This document shows, piece after piece, positions 1 through 64,000 of a stretch of 64,000 nucleotides of DNA. Under the pieces are notes generated by a model. The model searched no databases. It was not told the origin of the DNA and worked only from the letters and a program-made list of their open reading frames with translations. The DNA comes from Methylophaga sp. (GTDB lineage: Bacteria; Pseudomonadota; Gammaproteobacteria; Nitrosococcales; Methylophagaceae). A program made the position numbers and the translations under genes. Every line of letters begins with the position of its first letter. Position 1 is the first letter of the stretch. Location: the NCBI GenBank assembly GCA_026988435.1, contig JALSLH010000083.1, positions 1 to 64,000 on the forward strand, in the 5' to 3' direction.

Positions 1-586
1 TCTTGTTAAGAAGAGCACAGGCAATGGCAGTAGCCGATGTGGTATTACCAATGCCCATTTCACCACCGATAAAGAGCTGGACAGCATTTTCAGTCAAACT
101 GTTAATATGCTCTGCGCCAACAAGCATGGCCTGTTGGCATTGGTGTTGGGTCATGGCTTGTTCTATATAAAAGTTGCGGGTGCCAGAACTTATTCTGGCA
201 TCTTCAACATTCTCAAGCGGTTCTAGTGGATCAACTGTGCCTAGATTAATAACAGATAAACGGGCATTGTTTTCTTTTGCTAATACACTGATTGCAGCAC
301 CACCAGCAGAAAAATTTCGGATCATTTCTGCAGTTACAGATTGAGGAAATGCCGAAACACCTTGTTCGACAACTCCATGATCAGCAGCAAATACCGTAAT
401 TTGTACATTGTCCACACTTGGCATAGCGGTTGCCTGCAAGCCTGCTAATTTGATTGCAATACTTTCTAGTTGACCTAGTGAACCAGCTGGTTTAGTAAGT
501 TGTTGTTGATGTGCAAAAGCAGCATTATGAGAATCAATATCTACGTCTTTAACTGGCAAGGCTAGCCAGTGTTGAAAATTAGGCAT
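1..586 (-). CDS. cobT: CobT, nicotinate-nucleotide:DMB phosphoribosyltransferase (3' end outside window)
   Basis: This enzyme makes alpha-ribazole phosphate from nicotinate mononucleotide and dimethylbenzimidazole, the lower-ligand branch of cobalamin assembly. The reverse strand reads from an ATG at 584-586 (MPNFQHWLA) and stays open to the window edge, about 195 residues of a family that is usually near 350. Visible family motifs are TKPAGSLGQLE near residue 30, FAADHGVV near 70 and GEMGIGNTTSATA near 180. The start overlaps the last 8 bases of cobU, which supports this ATG and an operon. The C-terminal half, with the catalytic glutamate, lies outside the window. Confidence 0.93.
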   Translation of the reverse strand, partial: MPNFQHWLALPVKDVDIDSHNAAFAHQQQLTKPAGSLGQLESIAIKLAGLQATAMPSVDNVQITVFAADHGVVEQGVSAFPQSVTAEMIRNFSAGGAAISVLAKENNARLSVINLGTVDPLEPLENVEDARISSGTRNFYIEQAMTQHQCQQAMLVGAEHINSLTENAVQLFIGGEMGIGNTTSATAIACALLNK

Positions 587-1106
587 GTAATTTCCCTTTT
601 AGAATGTGAGGCAGCCCCGCAACGGTGAGAATGACATTATCGGCACATTGTGCAATTCTTTGGTGCAAGACACCTACCTCATCACAATAACGACGAGATA
701 ATTCACCTAATGGCATGATCCCCATATTGGCTTCATTACTGACTAAAATCAGTGCAGTCTTGTTTGTTTTAATAACTGAGACTAGAACGTCTATCTCTCT
801 TTTTAATATGGCATCATTATCTAGCATCAATAAGTTGGTTAGCCATAAGGTTAAACAATCGACGAGTATGCATTGCCTTGTGTTAGCGTGTTTGCTGATT
901 ATTTTAGCAAGATGAATAGGCTCTTCAATTGTCTGCCAATGTGATGGGCGACGCTGGCGGTGTTGAGTGATACGCTGTTGCATTTCACTATCATCGGCCG
1001 ATGCCGTGGCAATATACGTTACGGCTAACTTGGAGTCTAGTGCTAATTGTTCAGCCAGCGCACTTTTACCAGATTTTACGCCGCCGAGAATAAGGGTGGT
1101 AGCCAT
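579..1106 (-). CDS. cobU: CobU, adenosylcobinamide kinase / guanylyltransferase
   Basis: This bifunctional cytoplasmic enzyme phosphorylates adenosylcobinamide and then transfers GMP to it, giving AdoCbi-GDP for CobS. The 175-residue length is normal for the family. The P-loop GGVKSGKS lies at residues 8-15. The segment RITQHRQRRPSHW (about 45-57) contains the histidine region that is guanylylated in the family, and VDCLTLWLTNLL follows near 83-94. Its start shares base 1106 with the cobQ stop and its end overlaps cobT, so translation is probably coupled. It acts between CbiB and CobT/CobS, and cobS itself is not in the window. Confidence 0.95.
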   Translation of the reverse strand: MATTLILGGVKSGKSALAEQLALDSKLAVTYIATASADDSEMQQRITQHRQRRPSHWQTIEEPIHLAKIISKHANTRQCILVDCLTLWLTNLLMLDNDAILKREIDVLVSVIKTNKTALILVSNEANMGIMPLGELSRRYCDEVGVLHQRIAQCADNVILTVAGLPHILKGKLHA

Positions 1107-2566
1107 TAATTTTTATCCTGTGTTGCGAGTAGCTCAGTAAGGTAATCGCTATCTAAATAGTGATCAATCAAATCAGCTAATCGATCAATATCACGTTCAC
1201 GCACGGCATGATAATCTATGGGTTCAAAACCGTTAAAACCAGCCCAATCAAGCAGGGCTTTGCAGGCTTCTCTTTGTTCAAATATACCGTGGATATAGCT
1301 ACCCAAAATAAGATTATCATCGCTTATAGCGCCGTCAGCATGGTCGTGGAGATAACATGCGGGCTTTTGCAAAGCACGTCCCTCAGTAATGCCTGCATGA
1401 ATTTCATAACCCGTCACTTTGGCATGATTAAAAGATAAGGTGCCACTTACATTACGCAGTTGTTTGTCAGGTTTTAGTATTGTATTTATGTCCAGTAGTT
1501 GTAATCCATCACATTGACGAATTGAGCCCTCAATCCTGTCTGGATCAGCTATCGTTGTGCCTAACATTTGGAAACCACCACAGATGCCGATGACTTTGCC
1601 ACCATAACGTAAATGTTTATAAATCGCATGCTGCCAGCCATATTCCATTAAGGCGTTGAGATCGGCAATCACACTTTTAGAACCCGGCAATATAATAAGA
1701 TCAGCTTGGGGAATAGCTTGGTTTGGTGCTATAAATTGTAAATCTATTTGTGGATGAAGCCGCAGGGGATCAAAATCAGTGTGATTACTAATGCGAGGAT
1801 AGGTCAATACCACAACCTTGAAATTAGCCTGTTGTATAACTTGTTGGCTATTAATGGCATCTTCTGCTTCAAGATGAAAGTCTGATAAATAAGGAAGCAC
1901 ACCAATAACTGGCTTTCCGGTTTTATTTTCCAGCCATTCCAAACCGGATGTTAGTAAGCTAATATCACCTCGAAAACGATTAATGATAAAGCCTTTTATT
2001 CTGGCTTGTTCAGAAGGGGATAGCAGTTCCAATGTACCAACCAGCTGGGCAAAGACACCGCCTCGATCTATATCGGCGACTAAAACAACGGGGCAGTCAA
2101 CAGCCTCAGCAAATCCCATATTGGCAATGTCATGATCACGTAAATTAATTTCAGCAGGTGAGCCTGCGCCCTCAACAATAATATAATCATAATGTTGGCG
2201 AAGTCGTTGATACGACTCCAATACTGCAGACATCGCCGTGCTTTTATAATGATGATAATCTTGTGCTTCCATCGTGTTGATAGCATGACCATGAATAATG
2301 ACCTGCGCACCGGTATCACTATTCGGTTTTAATAATACGGGATTCATATCCGTATGCGGTTCAAGCTTGCAGGCTTGCGCCTGTACAGCTTGAGCGCGGC
2401 CAATTTCTCCGCCATCAATAGTCACGGCACTGTTTAATGCCATATTTTGTGGCTTAAAAGGTACAACCACCTTGTTTTTACGTTGTAACCAGCGACATAG
2501 TGCTGTTACCACGGTGCTTTTGCCAGCATCGGAACTGGTGCCTTGAATCATAAGAGTAGTCGTCAT
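1106..2566 (-). CDS. cobQ: CobQ (CbiP), cobyric acid synthase
   Basis: This enzyme amidates adenosylcobyrinic acid a,c-diamide at four side chains using glutamine and ATP. I place the start at the ATG of 2564-2566, giving 486 residues, because [18 protein letters not shown] is the usual N-terminus of the family and the ATG overlaps the stop of the upstream gene. An upstream in-frame start at 2608 would add 14 residues inside the neighbour. The N-terminal dethiobiotin-synthetase-like domain carries the P-loop [10 protein letters not shown] (9-18). The C-terminal class I amidotransferase domain shows the nucleophile in [10 protein letters not shown] and the histidine in SYIHGIFE. It matters only if cobyrinate derivatives are made or imported, as no earlier corrin genes are visible. 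Confidence 0.95.
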
Positions 2567-3549
2567 GATAGCTTCACCTGTTGTAATGCTGTTTCTAAGC
2601 GATTCCAATCATATTCTGTTTTGGGTAAACCAAATCGTATGCTTGATGGTGAGTCAAATAAGCGTGTATGAATGCCTTGTTGTGCAAGTTGATGATAGAT
2701 GCTGGCAGCATGGTCTGTTTGTAGCCATTGAAATAGAGCACATCCCGTACTGAATAAGTGATAATGTTCAAGTAGCTTTTGTAGTCGTCGTTCCATAGCC
2801 AATAACTGCTGTCGGGTTGTTACTTGCCACGCGCTATCAGCTAAAGCCATTTGACTAATATAACGTGATGATGTGGCAATTGGCCAAGGGCCTAGGCACT
2901 CTTTTAGTTGAGATAATAGCGCATTATCGGCAAGCACAAAGCCTACCCGTAACCCTGCCAAGCCAAAAAACTTACCGATCGAACGCAAGACAATTAAACC
3001 AGGTTGAGGACAAATGGAGCTTAAACTCAATTCAGGCGTTATATCAATAAAGGCTTCATCAACAATTAACCAAGCCTTCTTTTTGGCAAGTTGGTGATGC
3101 CAGTTCAGTAATTGCTTAACACTAAATGTATCGCCAGTTGGGTTGTTAGGATTAATAATAATCAACACATCTAAGCTAGCGATTTGTTGCTCAATAGTAG
3201 TGAGATCTAAGATCACAATTGTATGACCAGCTTGTTGCCAGGCATGATGGTGTTCAGCATAAGCAGGTGAGAGTATGCCAACACGACTTTTGATACGACA
3301 ATAAGGTAATGCCTGAATAGCCGCTTGTGAACCCGCCACTGCCAATAGTGATTCACATTGATAATAGCGTTGTGCACTCGATAATAAGCCATCATTATCT
3401 TGTGGTAATTGCTGCCAAATTGACGGAGGAAGATCGGTGGGAACTGTCCAACTATTAGGATTGATACCGGTCGATAAATCCAGACAATCAGCAATTGGTC
3501 TGGCATATTTTTTTGCCATAGAATAGATATTACCACCATGATCAAGCAT
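2563..3549 (-). CDS. cobD: Threonine-phosphate decarboxylase (CobD of Salmonella, CobC of Pseudomonas)
   Basis: This is a PLP-dependent, aminotransferase-fold decarboxylase that makes (R)-1-amino-2-propanol phosphate, the linker CbiB attaches to cobyric acid. The 328 residues begin with [12 protein letters not shown] and [10 protein letters not shown], typical of this branch. The cofactor lysine is in [15 protein letters not shown], and [10 protein letters not shown] and VDEAFID are the usual PLP-pocket motifs. It overlaps cbiB by 8 bases and cobQ by 4, in the order of an operon. The naming differs between species: cobD here means the decarboxylase, not the CbiB synthase. Confidence 0.93.
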
Positions 3550-4459
3550 AATAAGTTAAACCTGAGATAACAACGAGTGTGACAAGCCAAAGCATAATAC
3601 TATGGCGTAACAATCGCAGAGCGCGACGGATATCAACAGCTGTCGGTTCATTGCCATAACCTAAAATAACGCGTTGATGCCAAATACCATCATATTGGGC
3701 AGGACCACCCAATGTAATACCCAAAGCACCTGCACCGGATGCCATTACTGCACCAGCATTAGGGCTATCCCAGTGACCAGCCTGTTTATACCACGCCCGC
3801 AAAGCTTGTTTTGTATTACCCATTACGGCATAACTGAGAGCGGTAAGACGAGCAGGTATATAATTGAGAACATCATCAAGACGTGCTGCAAAACGACCAA
3901 AATAGAGATAATGTGGATTTTTATATCCCCACATTGCGTCCAAAGTATTGGCAAGACGATAAAAAATAACCGCTGGTGCGCCACCGACTAAAAACCAGAA
4001 CAGTGCCGAGAAGACACTATCGGCACCATTTTCTAAAACGGATTCAATCGTTGCCCGTGGAATATGTAAGGTAGCAGGATCGCGGCTGACAATACGGCTG
4101 GCATAATAACGTGCTTGTTCATCATTTTTAGACTCTAATGCCTCAGCAATGGGATAGGCATGATCGTGCAGGCTTTTATGACCAATACAGAATGTGAGCA
4201 TTAGCAGGCTGAAAAGAACACCCCAATAAGCAGTATTGGCAATAAAATAGCTTAGCACGGTAACTGGAACGACTAAAATACACACTGCAAGCACTCCGCG
4301 AAAGAGTTGTTGTGGATTTGATGCCGTTGTTTTGAAACAGAGACGTTCCACTTGGTTGCTTAATTTCCCAAAACCGACCAAAGGGTGCCAACGCTTGGGC
4401 TCGGCGAGCAACCAGTCTAATAAAATGGCCAAGACAATAATTAATGTGCTAAGCAACAT
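3542..4459 (-). CDS. cbiB: CbiB, adenosylcobinamide-phosphate synthase
   Basis: This integral membrane protein joins aminopropanol phosphate to adenosylcobyric acid. The 305 residues match the family length. It opens with a hydrophobic helix and the signature LDWLLAEPKRWHPLVGFGKL split over residues 14-33. RIVSRDPATL and ENGADSVFSALFWF, near 120-155, are conserved CbiB segments. There are several hydrophobic helices and a C-terminal one. It lies 128 bases behind btuM; I see no gene in that gap. Its 3' end overlaps the decarboxylase gene that makes its substrate, which supports joint expression. Confidence 0.94.
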   Translation of the reverse strand: MLLSTLIIVLAILLDWLLAEPKRWHPLVGFGKLSNQVERLCFKTTASNPQQLFRGVLAVCILVVPVTVLSYFIANTAYWGVLFSLLMLTFCIGHKSLHDHAYPIAEALESKNDEQARYYASRIVSRDPATLHIPRATIESVLENGADSVFSALFWFLVGGAPAVIFYRLANTLDAMWGYKNPHYLYFGRFAARLDDVLNYIPARLTALSYAVMGNTKQALRAWYKQAGHWDSPNAGAVMASGAGALGITLGGPAQYDGIWHQRVILGYGNEPTAVDIRRALRLLRHSIMLWLVTLVVISGLTYYA

Positions 4460-4587
4460 CGTTAGCTATGCCAGCTATTTTCAAATAACACGATAAATTG
4501 CATCACGAGCTGTCTGAATTATAGGCATGTTTAGACTGTTTCATGACAACACCGCTTCAGTTGAATAGCAATCGGGGTGAATGCTTG

Positions 4588-5166
4588 TCAAGAATGACGA
4601 TGTTGTGAGTAATTTGAACGTGTTATCAACATGATAGCAATATGGATAATCGCGGCAATAGTAAGATAAAAGGCAAGATTAGACAATTGAGATGGATAAT
4701 ATTTTATAAATCGCAAACCAAATTCAGCGAAAGAGGTATCAGTAAAACGACCCGAAAAGAAATAAAAACCGCCACTCGATAAAATTTGGCTAATAAACGT
4801 GGAGCAGGCAAGACTCACTGTTAAAGGTAGCAATGTACTCCACGAAAAGTGGTGGTGCCTAGCATACCAGCGACCCGCTAACCATAGTGAGCTGTATGCG
4901 GGTAACAACAATGCGTAAGCTGGAGATACACAAAAACTACTTACGCCTCCCCATGTAATTGCGGCATAGTCTAACAAAGCAGCAAACACCAACAACACGG
5001 GCAAAAACACCTTTGTAGAAACATAAAAACCAGCTAAAAAGAAAACAGCCCAACTGGCGCTGGGAAGGTGGTTCAGTGATGCAAAGTGATGACCTCGAGT
5101 GAGAGCCATTAATAAAACAAGTAATAAAGCAATGATAAATTGGTAGTGACGAGATAAGGTAAACAT
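4588..5166 (-). CDS. btuM: BtuM, solitary ECF S-component-type cobalamin transporter
   Basis: This is a six-helix inner-membrane protein that fits BtuM, a vitamin B12 transporter that resembles the S component of ECF transporters but is found without an ECF module in Gram-negative bacteria. Recognised segments are LTRGHHFASLNHLPSASWAV, CVSPAYALLLPAY and FYFFSGRF. The cysteine of CVSPAY is residue 79 from the chosen start; a conserved cysteine near position 80 is functionally important in the characterised family member. I start at the ATG of 5164-5166, which has AGGGA six bases upstream; a GTG nine codons earlier is less likely. The cobalamin riboswitch directly upstream supports the role. 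No btuCDF genes are in the window. Confidence 0.85.
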   Translation of the reverse strand: MFTLSRHYQFIIALLLVLLMALTRGHHFASLNHLPSASWAVFFLAGFYVSTKVFLPVLLVFAALLDYAAITWGGVSSFCVSPAYALLLPAYSSLWLAGRWYARHHHFSWSTLLPLTVSLACSTFISQILSSGGFYFFSGRFTDTSFAEFGLRFIKYYPSQLSNLAFYLTIAAIIHIAIMLITRSNYSQHRHS

Positions 5167-5214
5167 AGCAATCCCTAGTGTGCCGACCCGCACACAATTG
5201 AGTTAATAAAATAC

Positions 5215-5335
5215 TTAGGCCGGTATCCGGACTTATGAATGGTATACATTCACTTACCGTTGCGGGGGCAGTGTAGGACTTGCACCTACTTCCCGTTTAA
5301 GAATCAGTACTACACTGATCCCACCTAAAACAGTC
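5215..5335 (-). promoter_or_regulatory. Cobalamin riboswitch upstream of btuM (minus strand)
   Basis: Reading the minus strand, the conserved aptamer parts appear in order: a GGTG segment, a GGGAA segment, GGTGCAAGTCC, then the B12 box CTGCCCCCGCAACGGT, and finally GTCCGGATACCGGCC. Adenosylcobalamin or a related corrinoid should bind and shut down btuM and the cob genes behind it. Element limits are approximate, within about 10 bases. Confidence 0.95.
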
Positions 5336-5340
5336 GATAA

Positions 5341-5369
5341 GGATAAGGATGTCTAACGGCAGTTGTCAA
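5341..5369 (-). promoter_or_regulatory. Candidate sigma-70 promoter for the btuM-cob operon
   Basis: On the minus strand a perfect -35 TTGACA (5369-5364) is followed after 17 bases by TTATCC (5346-5341), a weak -10. The predicted start would fall right at the beginning of the riboswitch, which is the expected geometry. The -35 is strong; the -10 is the uncertain part. Confidence 0.55.
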
Positions 5370-5398
5370 TATAATTCCAACAAGCAAGCGAAATAATC

Positions 5399-5427
5399 TT
5401 GACTAAATTGGTCAAGATACATATGAT
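5399..5427 (+). promoter_or_regulatory. Candidate sigma-70 promoter for btuB
   Basis: TTGACT (5399-5404), a 17-base spacer and TATGAT (5422-5427) make a near-consensus promoter. The expected transcription start, about 5434, lies at the front of the rightward riboswitch. It is back to back with the leftward promoter, about 30 bases apart. Confidence 0.75.
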
Positions 5428-5429
5428 GC

Positions 5430-5548
5430 CGCCTGCTTTAGGTCGTTATTAGCAATGATAATGTTAAAAGGGAAGTGAGTGAGAGGCTCACACTGCCCCC
5501 GCAACGGTAACCATAACGTATGGAAGTCCGAAAATCTGCCTGAAGCCC
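5430..5548 (+). promoter_or_regulatory. Cobalamin riboswitch upstream of btuB (plus strand)
   Basis: The aptamer signature is clear: TTTAGGTC near 5438, AAAAGGGAA near 5466, the paired GTGAG/CTCAC stem, the B12 box CTGCCCCCGCAACGGTAA (5492-5510), then AAGTCCGAAAATCTGCCTGA closing the element. It should repress btuB when cobalamin is abundant. Its sequence outside the conserved core differs from the leftward copy, so this is not a simple recent duplication. Confidence 0.95.
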
Positions 5549-5564
5549 TTTCAACCATAATTTT

Positions 5565-5591
5565 GGAGCGCGGGTGAGCGTCTCCTAGGAG
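5565..5591 (+). promoter_or_regulatory. Hairpin and Shine-Dalgarno of btuB: probable expression platform
   Basis: GGAGCGC (5565-5571) can pair with GCG-T-CTCC (5578-5585), with one bulged base. This puts a stem one base ahead of TAGGAG, the ribosome binding site of btuB, whose ATG is at 5597. The CTCC strand is also complementary to the GGAG of the binding site, so the two pairings could compete. I infer control at translation initiation; no U-run terminator is seen here. Confidence 0.5.
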
Positions 5592-5596
5592 TAAAA

Positions 5597-7408
5597 ATGA
5601 AACATTCTTATGTACGTACAGCTGTGCGCTATAGTTTAGCAACATTAGTTGCCTCTTCTTTATCCAGTATTACGCTGGCAAATGAACAGTTAGATCCCAT
5701 TACGGTGACGGCAAATCGTATGCCTTCGGCAAATGTACTTGCCAGTACTACAGTGATTACACGTGGTGATATTGAGCGCCTGCAGATTACTGATTTACCG
5801 GAATTATTGTCACGACAAGCAGGCATTGATATGACTGTTAACGGCGGTATTGGCAAAGCCAGTAGCCTGTTTATGCGTGGCACTAACTCTGACCATGCGC
5901 TCATTTTAGTTGATGGTGTCAAATGGCATTCAGCCACAGCGGGTACAACATCAATTCAGGATTTCCCTGTTGAGCAAATTGAACGAATAGAAATTGTTCA
6001 CGGCCCACGTTCTGGCTTGTATGGATCAGAAGCAATCGGCGGTGTCATACAGATTTTCACACGACAAGGTAAGCACGGTTTTAATCCATATGCCAAAATT
6101 GCCTACGGCACACATGATTCAAAACAAGCTACACTGGGCATTAATGGAGCTACAGACACAACGTCTTATAATTTGAGTGTAAACCATCAATCGACAGATG
6201 GCATTAATGCAAGAAGAGAGAATAATCCTGATAAAGATGGTTACCGGAATAATGCATTCTCTGCAAAAATTCAACATCAATTAACCGATACTGTCAATAT
6301 TGGTGCCAATTTTTTACGAGCAGATGCCCGCAATGATTATGATGGTTTTGTAAGCAGTAGTGACTATTACGCAGATTCCATCCAGCAGGTGATGGGGCTT
6401 AACCTTGATTGGCATCTCACCGATAGTTGGCGTTTGGCTGCCCAAGTATCTGAATCACGAGATGAGTCAGACAATTACACAGATGGTTTGCCAGATGGCA
6501 CCTTTAATACCCGTTATCGCTTTGCATCTGTAATCAATACGTTTACCGTCAATAAAAATAACACCCTCAATGTGGGCTTTGATTATGGTGAAGATAAAGT
6601 GGTGAGTACAACTGATTACGCTGTAATATCACGTGATAATAAAGCCTTGTTCTTGAGTTGGCAGGCAGACTACGGCAAGCAAAGTTGGCTGATAAGTGGC
6701 CGCTATGATGATAATGAAGCGTTTGGCAGCCATAAAACAGGCACTGCAGAATGGGGTCTCTGGTTACAGGATAATCTGCAATTCAGTCTAAATTATGGTA
6801 CGGGCTTTAAAGAACCTACTTTTAATGATTTATATTGGCCTGTCGGTATGTTTTTCCAAGGAAATCCCGATTTGAAACCTGAAGAATCTCATAGTTTTGC
6901 AATGAATTTAAAAGGGATTCATAGTTGGGGTGATTGGAAGCTAAATATATATAATACATCGATAAGAAATCTAATCGTCTATCAATTTCCACAAATGGAA
7001 AATGTTGATAGAGCCTCAATTTCAGGTCTGGAAATTGAAGCAAATACAGAGTTGGCGGGGTGGTTAGTTAATTTCAATGCCAGCTTACTTGATCCGCAAG
7101 ATGATGCAACGGGCAATCTATTGCCTCGCCGAGCAAAACGTTTAGCTAATCTGAATGTTGATAAACAGTGGGGTAATTGGTCAATCGGTGCAAGTTGGAA
7201 GATCAGTGCCTATCGTTATGATAATGCTGCTAATACAACACGTCTAGGTGGCTTTGGTGTGGTTGATTTGCGCGCTAGCTATCAAATGCATAAAGATTGG
7301 TCAGTTCAAGCCACAATCAACAATGTATTTGATAAAAAATATCAAACTGTTAACAGCTATAATAGCTTGGACACGGTGGGTATGGTGACACTGTCTTACG
7401 CACCATAG
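5597..7408 (+). CDS. btuB: BtuB-like TonB-dependent cobalamin receptor
   Basis: This outer-membrane receptor and channel for B12 or cobinamide is energised by TonB. The 603 residues begin with a signal peptide that ends near ITLA-NEQ (residue 28). A TonB box, DPITVTANR, lies at about 33-41. The plug domain follows, with RGDIERLQITDLPELLSRQ and the conserved VEIVHGPRSGLYGSEAIGGV-type segment near 130-155. The barrel ends in the typical VTLSYAP terminus. The cobalamin riboswitch in front is the main reason to assign B12 rather than another ligand. A perfect hairpin follows the gene. Confidence 0.93.
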   Translation: MKHSYVRTAVRYSLATLVASSLSSITLANEQLDPITVTANRMPSANVLASTTVITRGDIERLQITDLPELLSRQAGIDMTVNGGIGKASSLFMRGTNSDHALILVDGVKWHSATAGTTSIQDFPVEQIERIEIVHGPRSGLYGSEAIGGVIQIFTRQGKHGFNPYAKIAYGTHDSKQATLGINGATDTTSYNLSVNHQSTDGINARRENNPDKDGYRNNAFSAKIQHQLTDTVNIGANFLRADARNDYDGFVSSSDYYADSIQQVMGLNLDWHLTDSWRLAAQVSESRDESDNYTDGLPDGTFNTRYRFASVINTFTVNKNNTLNVGFDYGEDKVVSTTDYAVISRDNKALFLSWQADYGKQSWLISGRYDDNEAFGSHKTGTAEWGLWLQDNLQFSLNYGTGFKEPTFNDLYWPVGMFFQGNPDLKPEESHSFAMNLKGIHSWGDWKLNIYNTSIRNLIVYQFPQMENVDRASISGLEIEANTELAGWLVNFNASLLDPQDDATGNLLPRRAKRLANLNVDKQWGNWSIGASWKISAYRYDNAANTTRLGGFGVVDLRASYQMHKDWSVQATINNVFDKKYQTVNSYNSLDTVGMVTLSYAP

Positions 7409-7421
7409 ATCAGAGTAATTG

Positions 7422-7453
7422 TTTAGGCTCACAGTAGTCACTGTGAGCCTAAA
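7422..7453. terminator. Perfect 14-bp hairpin between convergent btuB and cobC
   Basis: TTTAGGCTCACAGT (7422-7435) is an exact inverted repeat of 7440-7453, with a 4-base loop. It lies between two convergent genes and probably serves both strands. The U-tract is poor on either side, limited to the AAA/TTT ends of the stem, so intrinsic termination is likely but not certain. Confidence 0.65.
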
Positions 7454-7455
7454 TA

Positions 7456-8064
7456 TTAGAGGCTACCACCGTGAAAGTTCAGTACTGGGGGGTAGTTTTC
7501 ATATTGAGTGATGCGGCTCAGGCAACCATACGGTACATCAAGTCGGAATAGGCTTTCTTCAGGAAAGTCTAATATGTGACTAAGAATAGTCCGAATGACG
7601 CCAGCATGAGTGACTAATACGGCGTGGTTTATTTCTGCATGATGTAACGACTGTAACAAGTCATGCCATGCTGAAAGAATACGGCATTTGAATTCTTGAT
7701 AAGATTCCCCGTTTGGTGGGGTAATAGAAGAAGGTGATTGCATAAATTGACTTAAATACTCAGCTTCTTCACCTTTATATAAATCCGTTAATAAACGACC
7801 ATCCCATGTACCAAAATCAATTTCTTGAAACTGATGGGTGATAGAAATGGGGAGTGAGTGTTGCTCGGCTATCGCTGTTGAAAAACTTAAGCAGCGCTGT
7901 AATGGGGAGCTTATTATTGTTTGCCACGGCAGTGATGATTGCTGGATAATGGCGCGGAGTTGATTCCAACCCAATTCTGATAATGGTTCATCTGTTTTCC
8001 CCAGTAGTTTCTTACCGCCAGCGGCATCACCATGCCGAATTAAATCGATGCTTATTTTATTCAT
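7456..8064 (-). CDS. cobC: CobC-type alpha-ribazole phosphatase (histidine phosphatase family)
   Basis: This family removes the phosphate from alpha-ribazole phosphate or adenosylcobalamin phosphate at the end of the nucleotide loop pathway. The protein has 202 residues. The catalytic RHG motif is at LIRHGDAAGGKKL (residues 9-21), followed by SPLQRCLSFS near 58 and the second histidine in LVTHAGVIRT near 149-158. Members of this family have varied substrates; the assignment rests on the context, next to btuB and the cob operon. It is transcribed alone, against btuB. Confidence 0.82.
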   Translation of the reverse strand: MNKISIDLIRHGDAAGGKKLLGKTDEPLSELGWNQLRAIIQQSSLPWQTIISSPLQRCLSFSTAIAEQHSLPISITHQFQEIDFGTWDGRLLTDLYKGEEAEYLSQFMQSPSSITPPNGESYQEFKCRILSAWHDLLQSLHHAEINHAVLVTHAGVIRTILSHILDFPEESLFRLDVPYGCLSRITQYENYPPVLNFHGGSL

Positions 8065-8211
8065 AGTTATAGAGTGACGTTTTTATTAGAGATTGTTATT
8101 AAATTATAGGCTGATAATGCTCAGAAACTACTATTAATTACAATTTACCGTTAAAATGACGATACCCCTAATCATGGTATATGAAAAAATGATAAAACAT
8201 GGTAGTTATTT

Positions 8212-10119
8212 ATGAACGAAGCTCAATCTAAGCCCGTAGTTTCTCCACGATTACCGAATATAGTCCCTATAATTATTTTTACTTTGATTATAGTGAGCTT
8301 TTTTATTCTGCTCACACAATATATTGAAGATAGCTACAGTAGAGAAGAGATTTTAGAGACCAAGCGAATCAGTGTATATCACCAGCAAGCGGGGATTGCA
8401 GGGAGGATTGTCAGCTCTGCTTTGCAATTGAATAATGCTGATAATGATGTGCAACGAGATATTGCATACACTACAGTTCGAATGGCGATGCAGGATCTAA
8501 AGGCTACACAACAGCAGCAGGTCTCGTTGAGAGAGCAGTTAAGGCGACTAAATGAATCTGACAATATCTTGTCAAGTGAAGGTGTTATTTATGAGCATGT
8601 TGATCAAGTTATTCTTGCTGGCAATGCGTTGTTAGCAGCAATAGAAGCACAACAAATTAATGGCCAGCTAACGTCAAGACTAAACGAGATTTATCAGCAG
8701 TATCAACGCGAAAATAACCGTTTGGTAACTCAGTTGTCTGAGTATTTACAAGAAGAAAGTATTGCACACCAAAAGATTTCTTGGTGGCTCACCTTCTTAA
8801 CAATTGCATTGACCTTTATAGTCAGCCTAGCGATTTATTTTAAAGGTAAAAAGTTAGTGCATAAGCAATTTACTCTCTTGCGAGATGCCAAACAACAGAT
8901 TGAACAGGAAGTCGAACATGTAAAACAAAATGAGCAACTTTTAGCAGAAGAAGCAGAACAAAGAACGTTGCAACAAAACAAATTAAATGCCATTTTGAAC
9001 TCAACGGTTGATGCAATTATTACCATTACGGAAGAGGGCATAATAGACTCATTTAATAAAGCAGCAGTGCAAATGTTTGGTTACCCAGTCGATGCTGTTG
9101 TTGGAAAAAATATAAAAATGTTAATGCCCGAGCCCTATTGTTCTGAACACGATGGCTATCTAGCACATTATCATAAAACAGGTGAGAAAAAGGTTATTGG
9201 GCATATACGTGAAGTGACAGGTCGGCGTATCGATGGTAGCGAGTTTCCCCTTCGTCTATCTGTGAGTGAAACTGCTGAGACTGATCCAAAATTATTTACG
9301 GGTATTATTCGTGATATTACGCAACGTAAAAAGATAGAAGATGAGTTACAAGCCACTTTAACTGAACTCACGCAACAGCAAGCATTACAGCAAGAAGAAG
9401 AACGTATTGCTCGCCATGTATTTGAAAATATAACCGCAAGTAATAACGATCTAATTCCTGAAGTTTCTTTGTGGTGCGAACCGATGGGTACATTTAGTGG
9501 CGATATGATGTTATCTGCCATATTACCCTCTGGTGGCATTCGTATTATTCTTTGTGACTTTACGGGCCACGGTTTACCGGCAGCACTGGGTGCAGTTCCT
9601 GTTTCAACAATTCATAGTGCAATGGCTAAAAAAGGGTTACCACTGCAAATATTGATGAATGAATTGAATAATAAGTTAAATGAATTATTACCTACCGGTA
9701 TTTTCTGTTGCATTGCAGGAATTGATCTTGATTCGAGCCGAACACAAGCCCAAATTTGGAATGCCGGCTTGCCGGAGGTGCTAGTAGTTAATCAAACAGG
9801 CGAAATTACGCAACGTATAGTGTCTAACCATCTTCCTTTAGGGGTGGTGGCTTACAATAAGAACGAACTGAATTGTCGTGAGATTCAGTTAGAAGAGGGT
9901 GACACTATTTATGCTTTGAGTGATGGTTTAACCGAAGCTGAAAATGAAGACGGTGAGATGTTCGGACAAACGCGTTTTGAACAACTTCTTATGAATAAAA
10001 CGGATGAACATGGGCGCTTAACTGAGATCAGAAGTAGTATCGGCAAGTTTGTAGGTAAAGCTGCCGCAACAGATGATGTTTCATTAATTGAAATAAAAAC
10101 ACTGGTCACAGCTGACTAG
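8212..10119 (+). CDS. Membrane-anchored FixL-like PAS / SpoIIE-type PP2C phosphatase
   Basis: This is a signalling protein of 635 residues. Two membrane helices (about 19-40 and 190-210) enclose a helical periplasmic sensor region. A coiled coil follows, then a PAS domain (about 258-375) and a PP2C phosphatase domain of the RsbU/SpoIIE type (about 415-630). The phosphatase metal residues are visible in SGDMM, DFTGHG, SDGLTEAE and TDDVSLIEI. The PAS aligns without gaps with rhizobial FixL over MPEPYCSEHDGYL to REVTGRRIDG. His313 falls on the FixL haem ligand and Arg333 on the FixL regulatory arginine, so haem binding is possible. The target phosphoprotein, perhaps an anti-sigma antagonist, is not encoded nearby. 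Confidence 0.88.
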   Translation: MNEAQSKPVVSPRLPNIVPIIIFTLIIVSFFILLTQYIEDSYSREEILETKRISVYHQQAGIAGRIVSSALQLNNADNDVQRDIAYTTVRMAMQDLKATQQQQVSLREQLRRLNESDNILSSEGVIYEHVDQVILAGNALLAAIEAQQINGQLTSRLNEIYQQYQRENNRLVTQLSEYLQEESIAHQKISWWLTFLTIALTFIVSLAIYFKGKKLVHKQFTLLRDAKQQIEQEVEHVKQNEQLLAEEAEQRTLQQNKLNAILNSTVDAIITITEEGIIDSFNKAAVQMFGYPVDAVVGKNIKMLMPEPYCSEHDGYLAHYHKTGEKKVIGHIREVTGRRIDGSEFPLRLSVSETAETDPKLFTGIIRDITQRKKIEDELQATLTELTQQQALQQEEERIARHVFENITASNNDLIPEVSLWCEPMGTFSGDMMLSAILPSGGIRIILCDFTGHGLPAALGAVPVSTIHSAMAKKGLPLQILMNELNNKLNELLPTGIFCCIAGIDLDSSRTQAQIWNAGLPEVLVVNQTGEITQRIVSNHLPLGVVAYNKNELNCREIQLEEGDTIYALSDGLTEAENEDGEMFGQTRFEQLLMNKTDEHGRLTEIRSSIGKFVGKAAATDDVSLIEIKTLVTAD

Positions 10120-10161
10120 AAAATTTACAATAGCGGCTCATCAGAATTAGTAAACAGTAAA

Positions 10162-11349
10162 ATGACAACAGAATACGACGATAAAGGTTTTGCTACACGA
10201 TCAGTCCGCGCAGGGCAAAAGCGAACTAACGAACGCGAGCAATCTGAACCTATCTTCCCCACATCAAGTTATGTGTTTGATAGTGCAGCGCAAGCTGCTG
10301 CACGCTTTTCGGGTGATGAGTCGGGTAATATCTATTCACGTTTTACCAACCCAACTGTTCGCACATTTGAACAACGATTAGCTTCATTAGAAGGTGCAGA
10401 ATCAGCAGTGGCGACCTCTTCTGGCATGTCCGCGATTTTATCAACGTTTATGGGGCTTTTATCTGCGGGTGATCATATTGTGTCATCACGCAGCATCTTT
10501 GGCACTACGCGTGTTTTATTTGATAAATATTTGGCGAAATTTGGCGTTACAACAGATTATGTTGCTTTAACTGATCTAGAAGATTGGCAACAAGCGATAA
10601 AGCCAAATACCAAAGCCTTGTTTTTAGAAACACCTTCAAACCCATTAAATGAAATTGCTGACTTATCAGCCTTATCTGCATTGGCTAAAGCACACGATTG
10701 TTTACTGATTGTTGACAACTGTTTTTGCACACCCGCATTACAACAACCGATTGCATTAGGTGCTGATATTGTGGTGCACTCTGCAACTAAATATATAGAT
10801 GGGCAGGGGCGTTGTGTCGGCGGTGCGGTAGTGGGCGATGCACAACTTGTGGGTGAAGAGGTCTATGGCTTTTTAAGAAGTGCTGGGCCGACAATGAGCC
10901 CGTTTAATGCTTGGACATTCCTTAAAGGTCTGGAAACGCTGTCATTGAGAATGAATGCCCATTCAGCCGCCGCTTTGCAACTAGCACAATGGTTAGAGCA
11001 GCAGCCACAAATCAATAAAGTATTTTATGCCGGTTTGCCCAGTCATCCGCAGCACGAATTAGCCAAACAGCAACAATCTGCTTTTGGCGGCATTATTGCC
11101 TTTGAAGTAAAAGGTGGCCAATCGGGTGCGTGGACGTTGGTTAATGCAACAAGATGGTTGTCGATTACTGCCAATTTAGGCGATACAAAAACAACAATTA
11201 CACATCCAGCAACGACAACACACAGTCGACTAACGGATGAAGATCGCGAACAAGCTGGAATTAGTGATGGCTTGTTACGTATTTCAGTGGGTCTGGAAAA
11301 TGTAGAAGATATTCAAGTTGATCTGCAACATGGACTTGATTTATTGTAA
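10162..11349 (+). CDS. metZ: MetZ, O-succinylhomoserine sulfhydrylase
   Basis: This PLP enzyme of the Cys/Met metabolism family makes homocysteine directly from O-succinylhomoserine and sulfide, a one-step route in methionine synthesis. The 395 residues match the family. FATRSVRAGQKRT and EQSEPIFPTSSYVFDSA are the usual N-terminal MetZ segments. The Schiff-base lysine is in HSATKYIDGQGRCVGG. It differs from cystathionine gamma-synthase by this set of motifs, but close relatives with other substrates exist. It stands alone, 42 bases behind the phosphatase gene. No SAM riboswitch is seen upstream. Confidence 0.9.
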   Translation: MTTEYDDKGFATRSVRAGQKRTNEREQSEPIFPTSSYVFDSAAQAAARFSGDESGNIYSRFTNPTVRTFEQRLASLEGAESAVATSSGMSAILSTFMGLLSAGDHIVSSRSIFGTTRVLFDKYLAKFGVTTDYVALTDLEDWQQAIKPNTKALFLETPSNPLNEIADLSALSALAKAHDCLLIVDNCFCTPALQQPIALGADIVVHSATKYIDGQGRCVGGAVVGDAQLVGEEVYGFLRSAGPTMSPFNAWTFLKGLETLSLRMNAHSAAALQLAQWLEQQPQINKVFYAGLPSHPQHELAKQQQSAFGGIIAFEVKGGQSGAWTLVNATRWLSITANLGDTKTTITHPATTTHSRLTDEDREQAGISDGLLRISVGLENVEDIQVDLQHGLDLL

Positions 11350-11373
11350 TTGGGTAAAACAATAAAATCACTT

Positions 11374-11480
11374 CGTCATTCCGGTAGTCTTTTAGCCGGA
11401 ATCTGAGTATAAGCAATTCTCTCGCATATCGGTAGCGTGAGCCGGCAAGATCCTCGATAAAAGATCTCGAGGATGACTGA
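11374..11480. repeat. Dispersed CCGG-palindrome repeat, copy 1, in the 309-bp gap after metZ
   Basis: CGTCATTCCGGTAGTCTTTTAGCCGGAATCT is the palindromic core of a repeat family found about ten times in this window. A second half, ending in AGATCTCGAGGATGACTG, gives it an overall inverted form (TCAT...ATGA). The rest of the gap holds AAACTTTGTGCTCTCTGTGCC with its continuation (11499-11536), resembling a short motif seen in many unrelated genomes. I see no gene here. Confidence 0.7.
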
Positions 11481-11658
11481 ACTTTTAAACTACCTTCAAA
11501 AACTTTGTGCTCTCTGTGCCTCTGTGGCGAAACAAGATAAATAACGGCACAAAAACTGCATAAACAAATATAACAAAAGTTAATATATTTTTTGTAATCA
11601 TCTTTAGATTCAGGTGCTTACTTGAACTATATAATAAAAAACAATAGGTTATAAGTTT

Positions 11659-13566
11659 ATGATGCGTTTTATTCAATATATAGTACCGCTTATTAGTTCG
11701 ATTTTTCTGCTGTTTTTCTGTCAGATTTCCGCCGCTGAAACTGATGCTGTGACTGATGTTAGAGTATTAATAGATGTTTCTGGCAGTATGAAACAAAATG
11801 ATCCTAATAATCTTCGCGCCCCAGCATTAAGGCTTATAGTGGGCTTAATGCCTGACAAAGTTATTGCTGGTGCATGGACATTTGGCGAGCATGTAAATGT
11901 CATAGTGCCACACCGAAAAGTTAATGATAGCTGGAAATTAAAAGCACAGCAGCAATCAAAAAAGATTCATTCTCGAAGTCTATTTACAGATATGGAACAG
12001 GTGCTGAACAAGGCAACAGCTGACCAGCAAAATGATAATGAAAAAATCCAACGTAACGTCATCCTTCTTTCCGATGGTTTAGTTGATATTTCAGCTAACT
12101 CTGAACTTAATAAGCAGTCTCGTCAGCGGATCCTTGATGATGTTATTCCAAGATTAAAACAGGCTAACGTAGCTGTGCATACCATTGCATTATCAGAAAC
12201 TGCAGATCATGATTTATTACGAGCAATGTCATTAGCAACTGACGGGTGGTATGAACAAGTAGATAATGCTGATGAATTACAACGTGTTTTTCTGCATTTA
12301 TTCGAAAAAACGATACAACGCGACACAATACCATTGGATGAAAATCAATTTAAAATTGATCAAAGTGTTACTGAAATGACCTTGTTAGTGTTTCGTCAAC
12401 AAGGATCGAAGGCAACCGAATTGGTGTTACCTGATAACTCACGCGTGACGATGGATCAACTTCCAAGCAACATCACATGGCACAATGAAACCAACTATGA
12501 TCTAATTACAATTGAGACGCCATTAATAGGTTCTTGGAAAATTGATGCTCAGGTTGACCCTGATAATCGCGTAATGGTAGTCACTGATCTGAAATTACAT
12601 ACAACAAATTTACCCAATAATATTTTAATTGGTGAAAGTTTTGATTTTGAGGCAAACCTAACTGAAAAAGATCACATAATCGAACGCCAGGATTTTTTGA
12701 AACTGGTTGATGCCCAGTTAAAAGAAGAATCTGAGATTGCGGATTCAATAGAACGAAGCTTAAATTCTCAGCAGGAAAAGGGCATTTATCGTACGCATGT
12801 GGGTGATGATTTTCAACCCGGTCGCAACGATGTAGTCATCACAATGAAAAGTGCAACATTTGAACGGCAGCGCCGCCAAAGTATTAATGTTGTAGCGATA
12901 CCCTTTGAGATCACAGTTGAACGCCTCACCGACCAAGAAACACGTACACATCGCTTAATACTCGTGCCGGATATGAACCTAATAAAAGCAGAAGGTTTAA
13001 CCATAACAGCGATGCTCACAGGGCAAGATGGCAATGAGTGGTCTTATGATGTAATGAAAAATTCCCAGCAAAATTGGCAGTTAACCTTAGCTGAATTAAA
13101 TGAGGATGAGCAATACACCGTAGCATTACAAATTAAAGGTGAGACGGTCAAAGGCCGTAGTTTATTTCTTCAACCAGATCCCATTGCATTGCAAGAACAG
13201 CCTATAGAAAAGTTTGAAGAAGAATTAATAGTCGAAGAACAGGTCATCGATGAAGAACAGCTTGAGCAGAGATCTGATGGCCTAGCAGAGCAAGGCTCAG
13301 ATATCATTAGTGGAGAAGTGAATAATCCGACGATTGAAGAGTTAGTTTTAGACGAGATGGCGGAAGATGCTGATGAACTGTTATTGGTCGAAGATGAGCT
13401 GGATCTTGATTTAGAAGTTGATGCTAAAGAATTGGCAAAAGAAGGGACATCAGCAACACTCAAATTAGCGATAGGAAATGGCGTTATTGTGATATTAGCG
13501 ATTATTGGCATTTTATTATGGCGAAGAAGTCGCGCAAAAAAAACAAACCCTGGAGATCTATTATGA
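11659..13566 (+). CDS. VWA-domain protein, secreted and anchored by a C-terminal helix
   Basis: This protein of 635 residues has an N-terminal signal sequence (about 1-26, ending QISA-AE). A von Willebrand factor A domain follows, with the metal-binding MIDAS motif DVSGS at 39-43 and LSDGLVD near 137. A beta-rich middle region comes next, then a strongly acidic stretch (about 510-600), one membrane helix (about 606-624) and a basic tail. It resembles conserved marine-gammaproteobacterial VWA proteins of unknown role; I cannot name a function. The start may be either of two adjacent ATGs. Its stop overlaps the start of the next small gene in an ATGA arrangement. Confidence 0.85.
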   Translation: MMRFIQYIVPLISSIFLLFFCQISAAETDAVTDVRVLIDVSGSMKQNDPNNLRAPALRLIVGLMPDKVIAGAWTFGEHVNVIVPHRKVNDSWKLKAQQQSKKIHSRSLFTDMEQVLNKATADQQNDNEKIQRNVILLSDGLVDISANSELNKQSRQRILDDVIPRLKQANVAVHTIALSETADHDLLRAMSLATDGWYEQVDNADELQRVFLHLFEKTIQRDTIPLDENQFKIDQSVTEMTLLVFRQQGSKATELVLPDNSRVTMDQLPSNITWHNETNYDLITIETPLIGSWKIDAQVDPDNRVMVVTDLKLHTTNLPNNILIGESFDFEANLTEKDHIIERQDFLKLVDAQLKEESEIADSIERSLNSQQEKGIYRTHVGDDFQPGRNDVVITMKSATFERQRRQSINVVAIPFEITVERLTDQETRTHRLILVPDMNLIKAEGLTITAMLTGQDGNEWSYDVMKNSQQNWQLTLAELNEDEQYTVALQIKGETVKGRSLFLQPDPIALQEQPIEKFEEELIVEEQVIDEEQLEQRSDGLAEQGSDIISGEVNNPTIEELVLDEMAEDADELLLVEDELDLDLEVDAKELAKEGTSATLKLAIGNGVIVILAIIGILLWRRSRAKKTNPGDLL

Positions 13567-13729
13567 GACTTTTGCATGACTTAAGTACGAAAGGAAAATA
13601 TGGAAAAATTTTCTCTGATTCTATTAAAAATGAGCGTAATAGCTGGTTCTTGCACGATTTTTTAATAGAATCAGGGGATATTTTAACTATTTTATCTCGT
13701 GGTTTAATCGTGCAAAGGTCTCATTTAAA

Positions 13730-13733
<4 letters not shown>
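13563..13733 (+). CDS. Unknown 56-residue protein, translationally coupled on both sides
   Basis: It starts with ATG at 13563-13565, overlapping the TGA of the VWA gene, and ends with TGA at 13731-13733, overlapping the ATG of the next gene. This double ATGA coupling is the main evidence that the frame is real. The product starts [15 protein letters not shown] and ends in [16 protein letters not shown]. It has no signal peptide or clear membrane helix, and is mixed basic and hydrophobic. I recognise no family. An in-frame ATG at 13518 lies within the VWA tail and is a less likely start. Confidence 0.65.
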
Positions 13734-14647
<914 letters not shown>

Positions 14648-14674
<27 letters not shown>

Positions 14675-14704
14675 CTGAATCAGTATCAGCACCGACTGAT
14701 TCAG
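14648..14704 (+). promoter_or_regulatory. Candidate programmed -1 ribosomal frameshift signal
   Basis: In order this holds an SD-like GAGG (14648-14651), a 10-base gap, the slippery heptamer A AAA AAG in the correct phase (14662-14668), a 6-base spacer that contains the zero-frame TAG, and a perfect 10-bp stem CTGAATCAGT/ACTGATTCAG (14675-14684 with 14695-14704) around a 10-base loop. This is the layout of the dnaX signal of Escherichia coli. The -1 frame has a stop at 14653-14655, so the frame change must occur within the few bases that hold the heptamer. A homopolymer indel or sequencing error is the alternative. Confidence 0.72.
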
Positions 14705-15081
14705 AGCCTGATAAACAGACAGTTAATACTGATGATGTAGCAGAAAATAGTCATGCGAACAAAGCCGAGACTGATCTTACAAATAAATTAGCAGACTACG
14801 CGAAGAGTGATTGGATAAATAGTAATGCCGATATTTATGGGAAATCAGATAGTGAAAGTATATTAAAACGTTCAGAAGAGGCCGTTTCAGACTTCTCAAC
14901 TGAAGAAGAGAAGCTGACATCAAAAATGTCGGATCTTTTGAAAGAAGCGATAGATGACGACGTTAGTGGTACTCCTGCTTCTGAACCGTCACCATTGCCC
15001 ACAGAAAGTGAAATGGAAAATATGTTAACTGAAATTCGTCAGCTGGAACAAGAAGATATTCAATCATCGGTAGATAAATAG
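14668..15081 (+). CDS. -1 frame extension of the Pro-Glu-repeat protein (137 residues)
   Basis: Read from GAA at 14668 this frame gives [17 protein letters not shown] and runs open to TAG at 15079-15081. No plausible start codon with a ribosome binding site lies at its beginning, so it is best read as the C-terminal part of a 450-residue fusion made by -1 frameshifting at 14662-14668. The composition, rich in Asp, Glu, Ser and Thr, matches the upstream part. Helical segments such as [16 protein letters not shown] and [14 protein letters not shown] occur near its end. No family is recognised. If the frameshift is an assembly error, the whole 13730-15081 region is one ordinary gene. Confidence 0.75.
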
Positions 15082-15212
15082 AGAAAATAATCTATGCTCA
15101 TAGCATATACAAACTGGCGTATCTTTTGCATTAATATACTTATAAACTCATTTATGGCATAGGTAAAATGGGTTAAACAGTATATATAGCGGCTTAAATA
15201 AAGGATATCAGT

Positions 15213-16082
15213 ATGGCTCTCGACCATGTGGCAACAAATAACAATACCGGAAAAATTGGTCCGGAACGGCAAATATTTACTTTTTATATAGAAGACATGA
15301 TGTTTGGTCTTGATGTGGAAAATGTATTGATGTTGGGTCAAGATATCAGTGATATTCAGCGATTGCCTGTTGAAGAGCGAGGCTTTTGTGGTGTGACAAA
15401 GTATCAGGGTACAATTGTTCCTGTATTAGACTTTGCTCACCGCTTAGGTATTGCATCAGGTATGGATGTTAAGTCTGAATTAATAACGACGTTAATAGAT
15501 CGAGAAAAAGATCATATTGAATGGATGAATTCTCTCGAAGTATCAATTAAAACGGGGGCGGCCTTTGTTAAGGCGCTTAATCCCGATGAATGTGCTTTTG
15601 GTAAGTGGTATAACAAGTTTGAAACGCGTGATGAAACCTTAGAAGAATTGCTACAGGTATTCGATGAGCCACATAGAAAGATCCATGCTTTGGGAGAAAA
15701 ATTACTAGCACTGCGTGATAATGATAAGGTAGACGAAGCCTTAGAAATATTACAGCACGAACGTGCTACTACATTGAGACGTTTACGTGCTTTGTTTACG
15801 CGTGCGCGCGATCAAATTCAGGGAGGCATGCGACAAGTACTATTATTTGTGACCTTAGATGGTAAAACACCGCTCTATGCATTGATGATTGATGATATTA
15901 ATGATGTAATCAATTACATGCCCTCGGAACTTCAATCAAGTCGTTCTGGCGCTTTAGGGCTGATTTCAAAAATTGAACATGTGATAGAGGGTATTTTTGC
16001 TCGAGAGAATATGCCTGATTGTTTGTATTTTGATATTAACAAAATGACAGACCTTGATGAGATAATCAAAAAAGTGAGTTAG
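15213..16082 (+). CDS. CheW-like coupling protein with an inserted zinc-binding CZB domain
   Basis: A CheW fold (about 20-95 and 205-285 of 289 residues) is interrupted by a chemoreceptor zinc-binding domain. The CZB ligands are visible as His101 (HIEW), Cys127 (CAFGKW), His154 and His158 (EPHRKIH), the usual three-His, one-Cys set. Such proteins are thought to link receptor arrays and a CheA kinase while sensing zinc or hypochlorite-type oxidation of the zinc site. No cheA or receptor gene is nearby. It follows the Pro-Glu-repeat gene by 131 bases, which contain no other gene, and could belong to the same signalling group. Confidence 0.85.
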   Translation: MALDHVATNNNTGKIGPERQIFTFYIEDMMFGLDVENVLMLGQDISDIQRLPVEERGFCGVTKYQGTIVPVLDFAHRLGIASGMDVKSELITTLIDREKDHIEWMNSLEVSIKTGAAFVKALNPDECAFGKWYNKFETRDETLEELLQVFDEPHRKIHALGEKLLALRDNDKVDEALEILQHERATTLRRLRALFTRARDQIQGGMRQVLLFVTLDGKTPLYALMIDDINDVINYMPSELQSSRSGALGLISKIEHVIEGIFARENMPDCLYFDINKMTDLDEIIKKVS

Positions 16083-16136
16083 TAGCAAATAATTATTATA
16101 ATGAGCCATAAATAGTTTTTAAAGGGTTCAATATAA

Positions 16137-16604
16137 ATGAAACTTTTGCCTTATATCACCGCTGAAGGTATGGCTGTTCTAAACGATGAGCTAGAGGCTA
16201 TTTGGATACGTCGCAGGGATGTAGTTAAAGCTTTATCCGCCGCCGCTGCAGAAGGTGACCGCAGTGAAAATGCAGAATATATTTACCGAAAGAAAGAGTT
16301 GAGAGGCTTAGATCGACGAATTCGGTATTTACAAAAAAGAATGCCTGATTTACGGGTCGTAGCGGTTCCGCCCGATGATGAGACTAAGATTTTCTTCGCG
16401 GCATTTGTACTGTTAGAAAATGAAAAACACACTCGGATTGAATATCGAATTGTCGGTTCTGATGAACGAGACCACCAAAAAAATAATATAAGTATAGAGT
16501 CGCCGCTCGCGCAAGCCTTATTAGGAAAAGAAGTGAATGATGCTGTGCTAATTCATGCACCGGCAGGCGATACAAACTATTTTATTGTTGCTATTCGATA
16601 TTAA
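16137..16604 (+). CDS. greB: GreB-type transcript cleavage factor
   Basis: This RNA polymerase secondary-channel factor stimulates cleavage of backtracked transcripts. The 155 residues align well with GreB throughout. The tip of the coiled coil carries the acidic pair Asp41 and Glu44 in GDRSENAEY. The C-terminal FKBP-like domain shows RIVGSDE, ISIESPLAQALLGKEV and the final IVAIRY. GreA homologues are less similar at LRGLDRRIRYLQKRM, so GreB is preferred. It stands 54 bases behind the CheW-like gene with its own spacing; no link in function is evident. Confidence 0.93.
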   Translation: MKLLPYITAEGMAVLNDELEAIWIRRRDVVKALSAAAAEGDRSENAEYIYRKKELRGLDRRIRYLQKRMPDLRVVAVPPDDETKIFFAAFVLLENEKHTRIEYRIVGSDERDHQKNNISIESPLAQALLGKEVNDAVLIHAPAGDTNYFIVAIRY

Positions 16605-16657
16605 CTATATAATCAAAGGCTCTAACTTCCTTCTAAATATTATGGAATGGATTATTC

Positions 16658-17302
16658 ATGAAGCCAACACTACTCATTGTTGAAGACTCTAAAGCCACAA
16701 GAGAGCGATTAGAAAGCGCTATCGTTGAAGGTGATATGTATGAGCTTATTGCTTCAGTTGGCTCGTTTGAAGAAGCAAAATCTGCTTTGCAAAATCTATC
16801 GCCTGAAATTTTATTAACCGATATTGGCTTGCCAGACGGCAATGGCATTGATCTTATTCATATGCTTAAATTGCCTGCAATAAAAACATCTTTAGCGATT
16901 GTCATTACTGTTTTTGGTGATGCAGAACATGTCATTACGGCCTTAAAAGCCGGAGCTTCAGGTTATATATTGAAAGATGATGACTTTATGGGAATTAATA
17001 ATGCAATTACCTGTATGGTCAATGGCGGTTCGCCCATCAGCCCAACAATAGCACGTTACTTGTTAACAGAACTATCAATGCCGACACAAACAGAATCAGG
17101 CGAAAAACATGGTGATTTAAGTGCACGTGAGCATGAGATTTTACTGTTGGTAAGTAAAGGTTATACGTCAAAAGAGATTGGTGATATTCTGGAATTATCG
17201 TTTCACACTATTAATGGCTATGTTAAGAACTTGTATAAAAAACTTTCTGTTAACAGCAGAACAGAAGCCATTTATGAAGCCACTAGAAAAGGCATAATTT
17301 AG
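16658..17302 (+). CDS. NarL/LuxR-type response regulator
   Basis: This regulator has 214 residues: a receiver domain with the phosphorylated Asp55 (LLTDIGLPDGNG), acidic pocket ED (9-10) and the KAGASGYILKDD segment, then a LuxR-type helix-turn-helix (LSAREHEILLLVSKGYTSKEIGDIL). The class matches the NarX-type kinase at 20276, and the two flank a TonB receptor and a binding protein on the same strand, so they probably form one two-component pair. Target promoters are unknown; the receptor gene 61 bases downstream is the first candidate. Confidence 0.9.
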   Translation: MKPTLLIVEDSKATRERLESAIVEGDMYELIASVGSFEEAKSALQNLSPEILLTDIGLPDGNGIDLIHMLKLPAIKTSLAIVITVFGDAEHVITALKAGASGYILKDDDFMGINNAITCMVNGGSPISPTIARYLLTELSMPTQTESGEKHGDLSAREHEILLLVSKGYTSKEIGDILELSFHTINGYVKNLYKKLSVNSRTEAIYEATRKGII

Positions 17303-17363
17303 GAACTAGAGTGAGAGTAAATGTAGCGCGATTTTAATGCTTAAAATCTCTTAAGGAATCAAA

Positions 17364-19373
17364 ATGAAAAAAAGCAAGCTAGCACTAGCTGGGTTAATTT
17401 ATTGTATTTCCAGTGCTGCATCTGCATCTGCAATGGAAGACAGCTTTTTTTCAACTGACTTGCCTGTCGTCATTAGTGCAAGTAGACTAACGCAATCAGT
17501 ATTAACTAGCCCCTCTGCAGTAACCGTGATTGATAAAGCCATGATTGAAGCATCCGGTTTTATTGAGATAGCAGATTTAATGCGACTAGTTCCTGGCTTT
17601 CAAGTCGCTTACGCTGATGGCAAAGACATAGCTGTGACGTACCATGGCCATGGCTGGGAGTTTCCGAATCGATTACAACTATTGGTTAATGGCCGCTCTA
17701 CCTATACTTCAGCACTATCTACTGTCGATTGGAGTGCAATAGGTGTTCATATTAGCGATATTGAAAGAATAGAAGTGGTACGTGGGCCGGCAGCTTCTGC
17801 TTATGGCTCAAACTCCTTTTCGGCAGCGATTAATATTATTACCATTTCTCCCGAGTTAGATGACAAATTTACGGTGAGACTTCGCGCTGGCAATAAGGGC
17901 GAGCAAGAAAAATTATTGCGATACAGTGATTCTGTTGGAGATATGCACTATCGCGTGAGTGCTGCAACACGAGAAAATAGTGGCTTTGATGATGTAAATG
18001 ATTTTCAGGACATCAATAGCCTTTCAGTTCAGGGCCGAATGGAATTGAAAAATAATGACGTGTTGGATATTAATTTAGCTTACACAAATGGTGTAACAGG
18101 GGCAGAGTATGATGAGGTTGTCCCTACACATAATCGATCTATTACGGCATTATCAGGCCAGATAGAGTGGCAACATATAGTTTCTGATCATGAAGACCTG
18201 AAACTAAGTTTTTATCATAATTATCATGATGAAAATGATCAAGTGGAAACCTATTTACTTTCTAAAATATTTGGGATTACTCCTGCGGCATTCCTACTTT
18301 TCTCGGGACAACCCGATCAGACGATTACCTATGGTCTTAGAACGAATAGATCAACACGATCTGATTTGGAATTACAATATAGTTGGTTTAATAGCGCCGG
18401 TGTTAAATATGTAGTGGGTGCGGGTGCACGCTATGACACGTTAAAAAATGACTTTTTGATGCATGATAAAGGTGTTATTTCTGATACGGGTTTCCGAGCT
18501 TATGGTAATTTGCAATTTCCTTTATATGATAAATTAACCGCTAATATAGGCGCGAGTTATGAAACAAGTAGAATCAACGATTCAACGCTCTCTCCGAGAG
18601 CCAGTTTAAACTGGCAGATAGCGGATCAACAATCATTGAGAATTGCCACGTCACGCGCTTATCGCCACCCCTCTATTTTAGAAAGAAATTTATATACTGT
18701 CACCGAGCTATCAAATGGGTTAATACTAGATCTCATTAACTATTCTGATCCTAATTTAGATGCAGAAGAAATAACAAGTTTAGAGTTAGGTTATCTGGGT
18801 AAACTAGCTGATGTGCCTTTTAGCTGGGAATTTAAAGCCTATAAAGAAAGAATAAATAAAGTGACCGATTTTGTTGGGGACAGAGGGGTTATTGACCTAG
18901 TAGACAATAGGTCAAGAGCGCTTGTTAATACACGAGGTTATTGGATTTATGGTATTGAAGGTGAACTTACCTATCGGCCTCAGAAAGATATGTTTGTTAA
19001 ATTTCAATTTAACAATGGGCGTAGTTATGAGAAAACATTAAAAAGAATCAATCCAATTAAAGTGTTTGAATCTAAAGATAGATCGCCGAGTGAAAGTTAT
19101 GGATTACTTATAAGTTTACCTGTACAAGAAGACTGGCATATTAATTTCGGTGTCTACAGAATGGGGGGCATAGAATGGGATGGGCAGGGAGATTATGTTG
19201 AGGCATATACCCGGGTTGATGCCTCAATTTCTAAGGATTTCAGATTTGGATCTAAACGCAAGCTTAAATTAAAAATCGCCGCTCAAAATATTAATAATAA
19301 ATATGAAGAGTTTAAAGAGGATCAGTTTTCTGAACCATTTTATTATGCAGAAATCTCATTTACTGAGTTCTAA
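17364..19373 (+). CDS. TonB-dependent outer-membrane receptor, unknown ligand
   Basis: This receptor has 669 residues with a signal peptide (about 1-23, SASA-MED), a TonB-box-like DLPVVISASRL (33-43), a plug domain and a 22-strand-type barrel ending in ISFTEF. Plug motifs include ADLMRLVPGFQVAYADGKD and RIEVVRGPAASAYGSNSFSA. It directly abuts the binding-protein gene, with stop and start adjacent at 19373/19374. There is no riboswitch or visible Fur-type site just upstream. Ligand candidates include a metal chelate, cobamide or small organic signal; the sequence does not decide. Confidence 0.9.
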   Translation: MKKSKLALAGLIYCISSAASASAMEDSFFSTDLPVVISASRLTQSVLTSPSAVTVIDKAMIEASGFIEIADLMRLVPGFQVAYADGKDIAVTYHGHGWEFPNRLQLLVNGRSTYTSALSTVDWSAIGVHISDIERIEVVRGPAASAYGSNSFSAAINIITISPELDDKFTVRLRAGNKGEQEKLLRYSDSVGDMHYRVSAATRENSGFDDVNDFQDINSLSVQGRMELKNNDVLDINLAYTNGVTGAEYDEVVPTHNRSITALSGQIEWQHIVSDHEDLKLSFYHNYHDENDQVETYLLSKIFGITPAAFLLFSGQPDQTITYGLRTNRSTRSDLELQYSWFNSAGVKYVVGAGARYDTLKNDFLMHDKGVISDTGFRAYGNLQFPLYDKLTANIGASYETSRINDSTLSPRASLNWQIADQQSLRIATSRAYRHPSILERNLYTVTELSNGLILDLINYSDPNLDAEEITSLELGYLGKLADVPFSWEFKAYKERINKVTDFVGDRGVIDLVDNRSRALVNTRGYWIYGIEGELTYRPQKDMFVKFQFNNGRSYEKTLKRINPIKVFESKDRSPSESYGLLISLPVQEDWHINFGVYRMGGIEWDGQGDYVEAYTRVDASISKDFRFGSKRKLKLKIAAQNINNKYEEFKEDQFSEPFYYAEISFTEF

Positions 19374-20276
19374 ATGAGGCGTTTAATTCTTTTATTATTA
19401 CTGGTCTTCTCGACAGCTTATGTACATGCATCGCCTAAATCCATCTATATTGTGCTGTCTAGTGGCGATGAGGTTTACTATAAAATAGGTAACGCTTTAA
19501 GTGAGCAGTTCAGTCATTCCGAATTCCCCATTGACCATATTAAAGTCATCACACTAAATGAGGAACAATTTGACACAATTAAAGAAGATGATTTAATTGT
19601 AGCTATTGGCAATAAAGCAGCTGAAGAATCTTATCGTTATCGATTTTCAAATACGATTATTTATAGTTTTGTTGAACAAAATAAGATTAGTGAAATTTAT
19701 CAGGGAAATGAGTTTAAAGACTGGGCAGCAATTACAGTCAACCAACCAGTCGAGCGATTAATATCAATCGCTGATAACTTAGTTAAAAACAAATATAAGA
19801 ATAAAATTGTCATTGTTATTTCACAAAACAATGTTCAACTAAAACGTGCTATTAATGCAATTAAACCACTAAAAAAAGGGCAAATAGAAATTGTAGAAAT
19901 TCAGCCGGATGATGTGGTTGCCAAAGTCGTTGAGAAATCATTATTTAATGCGGCGGCACTTATTTCAACAGACGAAGAAAATATTTGGTCAGGCACGAAT
20001 GCCAAAGGCTTATTACGCCAAGCTTATAATTATCAAGTACCTATTGTGGGTAATTCTAAGCGATTTTTGAAAGCGGGTGCATTAATCTCTGTTTATTCAT
20101 CGATGGAAAAAATATCAGAGGCAACACTGCAGTTAATGCAGCAATGGTTCGATGACCAAATGCTCACAAGTACAGGCATACATTATGTGCCGAGCACAAT
20201 TGATATCAATAAAAATATCGCTCAAGTATTGCACTACAATATGAATGTTCTTCAAACACTTGAGGTGGGTGAATAA
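19374..20276 (+). CDS. Periplasmic binding protein related to the ABC_sub_bind family
   Basis: This protein has 300 residues with a signal peptide (about 1-19, VHA-SP). The two-lobed pattern (YIVLSSGDEVYYKIGNAL, DLIVAIGNKAAEES, TIIYSFVEQNK, then IVIVISQNN and ALISTDEENIW) resembles the solute-binding proteins of PF04392. No ABC permease or ATPase is adjacent; instead the gene is tied to a TonB receptor upstream and a histidine kinase downstream, sharing base 20276 with the kinase start (TAATG). I infer that it presents a ligand to the kinase rather than to a transporter. Confidence 0.78.
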   Translation: MRRLILLLLLVFSTAYVHASPKSIYIVLSSGDEVYYKIGNALSEQFSHSEFPIDHIKVITLNEEQFDTIKEDDLIVAIGNKAAEESYRYRFSNTIIYSFVEQNKISEIYQGNEFKDWAAITVNQPVERLISIADNLVKNKYKNKIVIVISQNNVQLKRAINAIKPLKKGQIEIVEIQPDDVVAKVVEKSLFNAAALISTDEENIWSGTNAKGLLRQAYNYQVPIVGNSKRFLKAGALISVYSSMEKISEATLQLMQQWFDDQMLTSTGIHYVPSTIDINKNIAQVLHYNMNVLQTLEVGE

Positions 20277-21682
20277 TGTTTGGCGGAACAATTAAGCAAC
20301 AATTACGAATCATTGCTATAGCACCGTTATTAATGGTCATATTAATAGTATCGGTCTTTTTATTGAAAGACTCATTAGAGTATATCGATAATGATTTAGA
20401 TAAGCGTGGCCATGAAATTTCATCACAAGCCGTAGCACTGTCAGAATTTTATTTTTACACTGGAGATGTAGAGAAATTAACAGAAGTTGCTGAAAAGCTA
20501 TTGCAGATTGACATGTTAAATTCTGTTCGGTTTATGAATAAAGATAAATCTGAGTGGGTGTATCGAGTTAAGGATAGTAACGATGGCGATACTAAGAAAT
20601 ATACAGTTCCAGTATTGAGTGGTGTTGAGGTGGATGACTTTATACCGATTAATAATGTGAGTTCTGATCCAAATGTTTTGGGTTATATTCAGGTTGAACT
20701 AACTAAAGACAGCATAAACAAAAGAAGAAAAGATGTGTATCTAAAATCTATGACCGTTACATCAGTTGCATTGTTAACGGGGCTTTTGTTAAGTTATTTT
20801 TTTGGTAGGAAACTGACAAACTCAATAACAGATCTATTTGAAACATCGAGTAAGATTGAAAAAAGAAACTATCGGCAAAGGTGCTTAGAAAATGGTTCCG
20901 GCGAGTTACTACGCTTTCAAAAAATGTTTAATAAAATGGCAGGTTCATTACAACATAACGAAGAACAATTACAGGCAGAAATTGAGCAGACTCTTGAGGC
21001 GCTAAATAAGACCATTGATGAACTAGCTATTAAAGAACGCGATCTTGATGAAACACGGGATAAAACGCTTAAATTAGTACGAGAGAAGGCTGTTGCTGAT
21101 GAACGTTCTCGTATCATGAAAGATATTCATGATGGTATAGGTGGACAATTAATGGCATCGTTATCGTTAATTGAAAAAGAAGAAGACTCTGAAATAAGAG
21201 AGAACATCCATTCAATATTATCAGACTGCTTAGGTGATTTTAGACTGATTATTAATTCATTGAATGTGCATGCTAATACCTTATCTGTACTGCTTGCGGA
21301 CTACAAATATAGTTTAAGTAAAAAGATAGAAAATCTTGATATAGAATTAGATTGGACCATGGAAGACTTTACAGAATCTATAGTATTAACGCCGCAACAA
21401 GGTTTGCATTTATTACGGATATTGCAGGAGGCATTTACTAACATCCTTAAACATTCTGGTGCGACGGGCATTGGCTTTCATACTTATCAACAAAATGAAC
21501 ATGCAGTCATCGTGATTGAAGATAACGGCAAATTTCTTTTATGTGAAAGCGAACAAATGGGCCATGGACTTATGAATATGAAGTCTCGTGCTCAAGAACT
21601 AGGTGCCGAGTTAGATATCAGTAAAAGTAAACTAGGTGGCTGTCGAATTATTATAGTAATTCCATTACCATCTACGGTTTAA
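20276..21682 (+). CDS. NarX-type (HisKA_3) membrane sensor histidine kinase
   Basis: This kinase has 468 residues. Two membrane helices (about 11-29 and 160-178) enclose a periplasmic sensor domain of about 130 residues. A HAMP-like linker and coiled coil (about 180-275) follow. The phosphoacceptor is His285 in RSRIMKDIHDGIGG, and the ATPase domain has EAFTNILKHS, IEDNGK and GHGLMNMKSRA. The HisKA_3 class pairs with LuxR-type regulators, matching 16658-17302. Its coupling to the binding protein suggests it reads that protein's ligand. Its 3' end overlaps the convergent dehydrogenase gene by 11 bases. Confidence 0.9.
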   Translation: MFGGTIKQQLRIIAIAPLLMVILIVSVFLLKDSLEYIDNDLDKRGHEISSQAVALSEFYFYTGDVEKLTEVAEKLLQIDMLNSVRFMNKDKSEWVYRVKDSNDGDTKKYTVPVLSGVEVDDFIPINNVSSDPNVLGYIQVELTKDSINKRRKDVYLKSMTVTSVALLTGLLLSYFFGRKLTNSITDLFETSSKIEKRNYRQRCLENGSGELLRFQKMFNKMAGSLQHNEEQLQAEIEQTLEALNKTIDELAIKERDLDETRDKTLKLVREKAVADERSRIMKDIHDGIGGQLMASLSLIEKEEDSEIRENIHSILSDCLGDFRLIINSLNVHANTLSVLLADYKYSLSKKIENLDIELDWTMEDFTESIVLTPQQGLHLLRILQEAFTNILKHSGATGIGFHTYQQNEHAVIVIEDNGKFLLCESEQMGHGLMNMKSRAQELGAELDISKSKLGGCRIIIVIPLPSTV

Positions 21683-22769
21683 TTAATAGTATTTCACCTT
21701 GGTCGGTGGCGAGATACAACCAGCCTTCAGGGCTTTCTACAATATTACGTATGCGGGCTTGCACCGATGAAAAATGCCTAAATTCACCACTGGCGTGATT
21801 ATCCTTATCCAAAACAATTCGGTTTAGATGCTGTGCTTTTAATGCACCAACAAATAAATTATTTTTCCAAACCGGAAATACTTTGCCAGAATATTGGATG
21901 ATACTGCTGGTGGCAATAGAAGGAATATAGACTTTGATCGGCGCTTCTATATCAGCTCTCTCGGTTCCTTCCCCCACGGCACGCGGGCTATTATATTCTT
22001 TACCATATGAAATAACGGGCCAGCCATAATTCTTACCTGCTTTAATTAAGTTGATTTCATCTCCACCACGTGGGCCGTGCTCACTTTCCCATAATAGCCC
22101 TGTCGCATGATTGAAAAATAAGCCTTGCGGATTACGGTGACCATAGCTCCATATTTCAGGTAATGAATTAGCATCATCAATAAATGGGTTGTCTTCAGCG
22201 GGGCTGCCATCAAGATTTAAACGAAGAATTGAACCGGCATGATTGAGTCTATTTTGAGCATTAGAGCGTATCCCACGTTCACCGACAGATAAAAACACAT
22301 GATGGTTATTATCAAAGGCAATACGACCGCCATAATGGTAGTCCTTCTTTGTGCGTGACTGAGAAATCAATAAGTCTTGCCAATCAGTCAGGGTATTATT
22401 ATTAAGCTTGGCCCGAGCTAGTGTGGTGGCGCCTTGTCCATCAACATTTTTTGCATAGCTAAAATAAATCCACGATGTTGTTTTAAAATCGGGTGATAAA
22501 ACCACATCAAAGAGACCGCCTTGTCTTTGGGCGCGGACAGCAGGCAAACCAGATATGTTATGGGATTCTTTTGACTTCAAATCAACAAGCGTGAGCTCAC
22601 CATGGCGCTGTGTAAGCAATAATTTGTTATCTGGCATTAATGCCATGCCCCAAGGCACGCCTAAATCCGAGGCGATAACTTCGATCTTCAGTGGCGTTTC
22701 TCCGGCACTAAAGGCCGTGTTTGAGAAACTGAGTACTAATGCAATAAATAAATGACGACAGTGTTTCAT
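21672..22769 (-). CDS. PQQ-dependent soluble aldose dehydrogenase-like protein (YliI/Asd family)
   Basis: This is a periplasmic six-bladed beta-propeller quinoprotein of 365 residues. A signal peptide covers about 1-21 (TAFS-AGE). Family motifs are GVPWGMALMPDNKLLLTQR, RAQRQGGLFDVVLSPDF, HYGGRIAF, SVGERG and WESEHGPRGGDEINLI, which include cofactor and calcium-site residues of the YliI/sGDH family. It should oxidise aldoses with PQQ, if PQQ is available; no pqq genes are in the window. It is 13 bases downstream of selO on the same strand and may share its transcript. Confidence 0.88.
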   Translation of the reverse strand: MKHCRHLFIALVLSFSNTAFSAGETPLKIEVIASDLGVPWGMALMPDNKLLLTQRHGELTLVDLKSKESHNISGLPAVRAQRQGGLFDVVLSPDFKTTSWIYFSYAKNVDGQGATTLARAKLNNNTLTDWQDLLISQSRTKKDYHYGGRIAFDNNHHVFLSVGERGIRSNAQNRLNHAGSILRLNLDGSPAEDNPFIDDANSLPEIWSYGHRNPQGLFFNHATGLLWESEHGPRGGDEINLIKAGKNYGWPVISYGKEYNSPRAVGEGTERADIEAPIKVYIPSIATSSIIQYSGKVFPVWKNNLFVGALKAQHLNRIVLDKDNHASGEFRHFSSVQARIRNIVESPEGWLYLATDQGEILLIKP

Positions 22770-22782
22770 AAGTAATCCTGTG

Positions 22783-24372
22783 TTATGAGCTGCATGACAG
22801 CATAGAGCAACCAGCTCGATTACGTGCCCAATCAGGTCGTTTCACCGCATAGTGTTCCATTTCTTTTTGCTCGGCATAAGGATGACGAAACAGCTCTAAT
22901 AATTGATTGACCATACTAAAGTCATTTTGTTCGGCTTTATCAATGGCAAGTTGTGCTAAATAATTTCTAAGCACATATTTCGGGTTTACTTTGTTCATTG
23001 TTATACGTCGCATTTTGTCCTTAATACCCTCTTGGCGTACACATTGTTGATATTGCCTCAGCCACGCATAAATTTCAGCTTTTATTTCAGCTGTGAGTGT
23101 ATCAACATCATAATAAGCATCAATAAGAGGCGCTATTAAATCGTCATCTGATAAATCTGACTGCTCACACGGCACATCTGCTAAGTTACGATAAAAAATC
23201 GTCATATCGGTTTCAGTTAGCTGCAATATCTTGTGTAATGATTGCTGAAGTTCTTCACTATAAATAGATAAACCGAGTTTACTAGCCCGCATTGCTTGCC
23301 ACTTTTCTGTGTAACGCTCGGCATAGTCGCTTAAAATCTTTTGCAGCGGTTCAGCCTGCTCAATTAATGGATAAATGGCATTGGCAAGTTGAAATAGGTT
23401 CCACTGGGCAATTTGAGCTTGATTGCCAAAACGATAACGACGACCTGTTGCATCGGTTGTATTGGGTGTCCAGTCTGGATCATAATCTTCAAGCCAGCCA
23501 TAAGGTCCATAATCAATGGTCAAACCTAATATCGACATATTATCGGTATTCATCACGCCATGAACAAAACCAACACGCATCCAGTGCACGATCATATCGG
23601 CAGTGCGATCACACACTTCAGAAAACCAGCTTAAATAGGTGTCTACACAAGGCGCACCAAGATGTGGGAACTCAGTGCGAAGGGTAAAATCAACAAGCTG
23701 GCGTAAGGTATCAATATCACCGCGAGCCGAAAAAATTTCATAGCTACCAAAGCGTAAAAAAGAGGGCGCTACTCGGCAAACAATGGCGCCGGGCTCTTCT
23801 TTCGGGCGGCCATCATAAAACATATCACGCACCACATGTTCACCTGTTGTCACCAAGCTTAATGCTCGTGTAGTGGGCACGCCGAGATGAAACATGGCTT
23901 CGCTACATAAAAACTCACGTACCGATGATCGTAAAACGGCTAACCCATCTGCGGTACGCGAGTAGGGTGTTGCGCCAGAGCCTTTTAATTGCAGGGTATG
24001 ATGCTGTCCATGTTGATTGATAACTTCACCTAAATTAATGGCTCGACCATCACCCAATTGCCCTGCCCAGTTACCAAATTGGTGGCCGCCATAACATTGC
24101 GCATACGGTTTCATACCATCAAGTAGTGTATTGCCAGAAAATACTTGGGTAAAAAGCGCTGATTCGCAGTCTTGTTCACTGATATCGAGTAGCTCGGCGA
24201 CTTCTTTAGAATAGGCGACTAATCGTGGCGCATTGACTTTAGTGGGCTCTATATAAGAGTAGCAAGCCTCTAATACTTGCCGACGGGTATTATCAGTCAC
24301 TGGATCGGCAGGTAAATTACCAATAAAGTGATTATCAAATATAAGTGATGATAAAGGCGAGCTAATACTCAT
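22783..24372 (-). CDS. selO: SelO (YdiU) protein adenylyltransferase
   Basis: SelO is a pseudokinase-fold enzyme that transfers AMP to protein Ser, Thr or Tyr residues. The 529 residues from the chosen ATG (24370-24372) match the family; a TTG six codons upstream is less likely. Recognised segments are YAQCYGGHQFGNWAGQLGDG, QLKGSGATPYSRTADG, VRSSVREFLCSEAM-type and GVMNTDNMSILGLTIDYGP. The C-terminus GCSMLSCSS has cysteine where eukaryotic SelO has selenocysteine. It is reported in redox-linked stress control in bacteria. Confidence 0.96.
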   Translation of the reverse strand: MSISSPLSSLIFDNHFIGNLPADPVTDNTRRQVLEACYSYIEPTKVNAPRLVAYSKEVAELLDISEQDCESALFTQVFSGNTLLDGMKPYAQCYGGHQFGNWAGQLGDGRAINLGEVINQHGQHHTLQLKGSGATPYSRTADGLAVLRSSVREFLCSEAMFHLGVPTTRALSLVTTGEHVVRDMFYDGRPKEEPGAIVCRVAPSFLRFGSYEIFSARGDIDTLRQLVDFTLRTEFPHLGAPCVDTYLSWFSEVCDRTADMIVHWMRVGFVHGVMNTDNMSILGLTIDYGPYGWLEDYDPDWTPNTTDATGRRYRFGNQAQIAQWNLFQLANAIYPLIEQAEPLQKILSDYAERYTEKWQAMRASKLGLSIYSEELQQSLHKILQLTETDMTIFYRNLADVPCEQSDLSDDDLIAPLIDAYYDVDTLTAEIKAEIYAWLRQYQQCVRQEGIKDKMRRITMNKVNPKYVLRNYLAQLAIDKAEQNDFSMVNQLLELFRHPYAEQKEMEHYAVKRPDWARNRAGCSMLSCSS

Positions 24373-24480
24373 TAAATAAAATGCCTGCAAAGCTAATGAT
24401 ATAGATCAATAATATACGGGCTTTAGCTAGGCAAAAAAACCATAATTTTAGTATAGTTACCATCAACGTGTCATTGTTTC

Positions 24481-24735
24481 TTGTCATTCCGGCATTCTTC
24501 TAGCCGGAATCTCGGCACAATAAGACTCTAGTTTAAAAATATGCGGGAAGGGAATGACGTACTTGATTTAAAGATACAAATAAATGAAAAAACCACAAGT
24601 AAACTGTTATTGCTCCTTGTCATTCCGGTATTCTTCTAGCCGGAATCTCGGCACAGTAAGATTCCGGCTTAAAGCTTACCGGAATGACGATATTTGATTT
24701 AAGGGTACAAATAAATGAAAAAACCGCAAACACTA
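24481..24735. repeat. Tandem duplication containing dispersed repeats and the start of the TPR gene
   Basis: The 342-bp gap between selO and the TPR gene holds two tandem copies of a unit of about 130 bases, the first from about 24481 and the second from about 24617. Each has the CATTCCGG...CCGGAATCTCGGCACA palindrome and ends with a leader leading into ATGAAAAAACC. The second ATG (24715) starts the TPR gene. The first (24584) opens only a 37-codon remnant that runs through the repeat. Confidence 0.8.
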
Positions 24736-26316
24736 CGCCAGCCCACACAACAAGAAATCCAACCCATATTACAAGCATTTAATGTCGGTCATATTGAACA
24801 AGCAGGCAACCTCGCCAAAAAATTATTAAAACAATTTCCTCATGCCTTTGTATTACATAATTTATATGGCAATGCACTAGCAGGGCAGGGAAACTATAGA
24901 GAAGCGATAGATAGCTTTCGAAAAGCATTAGAAATAGACCCTAATGTTGCCGAAATTCATTTTAATATTGGCACCTTATTCACCAATATGAATCGCACAG
25001 AAGAATCCATTGTCAGTTATAAAAAAGCAGTGCAAATAAACCCAAGCTTAACAGATGCGCACTATAACTTAGGCGCGGCACTGCAATTATTAGAAGAATT
25101 TGATCAAGCAGCACAAAGTTATCAAAAAGCGATTGACCTAGAGCCGGGCTTTTTTGAAGCAATAGTAAATTTAGGTGTGGTTTTACAAGAGCAAAGCAAA
25201 TTACAAGCGGCAATAGACACTTATCAACGGGCATTAACAATTCAAGAAGATGCCAAAGTCTATTTTAATATGGGCACAGCGTTGAAAAATGAAGGTAAAT
25301 TACCTGATGCTATTGATGCCTATAATAAAGCCTTAGAGTTAGAGCCTAATTATGCCGAAGTTCACAGTAATTTAGGTGAGGTTTTACGTGATCAGGGTCG
25401 TTATGATGAATCGATGACCTTTTATAAACAAGCCTTAGCTATTGAGCCGAGCTTGCCTGTTGCCAATTATAGCTTAGCCGTTTATTTATATGATAGCGGT
25501 GATTTAGATGGTGCATTAAAGCACTTTAAAGCATCGCAGTTTGCTGATTGGGAAGAGCGCATGCTGTATTGCATGTATAAAACCGAGCGTTATGATGAAT
25601 TTAAGAAAAATTTAGACCAACTTAAAGCAGTGAAACATGATTCGCCCTTTTTATCGACACTCGCCCAACATTATGCTGAAAATTTTGGCGAAGAAAATGA
25701 CTATAATTTTTGCCCTGATCCAATGAGTTTTGTTTTTCATACCAATATTCCAGAACTCAAAGGCGAACACAGTGAACTGCGTGAAGCCTTATTAAAAGAA
25801 ATCCGCAGTGCTGATGTATCAGAAAAAATGCAAGGTCGATTGGTCAATGGCGTGCAATCAGCCGGTAATTTATTAAAACGCCCCGAACCCGTCTTTCAAC
25901 AATTAGCAAAATGTGTTGTTAATGCTGTTGAGCGTTATTATGATAATTTTAAAGATGCCGACTGTGTATTTATTACAAGCTTCCCTAAAAAAATTGAAAT
26001 CGCCAGCTCATGGTATGTCCGCATGAAGCAAGGAGGCCATTTAACATCGCATATCCATGAAGAAGGTTGGATCAGCGGTGCAATGTATTTATCCCTGCCC
26101 ACTAAAAAGAAACACGAGCATGAAGGCAGTATCGAGGTAAGCACCCACGGAGATGATTACCCTAAAAAACATGATAATTTTAGTGCCCAAGCACTGGCAC
26201 CAGAAGTAGGTGACTTTATTATGTTCCCGTCATCATTGTTTCACAGAACCCTTCCCTTTAGCTCTGATGAAGAACGGATCTGCATTGCTTTTGATTTAAA
26301 GCCTGCACCTAAATAA
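24715..26316 (+). CDS. TPR protein with C-terminal 2OG-Fe(II) oxygenase domain
   Basis: This protein has 533 residues. About seven tetratricopeptide repeats fill residues 30-290, with clear units such as AIDSFRKALEIDPNVAEIHF and SYKKAVQINPSLTDAHYNLG. The C-terminal part (about 330-530) resembles the putative 2OG-Fe(II) oxygenase family PF13759: GGHLTSHIHEEGWISGAMYL holds the first iron ligands and FPSSLFHRTLPF the second histidine, followed by an arginine for 2-oxoglutarate. The substrate is unknown; TPR-linked members may modify a partner protein or nucleotide-sugar product. It has no signal peptide. The start lies in a duplicated segment, so its leader exists twice. Confidence 0.85.
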   Translation: MKKPQTLRQPTQQEIQPILQAFNVGHIEQAGNLAKKLLKQFPHAFVLHNLYGNALAGQGNYREAIDSFRKALEIDPNVAEIHFNIGTLFTNMNRTEESIVSYKKAVQINPSLTDAHYNLGAALQLLEEFDQAAQSYQKAIDLEPGFFEAIVNLGVVLQEQSKLQAAIDTYQRALTIQEDAKVYFNMGTALKNEGKLPDAIDAYNKALELEPNYAEVHSNLGEVLRDQGRYDESMTFYKQALAIEPSLPVANYSLAVYLYDSGDLDGALKHFKASQFADWEERMLYCMYKTERYDEFKKNLDQLKAVKHDSPFLSTLAQHYAENFGEENDYNFCPDPMSFVFHTNIPELKGEHSELREALLKEIRSADVSEKMQGRLVNGVQSAGNLLKRPEPVFQQLAKCVVNAVERYYDNFKDADCVFITSFPKKIEIASSWYVRMKQGGHLTSHIHEEGWISGAMYLSLPTKKKHEHEGSIEVSTHGDDYPKKHDNFSAQALAPEVGDFIMFPSSLFHRTLPFSSDEERICIAFDLKPAPK

Positions 26317-26353
26317 TTGACAGTGATAGTAAGGAAGGGGTAGCATACATCGT

Positions 26354-26656
26354 ATGGCATACAAAGATAAAAGGATTTATTTCTCACAAGAGAAAAATAG
26401 TCAGTTAAAAAAACAAAGAGGAATTGGCTTTGAAGATGTATTGCTAGCGATTGAAATGGGAGCGGTGCTAGATGACTTAGCTCACCCGAATAAAGCTAAA
26501 TATCCAAATCAATCTATTCTAGTCATTTTAATTACAGTGAAAAATTATGTCTATATTGTGCCCTATGTGGAAGATGATAAAAGTATTTTCTTAAAAACAA
26601 TTATCCCTTCACGTAAAATGAATCAGCGGTATAACAGTAAAGGAGGAAAGAAATGA
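26354..26656 (+). CDS. BrnT-like toxin of a type II toxin-antitoxin pair
   Basis: This small protein of 100 residues has QRGIGFEDVLLAIEMGAVLD and FLKTIIPSRKMNQRY, a pattern related to the BrnT ribonuclease toxins (conserved core plus terminal SR-x-Y segment). It overlaps the following gene by 4 bases (ATGA), the usual toxin-first order of BrnT/BrnA. The exact subfamily is uncertain, because the middle (HPNKAKYPNQSILVILI) differs from classical BrnT. Confidence 0.75.
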   Translation: MAYKDKRIYFSQEKNSQLKKQRGIGFEDVLLAIEMGAVLDDLAHPNKAKYPNQSILVILITVKNYVYIVPYVEDDKSIFLKTIIPSRKMNQRYNSKGGKK

Positions 26657-26922
26657 CAGTTAATACCTTAGATAAATTTGAACAGGATATTTTAGACAGT
26701 ATCGACAATGATGAATGGCAAAGTAAAGGTGATATTCAACAGAGACGTCAGGAATTACAACACTTTTTAAAAAGTGAAAAGAAAAAAGCGATTTCAATTC
26801 GACTTTCCGAAAATGATCTTTATGAATTAAAAAGAAAAGGGCTAGAAAATGGAATTCCCTATCAAAATATCATCCAAATGTTAGTGCACCAATATACAGC
26901 TAATAAAATTCACCTTGATTAG
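26653..26922 (+). CDS. BrnA/CopG-like antitoxin
   Basis: This protein has 89 residues. An N-terminal acidic helical half (LDKFEQDILDSIDNDEW) is followed by a ribbon-helix-helix DNA-binding segment, AISIRLSENDLYELKRKG with GIPYQNIIQMLVHQY. Order, overlap and size fit the antitoxin and autorepressor for the toxin at 26354. It has a good AGGAGG-type site in the toxin's end (AAAGGAGGAAAG). Confidence 0.82.
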   Translation: MTVNTLDKFEQDILDSIDNDEWQSKGDIQQRRQELQHFLKSEKKKAISIRLSENDLYELKRKGLENGIPYQNIIQMLVHQYTANKIHLD

Positions 26923-26968
26923 TCCACGTTTGAGATTAAATTCAGAGTGCACAGAGGGTTAGCTATGT

Positions 26969-27001
26969 CGTCATCCCGGTAGGCTTGTAGCCGGGATCTG
27001 T
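26969..27001. repeat. Dispersed CCGG-palindrome repeat copy
   Basis: CGTCATCCCGGTAGGCTTGTAGCCGGGATCT lies between the two toxin-antitoxin modules. It is the GGGATC version of the core seen after metZ and elsewhere. Confidence 0.75.
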
Positions 27002-27032
27002 TCTCTGATATATAAAAAATAGACCGACATTA

Positions 27033-27056
27033 ATTAGACCTGTATACTGGTCTAAT
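27033..27056. promoter_or_regulatory. Candidate operator of the phd/vapC-type module
   Basis: ATTAGACC (27033-27040) is an exact inverted repeat of GGTCTAAT (27049-27056), with 8 bases between. It is 18 bases ahead of the antitoxin start and surrounds TATACT, a possible -10. This fits autoregulation by the antitoxin or its complex. A partial further half-site, AATAGACC, lies just upstream. Confidence 0.6.
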
Positions 27057-27073
27057 ATTGTGGGGGAGTTATT

Positions 27074-27313
27074 ATGTTAGAAGAAATTGGCTCGTATGAT
27101 GCTAAAACAAAATTGCCAGAGTTACTTCGTAAAGTGCAGCAAGGACAATCATTTACCATCACTAATCATGGTAAACCGGTTGCCGATATTATTCCTAGTC
27201 GATCAATAAATCATCAACGCACGCTTAAAACGATTGGTGAGATTTTGGAAATTGAAGGCAAAATTGTTTCTGATGATCTACTCAAACAATCTATAGACGA
27301 AGGTAGAAGGTGA
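27074..27313 (+). CDS. Phd/YefM-type antitoxin
   Basis: This protein has 79 residues. The N-terminal half, EIGSYDAKTKLPELLRKVQQ and SFTITNHGKPVADIIP, is the DNA-binding Phd/YefM fold, where the antitoxin also represses its operon. The C-terminal part should wrap the toxin. It overlaps the PIN toxin gene by 4 bases (GTGA). The pairing of Phd-type antitoxins with VapC toxins is common. GGGGGAG precedes the ATG. Confidence 0.9.
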   Translation: MLEEIGSYDAKTKLPELLRKVQQGQSFTITNHGKPVADIIPSRSINHQRTLKTIGEILEIEGKIVSDDLLKQSIDEGRR

Positions 27314-27735
27314 TCCATTTTGTTTTAGATAATTCAGTAGCCATGCGCTGGTTTATGCCGAGTGGCAAAGAGCAGGATCAGGCATATGCTAGAAAGGTGC
27401 TTACTTCCTTTTCAAATGTGTCGGCATTGGTGCCTAACTCATGGCACTTGGAAGCAGTCAGTGCCTTTTTAGCAAGTGAAAAAAGAGGGGAGAACACACA
27501 GGGCCAGATTGAAAATTACTTGTTAAAGCTCGACCTACTACCGATTTTTGTTGACCCCTTAACCGTACATAATGCTTTCAACAGAACACTTACATTGGCA
27601 AGAGCCTATAATTTAAGTAGCTATGATGCATCTTATTTGGAATTAGCAATAAGAGAATCATTATCTATAGCAACACTAGATAAAAAATTACAAAAAGCAG
27701 CTATTGATTCAAATGTATTGCTATATCTAGAATAA
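27310..27735 (+). CDS. vapC: VapC-type PIN-domain ribonuclease toxin
   Basis: This protein has 141 residues with a GTG start inside the antitoxin stop. The four acidic residues expected of a PIN nuclease are present: Asp7 (VLDNSVAMRWF), Glu48 (WHLEAV), Asp106 (SSYDASYLELA) and Asp124 (ATLDKKL). The family usually cleaves tRNA or rRNA when the antitoxin is degraded; the target here is unknown. The full set of residues suggests an active toxin. Confidence 0.9.
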   Translation: MIHFVLDNSVAMRWFMPSGKEQDQAYARKVLTSFSNVSALVPNSWHLEAVSAFLASEKRGENTQGQIENYLLKLDLLPIFVDPLTVHNAFNRTLTLARAYNLSSYDASYLELAIRESLSIATLDKKLQKAAIDSNVLLYLE

Positions 27736-27786
27736 TGGCTTTCTAACATAGAAATATAGCTGTGCAGGTTTGTTGTTAATGGAACA

Positions 27787-27859
27787 TGTGGGAGTGGCTT
27801 CAGCCGCGAACAGGCCGATAATCATCATAATTCCATTCGCGGCTTAAGCCGCTCCCACA
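27787..27859. repeat. REP-like hairpin element (GTGGGAGCGGCTT...AAGCCGCTCCCAC)
   Basis: The two arms, about 23 bases each, face each other across 26 bases, with three or so mismatches. The core GCGGCTTNAGCCGC is itself palindromic. A second copy lies at 31385-31455. It resembles REP sequences of pseudomonads. The 382-bp gap (27736-28117) holds this element, another CCGG repeat and the pilA promoter, and no gene. Confidence 0.8.
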
Positions 27860-27870
27860 TCGTTCTTTTT

Positions 27871-27923
27871 CGTCATCCCGGTAGCTTACCCAGTCGAGCT
27901 GAGCACAAGCTTAGCCGGGATCT
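27871..27923. repeat. Dispersed CCGG-palindrome repeat copy with insert
   Basis: CGTCATCCCGGTAGCTTA and then AAGCTTAGCCGGGATCT form the arms. They are separated by about 15 extra bases (CCCAGTCGAGCTGAGC), so the loop is longer than in the other copies. Confidence 0.7.
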
Positions 27924-28043
27924 AAAGCCTGACAAGCAAACAGATGCAATAAAACTGACCATTCGCGTCACATTTTGACTATAAGCACTGCCATGATTTT
28001 CCCTGATTCAGACGACAGGCTAATAAAATCAATAGCTTACAAC

Positions 28044-28060
28044 TTGGCATGACATCTGCA
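28044..28060 (+). promoter_or_regulatory. Sigma-54 promoter of pilA
   Basis: TTGGCATGACATCTGCA keeps the -24 GG and -12 GC exactly 10 bases apart and matches TGGCACG-N4-TTGCA at all but two positions. Transcription would start near 28072, giving a leader of about 46 bases before the pilA ATG. Sigma-54 with PilR/PilS activation is the known control of pilA in many gammaproteobacteria; pilSR are not in the window. Confidence 0.8.
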
Positions 28061-28117
28061 TCTACTTCTTCGAGGCAACAAGATTGCTGAACTTTTCTAA
28101 ACTAAAGGAACATTAAA

Positions 28118-28567
28118 ATGAAAAAAGTCCAACAAGGTTTTACATTAATCGAGCTAATGATCGTAATCGCGATCATTGGTATTTTAGCAGCCATTGCATT
28201 GCCTGCTTATCAACAATACATTGCAAAAGCTAAGTTCTCTGAAGTTATTTTGGCAACATCTGCTGTCAAATCAGCGATTGAAGTATGTGGCCAAGCTGAA
28301 AGTGACTTAACAAAATGTACGAATACCACTGATGGTACAGTTGCGGCTGCTATTTCCGGTGCCGCTCATGCGCCGGCGGTAAATACTGTTGCAATATCGG
28401 GCACCCCCACTGCCGCTACCACTCAAATAACAGCGACTCCTTTAGCAGTTAATGGTATCCTTGTCACTGAAACGTATATTTTAGATGGAACCCAGGGTAT
28501 AGATGGTGATATTCAATGGGTTATTAATTCAGGTGCAGGTTGCTTGACTAGAGGCTACTGTAAATAA
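28118..28567 (+). CDS. pilA: Type IV pilin PilA
   Basis: This is the major-pilin type protein, 149 residues. The class III leader MKKVQQG is cut by PilD before Phe8, and Glu12 is the conserved mature position 5 ([20 protein letters not shown]). Two cysteine pairs are visible, [12 protein letters not shown] in the alpha-beta loop and GCLTRGYC at the end, the latter fitting the C-terminal disulfide loop. The middle is rich in Ala and Thr. It has a sigma-54 promoter and its own terminator. The next genes, a PglL-like ligase and a TfpX-like accessory protein, probably act on this pilin. Confidence 0.95.
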
Positions 28568-28590
28568 TTAAGTTTCCGGTTCATTTAATA

Positions 28591-28623
28591 AAAAAGCCTC
28601 GACAATTGTCGAGGCTTTTTTTT
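28591..28623 (+). terminator. Rho-independent terminator of pilA
   Basis: The perfect palindrome GCCTCGACAATTGTCGAGGC is flanked by AAAAA and followed by eight T. This is a strong terminator that should limit expression of the ligase gene relative to pilA. Confidence 0.95.
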
Positions 28624-28649
28624 GCTTATTATTAATATTCATACAAACA

Positions 28650-30347
28650 ATGCTTATAACTAAAAACAACTTAATTATCAGCCAGTTTTTATTAGTATTG
28701 TTACTACTGGTTGCACCATTTTATCTACATCCAAATATTGGTGGGCTTGGTTTTGGCATACCGATAAATAGTGCTGAGTGGCTGGTTGCATTAATATTTA
28801 TATGCTTTGTTCTTTTTATCACTATCCGTGGAAAAACAATTGCTTATAATTTGGGATGGATCTATTGTTTAGCATTTCCTATGGTGCTTATTTTTGTTGG
28901 TATTATGTCAGAGGTGCCACAACCCATCGTATGGTTGTTTCGCCAGCTTTATCTTTTGGGTGGGTATCTATTTTTATTTAGTTTATTTCAGCTCAAACTA
29001 ACCACTCGTCATATTGAACAATTACTTTATATAGTAGTAGTTGCGACCTTCATTCATAGTTTAGTAGGAATTTGCCAGCTTTGGAATGTCAGCTTCCTTG
29101 GTATATGGCTACCTCGAACACCAAATTCTTTTCCTAACGGTGTATTTCAACAAGTCAATCTACAAGCAACCTATTTAACGACAGGATTGCTGATTATTTT
29201 ATTTTTAATAAGTCGCCCCAGCTTTAAACATGCCCGTTTTGTAACAAAATTTCTATTTATTACGACTTTTTTTATAGCTATCTATGTGCTTGTGTCTTCA
29301 GGCTCACGAATAGGTGTTTTGTCTTTTGTTGTAGGCGGAACACTGATGTTGTTAAGCCGTAGAAGGCAGTTATTACGCCAGAAATCTATTTTATTAATAT
29401 TATGTATTACAACAACTCTAGCTATAATAGCAGGGCAAGCAGGTTTAAATCGAGCTGTAGATAAGACTAAGCAACTTACAGCCGGTGAATTTTCCACAGC
29501 ACGACAAGTTATTTATAGTATTAGTTTGGATTTAATTAGGCAGAAACCTATTTTTGGTTACGGCATAGGTAGCTTTCCACGTGTTTGGACAGATAAAGTT
29601 GCTTTATTTTCTGCACAACATTCTGATGTTAATCTCCCACAGGGCGCAGCGTTATCACACCCGCACAACGAGGTTTTATTTTGGATGATAGAAGGAGGCA
29701 CAATATCTGTCGTGGGGTTGCTGATTATATTTTATGTTATTACCGTTGCACTTTTCCGATGTGGATTTGAAAGAGGAGGCGCTTATGCGGCCTTACTTTT
29801 ACCCATAAGCTTACACACCCAGGTCGAGCTACCTTTTTATATTTCATCTGTACACTGGTTTTTGTGGTTATTTCTTATATTTATGGTGTTTAGACATCAA
29901 TTAAAAGTTGTATCATTGAATATCAGTCTTATGATACGAGGGTTTATCCAAAGTTCTATTGTACTTATTGGATTTTCTGGAGTTGCAATGTTAGTGCATA
30001 TCGAAAAATCTCAAAATGAAATTTTTAAATACACCTCAGGTGTAGGAGGAAATCTTCAGGTTGCCTTACATGACCTTTATTTTAATAGTTTTGCTGAAAA
30101 AATAATGATGCAAACATTACTATATTCAAGTATTGAAAAACAAAATAAAACCCCCATACATGACTTTGTCATGTGGGCAGAAGGCAGGCTTGCTGTAAAT
30201 GCCGAGCCAGGCATGTTTATTATGTTGAATGATGCTTATGGTTTTATCGGTGACACACGAAACCAGTGTCGTATTGCTAAACAGGGTTTGCAAGTGTATC
30301 CAGATAATGCACGATTACAAAAAACATTGGATAATTGTAACAAATGA
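28650..30347 (+). CDS. PglL/TfpO-like O-oligosaccharyltransferase (Wzy/WaaL superfamily)
   Basis: This polytopic inner-membrane protein has 565 residues and about a dozen hydrophobic helices. A large periplasmic loop carries SGSRIGVLSF and ALSHPHNEVLFWMIEGG, the histidine-containing motif of O-antigen ligase and PglL-type enzymes. QVELPFYISSVHWFLW near 395-410 is typical of the PglL_A/Wzy_C_2 subgroup. It should transfer a lipid-linked glycan to serine or threonine of a protein, and its position one gene after pilA points to the pilin. A C-terminal soluble part (about 460-565) resembles the TPR-like tail of this subgroup. Confidence 0.85.
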   Translation: MLITKNNLIISQFLLVLLLLVAPFYLHPNIGGLGFGIPINSAEWLVALIFICFVLFITIRGKTIAYNLGWIYCLAFPMVLIFVGIMSEVPQPIVWLFRQLYLLGGYLFLFSLFQLKLTTRHIEQLLYIVVVATFIHSLVGICQLWNVSFLGIWLPRTPNSFPNGVFQQVNLQATYLTTGLLIILFLISRPSFKHARFVTKFLFITTFFIAIYVLVSSGSRIGVLSFVVGGTLMLLSRRRQLLRQKSILLILCITTTLAIIAGQAGLNRAVDKTKQLTAGEFSTARQVIYSISLDLIRQKPIFGYGIGSFPRVWTDKVALFSAQHSDVNLPQGAALSHPHNEVLFWMIEGGTISVVGLLIIFYVITVALFRCGFERGGAYAALLLPISLHTQVELPFYISSVHWFLWLFLIFMVFRHQLKVVSLNISLMIRGFIQSSIVLIGFSGVAMLVHIEKSQNEIFKYTSGVGGNLQVALHDLYFNSFAEKIMMQTLLYSSIEKQNKTPIHDFVMWAEGRLAVNAEPGMFIMLNDAYGFIGDTRNQCRIAKQGLQVYPDNARLQKTLDNCNK

Positions 30348-30420
30348 TAAAAATACGTCATTCTCGATTGGGTAAAATTCTAGAGTGACGAAAGATATAT
30401 ACCTAAGTGAAATTAATTTA

Positions 30421-30484
30421 TAGCTTTTAGCCGGAATCTGAACATAAGTATGACTCCCGCTAAAAACAATGCGGGAGTGACGGG
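30421..30484. repeat. Dispersed CCGG/CCCGC palindrome repeat copies
   Basis: TTTTAGCCGGAATCTGAACATAAG is followed by GACTCCCGCTAAAAACAATG and then CGGGAGTGACGG, a second small palindrome. Just upstream (30358-30391) a related CGTCATTCTCGATT...GAGTGACG segment occurs. There is no gene in the 194 bases between the ligase and the accessory gene. Confidence 0.65.
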
Positions 30485-30541
30485 CGAATAAAACCTGCAG
30501 ATTCAATGGGAACTGGTATAAATATAAAGGAAAAGGAAATT

Positions 30542-31285
30542 ATGACTAGAACAAAAGCGGCATTAAGTCATCTTATATTAAGTATTATCATTTTCAGTGG
30601 TGTGATTGCGGCACTATTATTTCTTTGGTATCCACCGCCTTATTTCACAGCATCAGGTGGTTGGCAGGGTCTAAAAATTGCGGCAAGTGTTGATTTAGTA
30701 TTGGGCCCATTATTAACCTTTGTTGTATTTGACCTAAAAAAGAAATCACGACAAAAATTAATGGGCGATTTAATAGTTATTGCATTAATGCAGTTTACCG
30801 CTTTAGCGTGGGGTGTTTATACCATTTATAGTCAAAGACCTGTAGCCGTGGTGTTTTGGGAACATGAATTTATGACCGTGCCTGCTAAAGCAATAGAAGA
30901 ACAAGGAATTGAGCTTGATGAGTTAGATCGCTTTGGAAATAAAAGGCCGCCATTAATTTATGCCGAAAAACCAAAAGAGCTTGAGGCATTAAAAGCCATG
31001 GCGAAACGTATTAATGAAACATATGTGCCACCACATCATGACTTGTTACTGTATAAGCCTTTAGCTAAATTTTTTGATGAGATTATACCGTTTCAACTGA
31101 ATATTGATGACATTCTAAAACATAACTCTGAAGTAAAAACAGAATTAGATAGTATTTTGGCTGAGAAGAATAAACAACAGCAGGACTATTATTATTTCCC
31201 ATTAAGGTCTAAATATCACAATATTATTTTACTGTTTAGCCATGATGGGCAATTAGAAAATTATATTGTGGTGAAGTTAGATTAG
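30542..31285 (+). CDS. TfpX/TfpZ-like type IV pilin accessory protein
   Basis: This protein has 247 residues from the ATG at 30542, chosen for its AAAGGAAAAGGAAATT leader; a start 12 codons earlier lacks this. Two or three N-terminal membrane helices (about 8-30, 48-66, 78-100) precede a soluble domain. SGGWQGLKIAASVDLVLGPLL-type and YSQRPVAVVFWEHEFMTV are characteristic of the pilin accessory family found beside specific pilin alleles in Pseudomonas, where it helps surface assembly of its own pilin. Context next to pilA and a ligase supports this. Confidence 0.85.
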   Translation: MTRTKAALSHLILSIIIFSGVIAALLFLWYPPPYFTASGGWQGLKIAASVDLVLGPLLTFVVFDLKKKSRQKLMGDLIVIALMQFTALAWGVYTIYSQRPVAVVFWEHEFMTVPAKAIEEQGIELDELDRFGNKRPPLIYAEKPKELEALKAMAKRINETYVPPHHDLLLYKPLAKFFDEIIPFQLNIDDILKHNSEVKTELDSILAEKNKQQQDYYYFPLRSKYHNIILLFSHDGQLENYIVVKLD

Positions 31286-31384
31286 ATTGCAGTCATTATG
31301 CTTATACCCATGTTACTTCCACCTGCATGTTTTACATTGGTTTTTCTAGTGATTTTTAGCACAGTAAGTTCATAAGTTTAGTGT

Positions 31385-31455
31385 GTGGGAACGGCTTTAG
31401 CCGTGAACGGAATTTCACCGATTTCCAGTCAGTTCGCGGCTAAAGCCGCTCCCAC
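31385..31455. repeat. REP-like hairpin element, second copy
   Basis: GTGGGAACGGCTTTAGCCG and CGCGGCTAAAGCCGCTCCCAC form the arms around a loop that differs from the copy at 27787. The 570-bp gap 31286-31855 consists of this and the repeats listed next; I see no gene. Confidence 0.8.
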
Positions 31456-31460
31456 CATTT

Positions 31461-31815
31461 TCCGTCATTCCCGCAGTTTTAAGCGGGAATCTTTGAGAAC
31501 TTCAATAAGCTGCTTATGCTCGGCTTGACTCGACTTGGAAACTTGCACGTTCAATGATTACGGGCATATCTAGCCATCAGGATGTTTATAGATGATTCAC
31601 TGTCTTAGATTCCGGCTACAAGCTACCGGAATGACATATTAAACGAAGCCTGACGGAGTGAGATATTAAGTGAAGCCTGTCGGAATGGCGTAAGAAGTAA
31701 AGCCTATGGAAATGGCGCAAGTGAAGCGTGACGAAACAAAGTAGCCGAAGGGTCAATGACAAAGACGGTTAAAATGAAACTTGTTTGTATTGAGATTCCG
31801 GCTTAAAACATGCCG
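31461..31815. repeat. Cluster of dispersed palindromes and degenerate tandem repeats before metG's 3' end
   Basis: It contains CCGTCATTCCCGCAGTTTTAAGCGGGAATCT (31460-31492), GATTCCGGCTACAAGCTACC with GGAATGAC (31609-31636), and a GATTCCGGCTTAAAACATGCC copy (about 31794-31815). Between them, 31630-31733 is four degenerate units of 24-27 bases with the shared core GAAGCCTGACGG. The region looks like repeat decay rather than coding sequence. Confidence 0.65.
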
Positions 31816-31855
31816 AAACGCAGTAACTGCAGGATCAATGACAGTCTAATATCGG

Positions 31856-33874
31856 TCATTTAACCCGCATACCCGGCTGAGCACCTTCATCAGGGTTTAG
31901 AATAAATAAATCTTTACCACCTGGTCCAGCAGCCAAAACCATGCCTTCTGATAGACCAAAACGCATTTTTCGTGGTGCTAGGTTGGCAACCATTACGGTG
32001 AGTTTGCCTGTGAGATCTTCGGGAGCGTAGGCTGATTTTATGCCGGCAAAGACTTGTTTTTCACCGTTACCAATATCTAAGGTGAGCTTGAGTAATTTTT
32101 TTGCACCTTCGACGTGTTCGGCGTTGACTATTTTGGCGATTCTTAAATCAATTTTGGCAAAGTCATCAAAGCTTATTTCATCTGCAATAGGTTCTATATC
32201 ACTTTTTGTTTCTTCAACTGCTTGTCCGGTAACCATTGTTTCTTTTGATGCCTCTTGAATAGCTTCAATTTTATCTGACTCAATGCGTGTCATTAATGGT
32301 TTGAATTTGTTAATAGTGTGGTCGAGCAGGGGATTATTAATATCACGCCAATGCAGCGGTTCAATATTTAAGAAGGCCTCTGCTTGTTCTACAGTGTTAG
32401 GTAGAACAGGTTTTAAATAGGCAATTAATACACGAAATAAATTAATGCCCATGCTGTAAATATCATGAACTTGTTGTTCTTTGCCTTCTTCTTTAGCCAG
32501 TGTCCACGGTTTCATTTCATCAATATATTGATTGGCTTTATCGGCTAGCGCCATAATGTCACGCATGGCATGACCAAACTCGCGGTTTTCCATTTTATCG
32601 GCAATGCTGTCAGCTTGAGCGGTGAATTCTTCAAATAATGTCGCATCAGCTAATGATGAAGATAATTGGCCATCAAATTTTTTGTTGATATACCCGGCAC
32701 AGCGGCTGGCAATATTGACTACTTTACCCACTAAATCTGAATTAATACGGTTTTGAAAATCTTCTAAATTCAAATCAATATCATCAATGCCAGAACCTAA
32801 TTTGGCGGCGTAGTAATAACGTAAATATTCTGGGTTTAAATGGTCTAAATAGGTACGGGCTTTAATAAATGTACCGCGTGATTTAGACATTTTTTTGCCA
32901 TCAACGGTTAAAAAACCGTGTGCAAAAATCGAGGTGGGCAGTCTAAACCCTGCACCTTGTAGTGTGGCAGGCCAGAATAAGGCGTGGAAGTAGATAATAT
33001 CTTTGCCAATGAAGTGTACCATTTCGGTGGTGCTATCTGGCTTCATATAGTCATCAAAGTCAATGCCCGTGCGGTCACAATATTGTTTGAAGCTGGCCAA
33101 ATAGCCAATCGGCGCATCTAACCAAACATAAAAGTATTTATTGGGTGCATCAGGAATTTCGAAACCAAAGTAGGGCGCATCACGCGAAATATCCCAATCA
33201 CGCAAACCACCTTCAAACCACTCGTCTAATTTATGGCTGACTTCTTTTTGCAAATGGCCTGCACGTGTCCATTTTTTCAAATCATCTTCAAAATCACCTA
33301 GTTTAAAGAAATGATGTTCTGAATCTTTGGTGATGGGGGTAGCCCCAGAAACAGCTGAAACAGGGTTGATTAAATCAGTTGGATCATAAGTTGCACCACA
33401 GGCTTCACAGTTATCGCCATATTGATCATCCACACCACATTTAGGGCAGGTACCTTTAATAAAACGATCGGGCAGAAACATTTCTTTTTCAGGATCATAA
33501 GCCTGACTGATTGTGCGAGTTGTAATATGACCAGCCGCTTTATTCGAAAGATAAATTTGGTTTGCTAAGGCTCTATTTTCATCACTATGTGTTGTGTGAA
33601 AGTTATCAAATTTGATATTAAAATCAGCAAAATCAGCTTGGTGTTCTTGTTGGGTATTAGCAATCAATGTTTCTGGTGTGATGCCTTCGCTTTGGGCGCG
33701 TAACATGATCGGCGTGCCGTGAGCATCATCTGCGCAGACATAATGACACTCATGCCCGCGCATTTTCTGAAAACGCACCCAAATATCCGTTTGAATATAT
33801 TCGACAAGGTGGCCAAGATGAATAGAACCATTGGCATAAGGAAGCGCGCTGGTAACAAGAATTTTTCGTTGCAT
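31856..33874 (-). CDS. metG: MetG, methionyl-tRNA synthetase
   Basis: This is a class I aminoacyl-tRNA synthetase of 672 residues. The HIGH-type motif is HLGH (19-22), and the KMSKS loop appears as KKMSKSRGT near 330. A zinc-binding insert has [18 protein letters not shown] (about 143-160). The C-terminal tRNA-binding domain (about 570-672, [18 protein letters not shown] to the end) supports dimer formation and is full length. It is transcribed alone, leftward. Confidence 0.98.
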
Positions 33875-34044
33875 AAGGATGTTCTGATTTGAGTTTATTA
33901 TTAGCTAATTGCAAATTGTACAGATTTTTATTAAAGCAAGCTGAAAATAATAGTGCAGAGTAACCCACAGTTACCGATAACATATGTTGTAATGACCTTG
34001 GGTTTAGTCTAAATTGGTATCGATATCTGTAGGGGAATCATAAA

Positions 34045-34548
34045 ATGGAACTGAAGTTACACGATATCCGTATCAGTGCTGTAAAAAAGGCCCTGAAGAA
34101 AGCGAAACAATATAGATCATTACTTGAGCCTGAGATTGCCGAAAGTATTTGTCTTGATGTGCTTAATGTTGATCCAGAGAACCAAGGGGTAATGATTGTT
34201 TACATTCTTGCCTTGCTAGACCAGATTTCTCGCACTGAAAATCAAACACAGATTAAGACGATTGAACATACTATTGAAAAACTTAGTAGCCAGTATCAAC
34301 GTTATTACTACACAGGCTTGTTGAGTGAGCGTAGGGCACGTCATTTATTGACTCAAGCGATGTCACATTCTTTTGCATACGACTACTTTATTGAAGCCTT
34401 AGAGTCTTATCAGCAAGCAGTTGAACGCTGCCCCGAGAAAAATGATGAAGCGCTTTTACGCTGGAATAGTTGCATAAGAACGATTGAAAAAGAAAAACTA
34501 AAACCACGGCGAGATAGTGAAGATCTTATGGTGGATATGGAAAGCTAA
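34045..34548 (+). CDS. Unknown helical protein coupled to the succinate dehydrogenase genes
   Basis: This protein has 167 residues with no signal or membrane helix. The whole sequence looks alpha-helical and TPR-like, with AESICLDVLNVDPENQGVMIVYILALLD and AFDYFIEALESYQQAVERCPE-type segments. Its stop shares a base with the start of sdhC (TAATG at 34546-34550), so it is translated with the complex II genes. I do not recognise it; it is not SdhE, which is shorter and carries a flavinylation motif. A role in assembly or regulation of the complex is only an inference from the position. Confidence 0.75.
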   Translation: MELKLHDIRISAVKKALKKAKQYRSLLEPEIAESICLDVLNVDPENQGVMIVYILALLDQISRTENQTQIKTIEHTIEKLSSQYQRYYYTGLLSERRARHLLTQAMSHSFAYDYFIEALESYQQAVERCPEKNDEALLRWNSCIRTIEKEKLKPRRDSEDLMVDMES

Positions 34549-35135
34549 TGGTATTGCAATTACACAAAAGGTTAATGGCTGTGGCGGGTGTGGTAATGAC
34601 CGGCTATTTGATCTTCCATATGCTTTCAAATCTTAGTTTTTTTTCAGAAGCGGCATTTACAGGTTTCTACGACTTTTATAATGCTGGGCCAATACGTTGG
34701 TTTGTATTGATACTAATGATTGTTGCTATAGTTATTCATGTTAAAGCGGCGATTAAAATTCGTAAGGTGAATGCTCAAGCTCGCACCATTGATTATGCCA
34801 AACATGATAAATTCAAAATACCTGCACCTTTGGTCACAATTAGTATTCTTTTCCTGCTCAGTTTTATCGTAATACACATTACCCAATCATTATTATTCGA
34901 TACTAGCGTGCTTTATAGTGACGTTACGACTTTGTTTCAATCGCCATTGATGGTGTTGTTCTATTTGGCGGGTTTATTTGTATTAACCATGCACCTTAGT
35001 CATTCTTTAGCCAATGTACTGCAAACATTAGGCAAAACATCGGTTATTTATCACAGCCTTGTTTGGTTGGGTGTATTAGCGTTAACAGGTGGCTTTGCTT
35101 TGATTCCTCTTTATATTTATTTTGTGATGCCATGA
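34548..35135 (+). CDS. sdhC: Succinate dehydrogenase cytochrome b subunit (single-subunit anchor)
   Basis: This is the membrane anchor of complex II in its one-protein form, 195 residues with five hydrophobic helices. Helix-associated histidines ([37 protein letters not shown]) could bind two haems, as in Bacillus or Wolinella type enzymes. It replaces the separate SdhC and SdhD of typical gammaproteobacteria. The stop overlaps the sdhA start (ATGA). Confidence 0.88.
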
Positions 35136-37072
35136 CTGATTTTCAACTAGATAGTCACACGCCAAAAGGTAGCCTTGAAGACAGGTGGACACAGCATAAA
35201 TTTGATTTAAAAATTGTGAGCCCAGCCAATCGGAAAAAATATAATATTATTGTTGTTGGTACTGGTCTCGCCGGTGCTGCAGCTGCGGCATCACTCGGTG
35301 AAATGGGTTATAACGTTAAAACTTTTTGCTTTCAAGATAGCCCGCGGCGAGCGCACAGTATTGCCGCACAAGGCGGTATCAATGCGGCAAAAAATTATCA
35401 GAATGATGGCGACAGCACATGGCGTTTGTTTTACGACACCATTAAAGGTGGCGACTATCGTGCCCGTGAATCTAATGTATTTCGCTTAGCAGAATTAAGC
35501 ACTAGCATTATCGATCAAGCTGTGGCGCAAGGCGTGCCTTTTGCGCGTGAATACAGTGGTTATTTAGCCAACCGTTCTTTTGGTGGCGCGCAGGTTTCAC
35601 GTACTTTTTATGCCCGTGGCCAAACAGGTCAGCAGTTATTACTCGGTGCTTATCAAGCGATGAGCAAGCAAATTAATGAGGGTACGATTACGCATCATTC
35701 TCGCAGTGAAATGCAAGATTTAATCTTAATTGATGGTAAAGCAAAAGGCATTGTGTCACGCGATTTGGTGACCGGTAAGTTAGAGTCACATATAGCCGAT
35801 GTCGTTGTGCTTTGTACTGGTGGCTATGGCAATGTGTTTTACCTTTCAACCAATGCTAAAGGCTGTAATGCTTCGGCTGTTTGGCGGGCACATAAACACG
35901 GCGCTTTATTTGCCAACCCGTGTTTTACCCAAATCCACCCGACCTGCATTCCTCAAGCGGGTGAATTGCAGTCAAAATTAACCTTAATGAGCGAATCGTT
36001 ACGTAATGATGGCCGCATTTGGGCGCCCAAGAATAAAGCAGATTGTGACAAGAAACCTGAAGAAATTGCTGAGCAAGATCGTGATTATTTCTTAGAGCGA
36101 ATGTATCCAGCTTTTGGTAATTTAGTGCCACGCGATATTGCTTCACGTGCCGTGAAATTGATTTGTGATGAAGGGCGCGGTGTCGGCCATGATATTGATG
36201 GTAAGAAACTGGGTGTTTATTTGGACTTTGCAAAAGCAATCGAAGTGCACGGCTTAGATGCAATAAGTGAAAAATATGGCAATCTGTTTGATATGTATCA
36301 GCATATTGCTGCGGAAGATCCTTACACCACACCAATGCGAATTTACCCGGCAGTTCATTACACCATGGGCGGCTTGTGGGTTGATTATAATTTAATGACA
36401 TCGATTGATGGTTTATTTGCCGGCGGTGAAGCAAACTTTTCTGATCATGGTGCTAATCGTTTGGGTGCGAGTGCGTTGATGCAAGGCTTGGCGGATGGTT
36501 ATTTTGTATTGCCATCAACCGTATCAAATTATCTAGCTCATCAAAAGCCACTAGATATGACCCAAAGCTATCCAGAAGCTGAGCAAGCATTACAAGCGTG
36601 TAAAGATAAAATTGATCAATTAATGAATGCACCAAAGCCACAAAAAACACCGGATGAATTCCATCGTAAATTAGGGCAGATCATTTGGAATGCCTGTGGC
36701 ATGGCACGTGAAAAATCCGTATTAGAACAATCAATTGTTGAAATAAAAGCACTACGCGATCAATATTGGCAGCAAGTCAAAATAACCGGCAGTGATGATA
36801 CACTTAATCAAACATTAGAGCGTGCGGGTCGAATAGCAGACTTTTTTGAACTAGCCGAATTAATGTGTATTGATGCGCTAACAAGAGAAGAGTCGTGTGG
36901 CTGTCATGCCAGAGAAGAACATATTACCGATGATGGTGAAGCACAGCGTCACGATGAAGACTTTTCTTATGTGGCGGCATGGCAATACAGTGGTAATTTA
37001 AGCGTGCCCGTTTTATATAAAGAAGAGTTACATTTTGAATTTGTAAGACCAACAACAAGAAATTACCGATGA
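35132..37072 (+). CDS. sdhA: Succinate dehydrogenase / fumarate reductase flavoprotein subunit
   Basis: The catalytic subunit has 646 residues from ATG 35132, which overlaps the sdhC stop; an upstream in-frame start at 35063 lies inside sdhC and is rejected. The dinucleotide-binding motif is [17 protein letters not shown]. The FAD-linked histidine is in [33 protein letters not shown] and [15 protein letters not shown] are characteristic of the Bacteroidetes/Chlamydia-like clade, in contrast to the proteobacterial mitochondrial-type SdhA. It ends with a Cys-containing segment [12 protein letters not shown]. It pairs with SdhB at 37069. Confidence 0.93.
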
Positions 37073-37800
37073 ATTATAAATTACATATTTGGCGACAACA
37101 AAATGCTGATTCAAAAGGTGAGTTTGAGCAGCATCAAATTGATGTTAGCGAAGATACCTCATTTTTAGAAATGTTAGATGCCCTAAATGAGCAATTAATC
37201 GAGGCGGATAAAGAAGCCATTGCTTTTGATTTTGATTGCCGCGAAGGCATTTGTGGTTCATGTAACTTAGTCATTAACGGCACGCCACACGGCAAACATC
37301 AAGCAACCACAAGCTGTCAGCAATATATGCGTGATTATGCTGATGAACAAGAATTATGGATAGAGCCTTGGCGAGCGACGGCATTTCCTATTATCAAAGA
37401 TTTAATTGTTGACCGCAGCTCGTTTGAAAAAATTGTTCAAGCTGGGGGCTATATTGAAATTCGCACGGGTTCAGCTGGCGAAGCTAATACAATTCCTATT
37501 GAAAAAGAAGTCGCCGATGCCGCTTTTGACTCTGCAACCTGCATCGGCTGTGGTGCTTGTGTAGCGGCATGTCCAAATGCTTCTGCAACATTATTTGTTG
37601 CTGCTAAGGTCACGCACTTATCGACGTTACCGCAAGGCCAAATGGATAAAAAGCGTGCTGAAAAATTACTTACAGCAATGGATGATGAAGGTTTTGGTGG
37701 TTGCAGTAATTATCGTGAATGTGAGCGAGTTTGCCCAAAAGAAATTAAGGTTAGTACCATTACGACAATGAACCGTCTTTTATACCTAGGCCAGACTTAA
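37069..37800 (+). CDS. sdhB: Succinate dehydrogenase iron-sulfur subunit
   Basis: This subunit has 243 residues. The [2Fe-2S] ligands are in CREGICGSC with TTSCQQ (about 63-86). The [4Fe-4S] and [3Fe-4S] ligands are in [15 protein letters not shown] and [15 protein letters not shown]. Electrons pass from the flavin of SdhA to the cytochrome b anchor. It overlaps sdhA by 4 bases (ATGA), completing the order unknown-sdhC-sdhA-sdhB. The sequence style again matches the non-mitochondrial type. Confidence 0.95.
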
Positions 37801-37885
37801 ATCTTTGTAAGGCTGAGATGGCTGTAGCTTAAGTGCATGTGCTAGAATGCGCCCCATCAACTAAGCCAACTTTTAAGGGAATGAC

Positions 37886-38434
37886 TTGTATAAAATAGTA
37901 TTTATCATCTTATGTCTATTCTGCACTGTAGCAAGCGCATCTGAAGAAGTTGAACTAATTGTCATACGCTCAGAACATAAATTATTAGTTGTGAAAAATG
38001 ATGTTGTATTGAGTAGCTTTCGAGTAGCATTTGGCAGTGGTGGTCGAAAAGCGAAACTTCAACAAGGCGACCACACTACGCCGAAAGGCAAATATCGAAT
38101 CAAAAGAGTACGAGATAGTGACCGGTTTTATTCTTTTCTACAGTTAGATTACCCCAGTGTTAATGATGCCATCACTGCCTTAGAATCTCATCTTATAACT
38201 AAAGCAGACTATAACGCGATTGTAGACGCACACATTGCAGGAAAAATACCACCACAAAATACACCGCTAGGTGGTTCGATCGGGATCCATGGAATTGGTG
38301 TGGAAACGCAAGATAGAATCGAAATTCATCAAATTGCAGATTGGACACAAGGCTGTATTGCATTGAGAAATGATGAGATTGATGTATTAAAGCGCTATAT
38401 AAAGGTGGGTACAGAAGTGACTATTATTGATTAA
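37886..38434 (+). CDS. L,D-transpeptidase (YkuD family), secreted
   Basis: This is a cell-wall enzyme of 182 residues that forms 3-3 peptide cross-links or attaches proteins to peptidoglycan. A signal peptide covers about 1-18 (ASA-SEE). The YkuD motif is present as HGIG (His135) and TQGCIAL, with the nucleophile Cys157. The usual serine before the histidine/glycine pair is replaced (TQG rather than SHG). The start codon is TTG, chosen for AAGGGA five bases upstream; no in-frame ATG serves the signal peptide. Confidence 0.88.
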   Translation: MYKIVFIILCLFCTVASASEEVELIVIRSEHKLLVVKNDVVLSSFRVAFGSGGRKAKLQQGDHTTPKGKYRIKRVRDSDRFYSFLQLDYPSVNDAITALESHLITKADYNAIVDAHIAGKIPPQNTPLGGSIGIHGIGVETQDRIEIHQIADWTQGCIALRNDEIDVLKRYIKVGTEVTIID

Positions 38435-38513
38435 ATCCTGATTAAAACTCTCGGTTATTCCAAGACTTTGATAGAATAGATGATATTCATCACTAAGATC
38501 GTATTGATATTAT

Positions 38514-40685
38514 ATGCAAGCTGCACCTGAACTCTTTTCTCGCCGTAAATTCTGGGCACACCGTTTTGGTGTGGCGCCGCAATTACCCATGTCTCGTGAG
38601 GAAATGGACGAGCTAGGTTGGGATTCCTGTGACATTATATTGGTAACAGGTGATGCCTATGTCGATCACCCCAGTTTTGGCATGGCGCTCATTGGGCGCT
38701 TATTAGAATCACAAGGGTTTAGAGTCGGTATTATCTCTCAGCCAGATTGGTTGAGTGCTGATGATTTCAAACAACTTGGCAAGCCTAATCTATTTTTTGG
38801 CGTGACCGGCGGTAATATGGATTCGATGGTGAATCGTTATACATCCGATCGCCGTATTCGTAGTAATGATGCTTATACTGCCGCGGGTGAGGGTGGTAAA
38901 CGACCTGACAGATGTGTAGTGCCTTATAGCCAGCGTTGTCGTGAAGCCTATAAAGGTGTACCGATCATTATTGGTGGTATTGAAGCCAGCCTACGCCGCA
39001 TTGCTCATTATGACTATTGGTCTGAGAAGGTGCGCCGTAGCGTTATTATGGATGCGAAGGCAGATTTATTAGTTTTCGGTAATGGTGAGCGACAAATAGT
39101 AGAAATCGCTCATCGCTTAGCGGCTAAAGAACCTGTATCTGAATTGACCGATATTCGCGGCACAGCCTTTATTACTAAACATGGTCAACGTGAAGGCTGG
39201 TGGCAAAAAGATTCTACCAGTGTTGATACGCCGGGCAAGATAAACCCACCTATTGATCCTTATGCTATGCAAACGGAGGCTAGTTGCGAAACATCACGCG
39301 CTGAAACTGAGCAAGCCAAAGCCGATGAGCCTAAAACAAATATTATTCGTTTTCATAAAGTACTACCCAAAGATTCATCTAAAACAGTAATCCGTTTGCC
39401 GGCCTATCAAGAGGTGCGCAGTGATTCGGTGTTGTATGCTCATACTTCCCGTATTCTTCATCTTGAAACTAATCCGGGCAATGCTTTAGCTTTAGTGCAG
39501 CAACATGGCGAGCGTGATGTATGGCTCAATCCGCCACCTATTCCATTAACAACAGCAGAAATGGATGGTGTATTTGATTTGCCTTATAGCCGAGTGCCGC
39601 ATAAGCGTTATGGTGATAAAAATATTCCCGCTTATGAAATGATTCGTTTTTCAGTCAATATCATGCGCGGCTGTTTTGGTGGTTGTACATTTTGTTCGAT
39701 TACTGAACATGAAGGTCGCATTATTCAAAGCCGATCGGAAGATTCTATTATTAAAGAAGTGGAAGCTATTCGAGATACTGTACCGGGCTTTACAGGTGTT
39801 ATTTCAGACTTAGGTGGCCCTACGGCTAATATGTATCGTTTAGCCTGTAAAAGTAAAGAAATAGAAGCCAGTTGCAGGCGCTTGTCATGTGTTTATCCTG
39901 GGATCTGCAAAAACCTAGGCACAGATCATACTCCGCTCATAAATTTGTATAAACGTGCACGGGCATTACCAGGCGTTAAAAAGATATTGATTGCATCGGG
40001 CTTACGCTATGACTTGGCCGTATTATCCCCCGAATATGTGAAAGAACTGGTGACGCATCATGTCGGTGGTTATCTAAAAATAGCCCCTGAACATACCGAA
40101 GATGGGCCTTTGGATCAAATGATGAAGCCGGGCATTGGTACGTATGATGCCTTCAAAAAAATGTTTGATAAATATTCAAAAGAGGCGGGCAAAGAACAAT
40201 ATTTAATTCCTTATTTTATTGCCGCACATCCCGGTACGACAGATAACGATATGCTTAATTTAGCTATCTGGTTAAAACGTAATGGTTTTAGAGCGGATCA
40301 AGTGCAAGCTTATTTGCCTTCGCCGATGTCAGCGGCAGCGGCGATGTATCATTCTGGTAAAAATACCTTACATAAAGTAAAACGAAAAGGCGGCGATATT
40401 CCTGTACCAAAAGGTATTAAGGTAAGACGCTTACATAAGGCTTTTTTACGTTACCACGATCCTGAAAATTGGCCAATGTTGCGTGATGCTCTTAATAAAA
40501 TGGGCAGAGCAGATTTGATTGGCAATGGCAAGAAACACCTAATCCCGACATGGCAACCTGCCGGAACAGGAGAGAAAGGCGAAGGCAAACGAATGAGCTA
40601 CCGCAACCCTAAGGCTAAATCATTCCGTACTCAGCATGTACGACCGACAACAAATAACAAAAAGTCAAAGCCACGCCGGCGTTAA
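38514..40685 (+). CDS. ygiQ: YgiQ family radical SAM protein
   Basis: This protein has 723 residues. The radical SAM cluster cysteines are Cys387, Cys391 and Cys394 in [10 protein letters not shown]. The N-terminal part ([28 protein letters not shown]) is a cobalamin-binding-like Rossmann region, as in other UPF0313 members, and the long middle insert ([13 protein letters not shown]) is variable. The basic C-terminal tail ([21 protein letters not shown]-like) is usual. The reaction is not established. It ends ahead of a large inverted repeat that may terminate transcription. Confidence 0.95.
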
Positions 40686-40693
40686 ATAAAACC

Positions 40694-40775
40694 GTAGGTC
40701 GGATAAGCGCTAGCGTCATCCGACATCTGAGCTGATTACCTTTTGTCGGATGACGCTAGCGCTTATCCGACCTAC
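40694..40775. repeat. Perfect 32-bp inverted repeat, bidirectional hairpin after ygiQ
   Basis: The arm GTAGGTCGGATAAGCGCTAG, continuing to 40725, is an exact reverse complement of 40744-40775 around an 18-base loop. The sequence type GTAGGTCGGATAAGCG...CATCCGACA recurs as an interspersed palindrome in many gammaproteobacteria. It lies between convergent genes and contains the stop codon of the 77-residue gene. Confidence 0.95.
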
Positions 40776-41005
40776 AAGGCCAAACTATAAAGCCTGTCGA
40801 ACTCTTCTTCGAGCGAATTATCAGGCACATCTTGACCAACACGGCTATACCAATAACTGGCATTGCTTGAGTCGCCTTCTTCACGGTGTAAATAGCCATG
40901 AATTAAACAGGCCAATTCATCATTACACTGTTGAATAAGCTGGTGCGCGCCTTCCCAGTCACCACTAGCCAGCATATCAAGTGCTTCAATATGTTCTTCT
41001 GCCAT
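40772..41005 (-). CDS. Conserved small acidic protein of unknown function (77 residues)
   Basis: The start is at ATG 41003-41005 with AAAGGAGC behind it. The product is rich in Glu, Asp and Leu, starts MAEEHIEALDMLASGDWEGA and contains LIHGYLHREEGDSSNASYWYSR, which looks like one or two TPR-like helices (the HGYLHR-EGD-NA-YWY pattern). No signal or membrane helix. The TAG stop lies inside the arm of the palindrome. I cannot assign a function. Confidence 0.8.
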   Translation of the reverse strand: MAEEHIEALDMLASGDWEGAHQLIQQCNDELACLIHGYLHREEGDSSNASYWYSRVGQDVPDNSLEEEFDRLYSLAL

Positions 41006-41018
41006 CAAAAGCTCCTTT

Positions 41019-41141
41019 TTATAAACTGCTATTGTCTAATAATAACAGACCACTGATAATACCCAAAGGTGATGTGATAACTAGGAATGAGATCAAAAGT
41101 AATTCTCGAACAAGATAAATGGCATCAATAATATATCCCAT
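41019..41141 (-). CDS. Candidate 40-residue membrane protein
   Basis: The minus strand has ATG at 41139-41141 preceded by ACGGAGAAAATC. It reads MGYIIDAIYLVRELLLISFL, a mostly hydrophobic segment that continues to DNSSL and stops at 41019. One membrane helix of about 20 residues is likely. It ends just ahead of the AAGGAG of the 77-residue gene, so the two could share a transcript. Short length keeps this uncertain; I recognise no family. Confidence 0.5.
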   Translation of the reverse strand: MGYIIDAIYLVRELLLISFLVITSPLGIISGLLLLDNSSL

Positions 41142-41216
41142 GATTTTCTCCGTTTAACTAAGCTGATTGAATTATAATGATGCTTTATTACGGCTAATTT
41201 ACAGGTTAATTACAAA

Positions 41217-41909
41217 ATGAATATTCTTGCGCTGGATACCTGTACCGAGTGTTGTTCCGCTGCTTTATTATATCAAGGTCGTGTATTTGAGCGTATTGAG
41301 ATGACGCAACGTGGGCATTCGGATTTAATTCTAGGCATGATGGATGACTTATTTAAACAAGCCGAAATTACTATAGCCGAGATTGATGCTGTTGCATTTG
41401 GGCGGGGACCAGGATCTTTTACAGGAGTGCGTGTAGGTGTTGGCGTTGCACAGGGTATTGCCTTTGCGCGAGATGTGCCCGTGATACCTATTTCATCATT
41501 AGCGGCGGTGGCACAGGGTGCGGCTGATGCATTGGATATTGATAAGCTTGCCGTGGCTATGGATGCGAGGATGGGAGAGGTATATTGTGCCAATTATCAG
41601 CTTGAAAATGGCACTGTAAGATTAATTGATAATGAAAGAGTGTGCCCACCTGAACAATTTAAACCAGAAAATGCACAACAATGGACAGGTATCGGTACAG
41701 CTTGGAGCGTGTACGATGAAATATTAGCTGCGAACTTTGAAGGGCTATTAAGGGGCGTCAGTGCTGAACATTACCCTCTGGCAACGAGCGTGCTTAAATT
41801 AGCTGAAATTGAAGCCGAAGCAGGGCGGTTATTGCCGGCAGAGCAAGCGATGCCTGTCTATTTGCGTGATAATGTAGCGAAGAAAAAAGGTGAGCAGAAG
41901 CGTGCGTAA
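41217..41909 (+). CDS. tsaB: TsaB, tRNA N6-threonylcarbamoyladenosine synthesis protein
   Basis: This is the non-catalytic partner of TsaD and TsaE in making t6A37 on tRNAs that read ANN codons. The 230 residues are normal. MNILALDTCTECCSAALL opens an ASKHA fold, and AFGRGPGSFTGVRVGVGVAQG and ISSLAAVAQGAAD are the usual TsaB motifs. It overlaps cmoA by 20 bases, so three tRNA-modification genes form one unit. Confidence 0.95.
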   Translation: MNILALDTCTECCSAALLYQGRVFERIEMTQRGHSDLILGMMDDLFKQAEITIAEIDAVAFGRGPGSFTGVRVGVGVAQGIAFARDVPVIPISSLAAVAQGAADALDIDKLAVAMDARMGEVYCANYQLENGTVRLIDNERVCPPEQFKPENAQQWTGIGTAWSVYDEILAANFEGLLRGVSAEHYPLATSVLKLAEIEAEAGRLLPAEQAMPVYLRDNVAKKKGEQKRA

Positions 41910-42633
41910 ATCAGATTCTATTTATGCTTCACCATTAGATGAGTTGGTCGATTTTCGTTTTGATGAGCGGGTGGTGGATGTCTTCCCCGATATGATCCAA
42001 CGCTCAGTACCGGGTTATGCCAGTATTATCTCAATGATTGGTGTTTTTGCTGCTAAATATGCTCAACAAGATAGCCAGTGTTATGATTTGGGCTGTTCGT
42101 TAGGCGCGGCTAGTTTGTCGATGCGACAGCGAATTACGCAAAATAATTGCACGATTGTGGCTGTCGACAATTCACCGGCCATGATAGTGCGCGCCCAAAC
42201 TATCTTTGATTCTGATCATACATCTACTGTGCCTATTGAACTCATTTGTGCCGATATTCAAGAGATTAACATTGAAAATGCATCCGTTGTAGTGATGGAT
42301 TTCACTTTGCAGTTTATCGCATTGGATGAGCGTTTAGCCTTAATTAAGCGAATATATCAGGGCTTAAAACCGGGTGGTATTCTGATTTTATCTGAAAAGA
42401 TTACATTTGAAGAGGAAAGTAGAGCTAGTTTCTTAAATGAAAGTCATCATGAATTTAAGCGTGCTAATGGTTATAGCGATTTAGAAATCAGCCAAAAACG
42501 CACCGCATTAGAAAATGTACTCATTCCTGAAACGTTAGCAGCACATCAGCAGCGATTATCAGATGCAGGTTTTGCATCAAGCAATATGTGGTTTCAATGT
42601 TTTAACTTTATGTCGCTGGTGGCGGTTAAATGA
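41890..42633 (+). CDS. cmoA: CmoA, carboxy-SAM synthase
   Basis: This enzyme makes carboxy-S-adenosylmethionine from SAM and prephenate for the wobble modification cmo5U. The 247 residues begin at a GTG inside the tsaB end. DFRFDERVVDVFPDMIQRSVPGY, YDLGCSLGAASLSMR and AVDNSPAMIVRA are the CmoA signature and SAM-binding segments. Overlaps cmoB by 4 bases. Confidence 0.96.
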   Translation: MSRSVRKSDSIYASPLDELVDFRFDERVVDVFPDMIQRSVPGYASIISMIGVFAAKYAQQDSQCYDLGCSLGAASLSMRQRITQNNCTIVAVDNSPAMIVRAQTIFDSDHTSTVPIELICADIQEINIENASVVVMDFTLQFIALDERLALIKRIYQGLKPGGILILSEKITFEEESRASFLNESHHEFKRANGYSDLEISQKRTALENVLIPETLAAHQQRLSDAGFASSNMWFQCFNFMSLVAVK

Positions 42634-43604
42634 GTCCATATGATTCACTCTACCCACAACTAGTACAATTGGGATTGTCGACATGGGCAGAACAAATAAA
42701 ACAAATTATTGCCGAAAGACTGTCGAATGATGGTCACGGTAAGATGGAGCAATGGCAGCAAGCGTTAGCCTCATTACCGCAAGTTTCTCCAGATAAAATT
42801 GAGTTAAAAGGTGACGTTGTAATTGGCAATAAGCATGATTTAAATGGTGCTGAGCGCAACAATTTTATTGCAAACCTTAAACAATTTCACCCATGGCGAA
42901 AAGGGCCTTATAGTTTGCTAGGTGTCGAGATTGAAACGGAGTGGCATTCTGATTGGAAATGGGACCGTGTTTTACCCCACATTCAGCCGCTGACAGGCCG
43001 AAAAGTACTAGATGTTGGCGGTGGCAACGGTTATCACGGCTGGCGCATGTTAGGGCAAGGTGCAGAGTTAGTTATTGGAATTGATCCGACCTTAGTATTT
43101 GTTATGCAATTCCATGTTATGCAGCGTTATATTGGTGATAGTAATCATTATGTTTTGCCATTAGGTATTGAACATTTACCTGATAACTTGAGGTGTTTTG
43201 ATACGGTGTTTTCAATGGGGATCCTTTATCATCGTCGCTCGCCATTAGATCATCTCTATGAACTGCGTGCTTGTTTACGTCCGGGCGGCGAGTTGGTGTT
43301 AGAGACACTGATTATTGAAGGAGAAGAGGGCCATGTTTTAGTGCCTGAAGGCCGTTATGCAAAAATGCGAAATGTTTGGTTCTTTCCGACGGCAGACACA
43401 ATGATGTCGTGGTTGCGGCGATGTGGATTTAAGAATGTGCGTTGTGTAGAAAGCAATGCCACTACGGTCAAAGAGCAGAGGTCAACAGATTGGATGACGT
43501 TTGAGTCGCTAAGCGACTTTCTTGATCCAAATGATGATACAAAAACTATCGAAGGTTATCCAGCACCGATACGTGCAACATTTATAGCAACTGCGCCAGT
43601 TTAG
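42630..43604 (+). CDS. cmoB: CmoB, tRNA U34 carboxymethyltransferase
   Basis: This enzyme uses the carboxy-SAM from CmoA to carboxymethylate 5-hydroxyuridine at position 34. The 324 residues include FHPWRKGPYSLLGVEIETEW, the SAM site VLDVGGGNGYHGWRM and MGILYHRRSPLDHLYEL, all typical CmoB. It is the last gene of the tsaB-cmoA-cmoB unit. Confidence 0.97.
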   Translation: MSPYDSLYPQLVQLGLSTWAEQIKQIIAERLSNDGHGKMEQWQQALASLPQVSPDKIELKGDVVIGNKHDLNGAERNNFIANLKQFHPWRKGPYSLLGVEIETEWHSDWKWDRVLPHIQPLTGRKVLDVGGGNGYHGWRMLGQGAELVIGIDPTLVFVMQFHVMQRYIGDSNHYVLPLGIEHLPDNLRCFDTVFSMGILYHRRSPLDHLYELRACLRPGGELVLETLIIEGEEGHVLVPEGRYAKMRNVWFFPTADTMMSWLRRCGFKNVRCVESNATTVKEQRSTDWMTFESLSDFLDPNDDTKTIEGYPAPIRATFIATAPV

Positions 43605-43639
43605 ATGAACTGTTTTTAATAAACTGTGTCTATCATTGT

Positions 43640-44134
43640 ATGAAGAATAGTAAAACACAACGAGCAGGAATAAAAAAAACAGCATTTGTTTTAGTCAGTT
43701 TGCTTTTATCGCCAATCGTAATAGCAACAACATTTTATGGTGATAATTCCTGCCGCAGCGTTGTGGGAGAACGAGATTTGTTGAATTGCTACGATGACAA
43801 TAAGCAAGCGATTCCTTTAGCAAAATCAAGATTGCCAGAAGGACAGCAACTGGTAGATTCTTATCGCTGTGGTACGCGATTGTTACACCCAGACATGACA
43901 ATTAATGAAGTAAATAAGTTATGCCCAGCCAGCCAGAAGGCGGATGAAGTAGAACATTATTTACAATCGTTTGAAATACATAATAGGAGTTATTATGGCC
44001 TTCATTATGTGTCAATCGAGACTTATGAAATGGAAAAGTGGACATTCAAAGACTATGGTCGCTTTAGAACCTATGTGGTATTTCGTGATGGCGTGATCTA
44101 TCAAATCATTCAAGATAGGTCGAAAAGAAACTAG
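43640..44134 (+). CDS. Secreted DUF2845-like protein
   Basis: This protein has 164 residues. A signal peptide covers about 1-29 (VIA-TT). Cysteines occur at SCRSVV, NCYDD, YRCGTRL and KLCPAS. RCGTRLLHPDMTINEVNKLC and EKWTFKDYGRFRTYVVFRDG follow the DUF2845 pattern, a small family related to the SmpA/OmlA fold in which a short helix-hairpin precedes a beta sheet. The function is unknown. The stop shares CTAG with the convergent small membrane gene. Confidence 0.7.
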   Translation: MKNSKTQRAGIKKTAFVLVSLLLSPIVIATTFYGDNSCRSVVGERDLLNCYDDNKQAIPLAKSRLPEGQQLVDSYRCGTRLLHPDMTINEVNKLCPASQKADEVEHYLQSFEIHNRSYYGLHYVSIETYEMEKWTFKDYGRFRTYVVFRDGVIYQIIQDRSKRN

Positions 44135-44310
44135 CGAACCATAGCAATTAGAATCGCGACAATAGCAATCACAACTATAAGTGGAATAATAATTTCTCCC
44201 CATTTTCCTTTTGAGTCACTAGGGTTTTGAATGGCACGTTTTACCATCGGGAAAATGTAGACCATCATTGCCGCTAAGAACAAAGCTTGTGTTATTTGTA
44301 ACCAATCCAT
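44131..44310 (-). CDS. Small membrane protein of 59 residues, unknown function
   Basis: The minus strand reads ATG at 44308-44310, MDWLQITQALFLAAMMVYIF, then a charged turn PSDSKGKWGE and a second helix IIIPLIVVIAIVAILIAMVR. Two membrane helices joined by a short polar loop are clear. It ends tail to tail with the DUF2845-like gene. The 361-bp palindromic element begins 6 bases upstream of the start codon, so its promoter may lie inside or be disrupted by the element. No family is recognised. Confidence 0.68.
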   Translation of the reverse strand: MDWLQITQALFLAAMMVYIFPMVKRAIQNPSDSKGKWGEIIIPLIVVIAIVAILIAMVR

Positions 44311-44316
44311 TATTAA

Positions 44317-44677
44317 TACCCAAATTACGTGAAGTTGCAGGTTTCAGAGTTTAGCACGAACGTCAGAGCAAGGCGCAATGTGAAGGCACAAAAAATATGC
44401 TCCTGCATTTTTTGCATACCGTCCATCCGTGGACATAAATGACTAGTCCTTGTCAAACATTGTAACGCGGCGCTGGCGTTCGTGCTAATCTCCCGCAGGG
44501 CAAGAGGATAAGCCACACTCTTCGTCGTTATAAATCCTTAAATGAGACAGGAAATTGCTCCTGCATTTCCTGCATACACTCCATCCATGGAGATAAATGA
44601 CTTATTCTGCGGATTTATGCCTAGAATAGTGTGGCTTCTTCTCTTGCTGAAATCTGCAACTTCACGTATTTTGGGTA
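44317..44677. mobile_element. 361-bp palindromic non-coding element (MITE-like), two-armed
   Basis: Terminal inverted repeats of 31 bases with two mismatches (44317-44347 and 44647-44677) begin TACCCAAA. Inside are two further stem arms. Arm 1 pairs TTAGCACGAACG (44351-44362) with 44477-44488. Arm 2 pairs AGCCACACT (44511-44519) with 44628-44636 and ATAAATCC with GGATTTAT. Each arm carries the same 46-base direct repeat, starting TGCTCCTGCATTT (44398 and 44556). The flanking TA on both sides could be a TA target duplication. No reading frame of note is present. Confidence 0.75.
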
Positions 44678-44687
44678 TGTATCCTAT

Positions 44688-44735
44688 AAAAAAGCCGTTT
44701 TAGTAAGAAGAGACTAAAACGGCTTGTATTTTAAA
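44688..44735 (-). terminator. Rho-independent terminator of yccA
   Basis: On the minus strand AAGCCGTTTTAGT pairs with ACTAAAACGGCTT around a loop of 8 bases, followed by TTTTTT. It lies just behind the yccA stop codon. Confidence 0.92.
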
Positions 44736-44749
44736 TGTTTCCCTGCGAA

Positions 44750-45412
44750 TTAATCATCGCCAGAAAGTGCACCTAAGATGTGTAGTAAAGAAGTGAATAA
44801 ATTCAATATAGATAAAAACAAACTAGCGGTAGCCATAATATAATTTGTTTCACCACCATGAATAATAGCTGATGTTTCATATAAAATAAGACCGCTCATT
44901 ATCAATATGACACCGCCACTCAATGCAAGTGATAGCACAGGTATTTGTAAGAATAAATTCAAAACCATGGCACCGATTAAAACAAATAGACCTACCGCTA
45001 AAAAGCCACCCATAAAACTAAAATCTTTCTTAGTCGTAATAGCATAAGCAGATAATGCGATGAAAATGGCACCTGTTCCGCCCATTGCTGTTGAAACAAT
45101 TGAAGGATCCATAGCTAGGTAGCGCGTTAATATTGGACCGAGCCCAAAACCGAGTAAGCCAGTAAAGGCAAAGATAACTGGAATACCGCTTGCAGAATTA
45201 GCTGTTTTAGGTAAAACAAACCACAGCAATGCAATGGCAATAATATCAGCGACAAGCGCCATGCCAAATCCTGTGCCCATTGCCATGCTGATATAAGCTG
45301 CGATGGCACTAAAAATGAGTGTCATTGATAACAGCATATATGTGTTTTTAATGACTTTGTTAGTTTGGAATATCGATTCTTCCGAACGTGTAACAGTACT
45401 ATTTGATTGCAT
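44750..45412 (-). CDS. yccA: YccA-like Bax inhibitor-1 family membrane protein
   Basis: This inner-membrane protein has 220 residues and seven hydrophobic helices. It starts with a polar N-terminus and NKVIKNTYMLLSMTLIFSAI; GFGLGPIL and LILYETSAIIHGGETNYI are the usual motifs, the last with the conserved acidic and histidine residues. YccA is a substrate and modulator of the FtsH protease in Escherichia coli. It is followed by a strong terminator. The 215 bases upstream to the next element hold no gene. Confidence 0.93.
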   Translation of the reverse strand: MQSNSTVTRSEESIFQTNKVIKNTYMLLSMTLIFSAIAAYISMAMGTGFGMALVADIIAIALLWFVLPKTANSASGIPVIFAFTGLLGFGLGPILTRYLAMDPSIVSTAMGGTGAIFIALSAYAITTKKDFSFMGGFLAVGLFVLIGAMVLNLFLQIPVLSLALSGGVILIMSGLILYETSAIIHGGETNYIMATASLFLSILNLFTSLLHILGALSGDD

Positions 45413-45627
45413 GAAAAGCTCCGTAATGATTCTTAAGTAATAATAAGACTGAACAAAGCCATTTTAAGTTCCTAGTGTTTTGATAGCAAGCTTTAATATA
45501 TTGAATAATAACGTATCATCGCCTTCCTTTTAGGGCGGATAATTAATATTACGGTCAATATTGAACCATCAGGCTAGCTTAGTTTTAGCGATTTCATCTA
45601 TTACTTATGAGCACGGGTATATTAGAT

Positions 45628-45768
45628 TGAGACCTTTGCACGAGTCGCCTTTTTTGCCATGCCTGCGTTAAAAATAGTTTCAAAATGCTCATTTACACCA
45701 GTAAACTGCGCTTTTTCAACTATTTTTGCCTTGTCCTGACAAAAAATACTTATCGTGCAAAGGTCTCA
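45628..45768. mobile_element. 141-bp MITE-like element with 16-bp perfect terminal repeats
   Basis: TGAGACCTTTGCACGA (45628-45643) is the exact inverse of TCGTGCAAAGGTCTCA (45753-45768). GAT flanks both ends directly (45625-45627 and 45769-45771), which fits a 3-base target duplication; AGATT is possible if the repeats are read one base shorter. An inner pair AAAAATAGTT/AACTATTTTT lies inside. It cannot code for a transposase. The 481-bp gap 45413-45893 holds this, the CusR-type operator and the cus promoter region. Confidence 0.78.
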
Positions 45769-45769
45769 G

Positions 45770-45785
45770 ATTACACTTTTGTAAT
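45770..45785. promoter_or_regulatory. Candidate CusR/CopR operator ahead of cusCBA
   Basis: ATTACA-CTTT-TGTAAT is a 6-4-6 palindrome, followed by GAAAAAGTAATC. The same form occurs at 54436-54451 between cusR and the copper block. It is 108 bases from the cusC start. The MITE ends one base away and their target-site bases overlap. Confidence 0.72.
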
Positions 45786-45893
45786 GAAAAAGTAATCTGA
45801 CAGACAGTGCTATACAGATAAAATTCAACATAATTTATAAACTCTAATATCTAACTTTCATCCACAACCAGATAGATCAAGGGAACAATTACA

Positions 45894-47258
45894 ATGACTA
45901 TTTTAAAAAATACAATGATAAATCGATGGAATGTTCAATTAAGTTTGCTTACAAGCTTTTTTGTTATTATCAGCTTATCTGCGCATGCTGATGATTTTAA
46001 TACTAAATTACCTCTTGATTTGGCTATTGAGCAGGCGCAGCAAAATGATCCTTGGATAGCAGAAAATAAATTGAGGCAACAAGCGCTTGATTCACAGTCT
46101 ATTGCTGCTGGTGCATTGCCCGATCCTGTTGCATCTGTTTCTTTGCTTAATATGCCAATTGATGGTTTTGATTTCAACCAAGAAAATATGACCCAGTTAA
46201 AAATGGGAATCAGTCAAATGTTTCCTCGCGGTGATACATTACGTCTTCAAACACAGACGTTACAGCGCTTAAATGAACAGAACCCTTTTTTAAGGTTGGA
46301 TAGAAAAGCACAAATCGCTGTTAAGGTGGCGGCACATTGGTTCGATGTGTTTAATGCTAAAGAAAGTATTCGTCTTATTGAACAAGATCGTGATTTATTT
46401 GAGCAGTTGCTTGAAATTTCTACAGCCAGTTATTCCTCAGCATATGGCGGTACACAGCAGCAAGATGTCGTTCGTGCTCAACTTGAACTCACTCGCTTAG
46501 ACGATCGGTTGACTACATTAAAACAGAAACAAGATGTTGCCCAAAAGAAGTTAAGTCAATGGGTTAGCGGACAGTTTGTTGAGCACTATACCGACTCTAT
46601 GAACGTTTCTTTAGACAGTGCTGACAATCAATCTTTACCTGCTCTGATATTGAAACAACCAGAGTTATTAGAGCTTGATGATGAGATTCTTTCTGAAAAA
46701 CTAGTGAATTACCTCGTTCAGCATCCTGCTTTTTTAGCTCTTGAAAGTCGAATACAAGCGAGTGAGACTAATGTGGAATTAACTAAACAAAAATACAAAT
46801 CACAATGGGGGTTAAATGCAGCTTATAGCTATCGGGCTGATACGCCTAATGGTAGAAGTAGAGCAGATTTTTTATCAGTTGGAATAAACTTCGATTTACC
46901 TCTATTCACTGAAAATAAGCAGGATAAACAACTTCAAGCTTCAATTTCAGAATCAGAGGCGATTAAAACTAAAAAATGGTTATTGCTGCGAAAAATGATT
47001 GCTGATTTTCAGGCTAACAAAGCGCAATTAGAACGGTTAGGACAGCGTTCGCAACTTTATGAGCAAGAGCTGTTGCCAAAAATTCGCGAGCAAGCAGAAG
47101 CGGCACTTACCGCTTATACCAATGATGAAGGTGATTTTGCTGAAGTAGTTCGAGCGCGAATAGATGTATTGGATGCTGAAATAGATAATTTGGGAATCAA
47201 TGTTGATCGCCAAAAAACGATATCACAACTTAATTACTATCTCGAAACAAATAAATAG
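45894..47258 (+). CDS. cusC: CusC-like outer-membrane factor (TolC family)
   Basis: This is the outer-membrane exit duct of an RND copper/silver efflux pump, 454 residues. A signal peptide covers about 1-33 (SAHA-DD). Two OEP repeats are visible, with DLAIEQAQQNDPWIAENKLR near 41 and LPDPVASVSLLNMPID near 76. The long helices (ESIRLIEQDRDLFEQLLEIS) form the periplasmic tunnel. It is the first gene of cusCBA, with 49 bases to cusB, and is preceded by a CusR-type operator. Confidence 0.88.
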   Translation: MTILKNTMINRWNVQLSLLTSFFVIISLSAHADDFNTKLPLDLAIEQAQQNDPWIAENKLRQQALDSQSIAAGALPDPVASVSLLNMPIDGFDFNQENMTQLKMGISQMFPRGDTLRLQTQTLQRLNEQNPFLRLDRKAQIAVKVAAHWFDVFNAKESIRLIEQDRDLFEQLLEISTASYSSAYGGTQQQDVVRAQLELTRLDDRLTTLKQKQDVAQKKLSQWVSGQFVEHYTDSMNVSLDSADNQSLPALILKQPELLELDDEILSEKLVNYLVQHPAFLALESRIQASETNVELTKQKYKSQWGLNAAYSYRADTPNGRSRADFLSVGINFDLPLFTENKQDKQLQASISESEAIKTKKWLLLRKMIADFQANKAQLERLGQRSQLYEQELLPKIREQAEAALTAYTNDEGDFAEVVRARIDVLDAEIDNLGINVDRQKTISQLNYYLETNK

Positions 47259-47307
47259 AGACCCGTCTCAAATAATGATTGGCTATTAAAAGTAAGGAAT
47301 TATAAGA

Positions 47308-48825
47308 ATGAAAGTATTAAAAGGTCTATTGTTACTTGTGCTTGGCGCGGTAATCGGTATCGCCACAATTAAATATTTTATGCCAGATTTAATCTCAGGT
47401 AAGGCCGCAACAGAAATGATGGCCGACGATATGCAAACTGATGAAGATGCCCCTCTTTATTGGGTGGCACCGATGGATCCAAACTTTAAAACTGATAAAC
47501 CAGGTAAATCCCCTATGGGAATGGATTTAATAGCCGTCTATGCAGATAACTCAAATGGACCTGATGCTGGCCCGGGAACAATCAGGATCTCTCCAGATAT
47601 TATTAACAATTTAGGTGTGCGGACAACAATGGTAGTCCGTAAATCATTGCATACAGGTATTAAAACCGTAGGTTATGTTCAGTATGATGAAGACAAATTA
47701 ATTCATGTTCACCCTCGCGTAGAAGGCTGGGTAGAAAGGCTGTATGTTAAGGCATCAGGCGATCCCGTAAAACGAGGCCAGCCATTATATACACTCTACT
47801 CACCTAATCTAGTAAATGCACAAGAAGAATACTTAATTGCTTTGCAAAGAAAAAATGACAGGCTAATTAAAGCGGCCGAAGCGCGATTAAAAGCGCTAGC
47901 GATATCTTCTGGTTTTATTCGAAACTTGAAGAAAAACCGACAAGTTAAACAGTCTGTGACTTTTTACGCACCGCGAACAGGGGTCATAGCAATGCTCAAT
48001 ATCCGCGAAGGTTTTTTTGTGAAGCCCGATGTAACGCTGTTATCGATTGGTGTGCTGGATGAGGTGTGGGTTCAAGCTGAGGTGTTTGAACGCCAGAGCG
48101 GACAAGTAAAAGTAGGGCTACCTGTAACGATGACGCTAGATTACATCCCGGGTAGAGAATGGCAAGGCAAGGTGGATTACATCTACCCCACATTAGAAGC
48201 TTCAACACGTACTTTACGAGTACGCTTACGTTTCGCTAATAAAGATCGGGCATTAATGCCCAATATGTTTACTCAAATTACTATTCATGCTGATAAAGCG
48301 CAGCCCGTTTTATTATTGCCTCGTGAAGCGGTGATTCGAACAGGAGATATGGACAGAGTCGTATTGGCGTTAGGAGAAGGTGCCTTTAAAGCTGTGCAGG
48401 TGAAAACGGGCCGGTCAGATGATAATAATATTGAGATATTAGAAGGTGTGACTGAGGGTGAACAAGTCGTTACATCAGCACAATTCTTGATTGACTCTGA
48501 ATCGAGCAAAACATCTGATTTTAAACGGCTAAACCATGGAATGGATATGAGCATGGAAGGTGATAAAAATGATGATATGACCGCAGAGGTGAACGGTGTA
48601 ATAAATTCTATAATGATAGACCATAGGATGATTAATATTAGCCGTGATGCCATTCCAAAATGGAATAGAGAGGCTGCGACAGTCGATTTTATAGTCGACA
48701 AACAAGTAGACCTTACTGTTCTAGAAAAAGGAAGTAAAATTCACTTTGTATTTAAAATGGATAATGGCGGTTTTATGATAACTGATATCCAGCCTCAAGA
48801 TAATAAAGAAGGAGCTGAACAATGA
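47308..48825 (+). CDS. cusB: CusB-like periplasmic adaptor with C-terminal CusF-like domain
   Basis: This adaptor has 505 residues. An N-terminal membrane anchor (about 1-22) is followed by a methionine-rich heavy-metal-binding segment, YWVAPMDPNFKTDKPGKSPM with GMDL. The hairpin, lipoyl and beta-barrel domains are typical (GWVERLYVKASGDPVKRGQ, SPNLVNAQEEYLIA). The C-terminal about 75 residues (ADVNG-type, AEVNGVINSIMIDHRMINIS) match the CusF copper chaperone fold with its Met/Trp-type site (IPKWN). It connects CusC and CusA and can pass periplasmic copper. It overlaps cusA by 4 bases. Confidence 0.92.
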   Translation: MKVLKGLLLLVLGAVIGIATIKYFMPDLISGKAATEMMADDMQTDEDAPLYWVAPMDPNFKTDKPGKSPMGMDLIAVYADNSNGPDAGPGTIRISPDIINNLGVRTTMVVRKSLHTGIKTVGYVQYDEDKLIHVHPRVEGWVERLYVKASGDPVKRGQPLYTLYSPNLVNAQEEYLIALQRKNDRLIKAAEARLKALAISSGFIRNLKKNRQVKQSVTFYAPRTGVIAMLNIREGFFVKPDVTLLSIGVLDEVWVQAEVFERQSGQVKVGLPVTMTLDYIPGREWQGKVDYIYPTLEASTRTLRVRLRFANKDRALMPNMFTQITIHADKAQPVLLLPREAVIRTGDMDRVVLALGEGAFKAVQVKTGRSDDNNIEILEGVTEGEQVVTSAQFLIDSESSKTSDFKRLNHGMDMSMEGDKNDDMTAEVNGVINSIMIDHRMINISRDAIPKWNREAATVDFIVDKQVDLTVLEKGSKIHFVFKMDNGGFMITDIQPQDNKEGAEQ

Positions 48826-51800
48826 TTGCAGGTGTTATTCGTTGGTCAGTTAATAATCGTTTTTTTGTAATACTGGCAGCATTGATCATTGTAGGTCTGG
48901 GTCTTTATTCTGTTAAAAACACACCTCTGGATGCTATACCTGATTTATCTGATGTACAGGTGATTATCAAAACGAGCTATCCAGGGCAAGCACCACAGGT
49001 AGTAGAAGACCAAGTAACGTATCCCCTGACAACAGCGATGTTATCTGTTCCGGGCGCCGTTACCGTTCGTGGTTATTCTTTTTTTGGCGATTCTTACGTT
49101 TATATAATTTTTGATGAAAAAACAGATTTATATTGGGCAAGAAGTCGGGTGCTTGAATATTTAAGTCAGGTCGCACCAAATTTGCCGCCAACTGCTAAAC
49201 CCCAGTTGGGACCCGATGCTACTGGTGTTGGTTGGGTTTATATCTATTCTTTGATTGATAAAACAGGTCAAAATGATATTAGCCAACTGCGAAGTATTCA
49301 AGATTGGTTTTTAAAATATGAATTACAGACCGTGCCAGGGGTTTCTGAAGTATCAGCTGTTGGTGGTATGGTCAAACAATATCAGGTTCAAGTTGATCCT
49401 GATAAGTTACGTGCTTATGGCATTCCACTGACACAAATCCAAGTGGCTATTCAAAGGGGTAATCAGGAAATTGGTGCGTCAGTAGTTGAAATGGCCGAAG
49501 CCGAATATATGGTGAGAGCGACAGGTTATATAAAAGGTATTGATGATCTCAACACCATACCGTTAGGCGTGAATAATAATGGCACGCCCTTATTATTAAA
49601 AGATGTGGCAGAGATCAGTACAGGCCCACAAATGCGTCGAGGCATTGCCGAATTAAATGGTGAAGGTGAAACTGTGGGGGGTATTGTAATTATGCGTTTT
49701 GGTGAAAATGCTCAAACCACCATTAATGGCGTAAAAGCTAAACTGGAAGAATTAAAAGCAGGTTTACCAGAAGGTGTTGAAATTGTAACTGTCTATGATC
49801 GCAGTGCCTTGATTGAGCGTGCGGTTGAAAATCTAGGACACAAATTATTAGAAGAATTTATTGTGGTGGCGTTTGTCTGCATGATATTTCTTTTTCACAT
49901 TCGGTCATCCTTAGTGGCTATCATCAGTTTACCGGTCGGTATTTTAGCCGCATTTATCATTATGCATGCTCAAGGAATCAATGCCAATATCATGTCATTA
50001 GGAGGTATTGCAATCGCCATCGGCGCCATGATTGATGGGGCTATTGTGATGATTGAGAATATGCATAAACACATGGAACGTACGCCATTAACCAAAGAAA
50101 ATCGTTGGCAAATTGTAATTGATTCAGCGACAGAAGTAGGGCCAGCGCTCTTTTTTAGTCTATTGATTATTACTATCAGCTTTGTGCCCGTTTTTACATT
50201 AGAAGCACAAGAAGGGCGCATGTTTGCGCCATTAGCGTTTACTAAAACGTATGCGATGGCAGCATCAGCTTTTCTTGCGATCACCTTGGTGCCTGTATTA
50301 ATGGGCTATTTTGTGCGAGGCAAGATTTTGCCTGAACATAAAAACCCGATTAATCGCTTATTAACGGGGATGTATATGCCCGCATTAAAAGGTGTATTAA
50401 AGTTGCCGTTACTGACAATAGTAGTTGCAATAGTGATTGCTGTGATTGGCTTTATGCCGGCTAAAAATATTGGTAGTGAATTTATCCCACCTTTAGATGA
50501 AGGTGATTTGATGTATATGCCTACAACGTATCCTGGTATATCTATTGGTCAAGCACGACAATTACTACAACAAACGGATAAATTGATTCGTACAATACCA
50601 GAAGTAAAAACGGTATTTGGTAAAGTGGGAAGAGCTGAAACGGCAACCGATCCAGCCCCGTTAACCATGATAGAAACCTTTATTCAACTCAAGCCTCATT
50701 CAGAGTGGCGTGAGGGCATGACTACGGAAAAACTTAAAAAAGAACTGGATAACTTGATTAAGTTTCCTGGTGTAACGAATGCTTGGGTTATGCCGATTAA
50801 AACGCGAATTGATATGTTAGCAACCGGTATCAAAACTCCCGTAGGAATAAAAGTAGCCGGGCCCGATCTACAGATCATTCAACAAATAGGACAGCAATTA
50901 GAAACAATCATTAAGGATGTTCCCGGCACGGCCTCTGTTTATTCAGAACGCGTTGCAGGTGGTCGTTATATTAAAATCGATATTCAACGTGAAAAGGCTG
51001 CACGTTATGGTCTTAATATTGCTGATATACAACAAGTAATAGCCACAGCAGTTGGGGGGATTAATGTTTCTCAATCTGTCGAAGGACTAGAACGTTACCC
51101 GATCAATATTCGCTATCCACAAGATTATCGAAATTCACCTGAGCAAATGGCTTTATTGCCGATAGTAACGGCAAAAAATGAACGTATCGCATTGGGGGAT
51201 GTGGCAGAAATTTATATTGAAGATGGTCCCCCCGCGATTAAAAGTGAAAATGCACGGCTTAATGGTTGGACGTATATCGATATTGAAAATGTAGATGTGG
51301 GTACATATGTGGTAGATGCACAAAAAATAGTGAAAGAGCAAATAGAACTACCCGCAGGCTATTCTTTAATTTGGTCAGGACAGTATGAATATATGCAACG
51401 GGCCAAAGAAAAGCTGACCTATGTAATTCCACTTACATTAGCGATCATTATTATTCTGCTTTATATCAATTTTCGCCGTGTTGCAGAAGTGGCGATTATT
51501 ATGGGGACACTGCCATTCGCAATGGTGGGAAGTATCCAGTTAATGGTGTTTCTTGATTTCAACTTTTCCGTTGCTGTTGGCGTTGGTTTTATTGCCTTAG
51601 CCGGAGTGGCTGTAGAGATTAGCGTCATCATGCTGATATATCTTAATCAAGCTTATGAACGTATGCGTAGTGATTGCGAACAGCAAGGCATTAAACCGAC
51701 CATTGACATACTTCGTCAGGCAATTATAGATGGTGCAGGCATGCGCGTTCGTCCTGTTATGATGACAGCTGCAGCCATTATTGTCGGGTTATTGCCTGTT

Positions 51801-51959
51801 ATGTATGGCACGGGAACAGGGTCCGAAGTAATGAGTCGAGTTGCCGCCCCTATGGTTGGAGGCATGATAACGGCACTAGTTATGACTTTATTAGTATTAC
51901 CTGCAGTTTATTTTGCATGGAGAAAATATTCTATCAAAAAAATAAGCAACCCATATTGA
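48822..51959 (+). CDS. cusA: CusA-like RND heavy-metal efflux transporter
   Basis: This proton-driven inner-membrane pump has 1045 residues with twelve membrane helices and two large periplasmic loops. NTPLDAIPDLSDVQVIIKTSYPG, PLTTAMLSVPGAVTVRGYSFFGDSY and the relay segment GAMIDGAIVMIENMHK are CusA/CzcA signatures. TRIDMLATGIKTPVGIKVAG keeps the CusA methionine near the copper site, which favours Cu(I)/Ag(I) over zinc. It ends the cusCBA operon. Confidence 0.95.
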   Translation: MIAGVIRWSVNNRFFVILAALIIVGLGLYSVKNTPLDAIPDLSDVQVIIKTSYPGQAPQVVEDQVTYPLTTAMLSVPGAVTVRGYSFFGDSYVYIIFDEKTDLYWARSRVLEYLSQVAPNLPPTAKPQLGPDATGVGWVYIYSLIDKTGQNDISQLRSIQDWFLKYELQTVPGVSEVSAVGGMVKQYQVQVDPDKLRAYGIPLTQIQVAIQRGNQEIGASVVEMAEAEYMVRATGYIKGIDDLNTIPLGVNNNGTPLLLKDVAEISTGPQMRRGIAELNGEGETVGGIVIMRFGENAQTTINGVKAKLEELKAGLPEGVEIVTVYDRSALIERAVENLGHKLLEEFIVVAFVCMIFLFHIRSSLVAIISLPVGILAAFIIMHAQGINANIMSLGGIAIAIGAMIDGAIVMIENMHKHMERTPLTKENRWQIVIDSATEVGPALFFSLLIITISFVPVFTLEAQEGRMFAPLAFTKTYAMAASAFLAITLVPVLMGYFVRGKILPEHKNPINRLLTGMYMPALKGVLKLPLLTIVVAIVIAVIGFMPAKNIGSEFIPPLDEGDLMYMPTTYPGISIGQARQLLQQTDKLIRTIPEVKTVFGKVGRAETATDPAPLTMIETFIQLKPHSEWREGMTTEKLKKELDNLIKFPGVTNAWVMPIKTRIDMLATGIKTPVGIKVAGPDLQIIQQIGQQLETIIKDVPGTASVYSERVAGGRYIKIDIQREKAARYGLNIADIQQVIATAVGGINVSQSVEGLERYPINIRYPQDYRNSPEQMALLPIVTAKNERIALGDVAEIYIEDGPPAIKSENARLNGWTYIDIENVDVGTYVVDAQKIVKEQIELPAGYSLIWSGQYEYMQRAKEKLTYVIPLTLAIIIILLYINFRRVAEVAIIMGTLPFAMVGSIQLMVFLDFNFSVAVGVGFIALAGVAVEISVIMLIYLNQAYERMRSDCEQQGIKPTIDILRQAIIDGAGMRVRPVMMTAAAIIVGLLPVMYGTGTGSEVMSRVAAPMVGGMITALVMTLLVLPAVYFAWRKYSIKKISNPY

Positions 51960-52262
51960 CATCAAGTTCACGCAGGCAATTTGTACAAGGTCTAGTTGCC
52001 GGTGGCAGGGCAAGAGCATATTAAATAATTTTCAGTTTTTAAAAGAAAATATAGACAAGTATCCAATACCTTGGTCATCCCGGTGGGCTTTTTAGCCGGG
52101 ATCTACTCCAATTGACCTAGATTCCGGCTAAAAACCTGCCGGAATGACAACTTGTTTAGTATAGAGCTAAGAGTTAATGACTTTCCAAGTTATTTGAGGA
52201 TAAACTAGCTTGTTGTTTTTTATAATGCTCTTGCCCTGTTGCTGGTGGCGCTGTACTTGTTC
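51960..52262. repeat. 303-bp gap between cusA and cusS: dispersed repeat plus inverted pair
   Basis: No gene is seen between the convergent cusA and cusS. Two CCGG palindromes lie at 52074-52149 (GTCATCCCGGTGGGCTTTTT and GATTCCGGCTAAAAACCTGCC). Outside them an inverted pair CAGGGCAAGAGCAT (52006-52019) and ATGCTCTTGCCCTG (52225-52238) faces inward. No typical U-tract terminator is present. Confidence 0.6.
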
Positions 52263-53663
52263 TCATCCTGAATTAAGCTTATTTAGCTGTATGGGAAGTA
52301 TGATCTGAAACTGTGTTTTTAATTCATCTGAGGTGACGTGAATGCTTCCACCATGGGCTTCAACGATTGATTTAGTAATTGCTAAGCCGAGCCCTGTACC
52401 TTCACTGGTGCGTTGGCGCGATGGGTCGACCCGGTAAAAGCGGTCAAATAATTTAGGTAAGTGCTTTGAAAGAATGGGTTCCCCTGGATTCTGGACAATA
52501 ATACTGACACGATTTTGCAGACGGTCAAGCTTTATGATGACTGTTTGACCTTTGGGTGTATGTCGTATTGCATTAGAAACTAGATTACTGATTGCACGCC
52601 GGAGCATAAGACGATTACAGCGAAGTTGAAGGGTCCCTTCAACAAGCAAAGAAACCTCATTATCTTCCGCCCAAGCTTCATAATAATCAAATAAGTTTTG
52701 TACCTCTTCATATAAATCGACATCTTCCATCTCAATTGGGTCGATTTTATTATCCGTTTTAGCTAAAAATAGCATATCAGCAATCATTTGAGATAACCGG
52801 TCAAATTCTTCCATATTAGAATAGAGAACCTCTTGGTATTCTTCATTTGAGCGTATACGTGAAAGAGCAACTTGCGTTTGGGTAGTTAAGTTAGTGACAG
52901 GGGTACGTAACTCATGTGCAATATCAGCAGAAAAGTTCGAGAGTTGGTCGAAAGCTTTATCCATTCGTATCAATAAATCATTAAATGAGATTGCCAAGTC
53001 GGAGAGTTCAATGGGCACATCATTTGGATTAAGACGTGTACTTAATTCGTTACTACTAATATGGCTAATTTGATTCGTAATATGACGTAAAGGACGGTGC
53101 CCATACCGTACGGCCAACCAACTCATTAAACTCATCATGAGAATACCTAATAGCACCATTCCCCATAAAATAAGGCGGAAATTAGCGATGAAGTGTTGGT
53201 GAAAGTCAGTAGAAATGGCAACGATAATAGTATAAGGGGTGTAAGTGTCGTTGTTAGCTGACTGGATCAATATACGGTAATGGTTTTTGTCATTGCGCCA
53301 TTTTTGAACTATTTGCCGCAGAGGGGCTGATGATAAAGGTATAGGAACTTGAGCAAGGTCTAGCTCTGGACTATTGTAGAGCAGGTTACCACTGCGATCA
53401 ATGATGCGAAGTAAAGGATGATGGTGGCCGATTAATATATCGTCAAACCGTTGCTTTATTTGTACTATATCTTGATTGACATTGAGTGATTGTAGCAAGG
53501 GAATAACGGCATCAGAAATGAGTTTTAGCTCTTTTATATCTCCCATTTCAAAGTGTTTTTCGATAGAGCGCTCCATGACCCAACCAAATAAAAGAAAGAC
53601 AAAGGTTGCAACAATGCTGAACAGCAATGTGAGTCGTAATCTGAGAGAAGTAGGCTGCGCCAT
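52263..53663 (-). CDS. cusS: CusS-like heavy-metal sensor histidine kinase
   Basis: This kinase has 466 residues. Two membrane helices (about 11-30 and 163-184) enclose a periplasmic sensor domain with a histidine-rich stretch GHHHPLL (79-85). HAMP follows, then the phosphoacceptor His250 in SADIAHELRTPVTNL, and ATPase boxes SNLVSNAIRHTPKG, QNPGEPI and GTGLGLAITKSI. It fits the CusS/CopS family of periplasmic copper sensors. The gene follows cusR by 2 bases and is convergent with cusA. Confidence 0.92.
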   Translation of the reverse strand: MAQPTSLRLRLTLLFSIVATFVFLLFGWVMERSIEKHFEMGDIKELKLISDAVIPLLQSLNVNQDIVQIKQRFDDILIGHHHPLLRIIDRSGNLLYNSPELDLAQVPIPLSSAPLRQIVQKWRNDKNHYRILIQSANNDTYTPYTIIVAISTDFHQHFIANFRLILWGMVLLGILMMSLMSWLAVRYGHRPLRHITNQISHISSNELSTRLNPNDVPIELSDLAISFNDLLIRMDKAFDQLSNFSADIAHELRTPVTNLTTQTQVALSRIRSNEEYQEVLYSNMEEFDRLSQMIADMLFLAKTDNKIDPIEMEDVDLYEEVQNLFDYYEAWAEDNEVSLLVEGTLQLRCNRLMLRRAISNLVSNAIRHTPKGQTVIIKLDRLQNRVSIIVQNPGEPILSKHLPKLFDRFYRVDPSRQRTSEGTGLGLAITKSIVEAHGGSIHVTSDELKTQFQIILPIQLNKLNSG

Positions 53664-53665
53664 TA

Positions 53666-54349
53666 TTAAATCTTATCAGCTGTATCTAGCATATAGCCCA
53701 TTCCTCGGACAGTATGGATAAGTTTATTTTCGAAATCATCATCAATTTTGGAGCGTAAACGACGGATCGCGACGTCAATAACATTAGTATCACTGTCAAA
53801 ATTCATATCCCAAACCTGAGAAGCAATGAGTGAACGAGGCAAGACTTCACCTTTATGGCTGATAAGCAACTCCAAAAGCAGAAATTCTTTAGCTGTCAAA
53901 TTTATTCGTTGTTGGGCCCTGATTACGCGATGACGAGTTAAATCCAATTCTAAATCGGCAATGCTTAGAACATTATCCCTTGGTGTTTTGGTACCACGTC
54001 TTATGATGGTCCGGACTCGTGCTAATAGCTCAGAAAAAGCAAAGGGTTTAACCAAATAATCATCAGCGCCTAATTCTAGGCCTTTAACTTTATCTTCAAT
54101 ACTATCTCGAGCAGTAAGAAATAATACAGGCATGGTCTTATCTGCTTCCCGTAATGATTTTAATATATGCCAACCATCAAGATCGGGTAGCATTACATCC
54201 AAAATTACTAGATCATAATGCTCTGTCATAGCATGGTGATAACCGTCCAGACCATTATTAACGAGATCAACGACGAACCCAGCTTCACTCAGCCCTTGTC
54301 TAAGGTATTCACCTGTTTTAACTTCATCTTCAACTATGAGTATTTTCAT
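53666..54349 (-). CDS. cusR: CusR-like OmpR-family response regulator
   Basis: This regulator has 227 residues. The receiver domain carries the phosphorylated Asp51 ([14 protein letters not shown]), Thr in LFLTARD and Lys in YLVKPFAF. The winged-helix domain ends with [16 protein letters not shown] and [12 protein letters not shown]. It is followed by cusS and should bind the ATTACA-N4-TGTAAT sites before cusC and in its own upstream region. The start at 54349 is the first ATG. Confidence 0.93.
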
Positions 54350-54435
54350 CTATTGAACGTGCCTTGATTAAATTCAGAATTCTCACTGATAGATGAAGAC
54401 TACCTGATATTATCTTTAATTAAAAGAATTGTCTC

Positions 54436-54451
54436 ATTACAAATTTGTAAT
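54436..54451. promoter_or_regulatory. Candidate CusR/CopR operator in the cusR / copper-block intergenic region
   Basis: ATTACAAATTTGTAAT is a perfect 16-base palindrome followed by GAAAAGGTCA. It matches the site at 45770 in both half-sites and in the GAAAANGT extension. It lies 87 bases from cusR and 94 from the divergent TRASH gene, so it can serve both directions. Confidence 0.78.
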
Positions 54452-54544
54452 GAAAAGGTCACAAAATAGACAGGGAATACGCTTTAATATTTGACTTGTA
54501 AATAGAAAGTTATAGGTCTGAAGTTAAAGGGGGAGGATGGTTTA

Positions 54545-55027
54545 ATGACAATATCTGAACTATGTCATGTTTGTGGCATGAAGCCTAACGCAAGCATCCC
54601 ATCACTTGAATATCATAAAATGTATTTCCACTTTTGCTCTCAGCAATGTCGGGATACATTTATCGCTCACCCCAGTTTATATGCTGTTAAGGCAGAAAAA
54701 CAACAGAAACACATTCTAAAACGCAGAATTATGACCTTGGCTGCACCATTAGATGAAGACTCAAAGGAACTACTAAAAGCAAGTTTGGCTGAGATGATGG
54801 GAATCAAAGATGTAAGTATTGACGATGACAAAATTTCTATCAGTTATGACTTGCTACAAGTAACAAGACAGCAAATCGAAAATCGATTGGCTGAGATTGG
54901 AATAAAGCTAGGTAGCAATTGGATGGAACGTTTGCGGCGAGCTTGGGTTCATGACAGCGAAGAAAATGAATTAGATAACCTTGCGGCTCCTATACATTAT
55001 TATCATCGACCTTCACCAAAACAGTAG
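54545..55027 (+). CDS. TRASH/YHS-domain protein with a C-terminal HMA-like fold
   Basis: This protein has 160 residues and no signal. A metal-binding TRASH-type domain fills about 5-50, with cysteines CHVCGM and CSQQCRDTF. The second half (LDEDSKELLKASLAEMMGIK to IENRLAEIGIKL, about 75-120) has the strand-helix pattern of a heavy-metal-associated domain but lacks its CxxC. I infer a copper or silver binding protein or chaperone of the cytoplasm. It opens the copper block downstream of the CusR-type operator and is followed after 34 bases by the DUF411 gene. Confidence 0.7.
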   Translation: MTISELCHVCGMKPNASIPSLEYHKMYFHFCSQQCRDTFIAHPSLYAVKAEKQQKHILKRRIMTLAAPLDEDSKELLKASLAEMMGIKDVSIDDDKISISYDLLQVTRQQIENRLAEIGIKLGSNWMERLRRAWVHDSEENELDNLAAPIHYYHRPSPKQ

Positions 55028-55061
55028 CAAACAGAAAAACATTGCCAACTAAGGATAAAAA

Positions 55062-55595
55062 ATGACTAAACAAGAAAAATTTAAACTATCAAAACGAATT
55101 CAAGTATTGATTTTGGCTGGGATTATTATTATCAGCATGATTGGATTCAGCACATGGAGTAAGGCATCCAAAAACAATGTGGATGCAGCACTTTCGGGGA
55201 TAGAAACGGAGCAGGTTTTACCAGAGATTGTGGTTTATAAATCAGCTACTTGTACCTGCTGTCATAAATGGGTAACGCATCTTGAAAATGCAGGCTTTAC
55301 TGTGCAAGCTCATAACCGTGAGGATATGAACAGTGTTAAATCGTCACTCGGTGTAATACCTGGTTTAGCATCATGTCATACCGCCCTAGTTGATGGCTAT
55401 CTTATAGAAGGACATGTGCCTGCCAGTGATATTAAAAGGTTATTAGCAGAGAAGCCCAAAAATATTGTAGGTCTTACAGCACTAGGAATGCCACGGTTCT
55501 CACCTGGTATGCAAGCTGAAGGTCTCGCTCCCAAAGGATATGACGTATTAACGTTTGATGAAAATGGTAATACACACGTGTTTAGTCAATATTAA
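55062..55595 (+). CDS. DUF411 metal-binding protein, membrane-anchored or secreted
   Basis: This protein has 177 residues. A basic start and hydrophobic helix (about 13-30) direct it to the periplasm. The DUF411 pattern is clear: YKSATCTCCHKWVTHLENAG (thioredoxin-like strand and CxCC), VIPGLASCHTALVDGYLIEGHV, and GMPRFSPGM with two methionines. Members are linked to copper and silver tolerance by gene neighbourhood. It sits between the TRASH gene and the DUF2231 gene in an apparent operon. Confidence 0.9.
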   Translation: MTKQEKFKLSKRIQVLILAGIIIISMIGFSTWSKASKNNVDAALSGIETEQVLPEIVVYKSATCTCCHKWVTHLENAGFTVQAHNREDMNSVKSSLGVIPGLASCHTALVDGYLIEGHVPASDIKRLLAEKPKNIVGLTALGMPRFSPGMQAEGLAPKGYDVLTFDENGNTHVFSQY

Positions 55596-55619
55596 TTTAA
55601 CTCACCCAAAAAAGGAATA

Positions 55620-56312
55620 ATGATCATGCCAGAAATCATTCCAAATTATCATCCACTATTAGTGCATTTCACCATAGCGCTACTGAGCATATCAGTCGTA
55701 TTTTATGTGATTAGACTATTACTTCCTGTTAATCATCGCTGGCGGGAACAATGGTTGAATATGGCAAATTGGAGCTTGTGGACAGGCTGTTTGTTTGCGA
55801 TAGCCACCGTAATTGCTGGTTGGTTTGCCTACAACTCCGTGGCGCACGATACACCATCACATGCAGCGATGACCTTGCATAGAAATTGGGCAATACCCAC
55901 TGCGGTTTTATTCTTATTAATTGGCTTTTCAAGCATACGTTTGGCTATGACTAACAAACTGCCGGGCTTTAAATTTATATCCGTTTCTATTGTTGCAGCT
56001 ATTATGCTGATGGTAACAGGTTGGCTGGGTGCTGAGGCAGTGTATCGCTATGGATTAGGTGTAATGTCATTGCCTAAAGTTGAAGCCGGGGCAGACGGGC
56101 ACAATCATAGTCATGGAGCTGAATCCTCAGCAGATAGTAATTTAGACGGACATAATGACAGTCATGAAATGACCGCCCCTGGAATGATAGAAAAGCCGAT
56201 GGGTGAAGTAATGCAGTCTATTGAGGAGCATGGTAGCCATGCTCATGATGAAGTTGAGAATTTGTCTGTTCAAGCTATGCCTTCAGATGGCCACAATCAC
56301 ACCCATGAGTGA
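55620..56312 (+). CDS. DUF2231 membrane protein with a histidine-rich tail
   Basis: This protein has 230 residues. Four membrane helices (about 12-30, 50-70, 90-107, 117-138) follow the DUF2231 opening IIPNYHPLLVHFTIALLS. The last 80 residues are polar, with repeated metal-ligand clusters DGHNHSHG, DGHNDSHEM, EEHGSHAHDE and DGHNHTHE. I infer storage or sensing of copper or another soft metal at the membrane, with the tail on the periplasmic side if the N-terminus is inside; orientation is not established. Confidence 0.82.
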   Translation: MIMPEIIPNYHPLLVHFTIALLSISVVFYVIRLLLPVNHRWREQWLNMANWSLWTGCLFAIATVIAGWFAYNSVAHDTPSHAAMTLHRNWAIPTAVLFLLIGFSSIRLAMTNKLPGFKFISVSIVAAIMLMVTGWLGAEAVYRYGLGVMSLPKVEAGADGHNHSHGAESSADSNLDGHNDSHEMTAPGMIEKPMGEVMQSIEEHGSHAHDEVENLSVQAMPSDGHNHTHE

Positions 56313-56356
56313 TGCAATTTGCCATTTAATCGAAATGCATATTGAAGGAGAAAAAA

Positions 56357-58921
56357 ATGAAGACTGATCCCGTTTGTGGCATGAAAGTGGATGAAAATAG
56401 TGAGCTTACTACCCAATTTGAGGGTGAGACCTATTATTTTTGTAGCGAATCTTGTTTAAATAAATTTATCAGTTCGCCTCATGATTATTTATCTAAGGAC
56501 AAAGCAAGCGGCTGTGGTTGCAATCATGGTCAAGATAAAGTGATTCCAGTGACAGAAGAAAAAGCAGGCGGATGTTGTGGCGGAGAAAGTAATGATGATA
56601 AAAAAGTGTCCGAAGATGAGCAACATAGTTGCTGTGGTGGGCAAGAACAAAATACAGTTATTTTACCTATAGCAAAAGGTAGCAACGATGGCGAGGTAAT
56701 TTATACCTGTCCTATGCATCCTGAAGTGGAATCAACGGATCCTAATGCGCCCTGCCCTAAATGTGGAATGGCTTTAGAACCAAGAGATGTGCCACTTGCA
56801 ACGACAAAAACAGAATACACTTGCCCTATGCACCCAGAAATTGTGCAGGATCATCCAGGTAGTTGCCCTAAATGTGGTATGGCATTAGAGCCTCGGACCG
56901 TGGAGATCACTGAGGATAATAGTGAGTTGGACTTTATGACAAAGCGCTTTTGGTTTAGCGTTTTTCTCGCAGTCCCCGTTTTTCTCAGTGCTATGGCAGC
57001 AGAATTCTGGCCTGAGGTAATTAATAGCATTATTTCACCTGTTACACGTCAATGGATGGAGCTGATTTTATCTGCGCCTGTCGTTTGGTGGGCGGGCTGG
57101 GTGTTTTTTCAACGAGGCTGGCAGTCAATTGTGACACGAAATTTAAATATGTTTACCTTAATTGCAATTGGGGTCGGTATTGCTTGGGTTTATAGTTTTA
57201 TTGCTGTTATTGCACCAGGGATCTTCCCTGAAGCCATATTTAATGAATCTGGCATCGTACCTGTTTATTTTGAAGCAGCCGCAGTGATTACAGCACTTGT
57301 TTTACTCGGACAGGTAATGGAGTTACGTGCAAGAAGCCAAACTAACTCTGCTATAAAATTACTATTAGGGCTTGCTCCGAATACTGCTCGAATCATCCGA
57401 CAAGATGGTACAGAGGAAGATATTCCTCTGGAACACGTTCAAGTCGGTGATACTTTACGTGTGAGACCGGGTGAAAAAATCCCAGTAGATGGTGTCGTTA
57501 TCGAAGGCGAAAGCAATGTCGATGAATCAATGGTAACAGGAGAGCCTATTCCTGTTACAAAATCTACAGGAGAAAAACTCATTGGTGCAACCGTAAATGG
57601 TACGGGTAGCCTAGTCATGCGTACAGAAAAGGTGGGGGCTGATACGCTACTTTCTCAAATAGTGAAAATGGTGGCCGATGCCCAACGATCACGAGCACCC
57701 ATTCAAAAGTTAGTTGATGTGGTGGCGGGTTATTTTGTCCCAGTTGTTGTGATCGTTGCCATTATTACCTTTATTGTTTGGAGTATTTGGGGACCCGAAC
57801 CCGCATTAGCTTATGCCTTAATTAATGCGGTTGCTGTATTAATCATTGCATGTCCATGTGCTTTAGGTTTGGCAACACCGATGTCGATTATGGTAGGCAC
57901 AGGTAAAGGTGCCATGATGGGGGTATTAATAAAAAATGCGGAAGCATTAGAGATTTTGCAAAAAGTGGATACCTTGGTGGTGGATAAAACAGGTACATTA
58001 ACCGAAGGGAAACCTAAATTAGTGTCGGTTACCACCACAGCTAGTTTCAATGAAGATGAAAATTTACGCCTAGCAGCGAGTTTGGAGCGTTCAAGTGAGC
58101 ATCCATTAGCTGAGGCCATCGTAAGAGGCGGTGAAGAAAAAGGAATCAAGTTTACGCAGGCTGATGATTTTCAGTCTCTTACCGGCAAAGGTGTCACGGG
58201 AGTAGTTGAGGGCCATCAACTTGCATTAGGTAATATCAAATTGCTTGAAAGTCTCAATATTGATGTGGGCGAACTACCACAACAAGCTGACAAGCAACGT
58301 GCTGAAGGTCAAACCGTTATGTTATTTGCGATTGATGGTGTTGCCGCTGGGTTAATTGGCGTAGCAGATCCAATTAAAGACAGTACGCCAGAAGCGATAC
58401 GTGATCTTCATGCTGAAGGCATACGTGTAGTGATGTTGACTGGTGATAGTAGAAAAACTGCAGAAGCAGTGGCATCCAAACTGGATATTGATCAAGTTCA
58501 TGCTGAAGTATTACCCGAGCAAAAAGCAGAAGTTGTTAAGCAACTACAAGCAGACGGCAGAATTGTTGCTATGGCAGGAGATGGCATTAATGATGCGCCT
58601 GCCTTGGCTCAGGCCCATGTGGGCGTTGCTATGGGAACAGGTACTGATGTGGCTATGGAAAGTGCAGGTGTAACACTGGTTAAAGGTGATCTTCGCGGTA
58701 TTATTCGAGCGATTCGTTTAAGCCGAGCTACGATGAGAAATATTCACCAAAACCTGTTTTTTGCCTTCATCTATAACACAGCAGGTGTCCCCATCGCTGC
58801 TGGCGTATTGTATCCGATCTTTGGACTACTATTGTCACCCATGATTGCCGCGTTAGCGATGAGTTTTAGTTCTGTTTCTGTCATTTTAAATGCATTAAGG
58901 CTTAATAAGGTGAAGTTGTAG
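56357..58921 (+). CDS. copA: CopA-type Cu(I)-translocating P1B ATPase with YHS and metal-binding N-terminus
   Basis: This copper-exporting ATPase has 854 residues from ATG 56357, which has AAGGAG in front; a TTG five codons earlier is less likely. The N-terminus has a YHS domain (about 3-45, [14 protein letters not shown]), a cysteine-rich linker (GCGCNHG, GCCGG, SCCGG) and two heavy-metal-binding repeats YTCPMHPE...[10 protein letters not shown] (about 118-185) in place of the usual HMA domains. The core has CPC in [30 protein letters not shown] and [13 protein letters not shown]. It ends the copper operon. Confidence 0.96.
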
Positions 58922-59029
58922 TTTTTATCATGAAAAATCATCAACAACATAATGCTACTTACTCTGGCTACAGCTAAGATCCTGATGGCCACATTCAAAT
59001 GCATTATGTAAGCATCTCTTAATCGACTC

Positions 59030-59827
59030 TTACTCAAGCACGAATCGAGAATTTATAGCTTGCAAGGGTCTATTGTTAGACTCATGAAGCACATTAGAGA
59101 AGCCATCTATTTGTTTAGTGGAAACAGTTACAGCATCTTTCATTACTAACCAGCGGACACCTTCAGAACATGGAGGTGTCGTTAAAGAGCCGTTAAACCG
59201 ATAATGGTCCGTATTTTTTGGCAGAATAGCCTTTAAGTTAATCATTTCAGTTAATTCGTATTTTTCTCCTGATTTTGTAGGCATAACAGACCAAATTTGT
59301 TTAAGCGTCTTATTAGGTGATGCATCGGATCTTATTGTTTTTCGGTGTGTTTTATCCAGCTCTACTTTTAGACCCTGATTAGGGATCCCTTTTTGATACA
59401 TAACAGCAACTACGGCTAGGTCTCCACCTTCATTTGCATGGACAAAATGGGCTTCTAATGGGTATGACTGGCCATTAATGTGATTCTCACTAGGTGCGTG
59501 AAAGTGAACCTGAAGTAAATTAAATATCTGCTTATCTACTTCAATACTGCTACCTTTTGTATAATTAAGCTGAATTGTGTGACCATTATTGATAATTTCA
59601 TTAGCCCCTTGTAGGTAATCAAATTTTATAGGTTCTAAATCCGCTTCAATAAAGCCTGTTAAGTTTATTGGTGATTGGTTTTTACCCGAACATGCAAAAT
59701 TATCAGCACTTAACGCTGCCCAGTTTTTAGGTCCAACATCACCAGAGTATCCCCAATGAGATCCTACATCAGCATAAACACTAATCGTTACGGTCAACAA
59801 ACCAGAAAATAAAATTGCCTTTTTCAT
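59030..59827 (-). CDS. Periplasmic alpha-class carbonic anhydrase
   Basis: This enzyme has 265 residues. It interconverts CO2 and bicarbonate outside the cytoplasm. The signal peptide covers about 1-19 (VYA-DVG). Zinc ligands are His108 and His110 (VHFHAPSEN) and His127 (EAHFVH). The SHWGYSGDVGPKNW, NQSPINL, SLTTPPCSEGVRW segments are typical, and Cys46 with the CSEG cysteine probably form the usual disulfide. I use ATG 59825-59827 with TAGGAG upstream. It is divergent from nhaR, with 124 bases between. Confidence 0.95.
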   Translation of the reverse strand: MKKAILFSGLLTVTISVYADVGSHWGYSGDVGPKNWAALSADNFACSGKNQSPINLTGFIEADLEPIKFDYLQGANEIINNGHTIQLNYTKGSSIEVDKQIFNLLQVHFHAPSENHINGQSYPLEAHFVHANEGGDLAVVAVMYQKGIPNQGLKVELDKTHRKTIRSDASPNKTLKQIWSVMPTKSGEKYELTEMINLKAILPKNTDHYRFNGSLTTPPCSEGVRWLVMKDAVTVSTKQIDGFSNVLHESNNRPLQAINSRFVLE

Positions 59828-59951
59828 ATACAAACTCCTAGAATAACTGTTAATAGTTCACAGTTATCTATAATAAATCAATAAATATGGTAGGAAAAGT
59901 CGAATATTGCTGATACACTCATCGTAAAACGCGAGCAATAGACAGGGAGCT

Positions 59952-60851
59952 ATGATTAATTATAAACACCTACATTATTTTTGGATGGTGGCAAAAGAAG
60001 GCAGTATAGCCCGTGCTAGCGAACGATTACATATAACGCCCCAAACAATTAGTGGTCAAATTACGCTGTTAGAGGCTTATTTCGATGAAGACCTTTTTAA
60101 AAAGGCTGGTCGGAATATAGAATTGACGGAGACAGGTCGGTTAGTATTAAATTTTGCAGACGAAATATTCTCCCTGGGTGGTGAATTAGAACAAATAATG
60201 CATCATTTACCCAATTTTAGACCTAAGCAATTTAGAGTTGGGGTGGTGGATGTGGTGCCTAAATCTATCGCTCATCGTATATTATTGCCTGCACTACAAA
60301 TGCCAGATGCGGTTCGGATGATCTGCCGCGAAGCTGATCTTGACACCTTGCTTGCGGAATTATCAGTTCATCGTTTAGATTTAGTCTTAGCTGATCGCCC
60401 TATACCCTCAACTGTTAGTACCCGTGGTTTTAGCCATAAACTAGGAGAATGTTCTGTTAGTTTCTTCGCAACTGAGAAGTTGCAACAACAATTAACAGGA
60501 GACTTTCCTGCAAGCCTAAATGGTGCTCCATTGTTATTACCCAGTAGTGGAAATCAGCTACGGGCAAGTATTGATCAATGGTTTGATACTAATCGTATTC
60601 ATCCTCGAATAGTTGCTGAATTTGATGACAGTGCACTAATGAAAGCATTTGGACAAAATGGTGCGGGAATATTTTTGGCGCCATCGGCCATTAAAAATGA
60701 GGTAATGAAACAATATGGTGTTAAACATATTGGTCAAGCCCTTGAAATAAAAGAATCATTTTATGCTATTTCTGTTGAGCGTAAGATCGTCAATCCTATT
60801 ACTTCTGCCGTGATAGAAGCGGCTAATAACTCTCTCTTCTCTAAGGAGTAA
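59952..60851 (+). CDS. nhaR: NhaR, LysR-type activator of nhaA
   Basis: This regulator has 299 residues. The N-terminal winged helix (YKHLHYFWMVAKEGSIARASE, LHITPQTISGQITLLE) is closer to NhaR than to general LysR members, and the effector domain includes GVVDVVPKSIAHRIL. NhaR activates nhaA in response to sodium. It precedes nhaA by 7 bases on the same strand, which confirms the assignment. Confidence 0.93.
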   Translation: MINYKHLHYFWMVAKEGSIARASERLHITPQTISGQITLLEAYFDEDLFKKAGRNIELTETGRLVLNFADEIFSLGGELEQIMHHLPNFRPKQFRVGVVDVVPKSIAHRILLPALQMPDAVRMICREADLDTLLAELSVHRLDLVLADRPIPSTVSTRGFSHKLGECSVSFFATEKLQQQLTGDFPASLNGAPLLLPSSGNQLRASIDQWFDTNRIHPRIVAEFDDSALMKAFGQNGAGIFLAPSAIKNEVMKQYGVKHIGQALEIKESFYAISVERKIVNPITSAVIEAANNSLFSKE

Positions 60852-60858
60852 CAATCAT

Positions 60859-62229
60859 ATGATCCAACAATCAAATCCCGATATGAAAAAGGGTGTATAC
60901 ATTGCTCCTTGGGAAAAAAGTTTTGAAAAAATACTAAGTCCTTTTGAGGAATTTATCCATCGTCAAACTACCAGTGGATTACTGCTTATGGGTACGGCCG
61001 TACTAGCCTTAGTATTAGCTAATGGTCCGCTGGCTGAAACCTATTTACATATCCTTCACACGCCTCTTTTAGTAGGAGCCGGTAGTTGGTCAATAGAAAT
61101 GAGCTTACATCATTGGATTAATGATGCCCTTATGGCTCTATTTTTCTTTGTTGTGGGTTTAGAATTAAAACGCGAAATATTAGTGGGTGAATTAGCAAAG
61201 TTACGGAATGCGATTTTACCTATCGCTGCTGCTGTAGGAGGAATGGTTGTACCTGCTTTAATCTATTTTACCATAAATCCTGAAGGCGATGCAGCCAGAG
61301 GTTGGGGCATACCCATGGCGACCGATATTGCATTTGCCATTGGTGCATTGGCATTATTAGCTAGTCGAGTTCCTAAAGCTTTAATTACCTTTTTGGTAGC
61401 ACTTGCTATTGTTGATGACTTAGGGGCAGTGCTAGTGATTGCATTGTTCTATACCGAGACTATTGCTATTGCACCGTTGGTGGTCGCAGGAGGACTATTC
61501 ATGCTGCTAATTGCGATTAATATGTTTGGTATCCGTAAAACTTTACCGTATTTTATTGTTGCACTAGGGCTTTGGTATGCATTGTTATTATCAGGAATAC
61601 ATCCAACCTTAGCAGGAATTTTAGGGGCAATGTCAGTACCTGCGATGCCAAAATATGATCCTGAGCGTTTTAGTATTCATGTAAAAAAACTAATGAAACG
61701 ATTCGATAATAGTTATCAAGCAGGTGAAAATATTATGACAAATAGTGAGTTAAGCTCTGTCGTACATAAATTAGAACATAGTGTTGATAGTGTGGGCGTT
61801 CCACTTAAGCGTTTAGAAGATGCCTGGCATATACCGGTAGCGTATCTTATTATTCCAATTTTTGCATTAGCGAATGCGGGCATTCCAATGTCATTTGGGT
61901 CATTAGGAGAATCATTGACTCACCCTGTACTGCTAGGCGTGTCATTTGGATTGATCCTAGGAAAATTTATTGGCATAACAGGTGCGAGCTGGTTAGTGCT
62001 TAAATTAGGCATTGCTGAACTACCAAAAGATACACGTTTTACTCAGATTGCTGGAGTATCGTTATTAGCAGGGATCGGGTTCACCATGTCTATCTTTGTT
62101 GCTCAGCTTGGCTTTAGTCATAACGAAGAATTATTACTTATGGCTAAAACGGGGATCCTATCAGCATCACTATTGGCAGGTGTAGCCGGATATATTTGGT
62201 TATATTTGGTCAGTGATTCAAATAAATAA
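60859..62229 (+). CDS. nhaA: NhaA Na+/H+ antiporter
   Basis: This inner-membrane antiporter, 456 residues with twelve helices, exports sodium in exchange for two protons and serves pH and salt homeostasis. The transport site aspartates are Asp186 and Asp187 in ALAIVDDLGAVLV. Other motifs are FFVVGLELKREI and MATDIAFAIGALALL. An inserted cytoplasmic loop of about 60 residues (MPKYDPERFSIHVKKLMKRF to SVGVPLKRLED) lengthens it beyond the Escherichia coli protein. It lies 7 bases after nhaR. Confidence 0.97.
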   Translation: MIQQSNPDMKKGVYIAPWEKSFEKILSPFEEFIHRQTTSGLLLMGTAVLALVLANGPLAETYLHILHTPLLVGAGSWSIEMSLHHWINDALMALFFFVVGLELKREILVGELAKLRNAILPIAAAVGGMVVPALIYFTINPEGDAARGWGIPMATDIAFAIGALALLASRVPKALITFLVALAIVDDLGAVLVIALFYTETIAIAPLVVAGGLFMLLIAINMFGIRKTLPYFIVALGLWYALLLSGIHPTLAGILGAMSVPAMPKYDPERFSIHVKKLMKRFDNSYQAGENIMTNSELSSVVHKLEHSVDSVGVPLKRLEDAWHIPVAYLIIPIFALANAGIPMSFGSLGESLTHPVLLGVSFGLILGKFIGITGASWLVLKLGIAELPKDTRFTQIAGVSLLAGIGFTMSIFVAQLGFSHNEELLLMAKTGILSASLLAGVAGYIWLYLVSDSNK

Positions 62230-62324
62230 TTAAAAAATCGAAGTTCGATGAAATTCCCTTCAAAAAGTATAGTCAACTATCTAACTCATTTGAATTATAA
62301 AAGTGGTTGTGCAATACTTTAGTT

Positions 62325-62636
62325 ATGAAGTCACCTTTCCTTATTTTATTTATCATATTTAACTTGCTGGCCATTAATTTGGTTTCGGCTAGTGCGATGT
62401 ATGATGAGGAAATGGCAGAATCTCATTTAATTCAACTACAAGAAGAAGGTGATTTAAGTAGTTGTATTGATGAGTCTGTTTGTGATCATTTCTGTCACAT
62501 CTCATCTCATATGATTGGTATGATAAGCCAAACTGTTCATGACACATCTGTGGATAGTCATAACCTTTATACTGCTATTTCTGAGCAAGTTTTACCATAT
62601 ACTTTTTCCCCACCATCTCACCCACCAAAAGCCTGA
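62325..62636 (+). CDS. Small secreted Cys/His protein ahead of an RND outer-membrane factor
   Basis: This protein has 103 residues from ATG 62325; a TTG six codons earlier is not used. The signal peptide covers about 1-22 (SASA-MYD). The mature part has CIDESVCDHFCHISSHMIGM, a cysteine- and histidine-rich metal-ligand pattern, and ends PPSHPPKA. Small proteins of this kind precede czcC in several metal-resistance loci; I infer a periplasmic metal-binding or regulatory accessory (CzcI-like) but sequence similarity is not certain. Confidence 0.65.
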   Translation: MKSPFLILFIIFNLLAINLVSASAMYDEEMAESHLIQLQEEGDLSSCIDESVCDHFCHISSHMIGMISQTVHDTSVDSHNLYTAISEQVLPYTFSPPSHPPKA

Positions 62637-62712
62637 TTTAATATCCAGAAAACGATTTGTTGTGACAGCATCACAATGAATTTTTGTTTTTATTTTTAAT
62701 CAGGAAATTCAC

Positions 62713-63975
62713 ATGAAAAATTTATATCCTCGGCAGTGTGCTGTGCGAGTAGTAGTGCTAACGTTAGCATTAGCATTTAATAGTGCGTCTAAGGCTGAAA
62801 CTGTATTAGATATTGCACCATTGGCGGTATCAGACTTTGTTAAAAATAGTCTAAATCAACAACCTCGCTTACTTGCTGCACAGGCAGATATTGCAGCTTC
62901 TTCTGCTAATTTACAGGCTGCAAAGCAGGCAATTTATAATCCTGAATTAGAGTTGGCATATGAAAATTCAAGTGCTAATACTAAAACAATAGGGATCAGT
63001 CAAACCTTAGATTGGGGTGACCAGCAGGGTAGTCGAACGGATCTTGCTGTGGCTGAGTTAAGTGTAATAAAGACCAATTACACGATAGCCGTACAAAATT
63101 TTGCTACTAGTCTTTTAACAGGATTAGCACAAAATCAAACGGCTAAACAGCTTGAGCAGTTGAGTGCAGAAGCGCTTAACTTAATGCAACAATTTAAACG
63201 TATTGCAGAACAACGTCACCAAGCAGGAGATTTAAATCAAGTTGATCTAAATCTTGCTCAGTTAGCATACAGTCAAGCATTAATGGAACATGCTAGTTCA
63301 TTATCACGGGTGACAGAAGTACATGAACAATTACGATCAATTGTAGGCATGCTTCCAGAACAATTGCCAGTTTTACCGGAGCAGTTATCTGAACCACTTT
63401 TGCAAGATAATCTAGATTCATTTTTGATGGAATTACCTGCTATTCGTTCCAAAATGGCCGAGGTTCAGGCAAATCGACAACAAATTGCATTACGAAAAAG
63501 CCAACAGGCTTGGAATCCCACTATTGGTGTAACAGCGGGTACAGAAGGAAGTGATAATTTAATTGGATTAAATCTTAGTATTCCGCTTAATGTTCGTAAT
63601 AACTTTAGTGCAGAAGTAGATGTTGCCTATCAACAGTTGATTGCCAGCGAGCAACGAGCACAACAGGATTATCGAAATATTCGAGCGAATATAGCGGCGA
63701 CAACGGTGCGTTATCAAAATTTACTAAGTGCTTGGGATAGCTGGCGACAAAATAGCCGGGATAGTGTTAGTCAGCAACTTATCCTGATCAATCAACTTTG
63801 GCAGGCGGGAGACATTAGTGCTTCTGATTACTTGTTACAAGTTAAACAAGCTCTTGAAATACAAGCAACAGGATTTGAGCTGAGAAATGAACTTTGGCAA
63901 ACCGCTTTTGAGTGGATGAGACTGACAGCTAGTGTGGATAAATGGCTGAATATCAATTTACAGGAAATTAATTAA
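62713..63975 (+). CDS. CzcC-like outer-membrane factor (TolC family)
   Basis: This protein has 420 residues. The signal peptide covers about 1-28 (SKA-ETV). The OEP-type pattern shows NLQAAKQAIYNPELELAYEN, QTLDWGDQQGSRTDLAVAEL and repeated long helices. It is more like the CzcC group than the CusC-like gene at 45894, from which it differs strongly. It abuts the start of the next gene. I infer the outer duct of a second RND pump, probably for divalent zinc, cobalt or cadmium, that continues outside the window. Confidence 0.85.
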   Translation: MKNLYPRQCAVRVVVLTLALAFNSASKAETVLDIAPLAVSDFVKNSLNQQPRLLAAQADIAASSANLQAAKQAIYNPELELAYENSSANTKTIGISQTLDWGDQQGSRTDLAVAELSVIKTNYTIAVQNFATSLLTGLAQNQTAKQLEQLSAEALNLMQQFKRIAEQRHQAGDLNQVDLNLAQLAYSQALMEHASSLSRVTEVHEQLRSIVGMLPEQLPVLPEQLSEPLLQDNLDSFLMELPAIRSKMAEVQANRQQIALRKSQQAWNPTIGVTAGTEGSDNLIGLNLSIPLNVRNNFSAEVDVAYQQLIASEQRAQQDYRNIRANIAATTVRYQNLLSAWDSWRQNSRDSVSQQLILINQLWQAGDISASDYLLQVKQALEIQATGFELRNELWQTAFEWMRLTASVDKWLNINLQEIN

Positions 63976-64000
63976 ATGATGAACTTTAAAATTTTACTAT
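63976..64000 (+). CDS. Start of next gene (probably the RND adaptor, CzcB-like), cut by window end
   Basis: ATG at 63976-63978 follows directly on the stop of the outer-membrane factor gene. Eight codons read MMNFKILL, the beginning of a hydrophobic anchor. The identity as a membrane-fusion adaptor is inferred from the usual order of czc operons only. Confidence 0.5.

Follow-up and report, generated by a model that had tools for sequence, protein, structure and literature searches.

The window analysed here, a stretch of 64,000 nucleotides of Methylophaga DNA, carries four consecutive plus-strand genes, which the ORF calls place in the order response regulator, TonB-dependent receptor, periplasmic binding protein and histidine kinase. 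The first gene (16658..17302) encodes a LuxR/NarL-type response regulator of 214 aa with a receiver and a GerE HTH, and is followed by a gap of 61 nt (17303..17363) assigned to neither strand. The receptor gene (17364..19373; 669 aa, Plug and barrel), the gene of the periplasmic binding protein with a PF04392 fold (19374..20276; 300 aa) and the kinase gene (20276..21682; 468 aa, BarA/GacS-type sensor and NarX/NarQ-type transmitter) are spaced by 0-1 nt. As read in the sequence, the receptor TAA (19371-19373) is followed without spacing by the ATG of the binding-protein gene at 19374, and the TAA of the latter (20274-20276) shares one base with the kinase ATG. The neighbours scanned for domains were GreB, CheW-CZB and GSDH, and none of them was an ABC permease or ATPase. 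The first-pass annotation had described the same gene order, the stop-start contact of the last three genes and the absence of an ABC permease or ATPase, and all of this was confirmed by the ORFs, the sequence reading and the scanned neighbours. The 61-nt gap is a possible place for control of the receptor promoter; no significant consensus site was found in it, and the promoter and terminator scans returned no more sites than shuffled sequences. Plasmid transfer of the unit was considered and rejected, as there was no plasmid match. A CheW domain protein with a zinc-binding CZB domain is encoded just upstream of the unit (15213-16082), and a protein with a long Glu-Pro repeat is encoded at 13730-14674.

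The domain scan found only the Plug and TonB barrel domains in the receptor and no STN signalling domain at its N-terminus; the FecA/FecR route is therefore unavailable to this receptor. FecR/anti-sigma and sigma genes were likewise absent among the scanned neighbours, and FecR-type signalling was rejected because the locus has no such domains. The unit resembles FecA-FecR-FecI in that a TonB receptor is tied to gene control, but it differs in having no STN domain, FecR or ECF sigma factor; the distinction from FecR/sigma surface signalling drawn earlier holds as far as these STN, anti-sigma and sigma searches reach. The receptor is distantly related to the TOL_0244 family (171 bits; cut-off 645), which mostly accompanies YfiR-like proteins and not a PF04392-like binding protein. 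TOL_0244 was reported to be induced sevenfold by a C28 alkane (PMC6304351). The response regulator contains Response_reg and GerE domains in the domain scan, and its phospho-acceptor Asp55, together with Asp10 and Lys106, is conserved among the relatives. It is not GacA/UvrY (66.9 bits; cut-off 280).

The binding protein starts with an apparent Sec signal peptide (MRRLILLLLLVFSTAYVHA) and has no lipobox cysteine. It scored 18.5 bits against the PF04392 (ABC_sub_bind) profile, under the Pfam cut-off of 25.9, and a default-threshold PF04392 search of its own genome was empty for this reason; most of its relatives pass the cut-off, and 43/43 match at E <= 0.01. The model of the protein (pLDDT 92) has a class I periplasmic binding protein fold, with the aromatic-amino-acid PF04392 proteins CD0873, VC_1101 and SP1069 as the nearest folds (Z 19-22). 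CD0873 was matched with Z 22.3 and rmsd 3.6 over 269 residues, as compared to Z 14.9 for the next other family, and complexes of TorT and LuxP were also among the fold matches. The description as PF04392-like, made earlier from the letters, is thus carried by the fold, while the profile match stays below the cut-off. Phe, Tyr or Trp is the ligand in three PF04392 structures (PMC6816091). When the ligand pocket was mapped by sequence alignment, Ala246 of VC_1101, which sets the side-chain choice in that protein, aligned with the invariant Ser228, and the neighbouring Tyr262 of VC_1101 would usually correspond to Pro in this family. Ser228 and Asp/Glu201 are present in all 43 aligned members, and a Gln-Pro-x-x-Arg motif (Gln124-Pro125-Arg128) in 40-41 of them. 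As judged from this alignment, the pocket is conserved yet different from the aromatic-amino-acid pocket of PF04392, and aromatic amino acids are therefore not a safe guess for the ligand.

The kinase is composed of a single-Cache-like periplasmic sensor between two TM helices, a HAMP-like linker and a transmitter that appears to be of NarX/NarQ type. The best NCBIfam match was NarQ, covering residues 274-463, and the HATPase_c domain scored above its cut-off while HisKA_3 reached 20.5 bits, below the cut-off of 24; His285 is invariant, and Asn389 and the G-box glycines are also kept among the relatives. The full-length NarX/NarQ equivalog, which includes the nitrate sensor, gave 81.7 bits against 553, and the best-matching stretch covers the transmitter only. 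A sensor-only profile built from the periplasmic part of BarA-type relatives, with the Methylophagaceae left out, found the sensor of the window kinase at E 1e-20 and matched nothing outside the family. The earlier label of a NarX-type kinase thus probably fits the transmitter but not the sensor, which is of BarA/GacS type. The BarA equivalog itself gave 60 bits against 890 on the window kinase, and the domain scan found neither a receiver nor an Hpt domain in it, and a HisKA_3 type instead of HisKA. A docking motif in the sensor, with [G/N]N within the first helix and, past the sheet, an acidic-aromatic D-D-F/Y, was also tried and rejected. The two candidates went together with the presence of the binding protein at 30 loci (Fisher 0.009 and 0.002), with motifs picked post hoc and rows of the test that are related to each other, and one genome (G403, 85% complete) has both motifs and no match to the predicted binding protein.

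A conserved-neighbourhood search was conducted in Gammaproteobacteria, where the binding-protein profile matched 73/369 genomes of an even draw from the class. Forty-six gammaproteobacterial neighbourhoods, nine of them from Methylophagaceae, were read. A kinase or cyclase gene directly adjoins the binding-protein gene in 45/46 of them, mostly with an overlap or a few bases between the two, and the remaining locus lies near a contig end. A TonB receptor gene was found in 37/46, on the same strand within 3.5 kb in 36 and downstream of the kinase in one more (L060). As roughly one locus in five has no receptor, the core of the unit consists of the binding protein and the kinase. The outputs beside the binding protein are mostly BarA-like hybrid kinases (sCache_4, HAMP, HisKA, HATPase, receiver, Hpt), with some GGDEF/EAL proteins and, in Methylophagaceae, short NarX-type kinases; a LuxR-type regulator joins the unit mainly in the branch containing Methylophagaceae. 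The set proposed earlier as a single sensing unit therefore recurs, and it is a conserved module rather than a chance cluster. That the genes are merely co-transcribed and share no common pathway is hardly credible; the operon layout is all that is directly visible in the own genome, but the same set recurs in varied contexts and in dozens of families.

PF04392 proteins are generally components of ABC systems, and the receptor and binding protein might feed an ABC transporter encoded elsewhere, while the kinase uses a Cache-like domain of its own to detect the compound or a shortage of it. The permease and ATPase that such a system uses are readily seen where they exist: in the positive control (G215), a PF02653 permease and an ATPase adjoin a transport-type PF04392 gene. 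No PF02653 permease was matched in the own genome (95% complete), and 35/60 carrier genomes, the own one included, have no match at all. None lies near the module genes in the 60 carrier genomes, the nearest on the same contig being hundreds of kb away. The partner adjoining the binding-protein gene in the relatives is a kinase or cyclase and never a PF02653 permease, which answers the concern that the protein might be found mostly beside ABC permeases, and it is the kinase gene that it overlaps in translation. Since no gene was found for a PF02653 transporter, whether close by or far away, import by this route was rejected, and we regard the uptake operon as a whole as improbable. In four members of the class, PF04392 is fused N-terminally to a PAS/GAF hybrid kinase or to GGDEF-EAL proteins (L134 2073-7211; L135 2346-5624; L136 3988-6339; L137 4434-6773). 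These natural fusions with output domains show that the PF04392 fold serves as a signalling input. In the tree, the four fused domains branch apart from the clade of the module itself, which counts against the co-sensing reading. At another locus (L138 in G319, 2088-4026), the binding protein and the kinase sensor stand in one frame; this fusion was left uncounted, since the contig is short and a sibling genome has overlapping separate genes.

The class draw contained 68 BarA-family kinases matched from the N-terminus at 500 bits or more. The gene directly upstream encodes the binding protein in 39 of them, and two of these 39 exceed the NCBI BarA equivalog cut-off. BarA was the best NCBIfam match of ten out of ten hybrid kinases of the module (432-921 bits, one above 890). 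In 19 of 21 genomes with a BarA-family kinase that lacks an upstream binding protein, no match was present anywhere at E 1e-8, and it follows that the binding protein goes with the kinase. Several of these pairs occupy the classic barA position next to cysM/rlmD. At L066, read by Pfam, the unit has cysM-like/rlmD-like genes on one side and acpS-pdxJ-recO-era-rnc on the other; in the neighbour clustering, cysM-like genes occurred at 12 loci, and so did rlmD-like genes. The barA gene of E. coli adjoins rlmD-relA, and it encodes a BarA-type sensor that has no binding protein; such a sensor can therefore work alone, which counts against sensing through a partner. In several large genomes (L196-L200), a triple of receptor, binding protein and BarA-like hybrid kinase lies beside gpsA and/or fabA-fabB, and the receiver of this kinase is nearly identical to PDB 7c1j. 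This structure is that of PA1611 of Pseudomonas aeruginosa, and by synteny we take the triple, in genomes that have gpsA on one side of it and fabA-fabB on the other, to be the PA1611 locus of Pseudomonas. The PA1611-type locus shares the triple with the present unit, and its kinase differs by a HisKA hybrid transmitter. PA1611 has been shown to act in the GacS/RetS network (PMC4866733).

The binding protein is present in 9/57 Methylophagaceae genomes; a single-protein query had found one Methylophaga relative only, and an alignment-based genome search was used instead. This narrow distribution speaks against the co-sensing reading. The order regulator, receptor, binding protein and kinase is kept in the two closest relatives in the same context, and in most other Methylophagaceae loci in a different context; the position of the receptor differs at L012, and the receptor is lost at L015. 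Eight Methylophagaceae loci are not cut by a contig end, and the regulator stays with the kinase in every one of them, which counts against its being paired with another kinase. In one Methylophagaceae group (L013-L016), the genes beside the cassette resemble those of arginine decarboxylase and carboxynorspermidine enzymes, and a polyamine is a conceivable ligand. In the tree, the Methylophagaceae binding proteins form one clade (100/100) within the BarA-linked set, with L054 and L060 as neighbours (99/95). From the position of this clade and the kinship of the sensors, the sensor and its partner appear to be old and the NarX-type transmitter a replacement in Methylophagaceae; the output was apparently swapped in the Methylophaga version by exchange of the transmitter, with the binding protein and the sensor kept.

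The periplasmic slot between receptor and sensor can be filled by an unrelated protein. TOL_0244-family receptors, which are of the same broad kind as the present one, adjoin DUF4154 (YfiR) genes in 30/44 strong matches, and both of the scanned TOL_0244-DUF4154 loci continue with a CHASE8-sensor hybrid kinase. An NCBIfam entry (NF053592) names a kinase sensor domain 'YfiR-like protein-associated'. These loci support the general layout of receptor, relay and sensor, yet the relay could report the state of the receptor instead of the ligand. YfiR of the YfiBNR system moves between an outer-membrane partner and an inner-membrane enzyme (PMC3375315), and the binding protein may act in the same way, being freed or trapped according to receptor occupancy and then repressing or activating the sensor, so that binding of a ligand of its own would be unnecessary. 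The altered aromatic-amino-acid pocket would fit such a shuttle. However, even very divergent members agree in the positions that line the pocket, a constraint for which a protein that only carries a message has no use, and the binding protein and kinase persist in the loci that lack the receptor; we consider the shuttle less likely, though a serious rival. YfiBNR is like the unit in its outer-membrane part, periplasmic protein and inner-membrane enzyme with a small periplasmic sensor, but YfiB is a Pal-like lipoprotein and YfiR does not have the binding-protein fold. In the own genome, a DUF4154 (YfiR-like) gene and that of a GGDEF/EAL-motif protein also lie together at the end of one contig, and the end of a second contig carries a TOL_0244-type TonB receptor (L092, G000:C42, 12752-15726; L150, G000:C83 end, 15377-16516); the assembly may have split a single parallel module here. 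The domain scan found no DUF4154 protein in the unit, and the DUF4154 gene is on a contig other than that of the unit, which is accordingly not assigned to YfiBNR.

We think it probable that the four genes form a sensing line from TonB receptor through binding protein and kinase to regulator, as an output-swapped variant of a BarA-family module. The receptor would admit a specific scarce compound to the periplasm, and the PF04392-like protein, without a transporter to serve, would capture it and dock on the kinase at its BarA/GacS-type sensor domain. In its liganded or its unliganded form, the binding protein would then switch the NarX-type transmitter, and the kinase would phosphorylate the adjacent LuxR-type regulator. 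The unit would be the Methylophagaceae variant of a system whose binding protein, elsewhere, works for BarA-family hybrid kinases and is usually accompanied by a receptor of this kind. The operon layout, the co-inheritance, the folds, the kinship of the sensors, the absence of a cognate permease and the PF04392 fusions with kinase and GGDEF/EAL proteins back this reading; the entry and capture of the ligand, the contact between binding protein and kinase, the phosphotransfer, the direction of control and the target promoter or regulon are what we infer. The first-pass annotation had traced a similar path from import to a regulator that may control the receptor gene, and as a whole it is partly supported.

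The unit is like LuxP-LuxQ and TorT-TorS in that a membrane kinase is accompanied by a periplasmic binding protein of class I fold and by no permease. Unlike these systems, it has a TonB receptor in the operon, a PF04392 protein, a BarA-type single Cache-like sensor and a NarX/NarL-like output. It shares the periplasmic sensor with the BarA/GacS master sensors (VarS, LetS; the Gac/Rsm pathway), and in its relatives the binding protein is encoded directly upstream of BarA-family kinases, but the kinase of Methylophaga lacks both receiver and Hpt, has a NarX-type transmitter and is coupled with a regulator other than GacA/UvrY. According to a review (PMC7695008), no ligand of GacS is known; its text makes no mention of TonB, and a periplasmic binding protein comes up solely in the title of one reference. 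No description of the set was found in the open-access PMC papers covered by our search. We lean slightly towards the view that the BarA/GacS-family signal arrives, in a large part of Gammaproteobacteria, via a TonB receptor and a PF04392-like periplasmic co-receptor, and that the Methylophaga unit is a rewired offshoot with a NarX/NarL-type output. If the binding protein does receive this signal, the purified protein could be used for direct ligand screening, and the receptor would indicate the class of molecule crossing the outer membrane. The module apparently represents surface sensing by TonB receptors without FecR or sigma factors, and the Methylophaga unit looks like a natural exchange of the kinase output with the input kept.
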